A DNA stretch of 64,000 nt from Fusobacterium varium (GTDB lineage: Bacteria; Fusobacteriota; Fusobacteriia; Fusobacteriales; Fusobacteriaceae). Below, in pieces: positions 1-64,000 of this stretch; the first letter of the stretch is position 1, and the number at the start of each line of letters is the position of its first letter. The position numbers were made by a program, and so were the translations under genes. A model generated the notes under the pieces. That model did not search any database. It was not told where the DNA came from and worked only from the letters and a program-made list of their open reading frames with translations. The stretch covers positions 372,001-436,000 of the forward strand of contig LR134390.1 in the NCBI GenBank assembly GCA_900637705.1. Reading direction: 5' to 3'.

Positions 1-250
1 TCTCTTCTTCAAGAGAATTAAATTTAGTTCTTGGTCTTCCTTTGATGGGACCTTTAACTTTACCACGAGTTTCAAAATCAAAGGCAGTTTCTCCAAGTAA
101 TTTAAACTTTTTTACCCAAGCAGCAACTTGGGAATCATTCTTAACATTCATTTCTTTAGCTACAGTCAGATATCCACCGTTTCCTTCAAGATATCGCTTA
201 ACTACAGCTAATTTAAATTCTTTAGAATATCTGTTATTAATTTTAGACAT
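1..250 (-). CDS. IS3-family transposase OrfA, N-terminal part (partial)
   Basis: An ATG at 248-250 preceded by GGGGGA opens a frame that runs off the window start. The protein begins MSKINNRYSKEFKLAVVKRY and continues with GYLTVAKEMNV and SQVAAWVKKF, the helix-turn-helix of IS3 OrfA (InsE/InsN type), followed by a basic GRPRTKF stretch. In IS3 elements OrfA binds the terminal repeats and is joined to the DDE catalytic OrfB by programmed frameshifting. OrfB would lie to the left, outside the window. About 83 residues are visible with no stop. Confidence 0.85.
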   Translation of the reverse strand, partial: MSKINNRYSKEFKLAVVKRYLEGNGGYLTVAKEMNVKNDSQVAAWVKKFKLLGETAFDFETRGKVKGPIKGRPRTKFNSLEEE

Positions 251-330
251 AAAAATCCCCCTTAGTTAGACCTTACAACACTATTATATATGTGTTTTTT
301 TCAAATGTCTACCTAAAGGGGATTATACCA
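1..330 (-). mobile_element. End of an IS3-family (IS150-like) insertion sequence, cut by the window edge
   Basis: The element runs in from position 1 and ends near 330. Read on the minus strand, the outer end starts TGGTATAATCCCC and continues with GTAGAC and TTGA, which fits the TG-start and CCC...GT.GAC pattern of IS150-group terminal repeats. Roughly 80 bases further in, after a GGGGGA ribosome site, an OrfA-type transposase begins. The other end, orfB and any target-site duplication lie outside the window, so completeness cannot be judged. The family call is from ORF type and end pattern, not from a database match. Confidence 0.75.
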
Positions 331-552
331 AAGAAAAAATTATCTGTCCTGTTTATTTTATTGAGATATTATGAGATTTAAAAAAATAATAAAAATATAT
401 TTGGAATATAATTGATTTTAAATAAAATAAAATGTCTAAATAAAGAAATAATAATAAAAAAATAAAACATATCATATAAAAAGTATATAATTGTATATAT
501 TTCTTATATTAGACATTAAATAAATTATGATGTAATCTATTAATAGATAATT

Positions 553-634
553 TATTATTAAAATGTTTTTAATAATTAAGAATAAAGATTTTAAAAGTTT
601 TATTTTTAGCTATTATTAAAATGTTTTTAATAAT
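553..634. promoter_or_regulatory. Two identical palindromes upstream of hut (candidate operators)
   Basis: The same 24-base sequence occurs at 553-576 and 611-634. Each copy has arms ATTATTAAAA and TTTTAATAAT around a TGT spacer, a perfect 10-base inverted repeat. The copies are exactly 58 bases apart. Duplicated long palindromes upstream of a catabolic operon suggest binding of a dimeric regulator, but no hut regulator gene is in this window and A/T-rich DNA makes palindromes commoner by chance. The exact duplication is the stronger argument. Confidence 0.5.
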
Positions 635-682
635 ATGAAAGTTAGAAATGCTTAACAAATACCTAGGTCTAAGTTTTATTTT

Positions 683-706
683 ATATCGCGATATCATAAT
701 TATAAT
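683..706 (+). promoter_or_regulatory. Candidate hut promoter -10 with CGCG palindrome upstream
   Basis: TATAAT lies at 701-706, 70 bases before the permease start. The 12-base palindrome ATATCGCGATAT at 683-694 sits where the promoter spacer and -35 would be. No good -35 hexamer is visible, so activation by a bound regulator is possible. Confidence 0.4.
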
Positions 707-775
707 GAAAAGATTGATGCCTTATTGAGATTATTTTAATATGTAAAATAAAATTTTATAACTTAGGAGGTTTTT

Positions 776-2074
776 ATGTTGTTCAATCCAGTAATACTAT
801 CAGTTTTGACTATGATAATTCTTTGTTTACTCAAATTAAATGTAATTTTTTCTATGCTCATAGCTGCTTTAATAGCAGGAATAACTTCTGGAATGGGAAT
901 GTCGGAAACTATGAAGATATTGATAGGAGGTATGGGAGGAAATTCAGAAACAGCATTGAGTTATCTCTTGCTTGGAACATTAGCAGTAGCTATAAATAGT
1001 ACAGGAGTAGCCAGTATAATATCTAAAAAAATAGCTGGAATAGTAAGTGGAAGAAAACAGTTGCTTCTTTTATTAATAGCAGGATTGGCTTGTTTTTCAC
1101 AAAACCTTATACCAGTTCATATAGCATTTATTCCTATATTGATTCCACCTCTATTAAAACTAATGAATAAGTTAAAGTTGGATAGAAGAGCAATGGCATG
1201 TTCTTTAACATTTGGATTAAAAACTCCATATGTAGTATTGCCAGTAGGATTTGGACTGATATTTCATACAATAGTAAAAGATCAGATATCGGCTAATGGA
1301 TATAGTATAGAACTTGGAGAAGTTTGGAGGTCTACTTGGATATTAGGAGTAGCTATGGTTATTGGATTGCTTGTAGCAATATTTGTTACTTATAGAAAAG
1401 ATAGAGAATATCAAGATCTACCTCTAAAAGGTATGGAAGAAGTAGATAGTGATAAAATGGAAAAAACACACTGGATAACATTAATTGCAGCATTAACAGC
1501 TTTTGGAATACAGTTATATACAGGTTCTCTTCCGTTGGGGGCATTGACAGCTCTTGGAATAATGATGGCTTTTAAGGTAGTAAAATGGAGTGAACTAGAT
1601 GGTGTATTGAATGATGGACTGCTTATAATGGGATTAATAGCATTTATTATGCTGGTCGCAGCAGGATATGGAAGAGTAATTAGAGAAACTGGAGCTATAG
1701 AAACTCTTGTAACAGGAGTAGTTGGAATTTGTGATGGAAATAAGGCAATAGCTTCTTTGGCTATGCTTACAGTAGGACTTTTCATAACAATGGGTATAGG
1801 GACATCTTTTGGTACAGTGCCAATACTGGCAACTATTTATGTACCTCTTGCTATTGAAATGGGATATTCTCCAGCTGCGATGATAGTTCTTATCACAGCT
1901 GCATCTATAATAGGAGATGCAGGATCCCCTGCTTCAGATTCAACATTGGGACCAACCTCGGGATTGAATGCAGATGGTCAGCATGAGCATATAAGAAATA
2001 CTTGTATAGCAACATTTGTTCACTTTTGTATACCATTATTTATAGCAGGATTTGTAGGAAGTTTAATATTTTAA
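776..2074 (+). CDS. Na+/H+ antiporter-family permease, probable histidine transporter of the hut operon
   Basis: The 432-residue protein is almost entirely hydrophobic, with about 11-12 predicted membrane segments. It resembles the NhaC/YuiF-type branch of the ion-transporter superfamily, with a glycine-rich GSPASDSTLGPTSGLN stretch near residue 390. An AGGAGG site precedes the ATG. It is the first gene of a run continuing directly into hutH, hutU and hutI, so uptake of histidine (or urocanate) is the likely job. Substrate is inferred from position only; permeases of this family also carry other amino acids or exchange Na+ for protons. The frame is intact. Confidence 0.75.
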   Translation: MLFNPVILSVLTMIILCLLKLNVIFSMLIAALIAGITSGMGMSETMKILIGGMGGNSETALSYLLLGTLAVAINSTGVASIISKKIAGIVSGRKQLLLLLIAGLACFSQNLIPVHIAFIPILIPPLLKLMNKLKLDRRAMACSLTFGLKTPYVVLPVGFGLIFHTIVKDQISANGYSIELGEVWRSTWILGVAMVIGLLVAIFVTYRKDREYQDLPLKGMEEVDSDKMEKTHWITLIAALTAFGIQLYTGSLPLGALTALGIMMAFKVVKWSELDGVLNDGLLIMGLIAFIMLVAAGYGRVIRETGAIETLVTGVVGICDGNKAIASLAMLTVGLFITMGIGTSFGTVPILATIYVPLAIEMGYSPAAMIVLITAASIIGDAGSPASDSTLGPTSGLNADGQHEHIRNTCIATFVHFCIPLFIAGFVGSLIF

Positions 2075-2109
2075 AAATAGATACAAAATAATTTAGGAGG
2101 CGATTTTTA

Positions 2110-3645
2110 ATGAGATTGGTGATAGGAGATAGAAGACTTACATTAGAAGATCTAATTAATATTACAAGAAAAGGTTATAAGATAGAAATCTCAGAAAAAG
2201 CATATGAAAGAGTAGCAGCAGCCAGAGAACTTGTAGATAGATATGTAAAAGAAAAAAAAGTATCTTATGGAATTACTACAGGATTTGGAAAATTTTCAGA
2301 TACAGTTATTTCAGAAGAGGAAACAGGAGTGCTTCAGAAAAACCTTATAATGAGCCATTCATGTGGAGTAGGTAATCCTCTTCCAGTGGATATGGCAAAA
2401 GGAATAATGCTTCTTAGAATAGTAAATTTATCTAAAGGACATTCAGGAGTAAGAAAAATAGTTCTTGATACATTGGTAGATATGCTCAATAAAGATGTTA
2501 CTCCATTTATTCCGGAAAAAGGTTCACTAGGAGCATCAGGAGATTTGGCACCATTATCACATATGGTATTAGTAATGCTTGGTATGGGAAAAGCATATGT
2601 AAATGGAGAGCTTTTAGATGGAGCAGAGGCTATGAAAAAAGCAGGAGTTCCTATTCTAGAGGAACTTTCTTCTAAAGAGGGATTAGCACTTATCAATGGA
2701 ACTCAGGTAATGACTTCAATTGGAGCACATGTAACATATGATGCAATCAATCTTATGAAACATCTGGATATTGCAGGAGCTCTTACAATGGAAGCTTTAA
2801 ATGGAATAACTTGTGCATTTGATTCTAGAGTTCATGAAGTGAGAGGACATCAAGGACAAATAAAGACAGCAGAGAATTTTAGAAATATTCTTGCAGAAAG
2901 CAAATGTACAACTAAGCAGGGAGAAATGAGAACTCAAGATCCATATACACTGAGATGTATTCCACAAATACATGGAGCAAGTAAAGATGCTCTTGAATAT
3001 GTAAGAGAGAAAGTTGAAATAGAAATGGAAGCAGTAACAGATAATCCGATAATTTTCTGTGATACAGATGATGTTATTTCAGGAGGGAACTTTCATGGAC
3101 AACCTATGGCACTTCCATTTGATTTTTTAGGAATAGCAATATCAGAAATGGCAAATGTTTCAGAGAGGAGAATTGAAAGACTTGTAAATCCAAGCCTAAA
3201 TTGTGGACTTCCAGCATTTTTGGTTGAAAATGGTGGTGTGAATTCTGGATTTATGATAGTTCAATATAGTGCAGCTTCTCTTGTATCAGAAAATAAAGTT
3301 TTGGCTCACCCAGCTTCAGTGGATTCTATACCATCTTCAGCAAATCAGGAAGATCATGTATCTATGGGAACTATAGCAGCTAGAAAAGCAGGAGAGATAT
3401 TAAAAAATGCAAGAAAAGTAATAGCTATGGAGATTTTATCAGCCTGCCAAGGAATAGACCTCAAAAAAGTAAATAAAAATCTTGGACTTGGAACTGAAAA
3501 AGCATATACAGCAGTAAGAGAAATAGTATCATATTATGATAAAGACAGAGTTATGAATATAGATATCAATGCTGTAGAAACATTAATAGAAAAAAACAGT
3601 ATAGTAGAAAATGTAGAAAAAGTTATTGGAGAATTAAAAATATAG
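2110..3645 (+). CDS. hutH: Histidine ammonia-lyase
   Basis: The 511-residue enzyme removes ammonia from L-histidine to give urocanate, the first step of histidine degradation, in the cytoplasm. Ala142-Ser143-Gly144 in GSLGASGDLAPLSH forms the MIO electrophile characteristic of the family, and YGITTGFG at 53-60 carries the catalytic tyrosine. Length matches bacterial HutH (about 510). The start is set by TAGGAGG upstream of the ATG. It lies 35 bases after the permease and 11 before hutU, so all are almost certainly co-transcribed. Confidence 0.97.
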   Translation: MRLVIGDRRLTLEDLINITRKGYKIEISEKAYERVAAARELVDRYVKEKKVSYGITTGFGKFSDTVISEEETGVLQKNLIMSHSCGVGNPLPVDMAKGIMLLRIVNLSKGHSGVRKIVLDTLVDMLNKDVTPFIPEKGSLGASGDLAPLSHMVLVMLGMGKAYVNGELLDGAEAMKKAGVPILEELSSKEGLALINGTQVMTSIGAHVTYDAINLMKHLDIAGALTMEALNGITCAFDSRVHEVRGHQGQIKTAENFRNILAESKCTTKQGEMRTQDPYTLRCIPQIHGASKDALEYVREKVEIEMEAVTDNPIIFCDTDDVISGGNFHGQPMALPFDFLGIAISEMANVSERRIERLVNPSLNCGLPAFLVENGGVNSGFMIVQYSAASLVSENKVLAHPASVDSIPSSANQEDHVSMGTIAARKAGEILKNARKVIAMEILSACQGIDLKKVNKNLGLGTEKAYTAVREIVSYYDKDRVMNIDINAVETLIEKNSIVENVEKVIGELKI

Positions 3646-3656
3646 GGGGATGTAAA

Positions 3657-5687
3657 ATGATAAACAAAGACATATTTAATGCAATGACAATAAAACTGGC
3701 AGCTCAAGATATACCAGAAAAAATGCCTGAAATGGATCCTAAAATAAGAAGGGCTCCCAAAAGGGTAGTACATCTGGAAAAAGATGAAATAGAATTAGCA
3801 CTAAAAAATGCTTTAAGATATATACCTGAAGAATATCATGAAAGACTGGCACCAGAATTTTTAAATGAATTAATGGAGCATGGAAGAATATATGGATATA
3901 GATTCAGACCAGAAGGAAGAATTTATGGAAAACCTATTGATGAATACAAAGGGAAATGTGTAGAAGCTAAAGCAATGCAGGTGATGATAGATAATAATCT
4001 TGATTTTGAAATAGCTCTTTATCCTTATGAATTAGTTACTTATGGAGAAACAGGACAGGTATGCCAAAACTGGATGCAGTACCTGCTTATAAAAAAATAT
4101 CTTGAAAATCTTACTCAGGATCAAACATTAGTAGTAGCATCAGGACATCCTACAGGATTATTCAGATCAAATCCATATGCTCCAAGAGCTATAATAACTA
4201 ATGCACTTATGGTAGGGGCATTTGATGATTATGATAACTGGGCAAGAGCAGCAGCTATTGGAGTAGCTAATTATGGGCAAATGACAGCTGGTGGCTGGAT
4301 GTACATAGGACCTCAGGGAATAGTACATGGAACTTATTCAACAATACTTAATGCAGCAAGACTTTTCTGTGGAGTGGCAAAAGACGGAGATCTTACAGGA
4401 AAATTATTTGTTACTTCTGGATTAGGAGGAATGAGTGGAGCACAAGGAAAGGCTACTGTAATTGCTAAAGGAGTAGGAATAATAGCAGAAGTAGATATTT
4501 CTAGAATACATACAAGGCTTGAACAAGGCTGGATAGATAAAATAGCTTGGACTCCAGAAGAAGCATTTAAGATGGCAAAAGAGAAACAAGAGGCTAAAGT
4601 TCCCTTTGCAATAGCATTTCATGGAAATATAGTAGACCTTCTTGAATATGCTGATAAAAATAATAAACATATAGATCTTCTTTCAGATCAGACATCATGT
4701 CATGCTGTATATGATGGTGGATATTGTCCAGTAGGAATAACATTTGAAGAAAGAACAAGATTATTAGCAGAAGATAGAGAAACTTTTAATAAACTTGTAG
4801 ACGAAACATTAAAAAGACATTATGAAGTTATTAAAAAATTAACAGCTAAGGGAGTATATTTCTTTGATTATGGAAATAGTTTTCTAAAATCTATTTATGA
4901 CATAGGGATTAAAGAAATATCTAAAAATGGAAGAGATGATAAAGGTGGTTTTGTATTCCCTTCATATGTGGAGGATATATTAGGACCAGAGTTATTTGAT
5001 TATGGATATGGACCTTTCAGATGGGTGTGTCTGTCTGGTAAAAAAGAAGATTTATTAAAAACTGACCATGCAGCTCTTGAACTTGTTGATCCAGAAAGAA
5101 GATACCAAGATAGAGATAACTATATGTGGATAAAAGATGCTGATAAAAATGGACTTGTAGTAGGAACACAAGCAAGAATATTTTATCAAGATGCAATGAG
5201 CAGAACAAGAGTAGCTCTAAAATTTAATGAAATGGTAAGAAATGGAGAAATAGGACCAGTTATGTTAGGAAGGGACCATCATGATGTATCGGGAACTGAC
5301 TCACCTTTTAGAGAAACATCAAATATAAAAGATGGAAGCAATATAATGGCAGATATGGCAACTCAATGTTTTGCAGGAAATGCAGCAAGAGGAATGACTA
5401 TGATAGCTCTTCATAATGGAGGAGGAGTAGGAATAGGAAAATCCATTAATGGAGGATTTGGAATGGTTCTTGATGGAAGTCACAGAGTTGATGAAATACT
5501 TATGCAGGCTATGCCTTGGGACGTAATGGGAGGAGTAGCCAGAAGAGCATGGGCTAGAAATCCACATTCAATAGAAACAGTAATTGAGTATAATAATGAT
5601 AATAGGGGAACAGACCATATTACGCTTCCATATATTGCTAATGATAATTTGATTAAAAAACTTGTTGATGAAAAATTAAATAAATAA
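3657..5687 (+). CDS. hutU: Urocanate hydratase (urocanase, long form)
   Basis: It converts urocanate to 4-imidazolone-5-propionate using tightly bound NAD+. At 676 residues it belongs to the long urocanase type rather than the roughly 555-residue proteobacterial type. Recognisable stretches include GQMTAGGWMYIGPQG, the glycine-rich SGLGGMSGAQGKA nucleotide-binding region near residue 255 and GYGPFRWVCLSG near residue 455. A GGGGGAT site supports the ATG. The gene starts 11 bases after hutH and is followed 23 bases later by hutI, giving the order of the pathway. Confidence 0.97.
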   Translation: MINKDIFNAMTIKLAAQDIPEKMPEMDPKIRRAPKRVVHLEKDEIELALKNALRYIPEEYHERLAPEFLNELMEHGRIYGYRFRPEGRIYGKPIDEYKGKCVEAKAMQVMIDNNLDFEIALYPYELVTYGETGQVCQNWMQYLLIKKYLENLTQDQTLVVASGHPTGLFRSNPYAPRAIITNALMVGAFDDYDNWARAAAIGVANYGQMTAGGWMYIGPQGIVHGTYSTILNAARLFCGVAKDGDLTGKLFVTSGLGGMSGAQGKATVIAKGVGIIAEVDISRIHTRLEQGWIDKIAWTPEEAFKMAKEKQEAKVPFAIAFHGNIVDLLEYADKNNKHIDLLSDQTSCHAVYDGGYCPVGITFEERTRLLAEDRETFNKLVDETLKRHYEVIKKLTAKGVYFFDYGNSFLKSIYDIGIKEISKNGRDDKGGFVFPSYVEDILGPELFDYGYGPFRWVCLSGKKEDLLKTDHAALELVDPERRYQDRDNYMWIKDADKNGLVVGTQARIFYQDAMSRTRVALKFNEMVRNGEIGPVMLGRDHHDVSGTDSPFRETSNIKDGSNIMADMATQCFAGNAARGMTMIALHNGGGVGIGKSINGGFGMVLDGSHRVDEILMQAMPWDVMGGVARRAWARNPHSIETVIEYNNDNRGTDHITLPYIANDNLIKKLVDEKLNK

Positions 5688-5710
5688 AATCATACAAGGT
5701 GGAGGGGTAA

Positions 5711-6976
5711 ATGAAAGCAGATTTAATATTATATAATATTGGAACATTAGTAACTTCTAGAGAATTAGATAAAGCAGATTTTGATAATGGAATGGAAAAT
5801 ATTGAGATATTGAAAAATGCTTACTTAGCTGTAGCTGATGGAAAAATACTTGAGATTGGAATAGGAAATATACCTGAAAACTTAAAATCAGAATGGACAA
5901 AACTTGTAGATATAGAAAAAAAAGTGGTTACTCCTGGAATTGTTGATTCTCATACACATCTTGTGCATTATGGCTCTAGAGAAAATGAACTTCCTTTAAA
6001 ATTAAAGGGAGTTCCATACCTTGAAATTCTTAGAAATGGTGGTGGAATACTTAGTACAGTAAGAGCTACAAGAAAAGCTACTAGATATGAACTATTTGAT
6101 AAAGCATATGAAGTATTGAATAGAATGCTTTGTTTTGGAGTAACTACAGTAGAATCTAAAAGTGGATATGGACTTGATTTAGAAAATGAAATAAAACAAT
6201 TGGAAGTGAATAAAAAATTAAATGAAAAACATCCTATTGATATAGTTTCTACATTTATGGGAGCTCATGCTATACCAGAGGAATTCAAAGGGAACTCAAA
6301 AGGTTATGTTGAAGAGGTAATAAGAATGCTTCCTATAATAAAAGAAAAAAAGCTTGCAGAATTTTGTGATATCTTTTGTGAAGATGAGGTTTTTTCAGTA
6401 GAAGAGAGCAGAAAAATATTAAATGCAGCGAAAAAATATGGTTATATGCTGAAAATACATGCTGATGAAATAGTATCTTTAGGTGGAGGAGAGCTAGCAG
6501 GAGAAGTAGGAGCAGTATCTTCAGAACATCTTATGGCAGTAAGTGATGAAGGAATTAAAAGCTTAAAGGAAAAAGGAGTAATAGCTGATATTCTTCCAGC
6601 TACATCTTTTAATCTTGGAAAATCTTATGCACCTGTGAGAAAAATGATAAATGAAGGAGTAGATATTGCCATATCTACTGATTATAATCCAGGTTCATGC
6701 CCTACTGAAAATATACAGTTAGTGATGCAGATATGTTCTTCCCAACTGCGAATGACACCAGTTGAAATATTTAAAGCAGTAACTCTTAATGGAGCAAGGG
6801 CTGTGAAAAGGGAAAATAGTATAGGAAGTCTTGAAATTGGGAAAAAAGCAGATTTTGTAATATTTGATACAGATAATCTTAATTATATATTTTACAATTT
6901 TGGAATAAACCATGTAAAAGATGTTTATAAAAATGGAAAACAGGTAGTAAAAAATAAACATATTTGTTATAAATAA
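5711..6976 (+). CDS. hutI: Imidazolonepropionase
   Basis: A 421-residue amidohydrolase that opens imidazolone propionate to N-formimino-L-glutamate. His81 and His83 in VDSHTHLVHYGSREN are the metal ligands of the first beta strand; GAHAIPEEFKG, KIHADEIVSLGGGELA and STDYNPGSCPTENIQ carry further active-site residues of HutI. GGAGGGG precedes the ATG. It is the last gene of the operon, followed by a strong terminator. The next pathway enzyme (formimino-glutamate hydrolase or transferase) is not in the window. Confidence 0.96.
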   Translation: MKADLILYNIGTLVTSRELDKADFDNGMENIEILKNAYLAVADGKILEIGIGNIPENLKSEWTKLVDIEKKVVTPGIVDSHTHLVHYGSRENELPLKLKGVPYLEILRNGGGILSTVRATRKATRYELFDKAYEVLNRMLCFGVTTVESKSGYGLDLENEIKQLEVNKKLNEKHPIDIVSTFMGAHAIPEEFKGNSKGYVEEVIRMLPIIKEKKLAEFCDIFCEDEVFSVEESRKILNAAKKYGYMLKIHADEIVSLGGGELAGEVGAVSSEHLMAVSDEGIKSLKEKGVIADILPATSFNLGKSYAPVRKMINEGVDIAISTDYNPGSCPTENIQLVMQICSSQLRMTPVEIFKAVTLNGARAVKRENSIGSLEIGKKADFVIFDTDNLNYIFYNFGINHVKDVYKNGKQVVKNKHICYK

Positions 6977-6989
6977 AAATATAAAAATG

Positions 6990-7043
6990 AAAGAGGATGG
7001 AGAAAAGCAGAATTTAATATCTGTTTTGTATTCCATCCTCTTT
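6990..7043 (+). terminator. Rho-independent terminator of the hut operon
   Basis: AAAGAGGATGGA (6990-7001) pairs perfectly with TCCATCCTCTTT (7032-7043); inside, AAAAGCAG and CTGTTTT pair as well. It lies 14 bases after the hutI stop. Confidence 0.85.
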
Positions 7044-7062
7044 ATAGTTTAAAGATAAAGAT

Positions 7063-7090
7063 TTGAAAAAAGAGGGAAATCTGTTATATT
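7063..7090 (+). promoter_or_regulatory. Sigma-70-type promoter of the phosphatase remnant
   Basis: TTGAAA at 7063-7068 and TATATT at 7085-7090 with a 16-base spacer, about 47 bases before the ATG at 7138. Confidence 0.6.
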
Positions 7091-7137
7091 AAAAGTAAAT
7101 AAAAAAACTATACATTAATTATGGAAAGGAAAGGTAA

Positions 7138-7535
7138 ATGAAAATTAATATCTTAAAAAAGTCTATAGAGTAAACAGAATTTCTTTGATTATTACATTAT
7201 TTTTTAGTCTATTTATTTTAAGCAATTGTTCATCTCAGGAAGTAAATAAAATAGAAAAATCTCAACAGTGGGGAATCCCTTTGGAAGTAAAAGGACTGGA
7301 TAATTTATCTGCAAATGAGGATACAATATTAATACATTGTTATCATGGTGCAGATCGAATAGGAATGATGGGTGCTTTATATCGAATGGTATATCAAAAT
7401 TGGGAAAGAGAAGAAACTTTATCTGAAATGTTAAATGATGGATATGGATATCACTCAATGTGGAAAGATATAGTTGCTTTTATAAAAGAGGTAAATGTAG
7501 AACAATTAAAAAAAGACAGTCAGATAAATAAATAA
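7138..7535 (+). pseudogene. Degraded lipoprotein of the protein tyrosine/dual-specificity phosphatase type
   Basis: The ATG at 7138 (GGAAAGG site upstream) stops after 11 codons. Adding one A to the A6 run at 7155-7160 joins it to the downstream frame and gives a lipoprotein signal (SLIITLFFSLFILSNC). The mature part starts WGIPLEVKGLDNL and then jumps straight to IHCYHGADRIGMMGALYRM, the HCxxGxxR phosphatase loop, ending with the family-like GYGYHSMWKDI. In phosphatases of this type about 80 residues with the fold's N-terminal half normally lie between these parts, so an internal deletion near 7305 is inferred. The residue after the loop Arg is Ile instead of the usual Thr/Ser. Unlike other breaks here, this gene looks truly decayed. 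Confidence 0.6.
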
Positions 7536-7569
7536 TTTTTATTATAGAAATTATCTTTTAAAAATATTG

Positions 7570-7612
7570 AAGAGAAGATAAAAAATATAATAAATATTTT
7601 AAATCTTCTCTT
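7570..7612. terminator. Bidirectional terminator between convergent genes
   Basis: AAGAGAAGAT (7570-7579) pairs with ATCTTCTCTT (7603-7612), followed by a T run on the plus strand and preceded by an A run that serves the minus strand. It separates the phosphatase remnant from the oxidase-family gene. Confidence 0.75.
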
Positions 7613-7619
7613 TTTTATT

Positions 7620-8035
7620 TTATAGAGTTATTTTATATTCTTCATGTTCCTTTGTTATTGAAGCTTCTTTAAAAGTTATCTCATATAAAACAAGTTTATC
7701 TTCAAATTGATCTATCATTTCTTTATAATCAGGTATTTTTTCACAGAAATTTCCTTTAAGATCAGATATAGATAAAGAACTTTTTTAACTAGAGCATTAT
7801 TTGTACGAACATATTTTATATCTTCCCTTGGAATTGTTGTAAAAGATACTTTATTATTTTGTTCAAATTCTTTTATTTTTACTTCATTCTTAAATGTGCT
7901 AAAATAAAGAATATTTTTATCAGGACAAAAATAAAAACTAATTAATCTCACATTTGGTGTATTATTTACACTTGTAGCTAAGGCAATGTCATTTTGAGTT
8001 TCCATTATTTCATAAAATTCTTTAATTAAATTCAT
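7620..8035 (-). CDS. Pyridoxamine 5'-phosphate oxidase-family flavin protein (frame broken at 7781-7786)
   Basis: Start is the ATG at 8033-8035, preceded by GGAGGT. The frame MNLIKEFYEIMETQNDIALATS...PNVRLISFYFCPDKNILYFST is the split-barrel fold of small PNPOx-like FMN/heme-binding proteins. It breaks in a T6 run at 7781-7786; one added base restores ...VKKSSLSISDLKGNFCEKIPDY to a stop at 7620-7622, about 138 residues. The exact substrate is unknown; many members reduce or bind flavin or F420-like cofactors. It is divergent from a WYL-type regulator with a shared palindrome (8101-8116), so control by that regulator is likely. The break is probably a sequencing error. Confidence 0.75.
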
Positions 8036-8100
8036 TTTACCTCCATAAATTTTTATTATTTCAATAGATCTATTGTTACTTAAGTATAGCATTCAAATTC

Positions 8101-8116
8101 TGACATCAGTATGTCA
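8101..8116. promoter_or_regulatory. Operator-like palindrome between oxidase-family gene and WYL regulator
   Basis: TGACAT-CAGT-ATGTCA has perfect 6-base arms. It lies in the 115-base divergent region, 65 bases from the minus-strand start and 35 from the plus-strand start. The likely ligand is the adjacent WYL regulator. Confidence 0.6.
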
Positions 8117-8150
8117 TAGTTTAAAAATAAAATTCAGGGAGTGATAAAAT

Positions 8151-9076
8151 TTGAAAATAGACAGACTTCTTTCTATTATTATGGTTTTGATTGAACAAAA
8201 CAAAATAAGTGCTTCTAAATTAGCTGAGATGTTTGAAGTAACACCAAGAACTATTTACAGAGATATAGAAACAATACAGGCAGCAGGAGTACCAATAGTT
8301 ACTTATACTGGAACTAATGGAGGAATTGGCATTTTAGAAAACTATAAAATTGATAAAAATTTTTTACTAAAGAGGATATGATTACTATTATGACAGGATT
8401 GGGAAGCATTTCCTCATCAGTGACCAATAGTGGACTAAATAAAGTACTCACAAAGCTTCAGAGCCTTATTCCTGAAGACCATACACAGGAAATAAAATTA
8501 AAATCTGGACAGGTAGTAATCGATTTAACCACATGGAGTGGAAATAAAAAACTTCAAGCTAATCTTATTAAAATAAAAGAAGCTTTGAATCAAAGAAGAT
8601 ATCTTATATTTAAATATTTAGATGGAAATGGGAAAAGTACAGAAAGAAAAGTAGAACCTTACCAGCTTTTATGGAAGGAAGAAAAATGGTATATAAATAG
8701 TTATTGCACTATGAGAAATGATTTTCGCCTTTTTAAATTATCAAGAATTTCATACTTAAAAGTACTTGATGAAACATTTTCTTTAAGAGAATTTGATATG
8801 GAAGAATTAAGAATGAACTGGTCAGAAAAAAGAATACTAAATATAAAGCTTCTTGCAGATGTTTCCCTTAAAGAAAAGATACTGGAGAGATGCGAGGAGG
8901 AGAATATAACATATTGTGGAAAGAATAAAATGATAGTGGAGTTTCCATTTGTAGATGATGATTTTGGTTATGAACTGCTTCTTAGTTTTGGAAATAAATG
9001 TGAGTGTTTAGAACCAATAGAAATAAGAGAGAAATTAATAGAGAAAATAAGAAATATGTTGCATATATATAACTAA
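8151..9076 (+). CDS. HTH/WYL-domain transcriptional regulator, YafY family (frame broken at 8360-8365)
   Basis: A TTG start at 8151 follows GGGAGTG. Residues 1-60 hold the HTH_11 fold (SASKLAEMFEVTPRTIYRDIETIQAAGVPI), then the frame stops. Adding one T to the T6 run at 8360-8365 gives NFFTKEDMITIMTGLGSISS, a typical link into the WYL half; the continuation carries EALNQRRYLIFKYLDGNGKSTERKVEPYQLLWKEEKWYINSYC, the WYL sensor core. Restored length is about 308 residues, normal for the family. WYL regulators bind nucleic acid or small ligands through the sensor. The divergent neighbour and the palindrome at 8101 are the likely targets. Confidence 0.82.
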
Positions 9077-9128
9077 AAAAGAGGTCATTGTATTTCCAAT
9101 AGCTTAAACTAAAAATACTGAAAAAAAG

Positions 9129-9182
9129 AAGGAGTTGTTCAAATAAATGATTAAAAATCATCAATTTGCAACAACCCCTTTT
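9129..9182. terminator. Bidirectional terminator, copy A of a dispersed repeat
   Basis: GGAGTTGTT (from 9131) pairs with AACAACCCC (to 9178) and an inner ATGATT pairs with AATCAT. Runs of A on the left and T on the right serve both strands. It lies between convergent ends at 9076 and 9194. The same sequence with about four changes recurs at 59375-59421, also between convergent genes. Confidence 0.8.
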
Positions 9183-9193
9183 CTTTTAAAAAA

Positions 9194-10516
9194 TCAGAAG
9201 AAAATCTTTTGTCCAATGAAAGACCAAAGGAAAATGTATACAAGAATAGCCATTGATACACACCAACCAGATATAAGCATAGCTTTAATATTTTTTGAAC
9301 GTGCTATTCCCATTTGTCCAACCATATTGGCTGTAGGATAGACATTTGTAGTTATTCTTGAAGCAGCAATCAAAGCTATGGCCCACATTTCCATAGGTAG
9401 ACCTATTTTATTAACAAGATCTATAAATAAATCATTTGTAATTTTAAGCTGAGCAACAACAGCACCATCTACTCCAAATCCTCCTACCAAGCTTCCCATC
9501 ATCATAACAGTTAAAGAATTAGGATTAGGGAAAATACTTAATAGGAATTTAGAAAGAGCTTCAAATCCACCACTTACAACTATTAAATTAATAAAAGGTT
9601 CGAGAAGTATAAACAGCAGATACATTTCTGTCATTTTTCCCATACCTTGTGCCATTTCTCCTATTATTGCATCTAATTTCATTTTTGAAGATACACCTAA
9701 AATAAGTGCAAGAAGAATAATAAATAATATAACATAGTTGGTTCCTTGTTTAGTGATTATTCCATATATTATAAATAAAATAAAGCTTATAAGGAAAATA
9801 ATAGTTGTTCTTTTTTGAGCAGCAGTAGGGGTAAATTCTTCTATTATCTCTATATTTTCATATTTTTCTCCTTTAGCTTTTGTACTTTTTTGTATTCTTT
9901 GTGCAACAAAATATGTAATAATAATCCAGATTATTCCATAGGGAATGGCAGCCCATATCATCATTTTTCCATATGATAATCCTGTAATAGCCATAAGCCC
10001 TATAACAGGAGGAGTAAAAGGCCCCCATATCAAACCAGTTTCTCCCATTGCTTGAAAGATAACTCCTACAGTACTTGGAGTGATTCCAACAGCAGCAACA
10101 ATTGGTATTATAATAGGAGCAATTATAGCATTTCCTCCAGCCAATGTACCCAATAAAGCAACTATAACAAGAGAACAAATCATTGTAACTACAATTCCTT
10201 TTTTTTCACTATTTACACCTATTTTATTGACTATCCAGTAAACAATAGTTTTAGCAACTCCACTTTTTGTCATCACATAACCAAGTCCACTTCCCAGCAT
10301 AATTATAAGACCAATTATTCCTAGAAAAGAACCAGTAGCTTTAGCAATCATGGTAGAAATACTTGAGATAGACTGTCCAGTGAGTATGCAACCAGCAGTT
10401 AATCCAACAGCTACAGCAGTAGTAGCTTTGTATCCTTTAAAAACAAGGATTAGATAAAGAATAAGAGGTATTAATCCCAAAAGTGATGGTGAATGAATAA
10501 GTGACCAGCTTCCCAT
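9194..10516 (-). CDS. Ion-transporter-superfamily permease (NhaC/GntP-like), D-aminoacylase operon
   Basis: A 440-residue protein with about 11-12 membrane segments and the glycine-rich repeats of Na+/H+ antiporter- or gluconate-type permeases (SGLGYVMTKSG, TLAGGNAIIAPIII, GLIWGPFTPPVIG). The last is in the middle re-entrant region expected for the fold. GGAGGGG precedes the ATG at 10516. It starts 15 bases after the D-aminoacylase stop and is the last gene before the terminator at 9129-9182, so it probably brings in N-acyl-D-amino acids or exports a product. The substrate is inferred from the neighbour only. Confidence 0.7.
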   Translation of the reverse strand: MGSWSLIHSPSLLGLIPLILYLILVFKGYKATTAVAVGLTAGCILTGQSISSISTMIAKATGSFLGIIGLIIMLGSGLGYVMTKSGVAKTIVYWIVNKIGVNSEKKGIVVTMICSLVIVALLGTLAGGNAIIAPIIIPIVAAVGITPSTVGVIFQAMGETGLIWGPFTPPVIGLMAITGLSYGKMMIWAAIPYGIIWIIITYFVAQRIQKSTKAKGEKYENIEIIEEFTPTAAQKRTTIIFLISFILFIIYGIITKQGTNYVILFIILLALILGVSSKMKLDAIIGEMAQGMGKMTEMYLLFILLEPFINLIVVSGGFEALSKFLLSIFPNPNSLTVMMMGSLVGGFGVDGAVVAQLKITNDLFIDLVNKIGLPMEMWAIALIAASRITTNVYPTANMVGQMGIARSKNIKAMLISGWCVSMAILVYIFLWSFIGQKIFF

Positions 10517-10531
10517 AAAATCCCCTCCAAG

Positions 10532-12109
10532 TTAAATTATTTTTCCATTAGTTATTTGAGTATAAATTCCATTTTCTATAGCTATTTTTCCATTTACTAT
10601 TACATAATCTATTCCAGAAGGTTTTTTAAAAGGAGTATTAAAAGTAGAGTTATCTTTTACTTTTTCAAAATCCAGTATAGTTATGTCAGCAAAAGCTCCC
10701 TCTTTAATAATTCCTCTATTTTCTACATTAAAAACCTTAGCTGGAAGTGAAGTTATTTTTTTAAGAGCTTCTTCAATAGAAAGAAATTTTTTTTCTCTTA
10801 CTATTTCTAAAAATTTAGGGAAAGTACCAAAATTTCTTGGGTGAGGAAAACCAAATCCTTCTGGAGATTCTACAGGATAGGAATATCCATCACTGGCTAT
10901 TATTCCATATTTTTGTTTCATTATATTTTCTACATCATTTTCACTCATTGAGAAATAAATAGCACTTATTTTTCCAGTAGATTCTTTTATAAGTTTAACA
11001 ACACACTGTTCTGGAGAAAGATTCCACATTTTGCTTATATCTAAAAGATTTTTTCCTTCAGCTTCTTTAAATTTTTCTATAACAGATGCAACAATAACTC
11101 GATCAGCTCCACCTCTTTTTTCTATTTTATCACTAATTTGAGTAAGAAGGGATTTATCATTGATATCTAGTTTTTCTATCATAGCTTTTAATCCAACAGC
11201 AAATAAATTTGAAGGAATAAGTACAAAGAGACTTGTAGCAGAAGCAGTGTAAGGATATTGATCAAAAGAAATCTGAACACCATTATTTCTTGCTTCATTT
11301 ACCATTTCTATCAGCTTGCTGGAAGTGTTCCATAGAGGTTTGTACATTATTTTAAAATGAGATATTTCAACTTTTGCACCACTTTCTTTAGCTATAAAAA
11401 TCATTTCTTCAACTGATTCCTGAACCTTTTCACCTTCATTTCTCATATGAAAAACTGCTACTTTGTTATATTTTTTTATGACTTTCAACATTTCAATTAT
11501 TTCTTTAGAATAAGTAAAAGAACCAGGAGGGTAAATAAGTCCAAAAGAGATTCCATATGCTCCAGCTTTTAATTCTTCTTCAAGAAGAAATTGCATTTTT
11601 TCTATTTCTTCCTGTGTAGCCTCTCTGTCATCAAATCCCATAACAGCTATTCTAATAGTACCCCCACCAATAAGATAGCCTTGATTTATGTTAAAGGGAT
11701 ATGATTCCATTAATTTTTTTAATTTACCAAGGGAATTGATATTTTCAAAATCAAAATTTTTATCTGATACAGAAAGATTATCACTCATATATTTTTTTGT
11801 AAGCTCTACAGTTTTCTTTGATGAAGGGACAGGTCCAATACCACAGTTGCCATTTATTTCTGTAGTAACCCCTTGATAAAGCTTACTATTATAATTTGCT
11901 CCTAACAAAGGAATAAGATCAGAGTGACCATGAACATCAATAAAACCAGGAGATACATATTTATTAGAAGCATCAATAATTTTTTTGCCTTCAATAGGCA
12001 ATTCCGTTATAGTCATAATTTTGTCATTAGTAATACCAATGTTTAATTTTTTACTAACTTCATCATTACCATTAAAAACTTTTCCATTTAAAATAACTAA
12101 ATCGTACAT
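10532..12109 (-). CDS. N-acyl-D-amino-acid deacylase (D-aminoacylase)
   Basis: A 525-residue amidohydrolase that releases D-amino acids from N-acyl forms; related enzymes act on N-acyl-D-Glu, D-Asp or neutral residues. Start is the ATG at 12107-12109 after AAGGGGGAATG; the open frame continues upstream through a hairpin but without family sequence. Metal ligands His60 and His62 in GFIDVHGHSDL, Cys89 in GNCGIG (the D-aminoacylase bridging cysteine), VEISHFKIM and the Asp of IIASDGYSYP are visible. The permease follows 15 bases later; a DUF3870-like gene precedes it. The upstream hairpin with a T run implies that read-through or attenuation sets expression. Confidence 0.9.
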   Translation of the reverse strand: MYDLVILNGKVFNGNDEVSKKLNIGITNDKIMTITELPIEGKKIIDASNKYVSPGFIDVHGHSDLIPLLGANYNSKLYQGVTTEINGNCGIGPVPSSKKTVELTKKYMSDNLSVSDKNFDFENINSLGKLKKLMESYPFNINQGYLIGGGTIRIAVMGFDDREATQEEIEKMQFLLEEELKAGAYGISFGLIYPPGSFTYSKEIIEMLKVIKKYNKVAVFHMRNEGEKVQESVEEMIFIAKESGAKVEISHFKIMYKPLWNTSSKLIEMVNEARNNGVQISFDQYPYTASATSLFVLIPSNLFAVGLKAMIEKLDINDKSLLTQISDKIEKRGGADRVIVASVIEKFKEAEGKNLLDISKMWNLSPEQCVVKLIKESTGKISAIYFSMSENDVENIMKQKYGIIASDGYSYPVESPEGFGFPHPRNFGTFPKFLEIVREKKFLSIEEALKKITSLPAKVFNVENRGIIKEGAFADITILDFEKVKDNSTFNTPFKKPSGIDYVIVNGKIAIENGIYTQITNGKII

Positions 12110-12132
12110 ACTGCATTCCCCCTTATTATAAA

Positions 12133-12183
12133 AATAAAAAAATCCAAAATTCAACCAGTAACATCTACAGGTGGAATTTTGGA
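12133..12183 (-). terminator. Terminator or attenuator in the D-aminoacylase leader
   Basis: On the minus strand TCCAAAATTC (12174-12183) pairs perfectly with GAATTTTGGA (12143-12152) and is followed by seven T. A second imperfect pairing (ACCTGTA with TTACTGGT) lies in the loop. It stands between the DUF3870-like gene and the deacylase, only 24 bases before the deacylase start, leaving no room for a promoter in between. Confidence 0.7.
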
Positions 12184-12242
12184 CCTCATTTGTGTGAGCA
12201 AATAAGTGTATAAAAATTCTCATTATATCTTTTCATATTTTT

Positions 12243-12533
12243 TTAGAGCATCTTTATAAGCTGTAATGAGAGCTTTTTGAGATCTTCCAAAATATTTTTT
12301 TCAAATTCATTAATAATTATATCTTGATCTTTAATAAAATTCTTTCCTATGAATAAAGATTTTATGAATCTGTTGCTCAGCTCCAAAATCATTGTAGCCT
12401 CAACATCAATTATTTCATTGGTGTTTTTATCAATTAAGAATCCAATAAATAACATATTGTAATTTTTAGTTATAGCATTATCAAAGTTTGTTTTAGAAAC
12501 ACCTAAAATATAGATACAATTATTATTTATCAT
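12243..12533 (-). CDS. Small DUF3870-like protein upstream of D-aminoacylase
   Basis: The likely start is the ATG at 12531-12533 with GGAG 11 bases upstream; a TTG at 12569 would add 12 residues without a better site. The 96-residue product reads MINNNCIYILGVSKTNFDNAI, then YNMLFIGFLIDKNTNEIIDVEATMILELS and FIKSLFIGKNF. This pattern resembles DUF3870, a family of unknown function that I recall near catabolic amidohydrolases; that assignment is from memory. There is no signal peptide or membrane segment. It is first in the operon, behind a near-consensus promoter. It might regulate or help the deacylase, but nothing shows this. Confidence 0.65.
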   Translation of the reverse strand: MINNNCIYILGVSKTNFDNAITKNYNMLFIGFLIDKNTNEIIDVEATMILELSNRFIKSLFIGKNFIKDQDIIINEFEKNILEDLKKLSLQLIKML

Positions 12534-12617
12534 GAATAATTCAACTCCAATAATTATATTTTCAATCAATTATCTCTTGAAAAATTATAAAAACATTATA
12601 TAGCATTTTCTAATTTA

Positions 12618-12645
12618 AGTATATAACATTTTCTTTTTTTGTCAA
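12618..12645 (-). promoter_or_regulatory. Strong sigma-70 promoter of the DUF3870/D-aminoacylase operon
   Basis: On the minus strand TTGACA (12640-12645), a 16-base spacer and TATACT (12618-12623). It lies 85 bases before the chosen start at 12533. Confidence 0.8.
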
Positions 12646-12664
12646 TAAATTAAAATATAAAATA

Positions 12665-12709
12665 ATAAAAAAATGGAGGAAATCCAACTGTTGAACCTCT
12701 CCCCATTTT
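12665..12709 (-). terminator. Terminator after ridA
   Basis: AAAATGG...GGTTCAAC and GTTGGATT...CCATTTT form an imperfect hairpin followed by T7 on the minus strand, beginning 10 bases after the ridA stop. Confidence 0.6.
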
Positions 12710-12718
12710 CATGTATTA

Positions 12719-13096
12719 CTATTTTACAGCAATAACTTCTATTTCAACTTTTACATCTTTTGGAAGTCTAGCAACTTCAACACATGCTCTTGCAGGTTTT
12801 ACATCTCCTAGATATTCAGCATAAACTTCATTTACAGCTGCGAAATCGTTCATATCTTTAATGAAAACTCCAGCTCTTACTACATCTTTAAAAGTATATC
12901 CAGCAGCTTCAAGAATAGCTTTTATATTTTCTAGAGATTGTTTAGTCTGAGCTTTTACACAGTCAGAAACTAAAGTCATTGTTTCTGGAACAAATGGAAT
13001 TTGTCCAGATACATAAAGAGTTCCATTTACTTCAATAGCTTGTGAATATGGTCCTAAAGCAGCAGGTGCTTTTTCAGTGTGAATTATTTTTTTCAT
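12719..13096 (-). CDS. ridA: RidA family enamine/imine deaminase
   Basis: The 125-residue protein carries the family signature ([17 protein letters not shown] at the start, [19 protein letters not shown] near the end with the substrate-binding arginine). RidA hydrolyses reactive enamines and imines made by amino-acid lyases and related enzymes to keto acids and ammonia. GGAGGAAAATC sets the ATG. It starts 16 bases after the hydantoinase and is the second gene behind the sigma-54 promoter at 14492-14507, so here it probably serves purine/hydantoin breakdown, where aminoacrylate- or ureido-type intermediates may arise. Confidence 0.92.
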
Positions 13097-13112
13097 GATT
13101 TTCCTCCTGATT

Positions 13113-14448
13113 TTATATTCTTTTTATAAACTTGCCAGATGATTTTTGGATAAGTTCATTATTTTTTATTATTATATTTCCTCTCAATATTACTGTATCC
13201 ACTACAGCTGAAAGAGGAAAGTTGTCATAACAGCTGTATTTAGCAGCAGTATGTACATTTTTAATTTTTGCATCTTTCTTTTCAAATATTACTATATCAG
13301 CATCACTGCCTTCTGTCAATATACCTTTTTTAGGAAATAACCCAAATATTTTAGCAGGGTTTTCGCAGACTGTTTTAAGAAATATTTCTACTGAAAGCCT
13401 GTCATTGATAACTTCGTTAAAAAGTAAAGGAACTCTTTCTTCTACACCAGGAATACCATTGGGGCATAGTTTGAAATCAGTTTTTCCTTTTGCTTTATCT
13501 TCTAAAGTAAAAGAGCAATGATCAGTTGCTATGACATCTATTTTTTTATTAATTAAAGAATCTTTTATGTATTTTGTATCTTCTTTTTTCTTAAGGGTGG
13601 ACTAAGTATGAAATCAAGTCCATTTTTTTCCAAATATTTTTCTTCTGTAAGAAAAATATATTGAGGACAAGATTCAACAAAAAATTTTACACCTTTTTTT
13701 CTAAAATCTTCAATTATTTTCATTGATTCTTTAGAAGAAATATGTACTAGATAGAGTTTTTCAAAACCAGTTATTTCAGCATAAGAAAGAAGTTTGTATA
13801 CAGAGCCTCCCTCGATAAAATCTGGTCTTGATTCAGCATGATATATAGGGGCAAGTTTATTTTCTTTTGTAAATTTCTTTCTTAAAAATTCAATTCCTTT
13901 ATCATCTTCAGAATGAACACATACAACCATATCTAATTTTTTTGCAGATTCAAACATTTTTAGAACATCATCATCAGTCATTTTATAGGCATATGTCATA
14001 TAGATTTTGACACTATTTATTCCCCTTTTTTTTAAGCTTTCCATTTGTGAAAATATATCTTCATAGACTTCTTGTACAACACCATGAAAAGAATAATCTA
14101 TATTTGAATCTTCAGCATATTTCATATATTTATTTATCTGATATTCTAAATTACAACCTTTAGGACCAAATCCGGGATGGTCCACTATACATGTAGTTCC
14201 ACCAAAAGCAGCAGCAGTAGTTCCAGTATAAAAATTATCAGCTGAAACTATACCTACATCAATGTTAAAATGAGTATGAACATCAATCCCCCCTGGAATA
14301 ATATATTTTCCTTGAGCATTTAATATGTTGCTGCAAATAGTTTCAGAAATATTTTTATCTATTTTTTTATTATTTCATTTTCTATTAAAATATCAAGTTT
14401 TTCAATTTTATTTCCAATGAGAACATTTCCATTTTTTATCAAAAACAT
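13113..14448 (-). CDS. hyuA: D-hydantoinase/dihydropyrimidinase, HyuA/YgeZ-like (frame broken twice)
   Basis: The cyclic-amidohydrolase gene starts at the ATG 14446-14448 after GGAGGAT. Two breaks, in T7 at 14362-14368 and T6 at 13584-13589, are each repaired by one base, giving about 445 residues, normal for the family. Visible sites are [10 protein letters not shown] (metal ligands), [11 protein letters not shown] (lysine normally carboxylated to bridge the metals), [17 protein letters not shown] and [10 protein letters not shown]. It would open hydantoin-like or dihydropyrimidine rings. Its place beside a sigma-54 activator and ssnA parallels E. coli hyuA in the ygeV/ssnA/xdhD region, so a role in purine breakdown is inferred. 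The breaks are more likely sequence errors than decay. Confidence 0.82.
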
Positions 14449-14491
14449 AAAATCCTCCTCAACATCAATTTTTAATTTTGATTATATAATA

Positions 14492-14507
14492 AGCAATTTC
14501 TATGCCA
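14492..14507 (-). promoter_or_regulatory. Sigma-54 promoter of hydantoinase-ridA
   Basis: Minus-strand TGGCATAGAAATTGCT has GG and GC exactly 10 bases apart, the -24/-12 spacing of sigma-54. It lies 44 bases before the hyuA start and differs at only three positions from the ssnA promoter at 16561-16576. The intergenic gap holds no obvious activator site. Confidence 0.85.
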
Positions 14508-14578
14508 AAATTAAAATTTTAAGAAAATAATTTTTAATAGAATATATGTGAGATTATAGTTATGTTTTTATAAATATT

Positions 14579-16339
14579 TTATATTTCATTTAATTTATAT
14601 TTATCTATTTTTCTATAGAGTGTAGCAATTCCTATTCCAAGTTTGCTGGCAGCTTTATTTTTACAGTTAGAATCATCTTTGTATAATTTTAAAGCTTTTT
14701 TTATAAGCGTTTTTTCCATCTCTTCAATGGTACATATATCATCGTTCTCATTAAAAGATATGTAATCAGTATTTTTGATATTTTCATTATTTTTAAGAAT
14801 ATTATCATATAACATATTTTTAGTTATTCTTCCAGAATCATCAGCCATGTTTACCATAAATTCTATAATATTTTCAAGTTCTCTGACATTTCCTGGCCAA
14901 GAATAATTTTTTAGTATTTCTTTTACATCATCATCTATAGTATGTACATATTTATTAAAAATATTATTATATTTCTCTATAAGCTTATCTATAATAAGAA
15001 AAAGATCTTGATCTCTTTCACATAAAGGTGGAATTTCAATAGGAATTACATTTAATCTATAGTATAAATCCTCTCTGAATTTATTTTCTTCTACCATCTT
15101 TTTTAAATCCATATTAGTGGCAGCAATAACTCTTAAATCTAGATTAATAAGTTTATTTGAACCTATTCTGACTAAAGTTCTTTCTTGGAGTACTCTTAAA
15201 AGTTTTACTTGCAAAGAGTAAGGCATTTCCCCTATTTCATCTAAAAATATATCTCCAGTATTAGCAAGTTCAAATTTTCCTACTCTTCCTTCTGAACTAG
15301 CTCCACTAAATGCCCCTTTTACATAACCAAAAAGCTCACTTTCTAAAAGAGAATCAGGAATAGCACCACAGTTGATGGCTATAAAAGGTCTGTTTTTTCT
15401 TTCACCACTATCATGAATAGCTCTAGCCACAAGCTCTTTTCCTGTTCCACTTTTTCCTGTTATTAATACAGTAGATTTAGTGTCTGCTATTTTTCTTATT
15501 TTATTTTTTAAATTCTGCATAACTTCTGATTCACCAATTATAGCATCTAAAGCACATGAAGTATTTGAATTTTTCATATTTTTGGGGATTTCAGTGTTCA
15601 CATTATCAAAAATAAATATATTATAGGCTTTTTCATTTATTGAAGAAATTGGAATAGAGATACCAACCATATTGAAATATTTATCATCAATTGTTATTTC
15701 AAATATATCTTTTCCTAGAATAGTAAGTTTTTTTGATATAATATTAACTTGTTTTGAACTATAGTCTGCTCCTAATTTTAAAGTTTTCATAGCAGGTTGA
15801 TTTGCATTGATAATGTAATTATTAACATCTAAAGAAAGGACACACTTGTCCATGTTATTTAGTATTTGTTTAAAAATATCATTTACTTCTTGAGTTTTTA
15901 TTTCATTCTGATATTCATATACTTTTCCAGATATAAAATCTCCTATTTGTTCAAGAAATTTAAGGTATGAGTCAAGATTATTAAGAACTTTATTTTTTTG
16001 TAAGTCTGTAGTACAAATAAGACCTATTACACCAATAACTTCTTCTTTATATAGTATGGGAGAAGAGAGTTCTAATTTTTCTTTACATTCTTTTTTATAA
16101 TTGCATTTTTTACAAAGCTCATGTTTTTTTGGTTCTTTAATTAAAAGGCTTTTTTTTGTTTTGATTACTTCTTTGTATACTACACCACTTACTATTTCAT
16201 TGTTTTTATCTTTAAATAAGCCAGTTCCAGCTATTCTTACAAGTTCATTATCGACTATTTCAACTTCAGCTTCTATGATATTGGCTATTATATTAGCATA
16301 TTTTTTTACATGATTTTCTATTTTTTTCAATTTAGACAT
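14579..16339 (-). CDS. Sigma-54-dependent activator of the purine/hydantoin genes (YgeV-like)
   Basis: The 586-residue enhancer-binding protein has an N-terminal sensor (about 1-140, GAF-like, with Cys76, Cys79 and Cys85), a PAS-like region (about 150-250), an AAA+ domain (about 265-500) and a C-terminal Fis-type helix-turn-helix (NKAASKLGIGIATLYRKI). Walker A is GKSGTGKE (295-302), the sigma-54 contact loop GAFSGA (342-347) and Walker B DIFLDE (363-368), all intact. It stands between two sigma-54 promoters and reads away from the ssnA one, across paired palindromes at 16423-16465. The E. coli counterpart in the same context is YgeV (UacR); orthology is inferred from context. Confidence 0.93.
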   Translation of the reverse strand: MSKLKKIENHVKKYANIIANIIEAEVEIVDNELVRIAGTGLFKDKNNEIVSGVVYKEVIKTKKSLLIKEPKKHELCKKCNYKKECKEKLELSSPILYKEEVIGVIGLICTTDLQKNKVLNNLDSYLKFLEQIGDFISGKVYEYQNEIKTQEVNDIFKQILNNMDKCVLSLDVNNYIINANQPAMKTLKLGADYSSKQVNIISKKLTILGKDIFEITIDDKYFNMVGISIPISSINEKAYNIFIFDNVNTEIPKNMKNSNTSCALDAIIGESEVMQNLKNKIRKIADTKSTVLITGKSGTGKELVARAIHDSGERKNRPFIAINCGAIPDSLLESELFGYVKGAFSGASSEGRVGKFELANTGDIFLDEIGEMPYSLQVKLLRVLQERTLVRIGSNKLINLDLRVIAATNMDLKKMVEENKFREDLYYRLNVIPIEIPPLCERDQDLFLIIDKLIEKYNNIFNKYVHTIDDDVKEILKNYSWPGNVRELENIIEFMVNMADDSGRITKNMLYDNILKNNENIKNTDYISFNENDDICTIEEMEKTLIKKALKLYKDDSNCKNKAASKLGIGIATLYRKIDKYKLNEI

Positions 16340-16386
16340 TTATGACCTCCATAAAAGAGCAGTTATGATTATTGACACTTTTGAGT

Positions 16387-16392
16387 ATTATA
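16387..16392 (-). promoter_or_regulatory. Extended -10 of the activator's own promoter
   Basis: Minus-strand TGTTATAAT supplies TATAAT with an upstream TG, 48 bases before the activator start. The -35 is poor. The palindromes at 16423-16465 lie 31 or more bases upstream, so the activator may also affect its own gene. Confidence 0.5.
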
Positions 16393-16422
16393 ACATATAT
16401 TTTGTAAAACTTAAATGAATGC

Positions 16423-16465
16423 TTATCAAAATGATAATTATTTTTTATCATTATGATAATGATAA
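16423..16465. promoter_or_regulatory. Upstream activating sites for the sigma-54 activator
   Basis: TTATCA-AAA-TGATAA (16423-16437) and TTATCATTATGATAA (16445-16459, a perfect palindrome) are centred 22 bases apart, two helix turns, with a further TGATAA half-site at 16460-16465. They lie about 110-140 bases upstream of the ssnA -24 element, the usual distance for enhancer-binding proteins. Confidence 0.8.
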
Positions 16466-16560
16466 ACTTTTTTTAAATATATTTTATAAAATTTAAATGA
16501 TTTTTATATTAATCTTTAAAAATTAAGTAAATATGAAAGATTTTTATAATTTTATTAGAT

Positions 16561-16576
16561 TGGCATACATATTGCT
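16561..16576 (+). promoter_or_regulatory. Sigma-54 promoter of ssnA operon
   Basis: TGGCATACATATTGCT has GG at 16562-16563 and GC at 16574-16575, the exact -24/-12 arrangement. Transcription would begin near 16587, about 28 bases before the ssnA start. Confidence 0.92.
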
Positions 16577-16614
16577 TCTAAAGTTAACAAGTAAATAACA
16601 CAGGAGGGAATATT

Positions 16615-17909
16615 TTGATATTAATTAATGGAAGAATAATAACTCAAGATATCGAAAGACCATATATTGAAAATGGAAGTATAGTAATAAAAGGAGAAAG
16701 GATAGTAGATTTAGGTAATACTGAAGATATGATAAAAAATATCCAGAAGAAGAAATAGAAGATGTAAATGGAAAGGTTATAATGTCTGGACTTATAAATA
16801 CACATCATCATATTTATAGTGCATTTGCCAGAGGAATGAAATCTAATGCTCCATCAAAAGATTTTATAGAGATACTTGAAAATCTTTGGTGGAAATTAGA
16901 TAAAAAACTAAATTTAGAAGATGTTGAATACAGTGCGCTCACAACATATATAGACTGTATAAAAAATGGAGTAACAACAGTATTTGATCATCATGCTAGT
17001 CCTTATGCTGTAACAGGAAGTCTTGAAGCTATAGCAGAGGCTGCTAAAAAATTAGGTGTAAGAACATGTTTATGTTATGAAGTTTCTGATAGAGATGGAA
17101 TAGAAATAATGGAAGAGGGAATAAAAGAAAATATTAATTTTATAAAGAAATATAATACTGACTCTCAAAATATGATAAAAGGAATGTTTGGGCTTCATGC
17201 TTCATTTACTCTTTCTGATGAAAGCTTAAGAAAGTGTGATAAAGAAATGAAAGGATTAAATGCAGGATATCATATACATACAGCAGAAGGAAAAGCTGAT
17301 TTAGAAGATTCTTTAAAAAAATATAATAAAAGAGTAATTGAAAGATTGAGAGAGTTTAATATTCTTGGAGATAAGACAATAGCAGTTCATTGTATTCATA
17401 TAGATGAAGAGGAAATGAATATTCTTAAAGATACAAAAACAAATGTAGTACATAATGCAGAATCTAATATGGGAAATGCAGTAGGGTGTTCACCGTTTTT
17501 AGAAATATTTGATAAAGGAATAAATATTGGAATAGGAACAGACGGGTATACAAGTGATATGTTTGAATCTATGAAAGTAGCTAATCTTATCCATAAACAT
17601 GAAAAGAAAAATCCAGCAGTTGCGTGGGTTGAAGTCCCAATAGCTTTATTTGAAAATAATAGAAAAATAGCTGAGAAATATTTTAAAGGGGATATAGGAA
17701 TAATTAAAGCTGGAGCTTTGGCAGATGTAATAGTGGTAGATTATGATCCTCTTACTCCTATAAATGAAAGCAATATCAATGGACATATACTTTTTGGTAT
17801 GATGGGCAGAAGTGTTGTAACAACTATAATTAATGGAAAAGTAATAATGAAAGAGAGAAAATTACTTACAGTAGAGGAAAAAGAATATTTGAATATTCAA
17901 GAAAAGTAG
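16615..17909 (+). CDS. ssnA: Aminohydrolase SsnA (frame broken at 16734-16739)
   Basis: A TTG start at 16615 follows AGGAGGG. Codons run to a stop near 16755, but one A added to the A6 run at 16734-16739 gives EDMIKKYPEEEIEDVNGKVIMSGLINTHHHIYSAFARG, restoring about 431 residues, as in SsnA (about 440). Metal-binding signatures are NTHHHIYS, GYHIHTAEG, IAVHCIHID, VVHNAESNMGNAVG and GIGTDGY. SsnA is a guanine-deaminase-like member of the amidohydrolase superfamily linked to selenium-dependent purine hydroxylases and anaerobic uric-acid/purine breakdown; its exact reaction is not certain. It is the first gene behind the sigma-54 promoter, followed by the purine permease. Confidence 0.9.
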
Positions 17910-17962
17910 CACAAAAATTATGGAATAGAATGTAATACAAATATGGGTTTGGGGGTATTTTA

Positions 17963-19315
17963 ATGAGGAACATAAAAACAGCAGAGGGAGAACATATAAG
18001 TTCAGTAGATACAATGCTTACTCTAAAGGAGCTTTTTCTATTTGGAATGCAGCATATAGCAGCAATGTGTGCAGGAGCTATGGCAGTTCCTATTATTCTT
18101 GGTAACTCTTTGGGACTGTCTTATGACCAGATAAGCATATTAGTTGCAGCATCTTTTATGATGGCAGGAATAGGAACTATTATCCAAACTTTAGGAATTG
18201 GGAAAAAAATAGGTTCAAAGCTTCCAATGATAGAGGGAGTAAGTTTTGCAGGAGTTGCAGCTCTAACAGCAGTAGGAGTAGCTTACAGAGATGTAGATTC
18301 TATGTTAGGGATACAAGTAATGATGGGAGCAACTATTATTTCAGGAATATTTTGTATTATAATTGCACCAGTATTTGGAAAATTATTGAAATTTTTTCCA
18401 CCTCTTGTATCAGGAGTAGTGGTTACCTGTATGGGTCTATCTCTTATTCCAGTAGCTATTAGATGGGTAGGAGGAGGAAATCCGTCAGCAGAGCATTTTG
18501 GAAATTTTAAAAATATTCTCCTTGCAGGAATAACTTTGGTAATAATTATTGGAATTCAGAAATTATCTAAAGGTTTTTTAGGCAATATAGCAATTTTAAT
18601 AGGAATAATTGCAGGAACAATTATAGCTATACCTATGGGAATGGTAGATTTTTCAAATATTTCTCATGCAGAAATTTTTAATTTGAATACACCATTATAT
18701 TTTGGAATGCCAAAATTTGATATTACAGCAGTGCTATCACTATTTTTAGTACAACTGGTAATTATGACAGATGCAACAGGAAATCAATTGAATCTTAGTA
18801 ACATATGCAAGGTTAATGAAAAAGATGAGGGAAGATTAGTAGCAGGGTTGAGAGCTCATGGACTTTCTTCAATATTAGGAGGTATATTTAATACTTTTCC
18901 TCATTCACTTTTTGGGCAGAATGTTGGAATAGCCTCAATAACAGGGGTTTCAAGCCGTTTTGTAGGAACAGCAGCAGGAGTTATACTTTTGGCTGTAAGC
19001 TTTTTTCCAAAGTTAATAAATATACTTACATCAATTCCAGAACCTGTACTAGGTGGAGCAGGAATAATTATGTTTGGTATAGTTGCTGCTAATGGGATAA
19101 AAAGACTTGGAGAGGTTAACTATAATGGAAACAAAAATCTTATGATAGTTGCTACAAGTATAGGAATAGCTTTAATACCAATAGCAGTTCCAGAATTTTT
19201 TAAGCATTTTCCAAGCTGGGGGAAAATATTGTTTCAAAGTCCAGTAACTTTGGGGTGCCTTTCAGTATTGATATTAAACATAGTTTTCAATGAACTAGGA
19301 AAGAGCAGTAAGTGA
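17963..19315 (+). CDS. NCS2-family purine permease (xanthine/uric acid type)
   Basis: A 450-residue membrane protein with about 14 predicted segments and nucleobase-cation-symporter-2 landmarks: LFLFGMQHIAAMCAGAM at the N terminus, IEGVSFAG (normally the QxFA-type substrate region), and NTFPHSLFGQNVGIASITGVSSR. These proteins bring in uracil, xanthine or urate with protons. It lies between ssnA and the dehydrogenases, so xanthine or uric acid is the likely cargo (compare E. coli XanQ and UacT); the sequence alone cannot choose between them. The start follows GGGGGT. Confidence 0.92.
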   Translation: MRNIKTAEGEHISSVDTMLTLKELFLFGMQHIAAMCAGAMAVPIILGNSLGLSYDQISILVAASFMMAGIGTIIQTLGIGKKIGSKLPMIEGVSFAGVAALTAVGVAYRDVDSMLGIQVMMGATIISGIFCIIIAPVFGKLLKFFPPLVSGVVVTCMGLSLIPVAIRWVGGGNPSAEHFGNFKNILLAGITLVIIIGIQKLSKGFLGNIAILIGIIAGTIIAIPMGMVDFSNISHAEIFNLNTPLYFGMPKFDITAVLSLFLVQLVIMTDATGNQLNLSNICKVNEKDEGRLVAGLRAHGLSSILGGIFNTFPHSLFGQNVGIASITGVSSRFVGTAAGVILLAVSFFPKLINILTSIPEPVLGGAGIIMFGIVAANGIKRLGEVNYNGNKNLMIVATSIGIALIPIAVPEFFKHFPSWGKILFQSPVTLGCLSVLILNIVFNELGKSSK

Positions 19316-19429
19316 GCAGCAGTCAAGAAAAGTAAGAAACTAGAAGTAGGAGAAAATAAAGTAAAAATTAAAGAAAATAAAAAATAGAAATTAAAATATA
19401 AAAATTAAAATGTAATTTTAGGAGGAAAA

Positions 19430-20527
19430 ATGGCAGATATAAGAGTTAAAATAGCAGGTTTAGAGTATGAAAATCCAGTGATTGTGGCAGCGGGACCACC
19501 TTCAAAAGATGCTGAGGCATGCAGAGCATGTGTAGAAAATGGAGCAGCAGGAGTAGTTGCAAAAACTGTATCAGCAGTTCCAGCAGATGTACCTAAACCA
19601 TGTATGCATGATTTCAAAGGAAAATTTTTTATAAATACAGAACTATGGTCTGAACTATCAGTAGAACATTGGATAGCTGAAGAGTATGAAAAATGTAAAG
19701 TAAAAAATGAACCTTTAATAATAGGAATGGGATATGTTGAATCTGATATCAGAAAACTTATTCCTATGCTTGATAAATATGCTGATGCATATGAGATATC
19801 AAGCCATTATGTAGGAAGGGATCTGACTCCTATGCTGAATACCTTGAGAGCAGCTAAAGAACTTACTAAAAAACCAGTATTTATGAAAGTATCTCCAGGA
19901 GTAGAGAACTTAGGAGAAGTTGGAAAAACTCTTGAGGAAAATGGGGCAGATGGTTTAGTTGCAATCAATTCAGTAGGACCTTGTCTTTCAATAGATATAG
20001 AAACTGGAAAGCCATTTATGGGAAGTTCTACAGGATATGGTTGGATGTCAGGAGCCGCTATAAAACCAATAGCATTAAGAGTTGTATATGAACTTGCAAA
20101 AGCAGTTAAAATTCCAGTATTTGGTGTAGGTGGAGTTACTTGTGGAGCTGATGTAATAGAAATGGTAATGGCAGGAGCCACAGCAGTTCAAGTATGTACA
20201 CAGGGAATAATAGAAGGGCCAAAAGCTTTTGGAAGAATAGCAAGAGAAACTAACGAATGGCTTGATACACATGGGTATAATTCATTAGATGAAATAAGAG
20301 GAATTACTATAAAGTATTTAGCTGAAAGAGAAAAAGCTAACTATATAACACATTCACCAGTTGTAACAACAGAGAAATGTATTGGCTGCAGAGTATGTAA
20401 AACTGTATGTGGATATAAGGCAATAGAAATAATTGAAAAAAAGGCAGTTATCAACAAAGAAAAATGCTTTGGCTGTGGAGTATGCGTTTCTAAATGTCCT
20501 ACAAAAGCTATGGATATAGCTAGATAA
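19430..20527 (+). CDS. Dihydroorotate/dihydropyrimidine dehydrogenase-like flavoprotein fused to a 2[4Fe-4S] ferredoxin
   Basis: Residues 1-300 form a TIM-barrel FMN enzyme of the DHODH/PreA family (MADIRVKIAGLEYENPVIVAAGPP start, MKVSPG strand, GVGGVTCGADVIEMVMAGATAVQVCTQ phosphate-binding end). Residues about 310-365 hold two ferredoxin clusters, CIGCRVCKTVC and CFGCGVCVSKC. PreA-type enzymes reduce uracil or thymine; homologues next to xdhD/ssnA are a feature of bacterial purine-degradation clusters. No FAD/NADH partner such as PreT lies beside it, so electrons probably come through ferredoxin or an unlinked subunit. AGGAGG sets the start; the gene lies 114 bases after the permease and 17 before the dehydrogenase. 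Confidence 0.88.
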   Translation: MADIRVKIAGLEYENPVIVAAGPPSKDAEACRACVENGAAGVVAKTVSAVPADVPKPCMHDFKGKFFINTELWSELSVEHWIAEEYEKCKVKNEPLIIGMGYVESDIRKLIPMLDKYADAYEISSHYVGRDLTPMLNTLRAAKELTKKPVFMKVSPGVENLGEVGKTLEENGADGLVAINSVGPCLSIDIETGKPFMGSSTGYGWMSGAAIKPIALRVVYELAKAVKIPVFGVGGVTCGADVIEMVMAGATAVQVCTQGIIEGPKAFGRIARETNEWLDTHGYNSLDEIRGITIKYLAEREKANYITHSPVVTTEKCIGCRVCKTVCGYKAIEIIEKKAVINKEKCFGCGVCVSKCPTKAMDIAR

Positions 20528-20544
20528 AAATAATGGAGGGAAAT

Positions 20545-23115
20545 ATGGGAGAGGTATACACTTTTATAGTAAATGGACAAAAAATAGAAACTTCTGAAGA
20601 AAAAAATCTATTGGATTTTTTAAGGGATAATTTAGGACTTATATCTGTAAAAAATGGTTGTAAAGAAGGAGCTTGTGGTACTTGTACTGTATTAATAGAT
20701 GGAAAAGCAATGAAATCTTGTATATTTACAACTAAAAAAATAGATGGAAAAGAAATAAAAACTATTGAAGGATTTTCAGAAAGAGAAAAAGCAGTTTTTG
20801 CTTATGCCTTTACAGAATGCGGAGCAGTTCAATGTGGATTTTGTATTCCTGGAATGGTCGTAGCAGCAAAGAGTCTTTTTTTAAAAACACTAAATCCTAC
20901 AAGAGAGGAAGTAAAAAAAGCTTTAGTTGGAAATATATGTAGATGTACAGGATATGTAAAAATAGAAGAAGCAATATTACTGGCAGCTAAATTATTTAGA
21001 GAAAAATTAGAAATTCCAGCAGTAGAATGTGCAGGATTAGTAGGAACTCATGTACATAGAGTAGATGGAGTTGTAAAAACTCTTGGAACAGCAAAATATG
21101 CTGAAGACTATAAAATAGATGGAATGTATTATGGAAGTGCAGTGAGAACAAAATATCCTAGAGCAAAGGTTTTATCCATCGATTATAGTGAAGCTTTAAA
21201 ATTAGAAGGAGTACTTGGTGTACTTACAGCAGAAGATGTTCCAGGAAAAAATAATATAGGACATTTAGAGTTTATTTCTGATTGGGACGCTCTTATACCA
21301 GTTGGAGGTATAACAAGATATATTGGTGATGCAATAGCATTAGTTGCTGCTAAAGACAAGAAAACACTAGAAGAAGCAAAAAAACTTGTGAAAGTTGAAT
21401 ATGAAGAACTTGAGGGATTATTTACAATAGAAGAAGCCATGGCTGATGGAGCTCCTCTTATCCATTCTAAACCTAATAATGTTTTGGTAAGAGAGGTATT
21501 GAAAAGAGGGGATTATGAAGGGGCTCTGTTAAACTCTAAATATAAGGTAACAAATGTATATGAAACACCAGCTACTGAACATGCTTATCTGGAGCCTGAG
21601 TCAGCTCTTGCTATGCCAGATGGAAATGGAGGTATAGAAATACATACTTCCAGCCAATCAGTATACGATGAACAAAGAGAAATAGCAAGACTTCTAGGAT
21701 TGGAAAAAGATCAGGTAAGAGTAAAATCAGCATATGTAGGTGGAGGATTTGGTGGAAAAGAGGATATGTCTGTACAACATCATGCAGCTCTTCTTGCATA
21801 TGTTTTGAAAAAACCTGTTCAGGTAACTTTGAGCAGGCAGGAAAGTATAAATGTCAGTACAAAAAGACACCCTATGAAAATAGAGATGACTACATGTTGC
21901 GATGAAAATGGTATTCTTACAGGAATGAAATGTAAAATATATGCAGATACAGGAGCTTATGCTTCATTAGGTGGACCAGTATTACAAAGGGCTTGTACAC
22001 ATGCAGCTGGACCATATAATTATCAAAATATTGATATAGAGGGAATGGCTGTTTATACAAATAATCCTGTAGGAGGAGCATTTAGAGGATTTGGAGTTAC
22101 ACAATCAGCTTTTGCAATAGAATCAAATATAAATCAACTTGCTGAATTGATAGGAATTTCTCCATGGGAAATGAGATATAGAAATGCTATAAGACCAGGA
22201 CAAGTATTGCCTAATGGACAAATAGCAGATGAAGGAACAGCTTTGGTAGAAACTCTTGAAGCTGTAAAAGAGGAATATTTTAATAATGAAATAGTAGGGA
22301 TTGCCTGTGCAATGAAAAATTCTGGAGTAGGAGTTGGACTTCCTGATATAGGGAGATGCAGACTTACTGTACAAGATGGAAAAGTAAGAATAAGAACTTC
22401 AGCAGCTTGTATAGGACAGGGAATGGGAACAGTTTGTATGCAGATATTGTGTGAAACTACAGGATTGACAACAGATAAAATAGTTGTAGATTCTCCAGAT
22501 ACAGGAATTACTCCTAATAGTGGAACTACAACAGCTTCTAGACAAACAGTTTTTACTGGAGAAGCAACAAGAGTAGCTTCTTTAGAATTAAAAAAACAAC
22601 TTGAAACAAAAACATTAGAAGAACTTGAAGGGTGGGATTATGAAGGGCAGTATTCAGGTATTACAGATAAGATGGGGTCAGATAAACCCAATCCTGTAAG
22701 CCATGTAGCTTATGGATATGCTACTCAGATAGTAATATTAGATAAAGATGGGAAAGTCCAGAAAGTAACAGCAGCTCATGATATTGGACATGCTATTAAT
22801 CCAAAGGCTTTAGAAGGACAGATAGAAGGTGGAGTTGTTATGGGATTAGGATATGGACTTACAGAAATTATGCCAGTTGAAAAGGGAATACCAAAAGTAA
22901 AATTTGGAACTCTTGGATTATTTAGAGCTACAAATATTCCTGAAATAAAAACTGTAATAGTAGAAAAGAATAAAGCAGAACTAGCCTATGGAGCAAAGGG
23001 AGTAGGAGAGATAGTTGTTATTCCTACTGCTCCAGCTCTTCAAAATGCTTATTTCAAATATGATGGAGAATTTAGAACTTCTCTTCCTCTTCAAAAAACA
23101 GCATATAAAAGATAA
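20545..23115 (+). CDS. xdhD: Selenium-dependent-type xanthine dehydrogenase, fused Fe-S/molybdenum subunit (XdhD-like)
   Basis: The 856-residue fusion has a plant-type [2Fe-2S] domain (Cys39, Cys44, Cys47, Cys59), a second [2Fe-2S] domain (Cys97, Cys100, Cys132, Cys134) and, from about 150, the molybdopterin-binding part with GGGFGGKED, GGAFRGFGVTQ, TTASRQT and GAKGVGE, the last holding the catalytic glutamate. There is no FAD domain, unlike XDH of the XdhABC type. The architecture and length match the family of probable selenium-dependent xanthine dehydrogenases found with ssnA. It would hydroxylate hypoxanthine/xanthine, or run toward urate reduction. GGAGGG at 20535-20540 selects the ATG at 20545 over one at 20533. 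Confidence 0.9.
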   Translation: MGEVYTFIVNGQKIETSEEKNLLDFLRDNLGLISVKNGCKEGACGTCTVLIDGKAMKSCIFTTKKIDGKEIKTIEGFSEREKAVFAYAFTECGAVQCGFCIPGMVVAAKSLFLKTLNPTREEVKKALVGNICRCTGYVKIEEAILLAAKLFREKLEIPAVECAGLVGTHVHRVDGVVKTLGTAKYAEDYKIDGMYYGSAVRTKYPRAKVLSIDYSEALKLEGVLGVLTAEDVPGKNNIGHLEFISDWDALIPVGGITRYIGDAIALVAAKDKKTLEEAKKLVKVEYEELEGLFTIEEAMADGAPLIHSKPNNVLVREVLKRGDYEGALLNSKYKVTNVYETPATEHAYLEPESALAMPDGNGGIEIHTSSQSVYDEQREIARLLGLEKDQVRVKSAYVGGGFGGKEDMSVQHHAALLAYVLKKPVQVTLSRQESINVSTKRHPMKIEMTTCCDENGILTGMKCKIYADTGAYASLGGPVLQRACTHAAGPYNYQNIDIEGMAVYTNNPVGGAFRGFGVTQSAFAIESNINQLAELIGISPWEMRYRNAIRPGQVLPNGQIADEGTALVETLEAVKEEYFNNEIVGIACAMKNSGVGVGLPDIGRCRLTVQDGKVRIRTSAACIGQGMGTVCMQILCETTGLTTDKIVVDSPDTGITPNSGTTTASRQTVFTGEATRVASLELKKQLETKTLEELEGWDYEGQYSGITDKMGSDKPNPVSHVAYGYATQIVILDKDGKVQKVTAAHDIGHAINPKALEGQIEGGVVMGLGYGLTEIMPVEKGIPKVKFGTLGLFRATNIPEIKTVIVEKNKAELAYGAKGVGEIVVIPTAPALQNAYFKYDGEFRTSLPLQKTAYKR

Positions 23116-23171
23116 AAAAAGAATTTAAGCTAATAGTTAAAGGATATGATGGTTTTTACTCTATCATTCAA

Positions 23172-23206
23172 AAAAGGTTTCTAATCATTATGATTAGAAA
23201 CCTTTT
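23172..23206. terminator. Bidirectional terminator after xdhD
   Basis: A perfect 16-base stem, AAAAGGTTTCTAATCA (23172-23187) with its complement (23191-23206), around a TTA loop, flanked by A and T runs. It lies between convergent xdhD and the gamma-glutamyltransferase gene. Confidence 0.92.
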
Positions 23207-23244
23207 CTATTTGATTTTTATTTTATTGATATAAATTTTTTATC

Positions 23245-24852
23245 TTAATATAAAGCAATATGTCCATCTGTTCTAGGTTCTGTTCCACCTACAAGAACTC
23301 CATTTTCCATTCTCCAGATGATTTCTCCTCTTCCCATCATCAATGGATCATGCAGAACTTTTATATCATGTCCCATAGCTGCAAGCTCATATGCTATATG
23401 CTCAGGAACTCCATGTTCCAACTCTATATTTTTCTTTCCTACCCACTGCCATCTTGGTGCATCTAATGCTGACTGTGGATTCATTAGGAAATCTACTGTA
23501 TTAGTTACTACCTGTACATGTCCCTGTGGCTGCATAAATCCTCCCATTACTCCAAATGGACCAACTGCTTTTCCATCTTTTCCAAGGAATCCTGGAATAA
23601 TTGTATGATATGGTTTCTTTCCTGGTCCTACACAGTTTGCACTTTCTAAATCAAGGTTAAAGTTATTTCCTCTGTTATGAAGGGCTATTCCTGTTCCTGG
23701 TACTACCATTCCAGAACCAAATCCCATATAGTTGCTTTGAATATATGATATCATATTTCCTTCATTATCTGCTGCTGCAAGATATACAGTTCCTCCACAG
23801 AATGGATCTCCTGCTTCTGGCATTATTGCTGTATTTCCTATAAGTTTTGCTCTATCCTCTGCATATGCTTTAGATAAAAGCTGCTCAACTGTTACTTTCA
23901 TAAATCTAGGATCAGCTACATATTTTTGTACATCTACAAAGGCAAGTTTCATTGCTTCTATCATTGTATGGTATGATCTTACTGTTTCTCTCGCTTCAAA
24001 CTGGAATCTATCTAAGATATTAAGCGCCATAAGAGCACTTATTCCATGACCATTTGGTGGAAGTTCATATACATCATATCCATGATATTTTACAGAAATA
24101 GGTTCTACCCATTCTGCTTCAAATTCTTCCAAGTCATCTTTTCTTATATATCCATTATATTTTTTAGAGAATGCATCTATTTTATCTGCTAGTTCTCCTT
24201 TATAAAAAGCATCTGCATATGTATCTCCTATCATTTCAAGAGTATCTGCATGATCTGGAAGCCTTACTACATCTCCTATCTCAGGGCATTTTCCATCTTT
24301 AGTAAAAGTTTCAAACCAGTATTTGAATTCTTCTCCACTTTCTTTTCCAAAATTAACAGCAGCTTTTTTCCACAGTTTAGCAACATTCACAGGAACAGCA
24401 TATCCTTCCCTTGCTAATTTTACTGCTGGAGCTACAACTTCACTCAAAGGAAGCTTACCAAATTTTTTGCTTAACTCTGCCCATGCTTTAGGTATTCCTG
24501 GTACATTTACAGGAGTAAAGCCATATTTAGGCATTTCTTTTAACCCTTTATTCAATAAATCCTGTGCTTCAAGAAGTTTTGGTGAAGGACCACTAGCATT
24601 AAGTCCATACATTTTATTGTTTACACTGAGAATAGCAAATCCATCTCCTCCTATACCATTACCTGTAGGCTCTACAACAGTAAGAGCAGCAGCAGTAGCA
24701 ATAGCAGCATCTATTGCATTTCCTCCTTTTTTAAGTATTTCAAGTCCAGCTTGTGCAGCAAGTGGAGATCCAGTTGCTACCATACCGTTTTTAGCGTACA
24801 TCACATTTCTTCTTGATGGATATGGATAAATAGTAGAATCAAATTTTAACAT
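23245..24852 (-). CDS. Gamma-glutamyltransferase-family protein (cytoplasmic YwrD type)
   Basis: A 535-residue Ntn-hydrolase that in this family hydrolyses or transfers the gamma-glutamyl group of glutathione and related peptides after self-cleavage. The large-subunit region has KKGGNAIDAAIATAAALTVVEPTGNGIGGDGF. The cleavage and nucleophile site is the threonine of PFCGGTVYLAAADNEGNMIS near residue 355, and GFGSGMVVPGTGIALHNRG follows. There is no signal peptide, so it is placed in the cytoplasm like B. subtilis YwrD. It is followed upstream in the same direction by a membrane protein and a peptide-binding lipoprotein, suggesting uptake and cleavage of gamma-glutamyl peptides. GGAGGAATAAG precedes the ATG. 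Confidence 0.88.
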   Translation of the reverse strand: MLKFDSTIYPYPSRRNVMYAKNGMVATGSPLAAQAGLEILKKGGNAIDAAIATAAALTVVEPTGNGIGGDGFAILSVNNKMYGLNASGPSPKLLEAQDLLNKGLKEMPKYGFTPVNVPGIPKAWAELSKKFGKLPLSEVVAPAVKLAREGYAVPVNVAKLWKKAAVNFGKESGEEFKYWFETFTKDGKCPEIGDVVRLPDHADTLEMIGDTYADAFYKGELADKIDAFSKKYNGYIRKDDLEEFEAEWVEPISVKYHGYDVYELPPNGHGISALMALNILDRFQFEARETVRSYHTMIEAMKLAFVDVQKYVADPRFMKVTVEQLLSKAYAEDRAKLIGNTAIMPEAGDPFCGGTVYLAAADNEGNMISYIQSNYMGFGSGMVVPGTGIALHNRGNNFNLDLESANCVGPGKKPYHTIIPGFLGKDGKAVGPFGVMGGFMQPQGHVQVVTNTVDFLMNPQSALDAPRWQWVGKKNIELEHGVPEHIAYELAAMGHDIKVLHDPLMMGRGEIIWRMENGVLVGGTEPRTDGHIALY

Positions 24853-24906
24853 CTTATTCCTCCTAAAGATTAATTTTTAAATTAGATGAAGATATATTTT
24901 AGTTAA

Positions 24907-26086
24907 TTAAAGAAATTCAACAAATATTCCTGCAATAATGATAGAAATAGTTGTTACTGAAGCAAGTCCTGCAACAACATATGCTGGAATTATTCTCTTA
25001 AGTATAGCATTTTCTCTTCTTCATCATCTGTAAGAGCAGTAGCTATTTCGTTAGCAATAAGATATGTAGCTGGGAATCCTAGAAGCTGAGCCATAGCAAT
25101 ACCCATCGCAAGATCTCTTGAACCAACTATTTTCCATGTAGGAAGTAAATAAATCAAGATATATGTTCCAACTACAAATGCAGCAAAGATTAATAATAAC
25201 TGGAATCCTAAAGTAGTAAGATCTCCAAAAGATATTTTAGCAAGAGATGGAATCAAACTTGCAAAAACTGCAAATGAAAGGAATCCAGAAACTTTTGCTT
25301 TATCAAGAATAGCATTAGGAACAGCTCCACTGTAAGAAAGTATAGTTCCTAATAAAAGTGCAGTGATACTTGCATTAAGCCCAGTTTTTTCTTGAATTAA
25401 TCTTGAAATAAAAGCGGCAGCAGCAGCAATAGCCATACAAATAAAAGAAGTGAAATATTTTTCATTCTTTTAGCAAAAGTTACTTTAGTTTCTTTAACAG
25501 CAGCCTTTTTTTCATCAGTAGAAGCTTGAATTTTACCAGCTCTAAACTGTTCTAGAACTTTTCTTCCCTCTCTCATACCAAAGTATGAAGCAGGTGGAGT
25601 TCCAACAAATTTTTGAATAGCATAAACAAGAGTACCAAGTGCAGCAACAGTTTGGAATCCTTTTTCCATAGCAGCACCAGTCATTATCTGAGTTGCGATT
25701 ATTCCACCATTGATGATAGGGATAGAAACAACAGCAGCCTCTTTTCCTACTAGAGGAATGACTGCAAAAACAGCAATAATTCCGACTATCATAGAAATAA
25801 TAGCCATAACAACAGTTCTCCATTCATCGATGAGTTCTTTGATGTTGATCATAGTTCCCATATGGAAAATAAGTAAAGGAGCACTCCAAGCAGCAGATTG
25901 AGATAATCCTGCTTTTTGAATCATATCAGCTGGAATCATTTTAGTCATAAACCCAACTAAAAACAAAAACATTGCAACAAAAACTGATGAAAGTTTAGCT
26001 TTTGTAAAAACTCCTAAAAAATCTCCTATTGCAAAGAATAGTACCGTCAAAAATAAAAATAAAAACATGTAACCTGCATTCGTCAT
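24907..26086 (-). CDS. Polytopic membrane protein, possible transporter (frame broken twice)
   Basis: The start is the ATG at 26086 after AAGGGGG. Two single-base losses, in T5 at 25458-25462 and T4 at 25010-25013, split it; repair gives about 393 residues ending ...AGIFVEFL at 24907-24909. About ten membrane segments are seen (GYMFLFLFLTVLFFAIGDFLG, LSSVFVAMFLFLVGFM) with two similar halves, and a charged loop (KIQASTDEKKAAVKE) near residue 200. The length and layout remind me of DUF3100-type proteins, but I am not sure. It lies between gamma-glutamyltransferase and an oligopeptide-binding lipoprotein in one operon, so a role in peptide or amino-acid transport is inferred. Confidence 0.7.
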
Positions 26087-26124
26087 AAAGTTTCCCCCTT
26101 AATTAATAAATAAATTTTTATAGA

Positions 26125-27642
26125 TTAAAACTCAATATCTTTTATTACATGGAAATATGTAGATCTGAATTTAAAGTTTTTGATATTTTTTCTCATTACC
26201 ATGTTATCCATTGAATAATAAAGAGGAACACAAGCAATATCATCTTGAATCATTTGCTGAGCTATTTCATAGTTACGCTTTCTTTCTACTGGATCAGAAG
26301 TAGCTCTTCCAGCCTCTATATATTTATCAAGTTCAGGATTTTTATATCTTCCATGGTTTCCAGCTGCTCCAGCAGAACTGCTGTGATATAAAGGGAAAAG
26401 GATATTATCAGAATCTCCAGTTCCTCCACTCCAACCTCCAAGTTTCATTTCAAAGTTTGCATTAGCAAGATCTTGAAGATAAGTAGCCCATGCCACAACT
26501 TCTATTTCAAGTTCTAATCCTATTTCTTTAAGATTTGATTGAATGATTTGTGCTACCTGCACTCTTGATGGATTATCATTAGTTATTATTTTTAACTTAG
26601 TTCCAGTTAAACCGTTTTCTTCAACTATCTGTTTAGCTTTTTCAATATCTCTAGGAAGTCCAGTTACTTTATCTGAATATCCAAAAGCCACATTACTAAC
26701 AGGTGAATTTGCTTCGATAGCCAGTCCATTATAGATAGCTTCAATGATACCTTTTTTATCTATAGCCATAGCAATAGCTTCTCTAAGAGCCTTATTATGA
26801 AATTTTTCTTTATCAAAGTTAAATGTTATAGATTCTGTTAATACTACTGGTTTACTTACTATAACAAGATCTGGGTTATTTTTAAGATTTTCCAAATCAA
26901 TAGGTGCTACTGTATAGGCAATATCCACATCTTTAGCTTCTAATGCCATAGCTCTTGCAGTATTTTCAGTTATAGTTTTAACTACAAGCTTGTCATATTT
27001 AGGTGCTCCCTGAAAATGATCTTTGAAAGATTCTAGAATAATCTGTTCTCCAGTTCCCCATTCAATAAGTTTGAAAGGTCCAGTTCCGATACCAGCTATA
27101 GAAAGATCATCTTTTTGTTCTTTTACACTTCTTTCATTTAATATAGATGTTCTTGGGTGTGCAAGATTATACAATATTGATGAAAAAGGTTTTGATAAAC
27201 TTATTTTTACAGTATAGTCATCAAGAGCTTCAGCCCCTGAAATAGGTTCAACCATGACCATACTTGCTGGTTTATTTTTCATTCTATTAATACTGAATAC
27301 TACATCTGAAGCTTTTAATTCATCACCATTATGGAATTTAACACCTTTTTTCAGATTAAATACAAGTGTAGTTGGATCTTTGAATTCCCAGCTTTCAGCT
27401 AGTTCAGGAATGATGTTTCCATTTTCATCTATTTCCACAAGACTGTTAAAAATTTGTTGAGACATTATTCCACCAATTACTTCTGAGTACATATGAGGAT
27501 CCACACCTTTTGGTTTTCCATTCAATGCAACTCTTAAAATTTGTTCTTTCTTTGCTTTTTCACCTTTTGCTCCCTTTTCTTCTTTATCAGAACAACCAAC
27601 AAGTCCTAATATTAGCAGAAAAATAAAAAATACTTTTTTCAT
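26125..27642 (-). CDS. ABC transporter substrate-binding lipoprotein, peptide type (SBP family 5)
   Basis: The 505-residue protein has a lipoprotein signal (FLLILGLVGC, lipidated Cys17), a charged linker, and the OppA/DppA/GsiB fold: RVALNGKPKGVDPHMYSEVIGG at the start, EIDENGNIIPELAESWEFKDPTTLVFNLKKGVKFHNGDE, and REAIAMAIDKKGIIEAIYNGLA. It would deliver di- or oligopeptides, perhaps glutathione, to an ABC permease. No permease or ATPase gene is nearby, so it must share one encoded elsewhere. It opens the operon with the gamma-glutamyltransferase and is preceded by a 260-base leader with a short ORF, hairpin and terminator. Confidence 0.9.
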   Translation of the reverse strand: MKKVFFIFLLILGLVGCSDKEEKGAKGEKAKKEQILRVALNGKPKGVDPHMYSEVIGGIMSQQIFNSLVEIDENGNIIPELAESWEFKDPTTLVFNLKKGVKFHNGDELKASDVVFSINRMKNKPASMVMVEPISGAEALDDYTVKISLSKPFSSILYNLAHPRTSILNERSVKEQKDDLSIAGIGTGPFKLIEWGTGEQIILESFKDHFQGAPKYDKLVVKTITENTARAMALEAKDVDIAYTVAPIDLENLKNNPDLVIVSKPVVLTESITFNFDKEKFHNKALREAIAMAIDKKGIIEAIYNGLAIEANSPVSNVAFGYSDKVTGLPRDIEKAKQIVEENGLTGTKLKIITNDNPSRVQVAQIIQSNLKEIGLELEIEVVAWATYLQDLANANFEMKLGGWSGGTGDSDNILFPLYHSSSAGAAGNHGRYKNPELDKYIEAGRATSDPVERKRNYEIAQQMIQDDIACVPLYYSMDNMVMRKNIKNFKFRSTYFHVIKDIEF

Positions 27643-27660
27643 TTACTCCCCCCTTAAAAA

Positions 27661-27763
27661 TTTTAATAAAAAAAGCTTAGGTCTATAAAAATATAGAATA
27701 GGCCTAAGCTTAATAACTTTTTATCCCAAGCCTCTTTGTATTTTGTATACTGAAAACAGGCTT
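27661..27763 (-). promoter_or_regulatory. Attenuator-like leader: hairpin plus terminator before the peptide-binding lipoprotein gene
   Basis: On the minus strand, AAGCCT (27758-27763) pairs with AGGCTT (27728-27733). This is followed by a 13-base stem, TAGGCCTAAGCTT complement arms at 27673-27685 and 27699-27711 with one mismatch, and T7. The terminator ends about 20 bases before the Shine-Dalgarno site, inside the transcribed leader. No known riboswitch motif or T-box sequence was recognised. Confidence 0.6.
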
Positions 27764-27805
27764 GATTAACATAAGAAATTTTATGTAAAAAATCAGCCCT
27801 TTAAA

Positions 27806-27865
27806 TTATGATATGAGTAGTATATATGTATATATTGTAACTATTTTTAAAGTGTTGCTTAACAT
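27806..27865 (-). CDS. Possible 19-residue leader peptide
   Basis: An ATG at 27863-27865 with AAGGAG seven bases upstream starts a 19-codon frame, MLSNTLKIVTIYTYILLIS, ending in TAA. It lies between the promoter at 27907-27935 and the hairpin/terminator at 27661-27763. Placement and ribosome site fit a leader peptide of an attenuator. There is no simple run of one amino acid, though Ile, Thr and Tyr are frequent. It could also be a chance frame. Confidence 0.4.
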   Translation of the reverse strand: MLSNTLKIVTIYTYILLIS

Positions 27866-27906
27866 AACTAACTCCTTTTTTAATTAAAATTTTGTTTATG
27901 GTATTA

Positions 27907-27956
27907 ATAGTACTACTTTTTTTATTATGTGTCAATATTTTTTTATTGTAGTACTA
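27907..27956 (-). promoter_or_regulatory. Promoter with paired operator-like repeats for the peptide-binding/GGT operon
   Basis: Minus-strand TTGACA (27930-27935), 17-base spacer, TACTAT (27907-27912). The nonamer TAGTACTAC at 27908-27916 (plus strand) overlaps the -10, and its perfect inverse GTAGTACTA at 27948-27956 lies just upstream of the -35, centres 40 bases apart. Each is itself built on the palindrome AGTACT. A looping or paired-dimer repressor is suggested. The upstream copy overlaps the end of the DUF554 gene. Confidence 0.7.
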
Positions 27957-28640
27957 AAAAAATGATACAATAACTTTATATATAATAGGAATAAATAATG
28001 CAGGCATAAGATTTCCTATTTTTATATTTTTATTAAATAAAAGATTTATTCCTAATCCTATCATCATCAAGCCTCCCACAACAGATATTTGATTAATGAC
28101 AGCATCATCTAATCCACTTTTTATAAAGAAGGCAAAGAGAAATATAGAACCTTGATAAACAAATACTGTAGCTGCAGAAAATAAAACACCTATTCCATAT
28201 TTTGAGGAAAAAATAAGAGAAGATACTCCGTCAAGAAGTGCCTTTATAAAAAGTATTTCATTGTTTCCAGAAAGACCACTTTTTATAGAACCTACAATAG
28301 CCATTGCTCCTACATTAAACATTATGCTTGTAGTAACAAAACCTTTAACTATGTCATTATTATCGCTTTTAGAAAATTTTTTTTCTAAATAAACTCCAAG
28401 CATAGTAAGTCTTTCATCAATTCTTAGAAGTTCTCCAATAATTCCTCCAACAACCATAAATAGTATTATAAGCATACCATTATTAAAGTTTATTCCATCT
28501 TTTATTCCTAAGGTTAATATAGAAAGTCCCATAGAAGTCATTATTATATCTTTTATTCTATCAGGAATACCTTTTTTCAACCACATACCAAGTAGGCTTC
28601 CAAGAACAATAGAAGCTGTATTTACAATATTTCCCAGCAT
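27954..28640 (-). CDS. DUF554 family membrane protein (YdfK-like)
   Basis: A 228-residue protein with about six to seven membrane segments. It starts MLGNIVNTASIVLGSLLGMWLKKGIPDRI and contains LGIKDGINFNNGMLIILFMVVGGIIGELLRIDERL, the recognisable DUF554 pattern of glycine-rich helices followed by an acidic/basic loop. Function is unknown in all bacteria I know of. GGGGAAAAATG supports the start. It follows the HAD phosphatase gene by 23 bases in the same direction, likely a two-gene operon. The last codons overlap an operator-like repeat of the next operon. Confidence 0.85.
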   Translation of the reverse strand: MLGNIVNTASIVLGSLLGMWLKKGIPDRIKDIIMTSMGLSILTLGIKDGINFNNGMLIILFMVVGGIIGELLRIDERLTMLGVYLEKKFSKSDNNDIVKGFVTTSIMFNVGAMAIVGSIKSGLSGNNEILFIKALLDGVSSLIFSSKYGIGVLFSAATVFVYQGSIFLFAFFIKSGLDDAVINQISVVGGLMMIGLGINLLFNKNIKIGNLMPALFIPIIYKVIVSFF

Positions 28641-28663
28641 TTTTCCCCTCCAATAATATAAGT

Positions 28664-29440
28664 TTAAAGTTTAAAAAATTTTTCTAGATACAGTGCTACA
28701 CCATTTTCAATATTTTTAGGTGCAGTATTATTTATTTCTTTTTTTACAATATCTTGAGCATTTTCCATGGCTACAGGGTGCCCAACTTTTTTAAGCATAT
28801 CAAGATCATTTTCTCCATCACCGAAAGCCATGACTCTTTCCATTTCTATTCCTAATTGCTGAGCAATAATTTTAAGTGCATTTCCTTTGCTACACTCTTT
28901 AGGAACTATATCTATACATTCAGGATCAGAAATAGTTATTTCTACTACATTAGAAAATTTTTCTCGCAACTCTTTATTTATTCTAAGGATAATATCTGCC
29001 TCTTCTACTATTATTATTTTATGAAGAGCAGGACATTCTTCAATATCTCCAAGAATATGTTCTATAAAATCAGTTCTTCTACTATAGTCAGTTTTATCAT
29101 ATTCATCTCTATAAAAATCATCATCTATAAATCCGTTATATGCCACTTTTCTATCTCTCAAAAGTTTTATTATATTTTGAGAAATTTTTTTATCGATAAC
29201 TTTTTCAAATATACTATTTTCTTTTTTATCATATATATTAGCACCGTTATTACAAATAAGATAGATATCTAATCCTATGTCTTTTTTTAGTTTTATGGCA
29301 GATGCAGGACCTCTTCCTGTAGCTATAGCAAATTCAATTCCATTATTAACTAATTTTTTTATAATTGATTTTGTATAATCAGTAATTTGACTTTTTGTAT
29401 CTAGTAGAGTCCCGTCTAAATCTGATACAACTAATTTCAT
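28664..29440 (-). CDS. Cof-type HAD-IIB sugar-phosphate phosphatase
   Basis: A 258-residue HAD-superfamily hydrolase. The nucleophile motif is VVSDLDGTLLDTK near the start (Asp8), the cap is of the IIB type, and the final metal-binding motif is VMAFGDGENDLDMLKKVGHPVAMENA. Members dephosphorylate sugar phosphates, pyridoxal phosphate or flavin precursors; the substrate cannot be told from sequence. CAGGGGG precedes the ATG at 29440. It is co-directional with DUF554, 23 bases apart. Confidence 0.93.
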   Translation of the reverse strand: MKLVVSDLDGTLLDTKSQITDYTKSIIKKLVNNGIEFAIATGRGPASAIKLKKDIGLDIYLICNNGANIYDKKENSIFEKVIDKKISQNIIKLLRDRKVAYNGFIDDDFYRDEYDKTDYSRRTDFIEHILGDIEECPALHKIIIVEEADIILRINKELREKFSNVVEITISDPECIDIVPKECSKGNALKIIAQQLGIEMERVMAFGDGENDLDMLKKVGHPVAMENAQDIVKKEINNTAPKNIENGVALYLEKFFKL

Positions 29441-29548
29441 TTTTTGTTTCCCCCTGTTCCAAATCTGATTTATTTTTTAATATTTTAGTTATATTCTACT
29501 CTATTATGATAGTGAATGTAAAGAGAACAATTATTTGAAAAAATAAAA

Positions 29549-29579
29549 AAGAGATTTAAAAATTACTTTTAAATCTCTT
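29549..29579 (-). terminator. Terminator after the Spy-like gene
   Basis: GAGATTTAAAA (29551-29561) pairs with TTTTAAATCTC (29567-29577), followed by T6 on the minus strand. It closes the DUF4132/two-component operon. Confidence 0.85.
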
Positions 29580-29606
29580 GATTAATAGGTATAAATTTTT
29601 TATTAA

Positions 29607-29942
29607 TTATTGTGGTTTATTTGCAAGATTTTGGTTGTATTCAACTCTTGATTTCATAACTGAAGTTCTCATTCTTCCATGTTCATTAGCAATTTCAGTA
29701 TTTAATTTTTCAACTCTATTCCAATCTGGTTTATCTTTAACAAGTTCTTTTCTAATTTCTAATTTTTTTTCATCTATAACAAGCTTTGATCTTTCCATTT
29801 CAGGACTTCTTTTAAATCCAGTTTGATTTACTCCTGAACCACAATATGTAGATCCAGAGTGCATATTATTTTGATGTCCTCTTGCAAATGCAGTAGCTCC
29901 TAAAGCAAATATCATAATTCCTATTATTGTAAATTTTTTCAT
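29607..29942 (-). CDS. Small Spy/CpxP-like periplasmic protein
   Basis: The start is the ATG at 29942 after GGAGGACGATA; a longer upstream frame lacks a ribosome site. The 111-residue protein has a signal peptide (KKFTIIGIMIFALGATAFA), then a His/Asn/Gly segment and a charged helical part, EMERSKLVIDEKKLEIRKELVKDKPDWNRVEKLNTEIANEHGRMRTSV, resembling the anti-parallel helices of Spy/CpxP/ZraP chaperones. Such proteins guard against envelope stress or metal. It follows the histidine kinase by 58 bases, which fits a stress-response circuit, but no LTxxQ motif is evident. Confidence 0.7.
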   Translation of the reverse strand: MKKFTIIGIMIFALGATAFARGHQNNMHSGSTYCGSGVNQTGFKRSPEMERSKLVIDEKKLEIRKELVKDKPDWNRVEKLNTEIANEHGRMRTSVMKSRVEYNQNLANKPQ

Positions 29943-30000
29943 AATTATCGTCCTCCATATTATTTTGTTCTTTTTTATGTAACAAAATAATATCATGTGA

Positions 30001-31324
30001 TTATGACCTCAGTATGTCAAACCAAAAAGTAAATTTTTTATCTTTTAATTGAATACCACAGGAAATTTTATTTAATTCCATGATTTTTTTTACAATTGAG
30101 AGTCCTAGTCCATTTCCTTCTATACTTAATTCATTTGCATTATCACCACGGGAAAAAGGTTCCCATAACTTAGAAATATCCCCAGTTCCACCTCCATCAA
30201 TGCTGTTCTCAATATATATTCTTCCATTAATTTCATAAACTAAAATAACATCGTTTTCTTTAGAATATTTTAAAGCATTTTGAATAATATTATCAAATGC
30301 TATTTTAAATATTTTTATATCACAAAAAACTTTCTGTTCTTTAAGTTTTATATTCCATTCTATATCTTTTTCAAGTTCCAGCATTTCATATTTTTCAATA
30401 CTTTGCTTTAGAATGGATAAGATATTAACTTCGGACATATTTAACTTTATTCCAGGAGAAGAAAGACGCGAAATAGTAAGAAGATTTCCAACTAATTCAT
30501 TCATATCCATACTTTCCTTTGCTATCGCTTTATAATATTTAGATTTGTCATAGTCATTTTTTACAACTCCATTGATGAGAGCTTGAGCATAAGTGCTGAT
30601 AACCGTAATAGGAGTCCTTAATTCATGAGAAGCATTTGAAGCAAAAGCTCTTAAATTTTCAATAGAAAGAGAAAGGTTGTCAGACATTTTATCAATGCTC
30701 TGACTTAATTCTTCGATTTCATCTCCACTTTCAATTTCAGCTTTTTCAGAAAAATCTAATATAGATATTTTACCAGCTACTCTATTTAATTTTTTATATT
30801 TTTAGTTATTTGCTTAGAAAAAATTCTTCCAATTATCATACTGAGAAGAACTGATGTTATAGTTGTAAGAATATTAAATACATACATTTCATGTTTATGT
30901 GCACTCATGACAGATAAAGAGGTTCTCAAAGCTAATATACGACCATCTGGAAGAGGCTCGTTATATATAAGAAGCTTTATATTTGTTCTTGAAATACTTG
31001 TAATATTGAAACCAGTAGAAGGGGAATCATTATTATGCATATCCTCTCTTCTTCCTCGCATTTTATGCATACTATTTTTTTAAGAACTGCTATATCTATT
31101 CCTTCTTTATCTCTAAGATCTTCTACATATTCTTTAAAAATTTCTTCATCAGATAAAAGAGATTTAGAAATATCAACAGCTTCTAACATTTTTTCTTTTT
31201 TTCTATAGACGTAAAAGTCATCAAGAAAAAATATATTTAACATATATCCAGTAAGAACAGTAAAGATAACTATAAAAATTGAAAAGATAAAAATCTTTTG
31301 AAAGAAATTAATTTTTATTTTCAT
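30001..31324 (-). CDS. Sensor histidine kinase, envelope two-component system (frame broken twice)
   Basis: Starts at the ATG 31322-31324 inside the end of the response regulator gene. A first membrane segment (IFIFSIFIVIFTVLTGYMLNIFF) leads to a periplasmic sensor, a second segment (FNILTTITSVLLSMIIG) to a HAMP region, then the H box FASNASHELRTPITVISTYAQ and ATPase motifs NLLTISRL, NIIQNALKYS and GNGLGLSIVKKI. Breaks in T7 at 31075-31081 and T6 at 30790-30795 are each repaired by one base; the restored length is about 441 residues. It probably phosphorylates the OmpR-type regulator overlapping its start. The G1/D box is weak (EPFSRGDNA...). Confidence 0.82.
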
Positions 31325-31972
31325 CAAATATGTACCCCATTCCTCTTATAGTCTTTATCATATCACTGTAATCTCCCAATTTTTTTCTAAGTCTTTTTAC
31401 TAAAGTATCTACTACTCTGTCATCACCTTCAAAATCAAAACCCCAGACTTCGTTTAAGAGAACATCTCTTGAAAAAATTATTCCTTTATTTTTTATAAGG
31501 TATTCTAGAAATTGAATTTCTCTTCTTGTGAGTTCAATATTTTCTCCATTTACTACAAGCTCACCACTTCGGAAATCAAAAGAAAGATTACTAAATTTAT
31601 AAGAGCTGTTTTCATCTATTTTAAGTATTTTTTTTATTTTTATATTTAAAACTTTCAGACTGAAAGGTTTTGTAATATAATCATCAGCTCCAATGCTTAA
31701 ACCTTTTAACTCATCAATTTCAGAATCTCTAGCAGTCATCATTATTATAGGAATATTAGATTCTCTTCTTATATTTTGGCAAACTTCCCAACCATTCATT
31801 TTAGGAAGGTTTATATCAAGTAATATAAGATCAGGATTATGTTCATAAAACATTTCCAATGCAGTTTCCCCATCTAAAGCTTTAAAAGTAATAAAATCTT
31901 CTTCTACTAAAGTATCTTCAATTACTTTTATTAAATTTTTTCATCTTCCACTATTAATATTTTTTTAGTCAT
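31308..31972 (-). CDS. OmpR-family response regulator (frame broken at 31936-31941)
   Basis: The ATG at 31970-31972 overlaps the end of the DUF4132 gene by eight bases. MTKKILIVEDE stops at once; one added base in the T6 run at 31936-31941 restores a 221-residue regulator. The receiver domain has the acidic pocket (VEDE), phosphoryl Asp in LILLDINLPKMNGWE, and KPFSLKVL; the winged-helix DNA-binding domain has LTRREIQFLEYLIKNKG and RVVDTLVKRLRKKLG...IKTIRGMGYIF. It overlaps the kinase gene by 17 bases. Its likely targets are this operon and the Spy-like gene. Confidence 0.87.
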
Positions 31973-34900
31973 ATTTTATCTCCACATTACTTTTTTTACT
32001 ATTAGAATAATTAAAAATATGATTTAAATCATATAAAATATTTGATAGAATTCTAACAGGTATTTTTGAAAAAGATTCAGCTTTATTTTCTTGAAGGTTA
32101 AGAAAAGTTATAGAAGAAATGTATGCTGTTTTTTCACTGTTAGAAATAGTAAGTTTATATTTAATTTCTAATTTAATAACTAGATTATCTTGAATATAAG
32201 GTTTGATAAAAGTATTTTCATCAAGATTTTCCCAGTTGTGATTAATAAGAAATTCATATAGAACATTATAATAAAGATATGTGTCAAGAAAATGAATTAG
32301 CTCTTTTTTATAAGCTTCTTTATTTTTTAAAACATAAGTTTTCATATCAAGTTGTTTAAATTCTTGAATAATATCATTACTTTTAAAATAATCTTTAAAT
32401 CTTTTTATAACATCAGATGGCATATCTATAGGGTGTGCTATTTTAACTTTATTGGATTTAGTAATTGAAATTTTTTTGTTATCTAAGGTTATAAAAGAAT
32501 CTCCTTTTACAAATGCATAGATACTTTCATCTATTTCAAATATAATATTTTTTACAACTAAAGATGTTAAAGGATTTTTTCCAGCAGCAAAAATTTCAGA
32601 AGGAACTAATTCTCCTCTTGTGTGCATAGAATGTTTTAGATACTCTACTAAATCTTTTATTAGAATATTATAATTTTGTACAGCTTCATAAGCTTTCATT
32701 ATATATTTTTCTTTTTGATAATTGATTATTTCTTCATAGTTATAATTTTTAAGAACAAGTTTATTTGGAGGAACTAAAGCAATATATAGTGATGGTTGAT
32801 TCTCTTTTTTTAAAAATGTTCTTAATAAAGGGTGATATTCTTTGTCTAAACTTAGTTCTAGAAATGCTCTTGATGAAAAACCTATATTATCTAAAAAATT
32901 ATTTAATGCAATAATAGTTATTTCTAGCTGACCTTTAGTTAATAAATCAGAGGTTTTAGCATGATATCTAATAGTGTCATAAATATTTTCAAGTGGTTTA
33001 TCAGGAAATTTTTTGTAATTAATAAGAGAATAACAAAGTAAGGCCTTTTTATTCTGTTTTTTTACCTCTTTTTCTAATGATTCAATATCTTTAAAATTAA
33101 AAATACCAGATAATGACGCAGTAAATCTTTCAAAAGGTTCAGACTTAGAAAATTTCTTTTTATAGGAATCATAGATTTGCTCAAACTCTAATTCTCCCAT
33201 TAAATTATATAGTCTTTTAAACCATTTAATATCAAATCTTCCTTTTTCAAATTCTTCAGGTTTTATTGAAGTGTATTTAAGAAGAGTCATTCTATTTTCA
33301 AAACTTCTCTCATAGTTTAAATGAGTCTTAAAAAAACAATGAACTTCATCTAAATATTGACAATTAAGATATTCAGATAATAATGGCCTCCATTTAAGAA
33401 TATGAATTGCTGTAAGCAATAAAAGATTTTTTAAAGAATAAGGATTATCTAATAATAAAATTAGTTCTTTTATATCTTTTATTGTATCAGTTGCAGCAGG
33501 TTGAGAGATAGAAAGAAAATAGTTTAAAGTATCTTTTTTAGACAATGATTTTAATGAAAAATCATAGACTATTTCTATTCTTTCATATTCCATAATTTCC
33601 AATATAGAGAAAAGCAGAGATATTCCTTCTATTTTTTTTATAGCAGGAACTAGATGAGTGAGTTCACTCCTTTTAGATTCACCTTTTCTATTTATTTCTA
33701 GTTTAACTATAGTAGAAATTATTTTAGATTCAGCTTCAGGATCAAAGGAATATTTTTTTCTTTCTTCTGGAGGTAAATTAAGGAAACTTGAAAGTTGATT
33801 AAAACTATTTTCTCTTTCAAGAAGTTCTTTATATACCTCATCTGCTGGAATCAACTTCATACTAAAGGCTTTTAAAAAATAAATTATATCTAACTTTTTC
33901 AATTGATACATGCTTTTACAGTAAAAAACATAGTAAGTAAAGAAAAAAGTTCTAAACATATTTATATTATTTAATTCTTTGTCAGATATAATATCAAATA
34001 AAGCTTTCATGAAATCAATTATTTCAGTGTTTAGGTATGCTTCTTTAGATAAACTTTCAAAAAAACAATTTATTATATCCATTTTCATATTAAATATTTC
34101 TTTTGTGTCAAATTTAGAATATAGATTATTTATTTTTTTTAATAATTTTTGAGGAGTACACTCTTTTTTTCTTGCAAGAATTGATATTTTTTCCATTTTT
34201 TCTATGTTAAAACTATTTGTTATAAAAAGTGAAAACACAGAATGAACCCTGCTCTCTTGTTTAGAATCTAAATCGAAAAAAACTTCAAACCTTAAAGCAA
34301 AATCTATTTCAAGCAAATTATTTAATGGAAGAAGTTGTAAGAAATTTTCCACAGAGGAATTAATTATTTCAGCTTCAAATTCTTCCAAATTTAAGTTGAA
34401 AAAATCTTTAATAGAAGGAATTTCAGAAATAATTACATCTTCAGGCTCAAATAAAAAAGGAGCTTTTTGTGAGTCATATATTCTAAATCCACTTTTTTTA
34501 ATAGATTTTTGTAGATAATTTTTTTCTTTTTCTGGGGTTATTTCAGTTTCTTTAGGAGAGGCCTTTGCTTTTTTTCGCCTCATAGAAGCTTCTTCTTTCT
34601 TTTTCTTATAACTTTCAAGGTAATGAGGAAAAGTATTATCCTTTCTAAGACGTTTTAGAAATGTTTCTGCTGCCTCTTTTTTTAAAGGATTATTTTTAGT
34701 AAGAATAATTTCACTTACTATTTCTAACATCAAATCTCTTTGAAAATCTAAAATATGTGAAGTTATTAATACTCTATGTGAATTTTTTACAGAAGCATCA
34801 AAAAGATTTATGACAGCTTCTTTTTCTTCAGAAGAAAGGGATACTTTAGATGATTTTATATAAAAAACTGCTCTTTCTTTTAAAAGTGAAGAACCTTCTT

Positions 34901-36329
34901 TTAGAAGAAAAAGAACAAAATTTCTTTGTTTTTCGCTTCTTTCTTCTTTTATAAAGTGAGTTAGAAAGAAAAGCATTACTTCATCAGTTGAATGTATTAC
35001 AATATCACAAAGTCTATCAATTTTTTCTTCTGGATAATTATCATAAGCAACAATATCAAAAAGTTTATAAAATATACCTTCTGGATCTTTTATATATTCA
35101 GACCAACAAAATGGTTTTTCATAAGAATATAGATATTGATGCATATCGATTGCTAATTTATAGAATATTTCAAAGTGTTTATTCAAAGTTTTCTTATCTT
35201 TAAAAAATGTATCATCATAAAGAAGCGTCATTTCTCTCTGAGTTTTAAGTGAATATTTAAATGCAGTTATACGATTAGGATAAGAAATATGAGTTATATA
35301 ATTTTGAACAACATAATAAGCATATAGAGGATTAACTTTCTTTTTCATTCTATGCATTGCAGCTTCTCTTCTTTCCTCATCAGTTCCAATTAAATAAAGG
35401 TAATGAAGAGCGTTAAGAACCTCCATATTATTTTTACTATCGTTAAATAAAAAAATCTTTTTTTTCATTGTAGGAAAATCTTTTAATCCTTCAGCCCAAA
35501 GAGAGAAGAAAATATATTCAGACTCATTTCCTTGAGAATAAATAAAATTTCTTTTCTTTTTATCAATAAGGACATCATTTATTATTATAAAAAATAATTT
35601 TACTTCTTCAGGAGATGAAAACTTTAATTCAATACCAGTCCAACCAGCTATAGCCTCTATAACTTCATTAGAAGAAAATAGTTTTTTATTTAAAATAAAA
35701 CTTATGAGAGTTTTGAATGCCTCAATATTTCCTCGGTCAGCATTAGTTAGAATATTTTTTTTTAATTTACTATTTACAGTTTTTTTAGGAAGAAGCTCAA
35801 ATAATTTCAAATAAAGAGAATAATCAGAGCTTTTTATTATACCTCTGATTATATCAGTTGTAATATTATCTTTTTCACTTTTTATATATGTTGATAATAA
35901 AAGTAAAAGTTCATTGTTTTTATTATCAATTTCATAAGCAATTATATCTTCAAGAGAATAATTTTTAGAAATATTATCTGGTGTAATAAGAGTCATAATA
36001 TTAAAATCATTTTGCCATACCTTCAATAAGTACCATAATTTAAACATTGCAGGCTGAATATAAAGCTCCATATTATTTTTATCTCTAAAAGCTGGTTTTA
36101 AAGGGTCAACTTCATAAGTGAAATTTAATGTATTTCCCCATATAGTTTTTAGTATTTTAATAAATTTTTGACCATAAAGAGTTTCAAGTTCTTTAAAAAG
36201 AGAACTGTGAAACATATCTAAAATAGAAGAGCAATTCTCTTCAAGTATCAAATTTTTAATAAAATTAAAAAAAGAACTTTTATTTTTTAATTTTTGGTCT
36301 AATTCAAGTTGTAATTCATTAATGTTCAC
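31965..36329 (-). CDS. Giant DUF4132 (MolR/YehI-like) protein
   Basis: GGAGGG followed by GTG at 36327-36329 gives a 1454-residue protein; a TTG at 36341 would overlap the ribosome site. It is mostly alpha-helical with HEAT-like patches, a Lys/Glu-rich coiled segment at about 560-600 (KKKKEEASMRRKKAKASPKE), and near residue 1310 the stretch KIAHPIDMPSDVIKRFKDYF...EFKQLDMKTYVL, similar to the DUF4132 core (HP...W...QPF.QL.R). No catalytic motif or signal is seen. The function of DUF4132 is unknown. The end overlaps the response regulator by eight bases, so translation is coupled. The 4.4 kb frame is unbroken although its neighbours are not. Confidence 0.75.
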   Translation of the reverse strand: MNINELQLELDQKLKNKSSFFNFIKNLILEENCSSILDMFHSSLFKELETLYGQKFIKILKTIWGNTLNFTYEVDPLKPAFRDKNNMELYIQPAMFKLWYLLKVWQNDFNIMTLITPDNISKNYSLEDIIAYEIDNKNNELLLLLSTYIKSEKDNITTDIIRGIIKSSDYSLYLKLFELLPKKTVNSKLKKNILTNADRGNIEAFKTLISFILNKKLFSSNEVIEAIAGWTGIELKFSSPEEVKLFFIIINDVLIDKKKRNFIYSQGNESEYIFFSLWAEGLKDFPTMKKKIFLFNDSKNNMEVLNALHYLYLIGTDEERREAAMHRMKKKVNPLYAYYVVQNYITHISYPNRITAFKYSLKTQREMTLLYDDTFFKDKKTLNKHFEIFYKLAIDMHQYLYSYEKPFCWSEYIKDPEGIFYKLFDIVAYDNYPEEKIDRLCDIVIHSTDEVMLFFLTHFIKEERSEKQRNFVLFLLKEGSSLLKERAVFYIKSSKVSLSSEEKEAVINLFDASVKNSHRVLITSHILDFQRDLMLEIVSEIILTKNNPLKKEAAETFLKRLRKDNTFPHYLESYKKKKEEASMRRKKAKASPKETEITPEKEKNYLQKSIKKSGFRIYDSQKAPFLFEPEDVIISEIPSIKDFFNLNLEEFEAEIINSSVENFLQLLPLNNLLEIDFALRFEVFFDLDSKQESRVHSVFSLFITNSFNIEKMEKISILARKKECTPQKLLKKINNLYSKFDTKEIFNMKMDIINCFFESLSKEAYLNTEIIDFMKALFDIISDKELNNINMFRTFFFTYYVFYCKSMYQLKKLDIIYFLKAFSMKLIPADEVYKELLERENSFNQLSSFLNLPPEERKKYSFDPEAESKIISTIVKLEINRKGESKRSELTHLVPAIKKIEGISLLFSILEIMEYERIEIVYDFSLKSLSKKDTLNYFLSISQPAATDTIKDIKELILLLDNPYSLKNLLLLTAIHILKWRPLLSEYLNCQYLDEVHCFFKTHLNYERSFENRMTLLKYTSIKPEEFEKGRFDIKWFKRLYNLMGELEFEQIYDSYKKKFSKSEPFERFTASLSGIFNFKDIESLEKEVKKQNKKALLCYSLINYKKFPDKPLENIYDTIRYHAKTSDLLTKGQLEITIIALNNFLDNIGFSSRAFLELSLDKEYHPLLRTFLKKENQPSLYIALVPPNKLVLKNYNYEEIINYQKEKYIMKAYEAVQNYNILIKDLVEYLKHSMHTRGELVPSEIFAAGKNPLTSLVVKNIIFEIDESIYAFVKGDSFITLDNKKISITKSNKVKIAHPIDMPSDVIKRFKDYFKSNDIIQEFKQLDMKTYVLKNKEAYKKELIHFLDTYLYYNVLYEFLINHNWENLDENTFIKPYIQDNLVIKLEIKYKLTISNSEKTAYISSITFLNLQENKAESFSKIPVRILSNILYDLNHIFNYSNSKKSNVEIKYD

Positions 36330-36374
36330 TTTTCCCTCCAAAATTATTCTATAAATATTGTATTTATATAAAAT

Positions 36375-36383
36375 ATTATAGCA
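36375..36383 (-). promoter_or_regulatory. Extended -10 promoter of the DUF4132 operon
   Basis: Minus-strand TGCTATAAT, with TATAAT at 36375-36380 and the TG at 36382-36383, about 46 bases before the GTG start. No strong -35. Confidence 0.5.
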
Positions 36384-36411
36384 TAGAATAAATTATCCAT
36401 AAATAAAAAAT

Positions 36412-36450
36412 AAGAATACTTCAAATAATTTAATATTTAAAAGTATTCTT
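36412..36450 (-). terminator. Terminator of the AbgB/GltS/regulator operon
   Basis: AAGAATACTT and AAGTATTCTT (36412-36421 and 36441-36450) pair perfectly, followed by a T-rich tract on the minus strand, 14 bases past the regulator stop. Confidence 0.8.
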
Positions 36451-36463
36451 ATCTTAAATTTTG

Positions 36464-37669
36464 CTAAAAATTTAATTTATATTTATTAGAAGGTCTTCCT
36501 ATATTTCCTCCTAATAAAGACATATCTGCAAGCTTATTTTTTTCTAATTTTTTTAATATTCTGCTGGCAGTTCTTCTACTAAGCCCAATATATCCAGCTA
36601 ATTCTTCTGCTGTTATCCATATATCTTGTTCATAAATTTTTAAAAGCGTTTCAAAAAGAGTTTTAGAAATATTTAACTTTCTTAGTTTTTCATATATTCC
36701 AAAATCTCTCACATCTTTTTTTCTAAATCCTTTTAAAGCTGTAAATTTTCCTTTTTCAAGAAAATAACAGATTTCTTCCCCATATACTTCACTTTTTTCA
36801 TAAGCTTTTTCTGCATTTAGTCTGGCTTCTGATATATTTTCTCCACAGCCCCAACCTACTATTATTGTACCTATTGTTGAAAAAATTTTTCCTGATAGAT
36901 TTTCTGTGAAATCAATAAAATCTTTCTTTATCATTATTATTTCAATTTCGTTATCCAGTTCATAAATTATTGAATTTTTAATATGCTTTTCTAATATAGG
37001 TTTATAAGTTTTATTAGAATCAAAATGTTTAATTTTTCCAACAATTATTTTTTTATCATCTAATCCAGCTATTTTTATTTTTGATATCATATGTTCTATA
37101 GTATCTTTTATATTATCCTCAGAAGGAAATAAAAATATAAATGGGATTTTTTCTTTTTCAAGTCTTTCTGTTAAATTACTTAATCTAGTAATTGAAAGCT
37201 GTACTTTATCTTCTTTGTGTAAAATACAATGATTATGAAAGATATCTTCATAAAAATTAGGATTTTCAATATTGAATTCAGTAGTAAAAGGTTCATCAGT
37301 ATCAAATATATTTTTAAAATAAAAATCTTTGTTACTTTTATCTATGAAATCAATATATACTTTTGAGAAATTTATATTTGGATTATTTTTCAATATTTTG
37401 AAAAGTATCTGGTAAAGTTCTTCTCTTTTTATCTCCAAAGAATAAATAGGCTTGATTATTTTTTTTAGTTTTCCTTCAAGAAATATCTTTCCCAATTCAC
37501 CACTTGTAAGAAAAACATCAAATTTATGAAAGTTTTTTTTGTAAATATCTACAGTTTCTTCTAAATTTTCATAGATAAAATATTCTACACAATATTTATC
37601 ATTTTCTTTAATTCCTTTTTTTATAAAAGGAATTGAATTTTCAGGAGAAATAACAGCAATTTTTATCAT
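36464..37669 (-). CDS. Winged-helix transcriptional regulator of the AbgB/GltS operon
   Basis: A 401-residue protein not closely recognised as a named family. Residues 330-401 hold a winged helix (LLKIYEQDIWITAEELAGYIGLSRRTASRILKKLEKNKLADM). The middle (about 250-310) has KIFSTIGTIIVGWGCGENISEARLNAEKAYEKSE, resembling the degenerate GGDEF/adenylate-cyclase-like fold of some regulators. The N-terminal 150 residues look like a receiver or ligand-binding fold (IAVISPENSIPFIKKG). It overlaps the symporter gene by four bases and so is translated with it; control of this operon is the obvious guess. Confidence 0.72.
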   Translation of the reverse strand: MIKIAVISPENSIPFIKKGIKENDKYCVEYFIYENLEETVDIYKKNFHKFDVFLTSGELGKIFLEGKLKKIIKPIYSLEIKREELYQILFKILKNNPNINFSKVYIDFIDKSNKDFYFKNIFDTDEPFTTEFNIENPNFYEDIFHNHCILHKEDKVQLSITRLSNLTERLEKEKIPFIFLFPSEDNIKDTIEHMISKIKIAGLDDKKIIVGKIKHFDSNKTYKPILEKHIKNSIIYELDNEIEIIMIKKDFIDFTENLSGKIFSTIGTIIVGWGCGENISEARLNAEKAYEKSEVYGEEICYFLEKGKFTALKGFRKKDVRDFGIYEKLRKLNISKTLFETLLKIYEQDIWITAEELAGYIGLSRRTASRILKKLEKNKLADMSLLGGNIGRPSNKYKLNF

Positions 37670-39036
37670 GAACTTTTTCCTTTTTTATCTAGTCCAACCA
37701 TAATAATGTAGAATATTGCCATAAGTCCAATATTTAGTAATATAGGAATAAGAGGACCATAAGCTAGACTGAGATTAATACATGATACCATAAGAATAGG
37801 TCCTATAAGTGCTGTAAGAGAAAATCCTAAGGAATAATCTCCTAATACAGGTGTAGAAAATTCAGGATCACAAATTCTTAATAAAAGAAGTCCTGTAAGA
37901 AATACTCCTAAACAAGTTCCAAGCATTGCAACTGCTCTTTCAAATGCATAATTTCCTTTAAAATACTTATATGAGAAATATTTTATACACCACCAAGTAG
38001 CTATGAATCCAAGTATCATCATTGCCATTATTGGAATAAAATATGAAAATACAGCTCTTAAAGGAAGGGTAGCAACAGCACTTACAACAGCAAATTCAGT
38101 AAGCATACTTGTTATTTTACTTTTAACTTTAGTATCAACACACCATTCTAACCCTAATTTTTTTATAACTTTCCATACAATAATCATTATCACCATAGCA
38201 AATGCCCATACAGAAAATGAAGAAAGTACAGGAATCTTATATTTTTTTATAATCATGAGAATAATATAAGAAATACCACATACTGAAAATATTATTGCTG
38301 CATGAAAAGCAAGAGCATCAATAGATGATGAAAGCATAGTTTCTCTACCAATACTTCCCTGTTTAGATATATCTGTATAGTATCCTCTTTTCAGTTCCAT
38401 AGGGATATCTGAAGGTTTTTTTAAAAGAGAAGTTTCACCTTTACGGCAAGCCTTATTAATCAAAAATATACCAAAAAGAATTCCACCAATAAGTCCAAAA
38501 GTAGCAGTAGTAGTGGCTATTCCCTGAGCAACAGCCCAGTAATCCATATTCATTTCCTGCAGAGTTCTTCCTATCATTCCAGCTGTTCCATGTCCACCAG
38601 AAAAACCAGCATTGAGCTCAACTCCAAAAGAACCATACAAATCAATATTTAAGAATCTTGTGCATATAAAATTTACAAAATATCCAACAATTTCCTGCAG
38701 AAATGTAGCAATAAAAAGTATCCCACCCATTAATCCTACATCTCTTACAACCCCTTTTCCATTACTGCCTTTAAATTCCAATCCCAGAGGAACAGCAGCA
38801 ACTACAGGAACTATTAATATTCCTGGAAGAAGAGCCATTTCTTTTAACCATGCAGCTGGAAGAGAAAAAGAAAATACTTTTCCTAAAACTTCTGGACCAA
38901 ATATCAACCCAATAAATCCTCCAATGACAGAAGCAGGTATAAAAAGTTCTTGAAATATTTTTACTTTAGATTTAATAAAAACACCAAGAATAAGAAGAAA
39001 ACTTAAAAAACATATTACATAAAATATCTGTTGCAT
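37666..39036 (-). CDS. GltS-like sodium symporter (ESS family)
   Basis: A 456-residue membrane protein with about 11-12 segments. It has ESS-family features: PASVIGGFIGLIFGPEVLG in the first half, FSGGHGTAGMIGRTL in the re-entrant loop near residue 145 (GGHG is characteristic) and a related glycine-rich region in the second half. GltS brings in glutamate with sodium. Here it lies between an aminobenzoyl-glutamate-hydrolase-like gene and a regulator, so an acyl-glutamate or glutamate-like product is possible. AAGGGGG precedes the ATG at 39036. Confidence 0.85.
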   Translation of the reverse strand: MQQIFYVICFLSFLLILGVFIKSKVKIFQELFIPASVIGGFIGLIFGPEVLGKVFSFSLPAAWLKEMALLPGILIVPVVAAVPLGLEFKGSNGKGVVRDVGLMGGILFIATFLQEIVGYFVNFICTRFLNIDLYGSFGVELNAGFSGGHGTAGMIGRTLQEMNMDYWAVAQGIATTTATFGLIGGILFGIFLINKACRKGETSLLKKPSDIPMELKRGYYTDISKQGSIGRETMLSSSIDALAFHAAIIFSVCGISYIILMIIKKYKIPVLSSFSVWAFAMVIMIIVWKVIKKLGLEWCVDTKVKSKITSMLTEFAVVSAVATLPLRAVFSYFIPIMAMMILGFIATWWCIKYFSYKYFKGNYAFERAVAMLGTCLGVFLTGLLLLRICDPEFSTPVLGDYSLGFSLTALIGPILMVSCINLSLAYGPLIPILLNIGLMAIFYIIMVGLDKKGKSS

Positions 39037-39082
39037 ATAACCCCCTTGAAATTTTATAATTCTATTGGCACTTTGTCATATT

Positions 39083-40453
39083 TTAAAGGTGAAACATATT
39101 CCTCATAATTTTCTTCAAATTCTTTTTTATTTTTTCAAAAAGAATTGGATCTTCAAAAATGTCAATAGCAGTCTGTCCCAATACCTGACCAGCATATTTC
39201 ATACCCTTCATTGCAATGCTATTTTTCCCCTGTGCCACCATCTGCCAAGAATGAGATGGAGTACCTAATGCATAACATGCTGTAAATATTTGTCCAGTGG
39301 GCATTTTTTTACTTACATCTCCTACATCTGTAGAGCCTGATAAAAGATAATTGAAATTTTCATCATAAGGAATATTTCCTCTGAAAATATACTCATTTAA
39401 CATCATATCTTTAATATTTTTCCATTCTTTTCCACTGGCTTTTTCTATCCAGCCAAATTCAGAAGTAATTTCTTTTTCAGAAAGAGTGTCTTTAAATTTT
39501 TTAGCATAGGCAATTTCTTCAGTTGAATATTCAATATTTTCAAATTTCTTTAAATTCTTAAACATTATTTTTTCTATTTCTTTATTTCCTTTGTATTCAT
39601 TAGTTCCTCTGTCAAAAACCATTTTCACTTTAGTTTCTGTCATTAAAGCTGCTCCTCTTGCTATATTGCATATTCTTCTGAATATATCTTCAACTTGATT
39701 TAATTTAGGAGCTCTTATGAGATATAAAACTTCAGCATCAGGTTGTACTACATTTGGAGATATTCCTCCAGTATTTGTTACAGCATAATGAAATCTCGCT
39801 TCCTGTATTACATGTTCTCTAAGATAATTAGCTCCTACATTCATCAACTCTACTGCATCAAGAGCACTTCTTCCAAGTTGAGGACTTGCAGCAGCGTGAG
39901 AACCTTTTCCTTCAAATCTGAAATAAACTTGATAATTTGCCAATGTAGCTAATGAAAAAACTCCATTATACGGAAAAGGGTGCCATGTAAGAGCTAAATC
40001 TACTCCTTCAAAAGCTCCGTTTTTCATCATCCATGTTTTTCCTGAGCCTCCTTCTTCAGCAGGGCAACCATAAAAGACAATAGTTCCTTTTAAATTATTT
40101 TCTTTTAAATAATTTTTTACTATTTCAGCACCATAAAGAGCTCCAGCACCTAACAAATGGTGCCCACACCCATGACCATTTATTTCTTGTTTTCCTTTTT
40201 CCTTATGTGTAGAATCTTCTGCTTGAGAAAGTCCTTGGAGAGCATCATATTCTCCAAGTATGGCTATTACAGGGTGACCTTCACCATAAGTTGCTTTAAA
40301 AGCAGTTTCTAATCCACCTATTCCCATTTCCACTTGAAAGCCAGCTTCTCTGGCATATTCAGCCAATTCTTCTGCTGATTTATATTCTTTAAATCTTATT
40401 TCAGCATATTCCCAAATATTTTTTGCAACCTCTTCAATAGTTTTTTTACTCAT
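39083..40453 (-). CDS. M20-family aminoacylase, AbgB-like
   Basis: A 456-residue metallo-amidohydrolase like p-aminobenzoyl-glutamate hydrolase subunit B. It shows GEYDAL and NGHGCGHHLLGAGALYGAEIV (metal ligand cysteine/histidines), PAEEGGSGKTWMMKNGAFEGVDLALTWHPF, the lid domain with GKGSHAAASP, and NTGGISPNVVQPDAEV. AbgB pairs with AbgA in E. coli; no AbgA gene is seen, and related single-subunit enzymes exist. It would release glutamate or another amino acid from an amide. It is the first gene of the operon, 46 bases before the GltS-like symporter. Confidence 0.88.
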   Translation of the reverse strand: MSKKTIEEVAKNIWEYAEIRFKEYKSAEELAEYAREAGFQVEMGIGGLETAFKATYGEGHPVIAILGEYDALQGLSQAEDSTHKEKGKQEINGHGCGHHLLGAGALYGAEIVKNYLKENNLKGTIVFYGCPAEEGGSGKTWMMKNGAFEGVDLALTWHPFPYNGVFSLATLANYQVYFRFEGKGSHAAASPQLGRSALDAVELMNVGANYLREHVIQEARFHYAVTNTGGISPNVVQPDAEVLYLIRAPKLNQVEDIFRRICNIARGAALMTETKVKMVFDRGTNEYKGNKEIEKIMFKNLKKFENIEYSTEEIAYAKKFKDTLSEKEITSEFGWIEKASGKEWKNIKDMMLNEYIFRGNIPYDENFNYLLSGSTDVGDVSKKMPTGQIFTACYALGTPSHSWQMVAQGKNSIAMKGMKYAGQVLGQTAIDIFEDPILFEKIKKNLKKIMRNMFHL

Positions 40454-40480
40454 TTATACCCCTCCATCTTTTTTTTGGAC

Positions 40481-40548
40481 ATTGTTTTGGTCAAAATAAT
40501 ATTTATTCTATTTCAAAAGAAGTATACTATATTTTTTCTTATTGTCAA
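40481..40548 (-). promoter_or_regulatory. Promoter and operator-like palindrome of the AbgB operon
   Basis: Minus-strand TTGACA (40543-40548), 16-base spacer, TATACT (40521-40526). Just downstream ATTGTTTTG-GT-CAAAATAAT (40481-40500, one mismatch) is an inverted repeat in the early transcribed region, a place where a repressor would block initiation. Confidence 0.75.
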
Positions 40549-40643
40549 TTATATTATTTTAATTAAAAGAATATAACAAGTATATTTTTATTTTAATAAT
40601 TATATTTTTGAGATATTCATTTTCTTGTTAGTAATGACTTTTT

Positions 40644-40671
40644 TTGAATTATTCCAAAAATATGGTATAAT
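40644..40671 (+). promoter_or_regulatory. Promoter of the hypothetical/Crp pair
   Basis: TTGAAT (40644-40649), 16-base spacer, TATAAT (40666-40671) with an upstream TG giving an extended -10. About 30 bases before the ATG at 40701. Confidence 0.7.
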
Positions 40672-40700
40672 GTAAAATAAAATTAAGGGGGCTAGAACAA

Positions 40701-41072
40701 ATGAGCAACAGAAGAGTATACTATGAACAGAAAAAAAATAGATTAAAAGAACTTATGATAGTGCTTCATTCTGCTATAATAAAATCCCCTTATATAATCT
40801 CTTTAAAAGGAACAGAAATAAACTTGAGTATAGCTTATGGAGTATGTTTGAAATTTATAAAAAATATATTAAAAGAAAATGATGAAGTAGATTATGTAAA
40901 AGTGGAAGACATAATGGATTTTATAAAAAGAACAGTATTATATCCTATGACAGATAAAACTGGCATAGATGGAAATAAATTTGATATGGTAATGAAAGAG
41001 ATTGAAACTATTTTAAGAAATTGTAAATATATATCTGAATTTGACAAGAAGCAAATTAGGAGGGAAAAATGA
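40701..41072 (+). CDS. Conserved-looking hypothetical protein, 123 residues
   Basis: An ATG after AAGGGGG opens a soluble, helix-rich basic protein (MSNRRVYYEQKKNRLKELM...), with no signal peptide, membrane segment or motif that I recognise. It overlaps the start of the Crp-type regulator by four bases (ATGA), so the two are translated together. It may modulate the regulator or take part in the same stress response; nothing in the sequence shows which. Confidence 0.7.
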   Translation: MSNRRVYYEQKKNRLKELMIVLHSAIIKSPYIISLKGTEINLSIAYGVCLKFIKNILKENDEVDYVKVEDIMDFIKRTVLYPMTDKTGIDGNKFDMVMKEIETILRNCKYISEFDKKQIRREK

Positions 41073-41739
41073 TTAATTCAGAAAATGAAAATTTTTTTTC
41101 TGAGTCATTTCCATTTTGGAATGAACTTTCTTCTGATGAAAAAAGGCTTATAAAAAATAATACAAAATTAAAATTATATAAAGCAGGTTCTATTATACAT
41201 GATTCAACAGAGTGTACAGGAGTTCTTTTAATAAAAAAAGGAGAGTTGAGAGTGTATATACTTTCTCCAGAAGGAAGAGAGGTTACTTTATATAGGCTTA
41301 GTGAAAAGGAAACATGTCTTTTAACTGCATCTTGTATATTAAAAAATATTACCTTCAGTATAATGGTAGATGCTGAGGTAGACAGTGAAGTATTTCTTAT
41401 AAGTTCATCTGCATTTAAAGAGTTGAAAAATAAAAATATAAAAGTGGAGAGTTTTATAAATGATATAATGAATTGCCATTTTTCTGAAACCATGTGGGCG
41501 ATGGAGCAGATACTTTTTACAAGCTTTGACAAAAGACTGGCTTTTTTCTTTTAGAACAAAGCAGGGAGAAAGAAAGCGATATTCTCAATTTTACTCATGA
41601 GTACATTGCTAAAAATTTAGGGAGTGCAAGGGAAGTTGTATCACGCATGCTTAAATATTTTCAAAAAGAAGGAATAGTTTCTCTATCAAGAGGAAGTATT
41701 ATTATAAAAGATAAAAAGAAACTTGAAGCATTGAAATAA
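41069..41739 (+). CDS. Crp/Fnr-family regulator (frame broken at 41542-41547)
   Basis: AGGAGGG precedes the ATG overlapping the hypothetical gene. The cyclic-nucleotide-type beta barrel (KLYKAGSIIHDSTECTGVLLIKKGELRVYILSPEGREVTLYRLSEKETCLLTASCIL) is followed by the dimer helix and, after one base is added to the T6 run at 41542-41547, an HTH (FTHEYIAKNLGSAREVVSRMLKYFQKEGIVSLSRG). Restored length 223 residues is typical. The SxREVVSRxL recognition helix is like redox/Fnr-type members; a lone Cys in ECTGVL and in CLLTASC are seen but no Fnr cluster. The target operon is unknown. Confidence 0.87.
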
Positions 41740-41764
41740 AAAAGGAGGTTAAAAACCTCCTTTT
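41740..41764. terminator. Bidirectional terminator between crp-type gene and trxA
   Basis: AAAAGGAGGTT (41740-41750) and AACCTCCTTTT (41754-41764) form a perfect 11-base stem around a three-base loop. Confidence 0.9.
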
Positions 41765-41771
41765 AGTTATA

Positions 41772-42086
41772 TTATCTTTTTCCTAATTCTATAACTTGAT
41801 CTTTTGATATAAGTCCTACAGATTTTTCAACTGGTTGTCCATTTTTGAAAAGTAATAATGTAGGAATACTCATTACTCTAAATTGAGCAGCTAATTCTTC
41901 TTGCTCATCTATATTTATTTTAGCTATCTTTACTCCTGGAGCTAATTCACTTTCTACTTCTTCAAGGATAGGTCCTAAAGCTTTACATGGTCCACACCAA
42001 TCAGCCCAGAAATCAACTAATACAGGTACATCTGATTTTAAAACCTCTTTATCAAAATTTTCTTTTGTTATATGTAAAATCGCCAT
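41772..42086 (-). CDS. trxA: Thioredoxin
   Basis: A 104-residue thioredoxin with the active-site pair Cys31/Cys34 in FWADWCGPCKALGP, the conserved cis-proline in MSIPTLLLFKNGQPVEK and the closing GLISKDQVIEL helix. It reduces protein disulfides in the cytoplasm. AGGAGGAAATG places the ATG at 42086. It is transcribed alone, divergent from the hydroxyacid dehydrogenase. Confidence 0.97.
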   Translation of the reverse strand: MAILHITKENFDKEVLKSDVPVLVDFWADWCGPCKALGPILEEVESELAPGVKIAKINIDEQEELAAQFRVMSIPTLLLFKNGQPVEKSVGLISKDQVIELGKR

Positions 42087-42130
42087 ATCATTTCCTCCTT
42101 TAAATATATTTTATTCTTATTTATGTTTTT

Positions 42131-42159
42131 ATTATACACTATATTTTAAATTTTGTCTG
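42131..42159 (-). promoter_or_regulatory. Promoter of trxA
   Basis: Minus-strand CAGACA (42154-42159), 17-base spacer, TATAAT (42131-42136). Confidence 0.6.
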
Positions 42160-42197
42160 TGACTAAATCACATTAAATCAAAATAAAAAATAAATAT

Positions 42198-42226
42198 TTG
42201 AATTTTTTACAGTAATAGGATATAAA
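42198..42226 (+). promoter_or_regulatory. Promoter of the hydroxyacid dehydrogenase gene
   Basis: TTGAAT (42198-42203), 17-base spacer, TATAAA (42221-42226), 31 bases before the ATG. Confidence 0.65.
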
Positions 42227-42257
42227 TTAATAATCAGAACTTTTTAAGGAGGTAATT

Positions 42258-43202
42258 ATGAAAATCGTTATTTTAGATGGATATACAGAAAATCCTGGTG
42301 ATCTTTCTTGGGATATGTTCAAAAAGCTTGGAGATGTAGCAATATATGATAGAACACCAGAGGAAGAAGTGTTAAAAAGGATTGGGAATGCAGAAATAGT
42401 TATTACAAATAAGGTTCCTTTTGATAGAGAGAGAATGCTTCAACTTCCTAATTTGAAACATATAGCAGTAACAGCAGCAGGGTATAACACTATAGATGTA
42501 GAGGCAGCAAAAGAATTGGGAATAATAGTTACTAATACTCCTAATTATGGTTCAAGTGGTGTAGCGCAAATGACATTTGCACATATACTTGAAATAACTA
42601 ATAATGTAGCTCTTCACAGTGATTCAGTAAAAAAAGGAGAATGGTCTAATAATATTGAATGGTGTTACTGGCATAAGCCTATTATTGGATTAAAAGGGAA
42701 GAGAATAGGAATAATAGGATATGGAAATATAGGAAAAGAGGTAGGAAATATAGCTAAAGCTTTTGGAATGGATATAGCTGTATATGATAAAAATAATCAT
42801 TCAGATGTAATAAATTTATCTCTTGATGAGATTTTTAAGACATCGGATATAATTGCACTACATTGTCCTCTTTTACCAGAAACAAAAAATATAATATGCA
42901 AAGAGAATATAGAAAAAATGAAAGATGGAGTAATAATAATTAATACATCAAGAGGACCATTAGTTAATGGGGAAGATCTAACAGAAGCTGTTAAAAATGG
43001 AAAAGTATATGCAGCAGGAGTAGATGTTTTGAGCAGTGAACCACCTGCTTTAAATGACCCAATGACAAACTGTGAAAATGTAAATGTAACTCCACACATA
43101 GCATGGGCAGCTATAGAATCAAGACAAAATATAATGGATATCTGTTTTGATAATTTAAAATCATATTTAGAAGGGAATCCAAAGAATGTTGTAAATAAGT
43201 AA
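42258..43202 (+). CDS. D-2-hydroxyacid dehydrogenase (hydroxypyruvate reductase/glycerate dehydrogenase type)
   Basis: A 314-residue NAD(H)-dependent enzyme. The substrate domain has AVTAAGYNTIDVEAA; the Rossmann domain has GKRIGIIGYGNIGKEVGNIAKAFGMDIAVYD. The catalytic triad is Arg in INTSRGPLVNGEDL, Glu in DVLSSEPP and His in VTPHIAWA. The W-residue in PHIAWA and overall form resemble glycerate dehydrogenase HprA, which interconverts glycerate and hydroxypyruvate, though lactate or other D-hydroxyacids are possible. AAGGAGG sets the start. Transcribed alone. Confidence 0.92.
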   Translation: MKIVILDGYTENPGDLSWDMFKKLGDVAIYDRTPEEEVLKRIGNAEIVITNKVPFDRERMLQLPNLKHIAVTAAGYNTIDVEAAKELGIIVTNTPNYGSSGVAQMTFAHILEITNNVALHSDSVKKGEWSNNIEWCYWHKPIIGLKGKRIGIIGYGNIGKEVGNIAKAFGMDIAVYDKNNHSDVINLSLDEIFKTSDIIALHCPLLPETKNIICKENIEKMKDGVIIINTSRGPLVNGEDLTEAVKNGKVYAAGVDVLSSEPPALNDPMTNCENVNVTPHIAWAAIESRQNIMDICFDNLKSYLEGNPKNVVNK

Positions 43203-43206
43203 TATA

Positions 43207-43251
43207 AAAAGAGGATAGGGAGAAATTAATCTAATCTTCATATCCTCTTTT
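43207..43251. terminator. Bidirectional terminator
   Basis: AAAAGAGGATA (43207-43217) pairs with TATCCTCTTTT (43241-43251), between the dehydrogenase and the convergent TetR gene. Confidence 0.85.
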
Positions 43252-43259
43252 ATATTAAA

Positions 43260-43832
43260 TTAATTTTTTTTATTGTAATCTCTTAATCTTTTATACAGCA
43301 TAGTTGCTGCTCCCTCTACCAGTCTTTCTTTTATAAAGTCATCTGACACATCTTTAAAATAGTTAGTAGCTATTAATGTAGAAAAACCATGAGCATACAT
43401 CCAGCAGTCAAGGAAAAGTTTTGTTTTAAACTCTTCATCAAGTTTGTCAAACCTACTATCTTTAGACATCTCAACTTTTATCAAATCTCTAAATTCTCTT
43501 ACAAGTCCACTGTATGAAGTGTCTTTAAGGAAAATAGTATGAAAAAGCTGTTTTTCCTCTCTTGCAAACATACATACACCTATTCCTATGTTAAGAAATA
43601 TATATTCTGTGGTAGGTTTTTTTACATATTCCATGAATACATCTTTAGCTTTATTTATTAAATCTTTTTTTAATATGTCCAATGAAGTATAAAAACTGTA
43701 TATTGGGGCTGGAGAGGAATTCAGAGATTTTGCCAGATTTCTAGCAGTTATAGCTTCCAATCCATTCTGCTTAAACACCTCAAAGGCTTTCTTAAATATT
43801 TGTTCTTTTGTAAATATGGCTTTTTTAGGCAC
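43260..43832 (-). CDS. TetR-family transcriptional regulator
   Basis: GTG start at 43830-43832 behind GGAGGAATACA. The 190-residue protein has the TetR HTH (FTKEQIFKKAFEVFKQNGLEAITARNLAKSLNSSPAPIYSFYTSLDILKKDLI) and a helical ligand domain, unusual in having a long C-terminal helix pair. It follows the outer-membrane protein by 21 bases in the same direction and likely represses that operon through the palindrome at 45205-45220. Confidence 0.9.
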   Translation of the reverse strand: MPKKAIFTKEQIFKKAFEVFKQNGLEAITARNLAKSLNSSPAPIYSFYTSLDILKKDLINKAKDVFMEYVKKPTTEYIFLNIGIGVCMFAREEKQLFHTIFLKDTSYSGLVREFRDLIKVEMSKDSRFDKLDEEFKTKLFLDCWMYAHGFSTLIATNYFKDVSDDFIKERLVEGAATMLYKRLRDYNKKN

Positions 43833-43853
43833 TGTATTCCTCCTCCATCTTAA

Positions 43854-45181
43854 TTAAAATTTCTTAGTAAATCCTAATCCAACTGCACTTATGCTCTTAT
43901 CATATTTTTGCTCAACTATTTGTGTTTTTCCAGGATATTTTTCCACATAGTTACCAGTTTTTCCATCATAGAAGAAGTGAGAAACTGTAGCCACCCATTC
44001 CATAGTATCATTTGGTTTATATTTTAATCCTGTACCTACCATAATAGAATTCAGAGCATATTCTATATCATCATATGAATTTTTCTTAGCTCCAGTATCA
44101 GCATAGTTGATACTTCCTATCCAAGTCCATTTATCAGTCAGTTTATACTCTGTTCCAACTGCAATTTCCCAACCATTATCATATTCAGGTTCAAAATGTT
44201 TAGAACCAAGTTTTTCAAGAATTCCACTTCCTTTAGTTTTATCCATTTTAGCATCTTTGTTAAAATAATAGTTTCCACTTAGAGCCATAGTCCATCTGTC
44301 AGTTACTTTATATGAAGCCCCAGCTGCTAATATAGCTGGTAAATCTCTTCTATATTTAACACCTGGCTCATATTCTGGATAAAAATCAGAAAATCCTAAT
44401 TCATGACTTCCCATAGGGCCAAGATTTATAGAAGCTTTTTTTCACTGCCAGAAGCTTTAAAATTCATTTTAACTCTTGAATCGTATCTCAGAGCCAGATT
44501 TAATCTGTCAGAAGCTTTATAGTTAAATCCAATCTGTCCTCCAAATCCCCAGGCAGTTCTTTCAGAATCTATTTTGGCATGGAGTTCTCCAATAGAAGGA
44601 GTACTGACATTTAGATCTCCTTTAAGATTTCTCATTCCTACTACAGCTCTTGCAGCTATTGACATAGAAAGTTTATCATTAATCATCCATGCTCTTCCTA
44701 AAGTATTTTGTACATACATATTAGTACCTTCAGCAGAAGATCCCATATCTTTAGCGCCAGTTATATTAAGTCCTGCTAAAATATCAGGAACTACAGCTAT
44801 TCCTGCAACTCCATCTTTATACTCAAGATCTCCACCTCCACCTATTGCACCAAATGTCCAGAATATAGCTCTCTCATCTCTTACACTATATAGTGCAAAG
44901 TTTGGAATAGGTTGGAATAAATCAGCCTCATATTTTTTTCCTTTATATTTCATTTCTTCAGTACCAAATGCAATCTGCATTCCACCATGAAAATATGTCC
45001 CTCTTTCTAATTGCATAAGTCCAGCAGGGTTATAATAAACTGAAACATTATTTATCATACCGTTTTGTGCTTGGTTACCTAAATATTCAGGGGTGTAAGT
45101 CTGAATATGGTCGATTGATGCACCATAAGCTCCTGTTCCTAATACAGCAGTAAGTGCAAGTATACCTAATTTTTTTTTCAT
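43854..45181 (-). CDS. FadL/OmpP1-like outer-membrane transport protein (frame broken at 44436-44442)
   Basis: The ATG at 45179-45181 after GGGAGGA gives a signal peptide (KKKLGILALTAVLGTGAYGA), then the FadL-type N terminus with YLGNQAQNGMINNVSVYYNPAGLMQLERGTYFHGGMQIA (NPAG motif). Amphipathic beta strands such as GRAWMINDKLSMSIAARAVVG continue to a C-terminal GLGFTKKF, ending with Phe as outer-membrane barrels do. One base added to the T7 run at 44436-44442 joins two frames (SEKKASINLGPMGSHELG); restored length about 442. These barrels pass long-chain fatty acids or other hydrophobic compounds. A TetR gene follows. Confidence 0.87.
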
Positions 45182-45204
45182 TTTTCCTCCCGCGAATTTT
45201 GTAA

Positions 45205-45220
45205 TATTACATATGTAATA
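45205..45220. promoter_or_regulatory. Operator-like palindrome before the FadL-like gene
   Basis: TATTACATATGTAATA is a perfect 16-base palindrome, extended to 22 bases with one mismatch. It lies 24 bases before the ATG and overlaps the presumed -10 (minus-strand TATATT). TetR at the end of the operon is the likely binder. Confidence 0.65.
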
Positions 45221-45243
45221 TAACACTAGTTAGTTAAAATAAA

Positions 45244-45281
45244 ATGAATAAAGCATTAAAATTTTTTAATGCTTTATTCAT
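45244..45281 (-). terminator. Terminator of the fbp operon
   Basis: ATGAATAAAGCATTAAAA (45244-45261) pairs perfectly with 45264-45281, an 18-base stem with a TT loop, followed by T-rich sequence on the minus strand. The stem overlaps the fbp stop codon. Confidence 0.9.
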
Positions 45282-47236
45282 CATTACTTTTTATTATTCC
45301 TTTTCTATAGGCATTCAGCAGTTTTTTTAAATCATTAATTTGATTTTGTAATTCCTTACCTATATCTGTATCTTTAACTCTTATTCTATTTTGACTAGTA
45401 TTAACTATACGGCTGGAAGAAATTATATCTTTTCCTTCTTTTATAGCTTTTTCTGTAGATTCAAAAGGAGCATGAGAAACTAATTTTAATCCATAAGAAT
45501 TATATATTAGAGTATATCCTGCAATACCAGTTTCAGGTTGATAAGCTCTTGAAAAGCCACCATCTATTATGTAGAGTTTTCCATTTGCTTTTATTGGGGA
45601 TTCACCTTTCTTTACCTTTACAGGAACATGTCCGTTTACTATATGTGAAATTTTAGGATTTAAATCAAATTCTTCCAATATCATATCACAAGTTGCTTCT
45701 TCATTATAGAAAGTATAGTAGTGATTTTTTTCTCAGTATGAGTAGTTTTATCTTCTATAAAATATCTCTCAAAAGTTTTCATAGAGTCCTTACCAAACAT
45801 AGGTGAGTCTTTACCACACCACATATACCAAACATAGTCACAGTTTAATTTATCTTTTGCACTGTTAGCTCTATTGAAATATGCTTCTCTGCATATTTTT
45901 TCAGCAAGGTCCAAATATTCTCTTCCTTTAACTTTCTGCCCTCTTACATTAACCTCTTTAATTTACCATCTTCAGTTAAAGGAATACAAGCATGATAGAG
46001 TAGATTGGAATTACATCTTAAATATATACTTCCTTTAGCAAAAAGAAATCTAATATGTCTTTGTAATTTTTCACTTCTAAGAAAAGCAAGTCTTAGATTT
46101 TCCATGATTTCACTTTCTTCAGGAGTCAATTTTAAAGGATTATCCACATCTACAGTAGGAAAATTTTTATCTCTCAGTTCATATTCTACTCCATCTATTA
46201 TGACAGTTCCTTTTTTAAAATCAGTTTTTCTAAACAGGTTTCTATGTTCCATTTCAAACTCTGGATTTCTTTCAATTACGTTTCCTTCTATTTTCATTTG
46301 TATGACAGTAATAGCTTTATGTATTTGAGCTTTTAATGGAGTATTTTTATTTGTTTTTATTTTAAAATACTCACAAGGGTCATCAGCATATTTTTCCATA
46401 GCAAAAGCTGCAAGAGGAAGAAGGTTTATTCCATAGCCATCTTCTAAAATATCATTATTCCCATATCTTGCACATATTCTTATGACATTGGCAATGCAAG
46501 CCTTGCTTCCAAGACCTGCACCCATCCAAAGAATATCATGATTTCCCCATTGAATATCTACATTGTGATAATCAATAAGAGTATCCATTATAAGGTGGGG
46601 ACTAGGTCCTCTATCATATATATCTCCAACTATGTGGAGTCTATCTATTATAAGTCTTTGAATCAGATTGGAAATAGCTATTACAAATTCTTTAGCTCTC
46701 CCTATTGAAATGATAGTATCTATTATATTAGCTATATATTCTCTTTTATTTCTTAATTCTTTTCTTTCATATATTATTTCTTGAATGATATATGAAAAAT
46801 CTTTAGGCATAGCTTTTCTTACTTTTGAACTTGTATATTTTGAAGAAACAACACTGCATATTTCAATTAAACGATAAATAATAGTTTTGTACCATTTATC
46901 CATATTTTTAAGCTCTTTTGCAAGAAATTCTATCTTTTCTTTAGGATAATATATAACAGTGGCCAGTTCTTTTTTTTCAAAGGTGTTCAGGTTATCCCCG
47001 AACACCTCATCTATTTTTTGTCTTACTGCACCAGATCCATTTTTCAACACATGGTTAAAAGCTTCATATTCTCCATGAATATCAGTAAGAAAATGCTCTG
47101 TCCCTTTAGGAAGATTCATGATTGCCTGTAGGTTGATTATTTCAGTAGCAGTTTCTCCAATATTTTTAAATTTAGTAGAAAGAAGAGTCAAATATTTTTT
47201 TTCTTGTTCTGCTATTTCTTTTTCTAATCCACTCAT
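45274..47236 (-). CDS. fbp: Fructose-1,6-bisphosphatase class III (frame broken twice)
   Basis: The gluconeogenic phosphatase that hydrolyses fructose 1,6-bisphosphate. Class III (B. subtilis Fbp) is recognised by the calcineurin-like metal motifs [22 protein letters not shown] and [12 protein letters not shown], and by [12 protein letters not shown] near the C terminus. Two breaks, one in the 45957-45964 region and one in T6 at 45725-45730, are each repaired by a single base to give about 654 residues, close to 671 in B. subtilis. The ATG at 47236 follows AAAGGGG. It is third in an operon with a CcpN-like regulator and ppdK, so all serve gluconeogenesis. The breaks are most likely sequence errors. 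Confidence 0.9.
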
Positions 47237-47263
47237 ATGTTATCCCCTTTACTAAATAATTTT

Positions 47264-49853
47264 CTATTTTTTGTTTTTAATATAACTTTGAGCAGCAGCT
47301 ACAATTGCTACAAGTACTCTAAATGGAGAACAGCTTACATAGTCAAGTCCAGTTTCTTCAAAGAAATTAATACTCTTAGGATCTCCACCATGCTCTCCAC
47401 ATATACCTATTTCAAGCTCAGGGTTAGCTTTTTTACCCAAGTCAACACCAAGTTTAACAAGTTTTCCAACTCCTCTTACATCTATAGAAGCAAATGGTTC
47501 AAGTTTAAAAATTCCATGTTCATGATATTCGTCCATGAACTTAACAGAGTCATCTCTAGAAAGTCCCATTGTAGTTTGAGTAAGGTCATTAGTTCCAAAT
47601 GAGAAGAATTCAGCTTCACCAGCTATTTCATCTGCAAGAAGGCAAGCTCTTGGAGTTTCCATCATTGTTCCTATTTTATATTCTATTTTCATACCTTGTT
47701 CTTCAAAAACTTTATCTATTTCAGCTTTAATATTACCTTTGATGAATTTCAGCTCACCAACACCAATAATAAGAGGAATCATAATTTCTGGTTTAACTTT
47801 TATTCCCTCTTTCTCACATTGAATAGCAGCTTCAATTATTGCTCTAGCTTGAGTATTGTAAATTTCAGGATAAGTAACAGCAAGTCTACATCCTCTGTGT
47901 CCTAACATTGGGTTCTCATCTTTCATATTTCTTATTCTTCTCTCAATTTCTATTAGAGGAAGATTTAATATTTCAGCCATTTTTTCTTTATCTTTTGGCT
48001 CTTTTGGTAAGAATTCATGTAAAGGAGGATCAAGAAGTCTAACAATAACTATTTCATCTCCAACTATTTTGAAAATGTTATAAAAGTCTTCTCTTTGCAT
48101 TTCAAGCATTTTTTTCAAAGCCTCAGCTCTTTCTTCTGGATTATCACTCATAATCATTCCTCTGATAGTCCATATTTTATCTTTTTGGAAGAACATGTGT
48201 TCAGTTCTGCAAAGTCCAATTCCTTCTGCTCCAAAACCTTTTCCTAAGAAAGCATCAGCAGGAGTATCAGCATTCATTCTTACACCCATTCTTTTTATTT
48301 CTTTACACCAAGAAACAAATTCTTTAAGATTATCATCAAATTTTGGTTCAGTAAGTTTTACTTTACCTAAGAAAATTTCACCAGTATATCCACTTATAGA
48401 TATAAAATCTCCCTCTTTAACTGTATGTCCACCAATATACATTTCTCTTTTTATATCATTAATTTGAATATCTCCACAACCAGTAACACAACATTTACCC
48501 ATTCCTCTTGCAACAACAGCACCATGAGATGTAGCTCCACCTTTTACAGTTACAATTCCTTGAGCAAGACTGATACCTTTAATATCTTCAGGTGAAGTTT
48601 CTTCTCTTACAAGAATAGAAAGTGCTCTAGTTTCAACTCTTTCAGAAGCAAACATTACTCTTCCTATTGCGACTCCAGCTGATCCAGGAAGTCCTTTTCC
48701 AAGAAGGACAGCAGTTTTAGTAGCTTCAGGATCAAAATCTCCATGAAGTAATTGAGGTAATACATTAGGATCAACTTTCATAATAGCTTCTTCTTTAGTA
48801 AGAATTCCTTCTTTAACCATATCAACAGCAATTTTTACAGCTGCATAAGGGCTTCTTTTACCATTTCTTGTTTGAAGAAGATATAGTTTACCATTTTCAA
48901 TAGTAAATTCAATATCCTGCATATCTTTATTATGATCTTCTAGAACTTTAGCAAGCTTAATAAATTGATCATATATTTCAGGAAGTTGTTCTTTCAATTT
49001 AGATATAGGCTCAGGTGTTCTTATTCCAGCAACGATATCTTCTCCTTGAGCTTTTAACAGATATTCTCCAAAGACTTCCTTTTCTCCATTAGATGGATTT
49101 CTAGAGAAAGCAACACCTGTACCAGATATTTCATTAAGGTTACCAAATACCATTTCTTGAATTACAACAGCAGTACCCATAGAATCATCTATACCATTTA
49201 TTTTTCTGTAAAGGATTGCTCTGTCATTTTCCCAAGAATTAAATATAGCATTTACAGCCATAAATAATTGCTCTTTTGGTGATTCAGGAAAGTCTTTTCC
49301 AGTTTCTTTTTGTATAATTCTTTAGATGCTTTAATTACCATTTTATATGTTTCTATTTTATCTTCATCTTTTCTTTCAGCAAAAAGCTGTTCTTTTAATT
49401 TAAAGAAATGCTCTTTTTCGATTCCCATTACAATTTCAGAGAACATTTGAATAAATCTGCAGTATAGCTCATGAACAAAAACTTTATCTTTGAATATAGT
49501 TATCATTTTTTCAGCTGTATTATCATTCATTCCAAGATTTAATATAGTGTCCATCATACCAGGCATAGAAACAGGAGCCCCTGATCTAACTGATACTAAT
49601 AGAGGATTTTCACCTTCAAATTTTTTCCAGTTACTTCTTGTAAATATTCTAATTTTTCTAAAATTTCATTTTCTAACTCTTTTGTTATTTTTTTCCCATC
49701 TTTAAAAAATTCTTTACATGCTGTAGTGGAAACAATAATACCTTCTGGGATAGGAAGTCCTATTTTTTTCATTTCAGAAAGGTTACCACCTTTTCCTCCT
49801 AATATGTTTATTAAATCTTTGCCACCTTCATTAAATGCATAAACTTTTTTCAT
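47264..49853 (-). CDS. ppdK: Pyruvate, phosphate dikinase (frame broken twice)
   Basis: It interconverts pyruvate + ATP + phosphate and phosphoenolpyruvate + AMP + PPi. The ATP-grasp N domain starts KKVYAFNEGGKDLINILGGKGGNLSEMKKIGLP; the swivelling His domain has KGGATSHGAVVARGMG with the phosphorylated His; the TIM barrel has GIGLCRTEHMFF, GHRGCRLAVTYPEIY and GICGEHGGDPKS, ending with the catalytic Cys of YVSCSPFRV. Breaks in T6 at 49621-49626 and T5 at 49307-49311 are each fixed by one base, giving about 863 residues (about 875 is usual). It follows a CcpN-type regulator by nine bases. Confidence 0.93.
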
Positions 49854-49862
49854 TTTTCCTCC

Positions 49863-50468
49863 TTAATTATTAGATAAAGTTTCCATGAATAACTTTGTTA
49901 TATTAGTTTTAGTCAAACGCCCTACAGTATGATAGATTTTTTTTCCATTTTTTTCTTCAATTCTAACTACAGGTAGTGAATCTATTTGATGTTTAATAAG
50001 TTTTTTTACACTTTCAAGAATAGTTTCATTTTCTTCAGCGTATATTATGTTAGGCATTCTAGTCATTATAATATTTATTGGAATTTTTTCTATATCAGTT
50101 CTTCCAATGGCTATTTTTAAAAGATCCTTTCTTGAAACAACACCCACCAGTGAATCCTGCTCAGTTATAAAAATAGTTCCTACATCTTTGGAAAATATAT
50201 TAAGAATAGTTTCATAAACTGAAAGATTAGTGTCTACAGTAATAGAAGGACTCATAATATCTTTTACTTTTTCAGAATCTTTTTTTTCAATATAACTGTA
50301 TCCAATTTTTGGTTTAGATTCTAATATATTCATTTTTGTAAGTATTGAAAAATCAGTTCTTAAGGCTGATCTTGTAAGATATAGCCTTTCTCCTATCTCT
50401 TTTCCAGTAATAGGTTGATATTTTCTTACAATATCAATGATTTCTTTCTGTCTTTCGGTTAGTGTCAA
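49863..50468 (-). CDS. ccpN: CcpN-type HTH/CBS-domain regulator of gluconeogenesis
   Basis: TTG start at 50466-50468 behind AGGAGG. Residues 1-60 form the DNA-binding wing (MTLTERQKEIIDIVRKYQPITGKEIGERLYLTRSALRTDFSIL), and about 70-195 two CBS domains (DIMSPSITVDTNLSVYETILNIFSKDVGTIFITEQDSLVGVVSRKDLLKIA and the second with MTRMPNIIYAEENETILESVKKLIKHQIDSLPV). B. subtilis CcpN has this architecture, senses ATP/ADP and represses gapB and pckA. Here it sits directly before ppdK and fbp, in keeping with a repressor of gluconeogenic genes. Orthology is by architecture and neighbours. Confidence 0.9.
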   Translation of the reverse strand: MTLTERQKEIIDIVRKYQPITGKEIGERLYLTRSALRTDFSILTKMNILESKPKIGYSYIEKKDSEKVKDIMSPSITVDTNLSVYETILNIFSKDVGTIFITEQDSLVGVVSRKDLLKIAIGRTDIEKIPINIIMTRMPNIIYAEENETILESVKKLIKHQIDSLPVVRIEEKNGKKIYHTVGRLTKTNITKLFMETLSNN

Positions 50469-50486
50469 AATTTTTCCTCCTTTTAT

Positions 50487-50500
50487 ATAGTGTTCACTAT
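50487..50500. promoter_or_regulatory. CcpN-type operator, proximal copy
   Basis: ATAGTGTTCACTAT, a palindrome with one central mismatch pair, 19 bases upstream of the regulator's TTG start. Confidence 0.65.
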
Positions 50501-50575
50501 TTAAAAGTGTAGCTATTTATATTTGTTGTTAATATTATATTTACCACAGTTTTTAAAATATTTCAACTCTTTTTT

Positions 50576-50589
50576 ATAGTGTACACAAT
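50576..50589. promoter_or_regulatory. CcpN-type operator, distal copy
   Basis: ATAGTGTACACAAT has the same ATAGTG.ACAC core as the copy at 50487-50500, with centres 89 bases apart. A further half-site AGTGTAG lies near 50506. Two sites bracketing the promoter suit autorepression. Confidence 0.6.
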
Positions 50590-50607
50590 AAAAAATGCAA
50601 AAAATAA

Positions 50608-50650
50608 AAAAACAGAAAGTTCTGTGACATTGTCAAAGCCTCTCTGTTAT
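50608..50650 (-). terminator. Probable terminator after yfcE
   Basis: On the minus strand AACAGA...TCTGTT enclose an inner TGACA/TGTCA hairpin, followed by T7. It lies 30 bases past the yfcE stop. The stem has gaps. Confidence 0.5.
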
Positions 50651-50679
50651 TCAATCTGTTAAATTTTATTTAACAAAAA

Positions 50680-51222
50680 TTATAGTTTAAATTTTTTTAT
50701 AATTTTTTCTTCAAGATTTTTTATAATAAAATAATCTTCTTGGAAAACTCCATAACTATTTTCAAAATTTTCTTTAGGTAGAGATATAGAGCCAGGATTT
50801 AAAAATATTTTTTCATCTATTTTTTCTGCAAATGGAATATGAAAATGACCATATAAAAGGATATCTCCTTCTTCCATGGGAGGAAGATTATCTTTATTAA
50901 AAATGTGACCATGTGTCATTATTATTTTTTTATTATTCCAAAATAAAATATTATAGTCACTCATTATTGGATAGTTAAGTACCATTTGATCTACTTCACT
51001 GTCACAGTTTCCTCTGACAGCAATTATTCTATCTTTATATTTATTTAGTATTTCTATTACTTCCTTAGGAGAATAATCTCTTGGCAAAGGATTTCTAGGC
51101 CCATGATAAAGTTCATCTCCAAGAATAAGTATTTTATCATATTTTTCTTTTTCAAATATATTTATAACTTTTCTTAAAAAATATAAAGAACCATGAATAT
51201 CAGATATAACAAATAATTTCAT
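50680..51222 (-). CDS. yfcE: YfcE-type metallophosphodiesterase
   Basis: A 180-residue calcineurin-fold enzyme with all five metal motifs: ISDIHGSLYFL, LGDELYHGPRNPLP, VRGNCDSEVD, MTHGH and YGHFHIPFAEK. YfcE/MJ0936 proteins hydrolyse phosphodiesters; the natural substrate is not known. AGGAGAGTTATG precedes the start. It stands in the same direction as nadD with a 45-base gap, so co-transcription with the lpxK-nadD block is possible. Confidence 0.92.
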   Translation of the reverse strand: MKLFVISDIHGSLYFLRKVINIFEKEKYDKILILGDELYHGPRNPLPRDYSPKEVIEILNKYKDRIIAVRGNCDSEVDQMVLNYPIMSDYNILFWNNKKIIMTHGHIFNKDNLPPMEEGDILLYGHFHIPFAEKIDEKIFLNPGSISLPKENFENSYGVFQEDYFIIKNLEEKIIKKFKL

Positions 51223-51267
51223 AACTCTCCTTTCTAAATAAAAAATTATTCATATAATTTTTTTCTT

Positions 51268-51808
51268 CTATAATTTTTTTACTTTTATAGGGACAAGATT
51301 GCTTATGTCTATTTTATTTTTATTTTTTCTCTTATTTCAGTAGAAGAAATATTAAAAAAAGGACTTTCAAGATAAATCATATTTTTATGCTGGATTGTAC
51401 CAACATATCCTTTTCTTCTCAAAACTACTACTTTGCTTAATTCAAGTATTTCCTCATAATTTTTCCATTCTTTAAAATGATAGGCAGAATCTTCTCCTAT
51501 AATTTCATAAAAATCATTTTTTTCACCATATATTTCTATAATTTTTTTAAAGTATTTATTGTATATGAAATTTTATCCTTATCAGTTTCTATTCCTGAAA
51601 CTTCTACGCCAGAAATATTTTCAAAAGCTGCTCTGCACATTTCGGTTCTTAAGATGCCTGATTCTAAATTATCAGCTCTATGAGATGGTTTTCCCACAGG
51701 AATAACGATGATTTTATCAAGTTTTAATTGATTAAGAACATATTTTACTATATTTAAATGTCCATTGTGGACAGGATTGAAACTGCCACCATATATACCT
51801 ATTTTCAC
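51268..51808 (-). CDS. nadD: Nicotinate-nucleotide adenylyltransferase (frame broken twice)
   Basis: It adenylates nicotinate mononucleotide in NAD synthesis. The N-terminal signature is KIGIYGGSFNPVHNGHLNIVKYVLN (HxGH class) with VIPVGKPSHR. One base added in T7 at 51542-51548 links to IIEIYGEKNDFYEIIGEDSAYHF, and one in T5 at 51317-51321 to the C-terminal ISSTEIREKIKN...LVPIKVKKL, giving 180 residues, near the usual length. ATG at 51808 overlaps the PTS IIA gene by four bases. NAD synthesis is essential, so the breaks are probably sequence errors. Confidence 0.9.
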
Positions 51809-52257
51809 TTTTTTAACTCCGCCAATATACCAATGAGTTCTTGTTTATCAACTGCTTCAAAGATAGATGTTCGAGTTTTAGGATTTCTGAAAGCTCTAAC
51901 TAAATCAGAAACAAGAGCTAAATATTCTTTTGCAGATTTTTTTGGAGCTCCCACTAGAACCACAAGTTTTACATTTTCTCCATCAAGAGAATGGAAATCT
52001 ACACTTTCTTTTAAAAGTCCTACTGCAACTACTATCTTTTTTATATTTTCACATCTAGCATGAGGCAAAGCTATTCCCATACCTATTCCTGTACTTCCGA
52101 CTTTTTCTCTGGCTAAAATATTGTCATAGAAATCAGTTTCATTATCTAAAATGTCAGTATTTTCTCTAATGAGATCCACTAATATTTTTAATACTTCTTC
52201 TTTTGAATGTTTCCCCTCTATTGTAGTTATGAGTTTATTATTGAAGTACTTTAACAT
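51805..52257 (-). CDS. PTS EIIA component, fructose/nitrogen (PtsN-like) type
   Basis: A 150-residue EIIA-2 domain with the phosphorylated histidine His66 in GIGMGIALPHARCE, plus VAVGLLKESVDFHSLDGENVKLVVLVGAPKKSAKEYLALVSDL. No IIB or IIC partner is fused or near, so, like PtsN, it is probably regulatory rather than for sugar uptake. AAGGGGGAAAT precedes the ATG. It lies between a hypothetical gene (11 bases) and nadD (overlap). Confidence 0.92.
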   Translation of the reverse strand: MLKYFNNKLITTIEGKHSKEEVLKILVDLIRENTDILDNETDFYDNILAREKVGSTGIGMGIALPHARCENIKKIVVAVGLLKESVDFHSLDGENVKLVVLVGAPKKSAKEYLALVSDLVRAFRNPKTRTSIFEAVDKQELIGILAELKK

Positions 52258-52268
52258 ATTTCCCCCTT

Positions 52269-53081
52269 TTATAAAAAAACAGCTGATAGTCTTTTGGTAG
52301 TTTCATTTAAGGCAGTCAGGTTTTTTATCATTCTAATTTCAAAGGCTATCTTTAATAAAAAATTATCAAAATTCTTAAAATTATATATTTCCAATGCTTT
52401 TAATGTAGAAAGAATTTCAAGACCTTCTCTGCTTTCTAAAAGTTTTTTATTAGATAATACATTTTCTTTCAGCATTTCAAAATTGACAGGATTATTTTCC
52501 TTTTCACAATTTTCATAAAAATAGAAATTATCTCTATATTTAGTAATAAAAGATATCAAAAGGAAAAATACATTTTCCTCATATTCTTCATTCTCAAAAA
52601 GTTTTTTGAAAGAAAGAATGAGAAGAGGTTTTAAACTTTTCATATCACCTAAAAAACTAAACTCTAAAATTGTTTTATAGAATTCTTCTCTATCTCTTAA
52701 AAAAAGTTCCTTTCCATATCTTTTTGAAAAATCAAGATTTCCATTGGCCAATGTTTTCATTAATTTTTCTTTAAGTTTTGGAATTTCTATATTTGAAAAT
52801 CTATAAATAGCACTTATTTTTTCTCTTTCTTTTAGATCTGAAAAATTAATTATAGAATCAGCTAAATAATCTAAATCATTAGAAAAAGCAAATATTGGAA
52901 GAATAAAATCTAGTTCATTTCTTTTAATTGTACCATCATTATTTAGTGTAAAATATGTCCTTTTACTTAATACTTCTGCAAAAAATGAAAGTGTTTTTAT
53001 TTTTCCAATTGTTTCAAGCATATGAATTATTTCTTTTTTGTTTTTTTCTTTTATTATTGTAAGTATCTTGTCACTATTCAT
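52269..53081 (-). CDS. Hypothetical helical protein between lpxK and PTS IIA genes
   Basis: A 270-residue soluble protein with no recognised domain. It is predicted mostly alpha-helical, with repeated Phe/Leu-rich helices (KTLSFFAEVLSKRTYFTL, FLGDMKSLKPLLILSFKKLF) that could form HEAT- or TPR-like repeats. The start overlaps the lpxK end by eight bases and has TCGGAGG upstream. Co-translation with lpxK suggests an envelope or lipid-A-linked role, but this is only context. Confidence 0.75.
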   Translation of the reverse strand: MNSDKILTIIKEKNKKEIIHMLETIGKIKTLSFFAEVLSKRTYFTLNNDGTIKRNELDFILPIFAFSNDLDYLADSIINFSDLKEREKISAIYRFSNIEIPKLKEKLMKTLANGNLDFSKRYGKELFLRDREEFYKTILEFSFLGDMKSLKPLLILSFKKLFENEEYEENVFFLLISFITKYRDNFYFYENCEKENNPVNFEMLKENVLSNKKLLESREGLEILSTLKALEIYNFKNFDNFLLKIAFEIRMIKNLTALNETTKRLSAVFL

Positions 53082-54093
53082 TATTTGTTTTTCCTCCGAT
53101 ATTTTTTAGACTATTATCTTCTAAAATTGTAAATTCTATTTTTAATACAAAAAGGTTTTCAATATTCAAATCTCTAGGAAGTTTTACAAGGTCTTTTTCA
53201 GTTGTTATAATGAAAGATGCCTGCATACTGTCTGCTCTCTTTTGAATAAGTTCAATATCTCTTTTTTTAAAATTATGATGATCCATAAAATCAACTCTTT
53301 CTATGTAAGAGGGTTCTAATGATATAACTGTTTTTTCAAAATTTAGTGGATTAGCTAAACCTGAAAATAAAAGAACTCTTTTCCCTTTTATCCAGAAAAG
53401 AGGTTTTGGATTTCCTTTTAAATCACAAAGTGAGGTTACTCCATGCTTAGCTGTAGAAACCTCTTTTTCTAATTTTTTTCTTAAGTATTTTTTTATTCTT
53501 TCTACTTCTCTGTCACTGACAAGGTCAGATTTTGTTATTATAAATTCACTGGCTCTTTTAGCAGCTTTTTTGAAATCTTCTCTCAACATTCCTTTAGGAA
53601 GCAGCTCTCCCCAACCAAAAGGATTTGTTGCATCTATAAGTACAATATCTCTATCTCTTGAAAGTTTCCTGTGTTGAAATCCATCATCAAGAACTATTGT
53701 ATCAACTCCAAAATGTTTTTTAGCAAATAGACAGCCTTTGTATCTATTAGAACTTACAATAACAGGTACTTTTAAATTGAGAGCATGGATAAATGGTTCA
53801 TCACCACTTTCTCGAGTAGTGGCAAATATTTCGCGACCATCACTGACTAAAAGAGGCTCTCTTTTTCTTTTCCCTCTGTATCCTCTGGAAACTACTGCTA
53901 CTTTTCTTCCCATTTTTTGAAGTTTTTTGGTAAAATATTGGACTGCTGGAGTTTTTCCTGTTCCACCAACTGTAATATTTCCTATACAAATTACTTCAAC
54001 ATCTGATACTTTTTTAGCAGGAAGTATTCCTTTATCATAGAGAAAGTTTCTAAAAGAAGTTATTAAATAATATATAAATGATAATATCCTCAT
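53074..54093 (-). CDS. lpxK: Tetraacyldisaccharide 4'-kinase
   Basis: The membrane-anchored kinase phosphorylates the lipid A precursor at 4'. After an N-terminal helix (ILSFIYYLITSFRNFLYDKG), the P-loop is CIGNITVGGTGKTP, followed by VVSRGYRGK, SGDEPFIHA, VIVSSNRYKG, VLDDGFQHRKLSRD and LLPKGMLRE, all LpxK motifs. A start at 54093 (after GTGAGGGAATA) is preferred to the ATG 24 bases upstream, which lacks a ribosome site. 339 residues, usual length. It marks the organism as having an outer membrane with lipopolysaccharide and opens the lpxK-hyp-IIA-nadD run. Confidence 0.95.
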   Translation of the reverse strand: MRILSFIYYLITSFRNFLYDKGILPAKKVSDVEVICIGNITVGGTGKTPAVQYFTKKLQKMGRKVAVVSRGYRGKRKREPLLVSDGREIFATTRESGDEPFIHALNLKVPVIVSSNRYKGCLFAKKHFGVDTIVLDDGFQHRKLSRDRDIVLIDATNPFGWGELLPKGMLREDFKKAAKRASEFIITKSDLVSDREVERIKKYLRKKLEKEVSTAKHGVTSLCDLKGNPKPLFWIKGKRVLLFSGLANPLNFEKTVISLEPSYIERVDFMDHHNFKKRDIELIQKRADSMQASFIITTEKDLVKLPRDLNIENLFVLKIEFTILEDNSLKNIGGKTNNE

Positions 54094-54361
54094 TATTCCC
54101 TCACATATTGTTATCATGATAAAATCATGTTCAAATTTGATTTTTGGTCTTTAAATAATGTTTTAGGTACATAAAATTTTAATATTGAAAAAACGAAATA
54201 GATAAACTAGATAAAAGATGTATTTTATTACGTTAAATCGGTATTTGAATCTAAATTCATTATATAAAAAACAAAATAGTTTTAGAATTAAGTTTTATTC
54301 CACAATTATAGAGTTTTCTACAAGAAAAGTCAATACAATATTTGGAAGGGAAAACATAACA

Positions 54362-54823
54362 TTATTTCTTTTTTTCAATAAATATCTGCACCCAGTAATT
54401 TTTTCCATTTTTATCCACAGCCTTTCCTATTCCTATTTCATTATAATTTTTATTCAATATATTATCTCTGTGTCCTTTGGACTGCATCCATCTTTCCATA
54501 ACAAATTCTGGAGTATCATGCCATTTTGCTATATTTTCACCTGCTGACTTATATTTTATATTTTCATTTTTTATTAAATTGAAAGTAGCCCCAAAGTTTT
54601 TACTATTATGAGAGAGCTTCTCATCTTTAGCCATATCAGCAGCTTTTTTTACAGCTATTTTATTTAATTTTTCATTCATAACAAGAGGGGCAAGTTTTTT
54701 ATTTTTTCTTTCTTGATTCACATATTTTAAAATTTTATTTTGATAATTTTCAGCAGAATACAAATTAGGGGTTAAGTTAAAGGCAATGGTTATTATTAAA
54801 AAAAATTTTATGAATTTCTTCAT
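54362..54823 (-). CDS. Secreted CAP/SCP-domain protein
   Basis: A 153-residue protein with a signal peptide (KKFIKFFLIITIAFNLTPNLYSA) and one CAP domain: YVNQERKNKKLAPLVMNEKLNKIAVKKAADMAKDEKLSHNS, SAGENIAKWHDTPEFVMERWMQSKGHRDNILNKNYNEIGIG. The His of SHNS and Glu of AGENIA are the usual cavity residues. Function in bacteria is unclear (lipid binding or cell-wall role). AAAGGAG precedes the ATG at 54823. It is transcribed alone, divergent from the debranching enzyme. Confidence 0.92.
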   Translation of the reverse strand: MKKFIKFFLIITIAFNLTPNLYSAENYQNKILKYVNQERKNKKLAPLVMNEKLNKIAVKKAADMAKDEKLSHNSKNFGATFNLIKNENIKYKSAGENIAKWHDTPEFVMERWMQSKGHRDNILNKNYNEIGIGKAVDKNGKNYWVQIFIEKKK

Positions 54824-54933
54824 TGGTTTCTCCTTTAGAATTATAATCTTTTATTTCTATTTAATATATTTTATCATAAATATTATTAGAATTTAAATTT
54901 AACTTTAAGAAAATTAGGATTTTTATCTGTGAA

Positions 54934-54962
54934 TTGACTTTTCTGTAGCTGCATTATATAAT
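54934..54962 (+). promoter_or_regulatory. Promoter of the glycogen debranching enzyme gene
   Basis: TTGACT (54934-54939), 17-base spacer, TATAAT (54957-54962), 33 bases before the ATG. Confidence 0.75.
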
Positions 54963-54995
54963 TTAATACACAGAAAAAATTTTAAAGGAGAATAT

Positions 54996-56960
54996 ATGTG
55001 TGTTTGGGAAGCTGGGGTTCCTAAATTAGGGGTAACCATAGAAAGTGAAGGAATTAATTTTGCTATATTTGCTAAAAATAAGAAAAAAGTAGTTTTAAAT
55101 ATTTATAGTTCAGGTTCAGATGTAGCTCCTAAAAAAAGTTTTATTTTAGATCCTACTATAAATAAAACAGGAAATATATGGCATATATTTTTAAAAGAAA
55201 CTTCTACTAAAACTTTATATACATGGAAATTAGATGATTCTCCTGAATTATTAGATCCTTATGCCTTATCTTATACAAATAATAAGAATTATTCAAGAAG
55301 GAAAAGTATAGCTGTAAAAAAAGATTATGTGAGGACAAAACATTTAAATACAGAATTGGAAAATACAATTATTTATGAAGTACATATAAAGCTTTTTACT
55401 CAAAATTTTAATTCAATGGTAAAATTTCCTGGAACATATGGTGGATTTATAGAAAAAATACCATATTTAAAAGAATTAGGAATAACAGCAGTAGAATTTT
55501 TGCCAGTGTATGAGTGGGACGATTTTACAGGAAATACTGGAATGACAAATGGAGCGAAATTAAAAAATATATGGGGATATAATCCAATAGGCTTTTTTGC
55601 ACCAACTAAAAAATTCTCTAAGAATCAAACTTTAGATTCTGATAGTGAAATAGTTGAATTTAAAGAGTTAGTAAAAAATCTTCATGACCATGGAATAGAA
55701 GTGATTTTAGATGTAGTGTATAATCATACTGCTGAAGGTGGAAATGGAGGAAAAATATATAATTTTAAAGCAATGGACAACAAAACTTTTTATATGCTTG
55801 AAAATAATGACACACAATATAAAAATTATTCAGGTTGTGGAAATACATTCAATTGTAATAATAAAGTAGTAAAAGACATTATTGTAGATTCTTTGAGATA
55901 TTGGTATCTTGAAATGGGAGTAGATGGATTTAGATTTGATTTAGCTTCTGTTCTTGGAAGAGGTGAAGATGGACAATGGAGCGAGGTTTCTCTTCTAAAT
56001 GAATTAGTGCAGGATCCTATTTTATCACATTGTAAATTAATATCAGAAAGTTGGGATCTTGGTGGATACTATGTTGGAGATATGCCAGCAGGTTGGAGTG
56101 AATGGAATGGAAAATATAGAGATGTTGTTAGAAAATTCATAAAAGGAGAGTTTGGTTTAATACCTGAATTATTGAAAAGGATATTTGGAAGCCCTGATAT
56201 TTTCAAAAGAAATAATAGAGGTCCAATGAGTAATATAAATTTTGTTACTTGTCATGATGGCTTTACAATGTGGGATCTTGTTAGTTATAATAATAAACAT
56301 AACCTCAATAATGGAGAAAATAATAATGATGGGGAAAATAATAATAATTCATATAATTATGGAATAGAAGGTGGAACAGATGATCCTGCTATTCTTGAAA
56401 TTAGGAAAAGACAGATTAAAAATATGTTTTTAATACTTTTTATTTCTCAAGGAGTTCCAATGCTACTTATGGGAGATGAAATGGGAAGAACCCAGTTTGG
56501 AAATAATAATGCTTACTGCCAAAATAATCGTTCAACATGGTTAGATTGGGAAAGAGGAGCAAAATTTTATGAAATAACTAATTTTGTAAAGAACATGATA
56601 AAAATTCGTAAAAAGTATTCTATATTTAGAAGAAAAAATTATTTGGAACTTTCAGAGTGTGAAGACTGTGATGTTTCACTTCATGGAGTAAAGCTTAATT
56701 CTCCAGATTATTCATATTATTCACTAAGTATAGCATTTGTTCTTCACGATACTGAAACTGATACATCATTTTATATAGCTTTAAATTCTTATCATGAAGA
56801 ATTAGCATTTGAACTTCCAATTCTCCAAAATAAAAAATGGTATTTGTTGGTTGATACTTCAAAACCAGAAAAAGAGAATTTCAGAGAAGACACAGAGGCT
56901 TTATTTGAAAAAAAATATCTAGTTCAACCAAGAAGTTCTATAATCTTAATAAGTAAGTAA
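54996..56960 (+). CDS. glgX: Glycogen debranching enzyme / isoamylase (GH13)
   Basis: A 654-residue GH13_11-type enzyme that cuts alpha-1,6 branches of glycogen or limit dextrins. A CBM48-like N domain (KLGVTIESEGINFAIFAKNKKKVVLNI) is followed by the barrel with DVVYNHTAEGG (239-249), the nucleophile Asp315 in GVDGFRFDLASVLG, acid Glu351 in LISESWDLGG and the third Asp in VTCHDGFTMWDLVSY. NGENNNDGENNNNSYN is a GlgX-like loop; GLGMGDEMGRTQ-type sequence is present as LLMGDEMGRTQFGNNNAY. AAAGGAG precedes the ATG. It is transcribed alone; no other glg genes are nearby. Confidence 0.92.
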   Translation: MCVWEAGVPKLGVTIESEGINFAIFAKNKKKVVLNIYSSGSDVAPKKSFILDPTINKTGNIWHIFLKETSTKTLYTWKLDDSPELLDPYALSYTNNKNYSRRKSIAVKKDYVRTKHLNTELENTIIYEVHIKLFTQNFNSMVKFPGTYGGFIEKIPYLKELGITAVEFLPVYEWDDFTGNTGMTNGAKLKNIWGYNPIGFFAPTKKFSKNQTLDSDSEIVEFKELVKNLHDHGIEVILDVVYNHTAEGGNGGKIYNFKAMDNKTFYMLENNDTQYKNYSGCGNTFNCNNKVVKDIIVDSLRYWYLEMGVDGFRFDLASVLGRGEDGQWSEVSLLNELVQDPILSHCKLISESWDLGGYYVGDMPAGWSEWNGKYRDVVRKFIKGEFGLIPELLKRIFGSPDIFKRNNRGPMSNINFVTCHDGFTMWDLVSYNNKHNLNNGENNNDGENNNNSYNYGIEGGTDDPAILEIRKRQIKNMFLILFISQGVPMLLMGDEMGRTQFGNNNAYCQNNRSTWLDWERGAKFYEITNFVKNMIKIRKKYSIFRRKNYLELSECEDCDVSLHGVKLNSPDYSYYSLSIAFVLHDTETDTSFYIALNSYHEELAFELPILQNKKWYLLVDTSKPEKENFREDTEALFEKKYLVQPRSSIILISK

Positions 56961-56975
56961 GGGTATTAATTTAAG

Positions 56976-57011
56976 GCAGGCTTTAAAGTAAAACTTTGAA
57001 GTCTGCTTTTT
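56976..57011 (+). terminator. Terminator after glgX
   Basis: GCAGGCTTTAAAG (56976-56988) pairs with CTTTGAAGTCTGC (56994-57006) allowing two G-U pairs, followed by five T. Confidence 0.8.
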
Positions 57012-57067
57012 ACATAGTATAATATATTAAAATATAAGTTTTTCCTATCTTGATTAGGAGGTAAAAT

Positions 57068-58845
57068 ATGCTTAATAAATTAAAAAATTCTTTTTTATAT
57101 TTTTCAATGTTGTTTTTTATAACTGGAATATCATGTTTTATTGCATATAATTGGAATAAAATGGAAAGTTTTACTAAAATATCTATTCCTATAATTTTGA
57201 TTATATTAGGTGTAATAGGATGGTTTGCTTTTCAAAACAGAGTATTGTATAGGCAACTTTTTCTTTTTCATCATCATTTTTTATAGGAATACTTTTTGCA
57301 GTATTTGGGCAAATATATCAGACAGGAGCTGATCCATATACATTATTTAGGAACTGGGGATTATTTATATTGATTTTCTCTTTTGTAGAAAATTTTTATC
57401 CTCTTTGGATTTTGAATATAACAGTTTTTACAATAAGTGGAATGATTTATTCAAGATTATATGGAAATTTTATAATAATATGTATAACAGGATCTATGAT
57501 TATTTTGTTTTTTCTCCTTATTTATATTATCTTAGTAAGAAAAATGTTGATAGAAGTAAAAGATTGGTTTTTCTATGTTCTTGCATTTTCTTCAATGACT
57601 TTAATGACTTTAGGGATATCATGGTTGAATTTGAATAAAGGATATTACAGGAGTTTTGATTTATATGGACCATTGTATTTAATAGTATATATTCTATTCA
57701 TAGGATTATTTTTTTTACTTGGTAAAAGAATAATGAAAAAACAAGGGTTAAATATTTTAAGTATAGTATCAATAACTTTTATAATATCTTCTTATATAAT
57801 AAGTAGAATATCAAGTTTAGGATCTGGTGTTATAGGAGTATTTTTGATTATATGTATTTTTATGGGAAGCATTGTAATAATTACTAAAAATTATTTTTCT
57901 TCAAATTCAGTGAAAATTATTTTAAATTTTTTTAAAATAATTTTAGTGGTATTAGCAGTAACTTTTTTTGCTCTACTAATGTCTTTTTTCAAGCTTGGAG
58001 AAGAGTCTATTTTAATAGCTGGAATCATATTTCTTGGAGCAGCTTGTATTTTACCAAATATTTTAAAATATAAAGAAGAAAAAAATGAAATTATAACATT
58101 TATATCAGGGTTAATACTAATTCTTGTGTATCTTCAATGGGAAATAAGACTATCAACAACAATGATAGTTGGAATAGGGTGGTTGATATATGGAGTTTTT
58201 TATATTTTTAGACATTCAAAAATCTTAGATTTCTTAGCTGTTCCTATATTAATATCTGGATTAATTATGATTTTTCCAGGAACAAGAGGGTATACAAAAA
58301 CATTGATACTTGTGATACCACTTATTTTTACTTTGGTGTCTTCTTGTAAAGAAAAAATAGGAATAATTGAAACCAATAGAATAAAAAGAATAATAAGAGG
58401 AGCAGAGATTACTGCTGTTATTCAAGCAATAATAGTCAATAGTCCAATTTTCAAATATAATTATTATGATTTATATATAGTTAATGGAATAATACTTGCA
58501 ATAGCATTAGGTCTTCTTTATAAAATATTTGATAAAAAAAATTATTTTATATTTTTTGTGATAGCCATGTTATTAGGAGTTTTTAGTTTTTTATGTTTGA
58601 GTATGTATGGAATTAATCTAGGAATAATGCTTATTTTATTATATATGTATAGGAATGAAAAATATATGATGGGAATAGCAGTAACATTTTTAGGTGGAGA
58701 GATATTATTTTATTACTATAGTCTTCACATAACACTTCTTGAAAAATCTTATCTTATGATAGAAAGTGGTATTTTATTATTTGGAGGATTTCTTATTTTA
58801 TCAAAGATTATCTGTAAAGCAGAAGAAAAGGAGGAAGAACTATGA
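57068..58845 (+). CDS. DUF2157-type polytopic membrane protein (frame broken near 57264)
   Basis: AGGAGG precedes the ATG. The first 72 codons run into a stop, but one T added near 57258-57268 gives RQLFLFSSSFFIGILFAVFGQIYQTGADPYTLFRNW, the GxxFAxFGQIYQTGADxYxLF motif of DUF2157. Restored length is about 592 residues with about 16 membrane segments. Function is unknown; the family is typically followed by a GDYXXLXY protein, as here, overlapping by four bases. Confidence 0.82.
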
Positions 58846-59317
58846 AAAAATCTTTGTAGTGCTTAATCTCTTGTTATTGATGATAGTTTTTGGGTATTCA
58901 GTAATAAAAGAGGAAAAAAATTTAAAGAAAGCAACTTTCTATATAAAAACAGTTCCTGTTGATCCTCGTTCTTTGATACAGGGGGATTATATGGTTCTTA
59001 ATTATGATATTGCAGAATCAGCAAGAATGGAAATAGGAAATATACGAAAGGGATATATAAGAATAAAAATAAATGATTTAAAAATAGCAGAGTTTATAAG
59101 AATAGATGAGGAGTATCTACCACCATCAAATAATGAAATTTCTATTCAATTTCAAAAAAATGGTTCAAATATAGATATAGGAGTAAATTCTTATTTATTT
59201 CAAGAAGGAACTGGAAATAAGTTTCAAAAAGCTCAATATGCTGAAGTAATAGAATTAAAAAATGGTAAACTTAGACTGAAAAATTTATTAGATAAGAATT
59301 TTATTAAAATAAAATAA
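58842..59317 (+). CDS. GDYXXLXY-domain membrane-anchored protein (frame broken at 58845-58850)
   Basis: ATG at 58842 overlaps the DUF2157 stop (ATGA) and has GGAGG upstream. One A added to the A6 run at 58845-58850 yields MKKIFVVLNLLLLMIVFGYSV, an N-terminal membrane anchor, followed by FYIKTVPVDPRSLIQGDYMVLNYDIA, the defining GDYxxLxY motif. About 158 residues. Partner of DUF2157; function unknown. Confidence 0.85.
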
Positions 59318-59372
59318 TTTTAAAATCTGATATACTTTCTTAAATAAATCAAAGAAAAATGTTGAAAAGAAA

Positions 59373-59428
59373 AAGGGGTTGCTCAAATAAATGATTAAAA
59401 ATCATCAATTTACAACAACCCTTTTTTT
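59373..59428. terminator. Bidirectional terminator, copy B of the dispersed repeat
   Basis: GGGGTTG (from 59375) pairs with CAACCC (to 59421), with inner ATGATT/AATCAT, flanked by A and T runs. It lies between convergent genes ending at 59317 and 59427 and matches copy A at 9131-9178 with about four differences over 48 bases. Confidence 0.8.
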
Positions 59429-60131
59429 AATTTTGAGTATTGGTAAAATAATCTGGATGAATAAGAACTAACTTTTTTAAGTATCCTTCAATTCTTTCAT
59501 AATTTTTCTGTGTGTATGATACTAATTTATCAACTTCTTTATTTCTTATATTTTGTGCTACTTCTCTATGGTCTTTTATAAAAAAATCTCCATAAAGTTG
59601 TTCTTCAAGATAAAGATTTAAAAAACGATTATACTGAATATTATTTAAACGAAGGATTTTCCAAACAAAACTAAAACCATTATATTCAAAAATAGCAGAG
59701 TGAAACATATTGTCATAATCAAAGATTACAGTACGAAAATTTTCATTATTTTTATATTTAGATTCTGCCTCATCAAGTATTTTATCAAGTTTATCTGCTA
59801 AAGGTTTAGTATCTTTTGTATTACACATATTGACTAAAACTTCTTTTTCAGCAATACATCTTAGAAATCTGCTTTCTATTATTTGCTGATAATCAATGAG
59901 AACAACTCGGGTCTTTTTTTTAGGTTGGACCTCAACTAATCCTTCATGATCTAATACAGAAATAGCTTCTCTAATGGGGCTTCTACTCACATTAAATATT
60001 TGTTGTAATTTTGGTTCGCTGATTGCTTCACCAGGTTTTATAGTAGCTCTAATAATACTTTCTTTGAGTGAACGGTATATAAAATCACGATTATTTTCAT
60101 TCTCATATCTATCAAATTTAAAAATTTCCAT
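59427..60131 (-). CDS. GntR-family regulator (FCD type)
   Basis: The ATG at 60129-60131 (GGAG eight bases upstream) is preferred to a TTG two codons earlier, whose ribosome site would be too close. The 234-residue protein has the FadR-like wing, SLKESIIRATIKPGEAISEPKLQQIFNVSRSPIREAISVLDHEGLVEVQPKKKTRV, then an all-helical FCD ligand domain with DYDNMFHSAIFEYNGF (metal-binding Asp/His). FCD regulators sense small organic acids. It lies downstream of the Vor operon, beyond its terminator, and may control it. Confidence 0.9.
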   Translation of the reverse strand: MEIFKFDRYENENNRDFIYRSLKESIIRATIKPGEAISEPKLQQIFNVSRSPIREAISVLDHEGLVEVQPKKKTRVVLIDYQQIIESRFLRCIAEKEVLVNMCNTKDTKPLADKLDKILDEAESKYKNNENFRTVIFDYDNMFHSAIFEYNGFSFVWKILRLNNIQYNRFLNLYLEEQLYGDFFIKDHREVAQNIRNKEVDKLVSYTQKNYERIEGYLKKLVLIHPDYFTNTQN

Positions 60132-60272
60132 ATTCAAGTCTCCATTATCTGTTGATTTCTTTTATATTACATATATTAACATAAATTTTTTAAATAATAC
60201 ACTAAAAAAATCTAGATATAGTATAAAGAAAAGAAAATATAGAAATAAAAAGTTTAAAATTATATGAAAATA

Positions 60273-60299
60273 AATAGTCTGCTAGGTAAGCAGACTATT
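60273..60299 (-). terminator. Terminator of the Vor operon
   Basis: AATAGTCTGC (60273-60282) pairs with GCAGACTATT (60290-60299) around a seven-base loop, then T-rich on the minus strand, 31 bases past the gamma-subunit stop. Confidence 0.8.
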
Positions 60300-60330
60300 A
60301 TGAATATAAGGTATTAAGACAAGAAACACT

Positions 60331-60873
60331 TTATTGTTTAACTTTTTCAAAGCCTATATTTATAGCTTTTTCATTTAAAATAAATAATTTTTCTTTTCCA
60401 TGAAGTTTTTCTTTTAAAGTTTCAAATGCTTCTTCCTTGGTAAAGTCATTTGTAATTTTGGCAAAAGCCCCAAGCATTACTGTGTTTAAAACTTTCATAT
60501 TTCCTAATTCAGTAGCTAATTCAGTGGCAGGAATATAACAGACATTTACATCTTTTCTAGAAGTAGTTTTATTTTTTACAATAGAAGATTCAATCATTAT
60601 CATTCCACCAGGAACTACTTCGTTTTCAAATTTATGTAGAGATACTTCATTCATTGCAATAAGAATATCTATATTGTGTTTAATTATAGGAGAACCAATT
60701 GGTTCATCAGAATAAATGACTGAACAGTTAGCAGTTCCACCACGCATTTCAGCTCCATAAGAAGGAATCCAAGTTACATTTAATCCACGATTCATTTGTG
60801 TAAGAGCTATTATTTGACCTAAGGTTAAAACTCCTTGACCACCAAATCCAGCAAAAATTATTTTCTTTTTCAT
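60331..60873 (-). CDS. 2-oxoacid:ferredoxin oxidoreductase, gamma subunit
   Basis: A 180-residue POR-gamma domain (IFAGFGGQGVLTLGQIIALTQMNRGLNVTWIPSYGAEMRGGTANCSVIYSDEPIGSP) with conserved GGQGV and EMRGG. It completes a four-subunit enzyme of Vor/Kor type that oxidises branched-chain 2-oxo acids or 2-oxoglutarate to acyl-CoA with ferredoxin reduction. It starts three bases after the beta subunit. The fermentation of branched amino acids is the probable role. Confidence 0.93.
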   Translation of the reverse strand: MKKKIIFAGFGGQGVLTLGQIIALTQMNRGLNVTWIPSYGAEMRGGTANCSVIYSDEPIGSPIIKHNIDILIAMNEVSLHKFENEVVPGGMIMIESSIVKNKTTSRKDVNVCYIPATELATELGNMKVLNTVMLGAFAKITNDFTKEEAFETLKEKLHGKEKLFILNEKAINIGFEKVKQ

Positions 60874-60876
60874 AAT

Positions 60877-61632
60877 TTATCTCTCACCTCGCACATCTTT
60901 GTAAATTCCTAGAGGGAAATAAGGGAGCATTTCATTTTTACACCATTCAATGGCATCTTTAGGGGATAATCCCCACCCGACATTACATGTTCCTACAATT
61001 TCTATTAAGGAAAATCCTTTTCCTTCTTTTTGACATTTAAAAGCATTTGAGATTGCTTTTTTTGCTTTAATAATATTTGCAGGAGTAGTGAGAGTTACTC
61101 TTTCTATATAAGTAGCTGAAGGAATTTGTGCTAAAACTTCACACATTTTAATTGGTAATCCAGCTGTTTTAGGATCTCTTCCATAAGGAGAAGTTGTAGT
61201 TTTTTGACCTTCTAAAGTAGTTGGAGCCATTTGTCCACCAGTCATTCCATAGATAGCATTATTCATAAAAATTATAGTAATATTTTCTCCCCTTACAGCA
61301 GCACTCATTGTTTCTCCTAATCCAATACTAGCAAGATCTCCATCTCCTTGATAGGTAAAAACAAGGGTATTTTTATCTGAGATTGATCTTTTTATTCCAG
61401 TAGCAACAGCTGGAGCTCTTCCATGAGCAGCTTCTACAGCATCTATATTAAAATACTCATAACTTAATACAGAGCAACCTACTGAGGAAACACATACAGA
61501 GGAATCCAACTCATGCATTTCTTCTAAAACTTCAGCAACAAGACGATGAGCAATTCCATGGGTACAACCAGGACAATAATGAGTTTCTTTCTCTGTAAGA
61601 CCATTAGTTCTTTTGAAAATAATTTCTCCCAT
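60877..61632 (-). CDS. 2-oxoacid:ferredoxin oxidoreductase, beta (thiamine pyrophosphate) subunit
   Basis: A 251-residue subunit with YCPGCTHGIAHRLVAEVLEE (cluster/TPP cysteines), AAHGRAPAVATGIKRS, GDGDLASIGLGETMSAAVRGENITIIFMNNAIYGMTGGQMAPTT (GDGD...N TPP-binding signature). Thiamine binds here. It starts just after the alpha subunit (one base between stop and start). Subunit type resembles VorA/KorB. Confidence 0.94.
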   Translation of the reverse strand: MGEIIFKRTNGLTEKETHYCPGCTHGIAHRLVAEVLEEMHELDSSVCVSSVGCSVLSYEYFNIDAVEAAHGRAPAVATGIKRSISDKNTLVFTYQGDGDLASIGLGETMSAAVRGENITIIFMNNAIYGMTGGQMAPTTLEGQKTTTSPYGRDPKTAGLPIKMCEVLAQIPSATYIERVTLTTPANIIKAKKAISNAFKCQKEGKGFSLIEIVGTCNVGWGLSPKDAIEWCKNEMLPYFPLGIYKDVRGER

Positions 61633-61633
61633 G

Positions 61634-62686
61634 TTATTTCACCTCTTTATAATATTTCTCTATAGCATTAACTACTTCTTCACTATCAAATAAATTTCCA
61701 CCACATCTTCCATAGAAACCTATTTCATATTTGCCAGCAACTCCAATTTTTACATCTTGAATCATTTGACCCATACTAAGTTCAATTGACATAACAGCTT
61801 TACAAGGCTCAGAAATATTTTTAAATGCTGCATATGGGAAAGGCCATAAAGTAATGGGACGTATCAGTCCAGCTTTTATACCTTTTTTTCTCAAATCATT
61901 TATAGCATTTTTAACTATACGAGCAGATGTTCCATAAGAGGCAATAATTATTTCAGCATCATCTGTTAAATAAAGTTCAACTTCAGCTTCATTTTTTTCA
62001 ATTTCATCATATTTTTTAAATAACTTGTGGTTATGTTTTTCACAAGTATCAGTATCTAAATATATAGAAGTAATTATATGATGTTCTTTTCTACCTTTTT
62101 TTCCAGTGATAGCCCAATTAGACTTATCAATTGGAGGGAAAGTAATATCTCTAATTTCTACTCCTTCCATCATTTGAGCTATAGTTCCATCTAATAGCAA
62201 CATTACAGGATTTCTATATTTATCAGCCATATAAAAAGCTTTTTGTGTCAAGTCAGAAAGTTCTTGAAGATTATAAGGTGCATATACTATAACACGATAA
62301 TCTCCATTTCCACCACCTCTTGTAGCTTGAAAATAATCTGACTGTGCAGGTTGTATACTTCCTAAGCCAGGACCTCCTCGACTTACACTTCCAATAACAC
62401 AAGGAAGTTCAGCACCACAGCAGTATGCAATTCCTTCCTGTTTTAAAGCTATTCCAGGAGAAGAGGAGGAAGTCATACATCTTACTCCAGTAGAGGCAGA
62501 ACCATATACCATATTAATTGCTGCTACTTCAGATTCTGCTTGAACAAAAGTCCCACCTTCTATTTTTGGAAGTTCTTTTGACATATACTCAGGAATTTCA
62601 TTTTGAGGAGTTATAGGATAACCAAAAAAATGTAAACATCCAGCTTTAATAGCAGAAGCTCCTAAAACTTCAGATCCTTTCATCAA
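61634..62686 (-). CDS. 2-oxoacid:ferredoxin oxidoreductase, alpha subunit
   Basis: A 350-residue subunit with GCLHFFGYPITPQNEIPEYM (pyrimidine-binding YPITP), EAESEVAAINMVYGSASTGVRCMTSSSSPGIALKQEG and a C-terminal transketolase-like domain ending YGRCGGNLFDSEEVVNAIEKYY. It resembles VorB. It starts 38 bases after the delta ferredoxin. Substrate choice (branched-chain oxo acids or 2-oxoglutarate) is not decided by visible residues. Confidence 0.93.
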   Translation of the reverse strand: MMKGSEVLGASAIKAGCLHFFGYPITPQNEIPEYMSKELPKIEGGTFVQAESEVAAINMVYGSASTGVRCMTSSSSPGIALKQEGIAYCCGAELPCVIGSVSRGGPGLGSIQPAQSDYFQATRGGGNGDYRVIVYAPYNLQELSDLTQKAFYMADKYRNPVMLLLDGTIAQMMEGVEIRDITFPPIDKSNWAITGKKGRKEHHIITSIYLDTDTCEKHNHKLFKKYDEIEKNEAEVELYLTDDAEIIIASYGTSARIVKNAINDLRKKGIKAGLIRPITLWPFPYAAFKNISEPCKAVMSIELSMGQMIQDVKIGVAGKYEIGFYGRCGGNLFDSEEVVNAIEKYYKEVK

Positions 62687-62724
62687 TTTTTTTTCATTTC
62701 ACACCGTCCTTTTATGTAAGTATT

Positions 62725-62939
62725 TTATAGTTTTTTAATGGTTATGACTGAGTCAGGACACATTAAAGCACAGCTTTTACAACCAATACATTTATTTTTT
62801 GATCTTCATACACAGGATGATATCCTTTAGAATTAACTACATTTTCATTAAGTTTCAGTATTTTTAAAGGACATACTTCAACACATAAACCACAGCCTTT
62901 GCAAATATCAATTTTAAAGTTAAGGTCAATTTTAGTCAT
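62725..62939 (-). CDS. 2-oxoacid oxidoreductase delta subunit, 2[4Fe-4S] ferredoxin (frame broken at 62795-62800)
   Basis: MTKIDLNFKIDICKGCGLCVEVCPLKILKL carries the first cluster. One base added to the T6 run at 62795-62800 gives EDQKNKCIGCKSCALMCPDSVITIKKL, the second cluster, for about 71 residues. The start at 62937-62939 has no adjacent Shine-Dalgarno; an ATG at 62966 has AGGAGG only two bases upstream. A palindrome (62949-62966) lies between the ribosome site and this start. It carries electrons from the alpha/beta subunits. Confidence 0.82.
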
Positions 62940-62948
62940 AATTTTTTT

Positions 62949-62966
62949 ATGATATTTAAATATCAT
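62949..62966. promoter_or_regulatory. 18-base palindrome between Shine-Dalgarno site and delta ferredoxin start
   Basis: ATGATATTTAAATATCAT is a perfect palindrome lying directly after AAGGAGGTT (minus strand) and nine bases before the ATG at 62937-62939. Folding as RNA would bring the ribosome site to a suitable distance from that start. Alternatively it is an operator. Confidence 0.45.
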
Positions 62967-63014
62967 AACCTCCTTATATAAATTTAGATTGATAAAGGTA
63001 ATCTATAACCCATT

Positions 63015-63689
63015 TTATTTCATCCAATTTTTTCTGTTAAAAAGTTCATCTATATAAAATATATTTTCACTTTTTAATTTCTTTTGAACATTTTTATTTT
63101 TTTGTAAAAGTACAGTATAAATAAGAGGTATATTTAATTTATAACTTACATTAAGAATAATTTTTTCTGCTGTTATAAGATCTTCTTCGGTTGAATATTC
63201 TAAGAGATTTGAGTTATTAATAATACCTGTTATTTTAAAGCCAGAAAAATTTTCATATTCTTTGATTAAATGAATAATTTTTTCTTCACTATCAGTTTCT
63301 TCTCTGTATATATTACAAATTAACCACATATCATATGTAAAACTTTTATCTTTTAATGCTGTTAAAAGTTTTAAACCATTGATACTTCCAGCAAGGTCTA
63401 TAATAATATTCTCTTTTTTTTCAGTTAAAAGAGATTCAAAGCCATAGCTTATTGCTGGAAGATCAATTCCATTATAATCAAAATTTGAAGAACCCCAGAT
63501 TTTTATTCCTAATTTTTCTAACATTTCTCTGTTTTCCCGTGAACGATAATAAACATTTATTACATCTAAATCAACTAAATTTATTTTTTCTTTCTGTTTT
63601 GCTAAAAAAAGAGAATATTGAATAGAAAATTCAGTTTTTCCACTTCCCGTATTTCCAGTTAAAATTAAAACTTTATTATGTTTTTTCAT
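63015..63689 (-). CDS. P-loop ATPase of the CobQ/MinD/ArsA-like type, associated with 2-oxoacid oxidoreductase
   Basis: A 224-residue P-loop protein: Walker A GNTGSGKTE near residue 12, INLVDLDVINVYYRSRENREMLEKLGI (D-D-x-V-N-x-Y-x-RSRE, a signature of ATPases I have seen beside Vor-type genes), Walker-B-like NIIIDLAGS. The function is unknown. It lies between an HMG-CoA-lyase-like gene and the delta ferredoxin, 48 bases before the latter, in one operon; a role in assembling or inserting clusters or CoA handling is speculation. GGAGAATATTTTATG sets the start. Confidence 0.78.
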   Translation of the reverse strand: MKKHNKVLILTGNTGSGKTEFSIQYSLFLAKQKEKINLVDLDVINVYYRSRENREMLEKLGIKIWGSSNFDYNGIDLPAISYGFESLLTEKKENIIIDLAGSINGLKLLTALKDKSFTYDMWLICNIYREETDSEEKIIHLIKEYENFSGFKITGIINNSNLLEYSTEEDLITAEKIILNVSYKLNIPLIYTVLLQKNKNVQKKLKSENIFYIDELFNRKNWMK

Positions 63690-63717
63690 AAAATATTCTC
63701 CTTTTTTTAGTAATTAT

Positions 63718-64000
63718 TTATAAAGAACATTTTGATTTGTGAACTGAATACATATGGCTATTATTAAGATTTACATCAACATATTGGTCAATTAAATCTA
63801 ATGTATGATATAATTTTTCAAGATGTATGTTATGATTTATTCCCATTCCATTTAACATATTAACAAAATCTTCAGTAGCAACATTTCCTGCTGCTCCAGG
63901 AGCAAAGGGACATCCTCCTAAGCCACCAATAGAAGTTTCAAAAATAGAATATCCTAATTGCAGTGCAACAAGCATATTTGCTAATCCCATTCCACGAGTA
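63718..64000 (-). CDS. Hydroxymethylglutaryl-CoA lyase-like protein, C-terminal part (partial)
   Basis: The frame enters from the right edge with TRGMGLANMLVALQLGYSIFETSIGGLGGCPFAPGAAGNVATEDFVNMLNGMG. The GLGGCPFAPGAAGNVATED stretch holds the catalytic cysteine of HMG-CoA lyase (family signature SxxGLGGCPYAxGxxGNxxTED). The N-terminal part is outside the window. It heads the visible operon with the P-loop ATPase and Vor subunits, suggesting catabolism of leucine-like or related acyl-CoA compounds. It could be a citramalyl- or other 3-hydroxyacyl-CoA lyase. Confidence 0.88.
   Translation of the reverse strand, partial: TRGMGLANMLVALQLGYSIFETSIGGLGGCPFAPGAAGNVATEDFVNMLNGMGINHNIHLEKLYHTLDLIDQYVDVNLNNSHMYSVHKSKCSL

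Follow-up and report, generated by a model that had tools for sequence, protein, structure and literature searches.

The window, by which we mean the whole 64,000-nucleotide stretch of Fusobacterium varium DNA analysed here, carries on its minus strand a gene for an SBP family 5 lipoprotein (26125..27642; Pfam PF00496, 2.2e-94), followed by genes for a transporter-like membrane protein (24990..26086) and a gamma-glutamyltranspeptidase (GGT; 23245..24852; PF01019, 4.9e-149, and TIGR00066 above cut-off). The second of these is a single frame of 393-394 codons (393-394 aa) in three congeners, but two 1-nt deletions in A/G-rich runs interrupt it in the window, reflecting either real decay or an assembly error. 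A DUF554 gene lies upstream, and the gap between it and the SBP gene contains a leader, single-copy in its own genome. Its promoter, 19-codon ORF and strong intrinsic terminator all lie on the minus strand, in the arrangement expected of an attenuator ahead of a structural gene.

An earlier note on this DNA, made from the sequence alone, had described a consensus promoter, a 19-codon frame with a good ribosome site, and a strong terminator with T7 just before the lipoprotein, and all three are borne out. The promoter (27907..27935) has a -35 box TTGACA at 27935-27930 and a -10 box TACTAT at 27912-27907, with a 17-nt spacer and 10/12 consensus matches; a promoter scan alone is at chance level (17 sites vs 14.7 expected), and the element is nearly identical across the three congeners, with 3-14% divergence among the four species. 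The leader ORF, MLSNTLKIVTIYTYILLIS, extends from an ATG at 27865 to a TAA at 27806 and is preceded by a Shine-Dalgarno sequence AAAGGAG (27878-27872); start, stop, frame and Shine-Dalgarno are kept in all four species, with a stop codon of either TAA or TGA and a single in-frame 3-nt indel. The terminator occupies 27711-27673 and, with its T7 at 27675-27669, spans 27711-27669. Because only ~25 nt separate it from the SBP start codon at 27642, any transcript into the SBP operon must cross it. Folding of the whole leader gives z = -2.5. An inverted repeat (TAGTACTAC ... GTAGTACTA, 27908-27956) flanks the promoter, with an invariant upstream arm that overlaps the DUF554 stop codon; it is a possible operator.

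The earlier note had also seen a small stem of 6 bp. The CAAGCCT/AGGCTTG pairing is present, but it is about 8-10 bp long and belongs to a larger network, in which six minus-strand segments pair as a chain: 1:2, 3:4 and 5:6 make up the terminator form, and 2:3 and 4:5 the antiterminator form. Segment 1 (CAACACTTTAAA, 27846..27857; segment sequence CAACaCUUUAAA) covers ORF codons 3-7 and pairs with segment 2 (TTTAAAGGGCTGATT, 27791..27805; UUUAAAGGGUUGAUU, where the window copy has a C instead of one U), which lies directly 3' of the stop codon and pairs with either 1 or 3. Segment 3 (AATCAAGCCT, 27758..27767; AAUCAAGCCU) pairs with 2 or 4, and segment 4 (AGGCTTGGG, 27725..27733; AGGCUUGGG) with 3 or 5. 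Segment 5 (AAGCTTAGGCCTAT, 27698..27711; AAGCUUAGGCCUAU) is the 5' arm of the terminator, of which CTTAGGCCT (27708-27700) pairs with segment 4, and segment 6 with the U run (27669..27686; AUAGACCUAAGCUU) is the 3' arm. Judging from the sequence, the mismatched C in the terminator stem is probably due to the need for segment 5 to pair with segment 4 as well.

These five mutually exclusive helices each fold alone in all four species, with energies of -11 to -12 kcal/mol for 2:3, -10 to -14 for 3:4, about -10 for 4:5, and -15 to -16 for 5:6. Helix 1:2 ranges from -7.8 to -8.9 kcal/mol in the relatives and is only -1.7 in the window copy. Of 2000 dinucleotide shuffles of the sequence above the terminator, 0-7 reach a chain of three links, and none reaches four links in the three species that possess such a chain; the window copy itself falls below the criterion at link four (1:2). 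Mutually exclusive terminator and antiterminator hairpins, placed such that ribosome position would select one, are found in the three congeners, with a weaker version in the window.

In each congener the leader occupies the same location, with 85-91% identity. Segments 1-6 diverge by 0-9%, compared with 13-33% at four-fold degenerate sites of the neighbouring genes, and variation is freer in mid-ORF and in the segment 4-5 spacer. The earlier note had named unconserved stems in related strains as one of the outcomes that would count against it, and conservation is what we find. RNAalifold applied to the four leaders detects no covariation and returns a single compromise structure.

A broader comparison was obtained with a covariance model (R1) built from the four SBP leaders only and searched against 98 genomes of the phylum. 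It matches ten sites in genus g3 (E 6e-7 to 1e-3 per genome), each between a short ORF and an ilvE, ilvD or BASS-family transporter gene, such that a model made without the other genera still finds the ilvE/ilvD/BASS leaders. The g3 leaders form the same helices with energies comparable to those of the SBP leaders, and their ORFs contain Ile runs, such as MNTKFKVNFLLILIIIISSMVWC, MNTNKKTLATLILIIIICSMV and MNKFKNMLTIIIIICFWVWI. An enlarged model, R2, adds more g3 leaders, ilvA and ilvB leaders in genus g8, and an ilvE leader in g13. The second R1 match in the window's own genome is a fluoride riboswitch (Rfam RF01734; L092 1537-1611, C1 about 2533236-2533310) ahead of a 392-aa antiporter-like gene, and was set aside as not being a relative; weak DNA matches in other genera were dismissed as short and AT-rich, and scans of the collection by protein and by pattern gave no matches.

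Joint alignment of 14 leaders from the two genera shows TCAAGCCT in segment 3 to be invariant, and helix 5:6 to contain four compensated pairs, with 15 compensated cells vs 4.4 in shuffles. Segment 5 varies at four columns facing segment 4, almost only among letters that preserve pairing; helix 4:5 stays paired in 99% of cells, and the antiterminator is fully paired in 13 of the 14 leaders. This bears on a simpler account in which the terminator merely closes a small RNA or the transcript of DUF554, and the operon depends on weak constitutive readthrough. The end of DUF554 lies about 240 nt upstream and a terminated leader would have an sRNA-like size, as this account expects, but a promoter cannot fit downstream of the terminator, and the terminator's arm doubles as the antiterminator partner across the alignment; we regard it as very unlikely.

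Three further leaders were seen in these genomes. In genus g8 (L121 about 1460-1640) an ORF with Trp codons, MLSYHKNNKNWIHWWF, and a terminator precede trpS, constituting a probable Trp attenuator whose homology to the ilv/SBP family is weak (E 6e-5). In g3 (L126 about 1450-1640) the ORF MTNYNLISKTTMMNMMPMGVGTKN, with a Met cluster, is followed by a terminator, and the contig ends before the gene. An Ile-rich ORF and terminator also lie ahead of ilvD in congener G018, which has ilvC (L136 about 3500-3840); because R2 does not match, this is perhaps an independent attenuator.

The influence of ribosome position on the choice between the two forms was calculated by folding the RNA downstream of a ribosome whose leading edge lies 15 nt beyond the first base in the P-site, with segment 6 not yet made. 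Without a ribosome, the three congeners fold 1:2 and 3:4. In this thermodynamic rather than kinetic treatment, a ribosome with its P-site at codons 1-15 gives P(4:5) of 0.72-0.95 in G025 and G026 and 0.33-0.81 in G027. Once the P-site has moved on to codon 17 (G025, whose ORF has 18 codons) or 18, P(4:5) is <=0.10 and 3:4 returns. The predicted switch in these three SBP leaders thus falls at codons 16-17, within Ile-Leu-Leu-Ile. The same calculation places the switch within the Ile run of the ilvE, ilvD and ilvA leaders, which supports applying the method to the SBP leaders, and at the end of an IIILI stretch in the ilvB leader; one BASS leader tested remains antiterminated. Once segment 6 is present, the completed terminator is favoured at equilibrium. 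The window copy (G000) shows the reverse of the expected trend, with P(4:5) of 0.04-0.35 with a ribosome in the ORF vs 0.58 without. Its segment 2 has C in place of U at 27796, a difference that disrupts 1:2 and displaces 2:3, and its segments 4 and 5 lie closer together; by this model the window's own copy of the attenuator is weakened.

The leader peptides of the four species (MLSNTLKIVTIYTYILLIS, MLSNTLKKVIIYIHTLLIS, MVSNTLKTVIYIHILLIS and MSSNTLKTVIIYIHILLIS) have no homogeneous codon run, and the earlier note is literally correct that the peptide lacks a run of a single amino acid. It missed, however, that half of the post-start codons specify Ile, Leu or Val, namely 9 of 18 in the window (binomial p about 0.02) and 9 of 17-18 post-Met residues across the four species (p 0.014-0.022 against a local background of 25.5%, a modest signal given that the four sequences are related), and that an I-L-L-I-S block, at the calculated switch, occupies the place of I-I-I-I-S in the relatives. 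These two features suggest branched-chain aminoacyl-tRNA as the signal, which is our best inference and not a demonstration. The leader might instead respond to another cue, such as His or Tyr, a drug or nascent peptide that causes stalling, or the general speed of translation; this would fit with the absence of a homogeneous run among the mixed Ile/Leu/Tyr/His codons, with the invariant TACTCATATCAT ahead of the stop, and with the rarity of the CTC codon here (2.1 per 1000). Such a cue is nonetheless unlikely, given that the leaders are homologous to those with Ile runs, that Ile, Leu and Val make up half of the peptide in all four species, and that a BASS leader in G003 is similarly mixed (LILVVIILLILSSVV).

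The lack of a T-box or known riboswitch motif reported in the earlier note is upheld by covariance searches. Neither the window leader nor representative homologous leaders match any riboswitch or amino-acid leader family of Rfam 15 at the gathering threshold, the window leader has only chance matches at gathering and permissive thresholds, and the T-box model does not match it. A ligand- or protein-binding riboswitch, with the 3:4 hairpin and its conserved loop as sensor and the ORF incidental, could explain why that loop (GTTTTCAGTATACAAAATAC) is near-invariant in the four species (0-5% divergence), beyond what a plain spacer needs; yet conservation of the loop does not extend to the homologous ilv leaders, matches to Rfam families are absent, and the homologues' ORF position, Ile runs and codon-dependent switch indicate translation. 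We consider a riboswitch improbable.

The layout of transcription attenuation that had been pointed out at this locus is strongly supported by the exclusive helices, shuffles, conservation and homologues, and the leader is very probably a his/ilv-like attenuator in which the ribosome governs transcription, from a Fusobacteriaceae family that otherwise controls branched-chain amino acid genes. From the computed anatomy, conservation, compensatory changes and homologues we infer ribosome stalling, the amino acids sensed and antitermination in vivo as follows. Transcription would begin shortly after the -10 box (27907) and run through the leader-peptide ORF. When charged tRNA for the Ile/Leu (and perhaps Val) codons is scarce, a ribosome slowed in the ORF would cover segment 1 and leave segment 2 free to pair with 3, so that 4 is available to 5, the terminator is blocked and the SBP-transporter-GGT operon is transcribed. 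A ribosome that reaches the stop codon would instead mask segment 2, allowing 3:4 and the 5:6 terminator to form, and without translation 1:2, 3:4 and 5:6 would form and transcription would likewise terminate.

The genomic context is partly in keeping with such a signal. A search for ilvC gave nothing in the window genome, G025 and G027, which fits a reliance on amino acid import, but G026 has the gene, so loss of the branched-chain pathway is not uniform. All three congeners have an ilvD match; the two inspected, in G026 and G027, adjoin by eye a separate transporter-like gene and have no attenuator match. We tentatively suggest, as a reading that may well prove too broad, that one portable attenuator scaffold is used across Fusobacteriaceae operons, with sensor codons exchanged to suit each: Ile for ilv genes, a branched-chain mixture for peptide uptake, and perhaps Trp for trpS and Met at other sites. 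In the window genus, loss of the branched-chain pathway would have been accompanied by a move of the scaffold from biosynthetic genes to peptide scavenging. On the attenuator reading itself, branched-chain amino acid supply would be linked to peptide uptake and GGT in this genus. The common scaffold would help to annotate many leaders of the family, and the leader is a clear example of a single RNA region held under two competing pairing constraints.

Among known systems, the his attenuator of enterobacteria (segments A-F) has the same topology, with 1:2, 3:4 and 5:6 opposed to 2:3 and 4:5 and with segment 1 within the leader ORF, but differs in sequence, phylum, codons and target genes. In the literature collection searched, no paper on leader-peptide attenuation in Fusobacteria was found; the ilv leaders may have been described earlier, for example in a survey of attenuation across bacteria that Lopatovskaya et al. 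reportedly made in 2010 (cited in PMC4833913). T-box riboswitches are alike in responding to amino-acid starvation by antitermination, and differ in that the leader gives no T-box match; a 2008 survey counted none in Fusobacteria/Thermotogae (PMC2494555), and the leader would give Fusobacteria a defined, testable amino-acid sensing RNA. In the ilvGMEDA, ilvBN and leu attenuators of E. coli and the branched-chain attenuators of S. aureus and Listeria (reviewed in PMC6123439; PMC5794164), an Ile/Leu/Val-rich leader peptide governs a terminator, as proposed here, but these precede biosynthetic genes, whereas the SBP leader precedes peptide uptake and GGT and has a shorter, less regular peptide. 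The ilvE, ilvD, BASS, ilvA and ilvB leaders of the other genera share the ORF placement and a scaffold (CAAGCCU, AGGCUUG, CUURRGYCU and the terminator) that is present in g3 and diverged in g8 and g13; theirs are mostly pure Ile runs before branched-chain genes, in contrast to the mixed codons of the window genus. The suggestion of a new leader type for peptide uptake thus holds for the placement of the SBP copy, which has no Rfam match, but not for the mechanism, which is classical, of the his/ilv type and akin to the Ile-run ilvE/ilvD attenuators; new here are a scaffold common to several genes and genera, and its position on a peptide-uptake/GGT operon.
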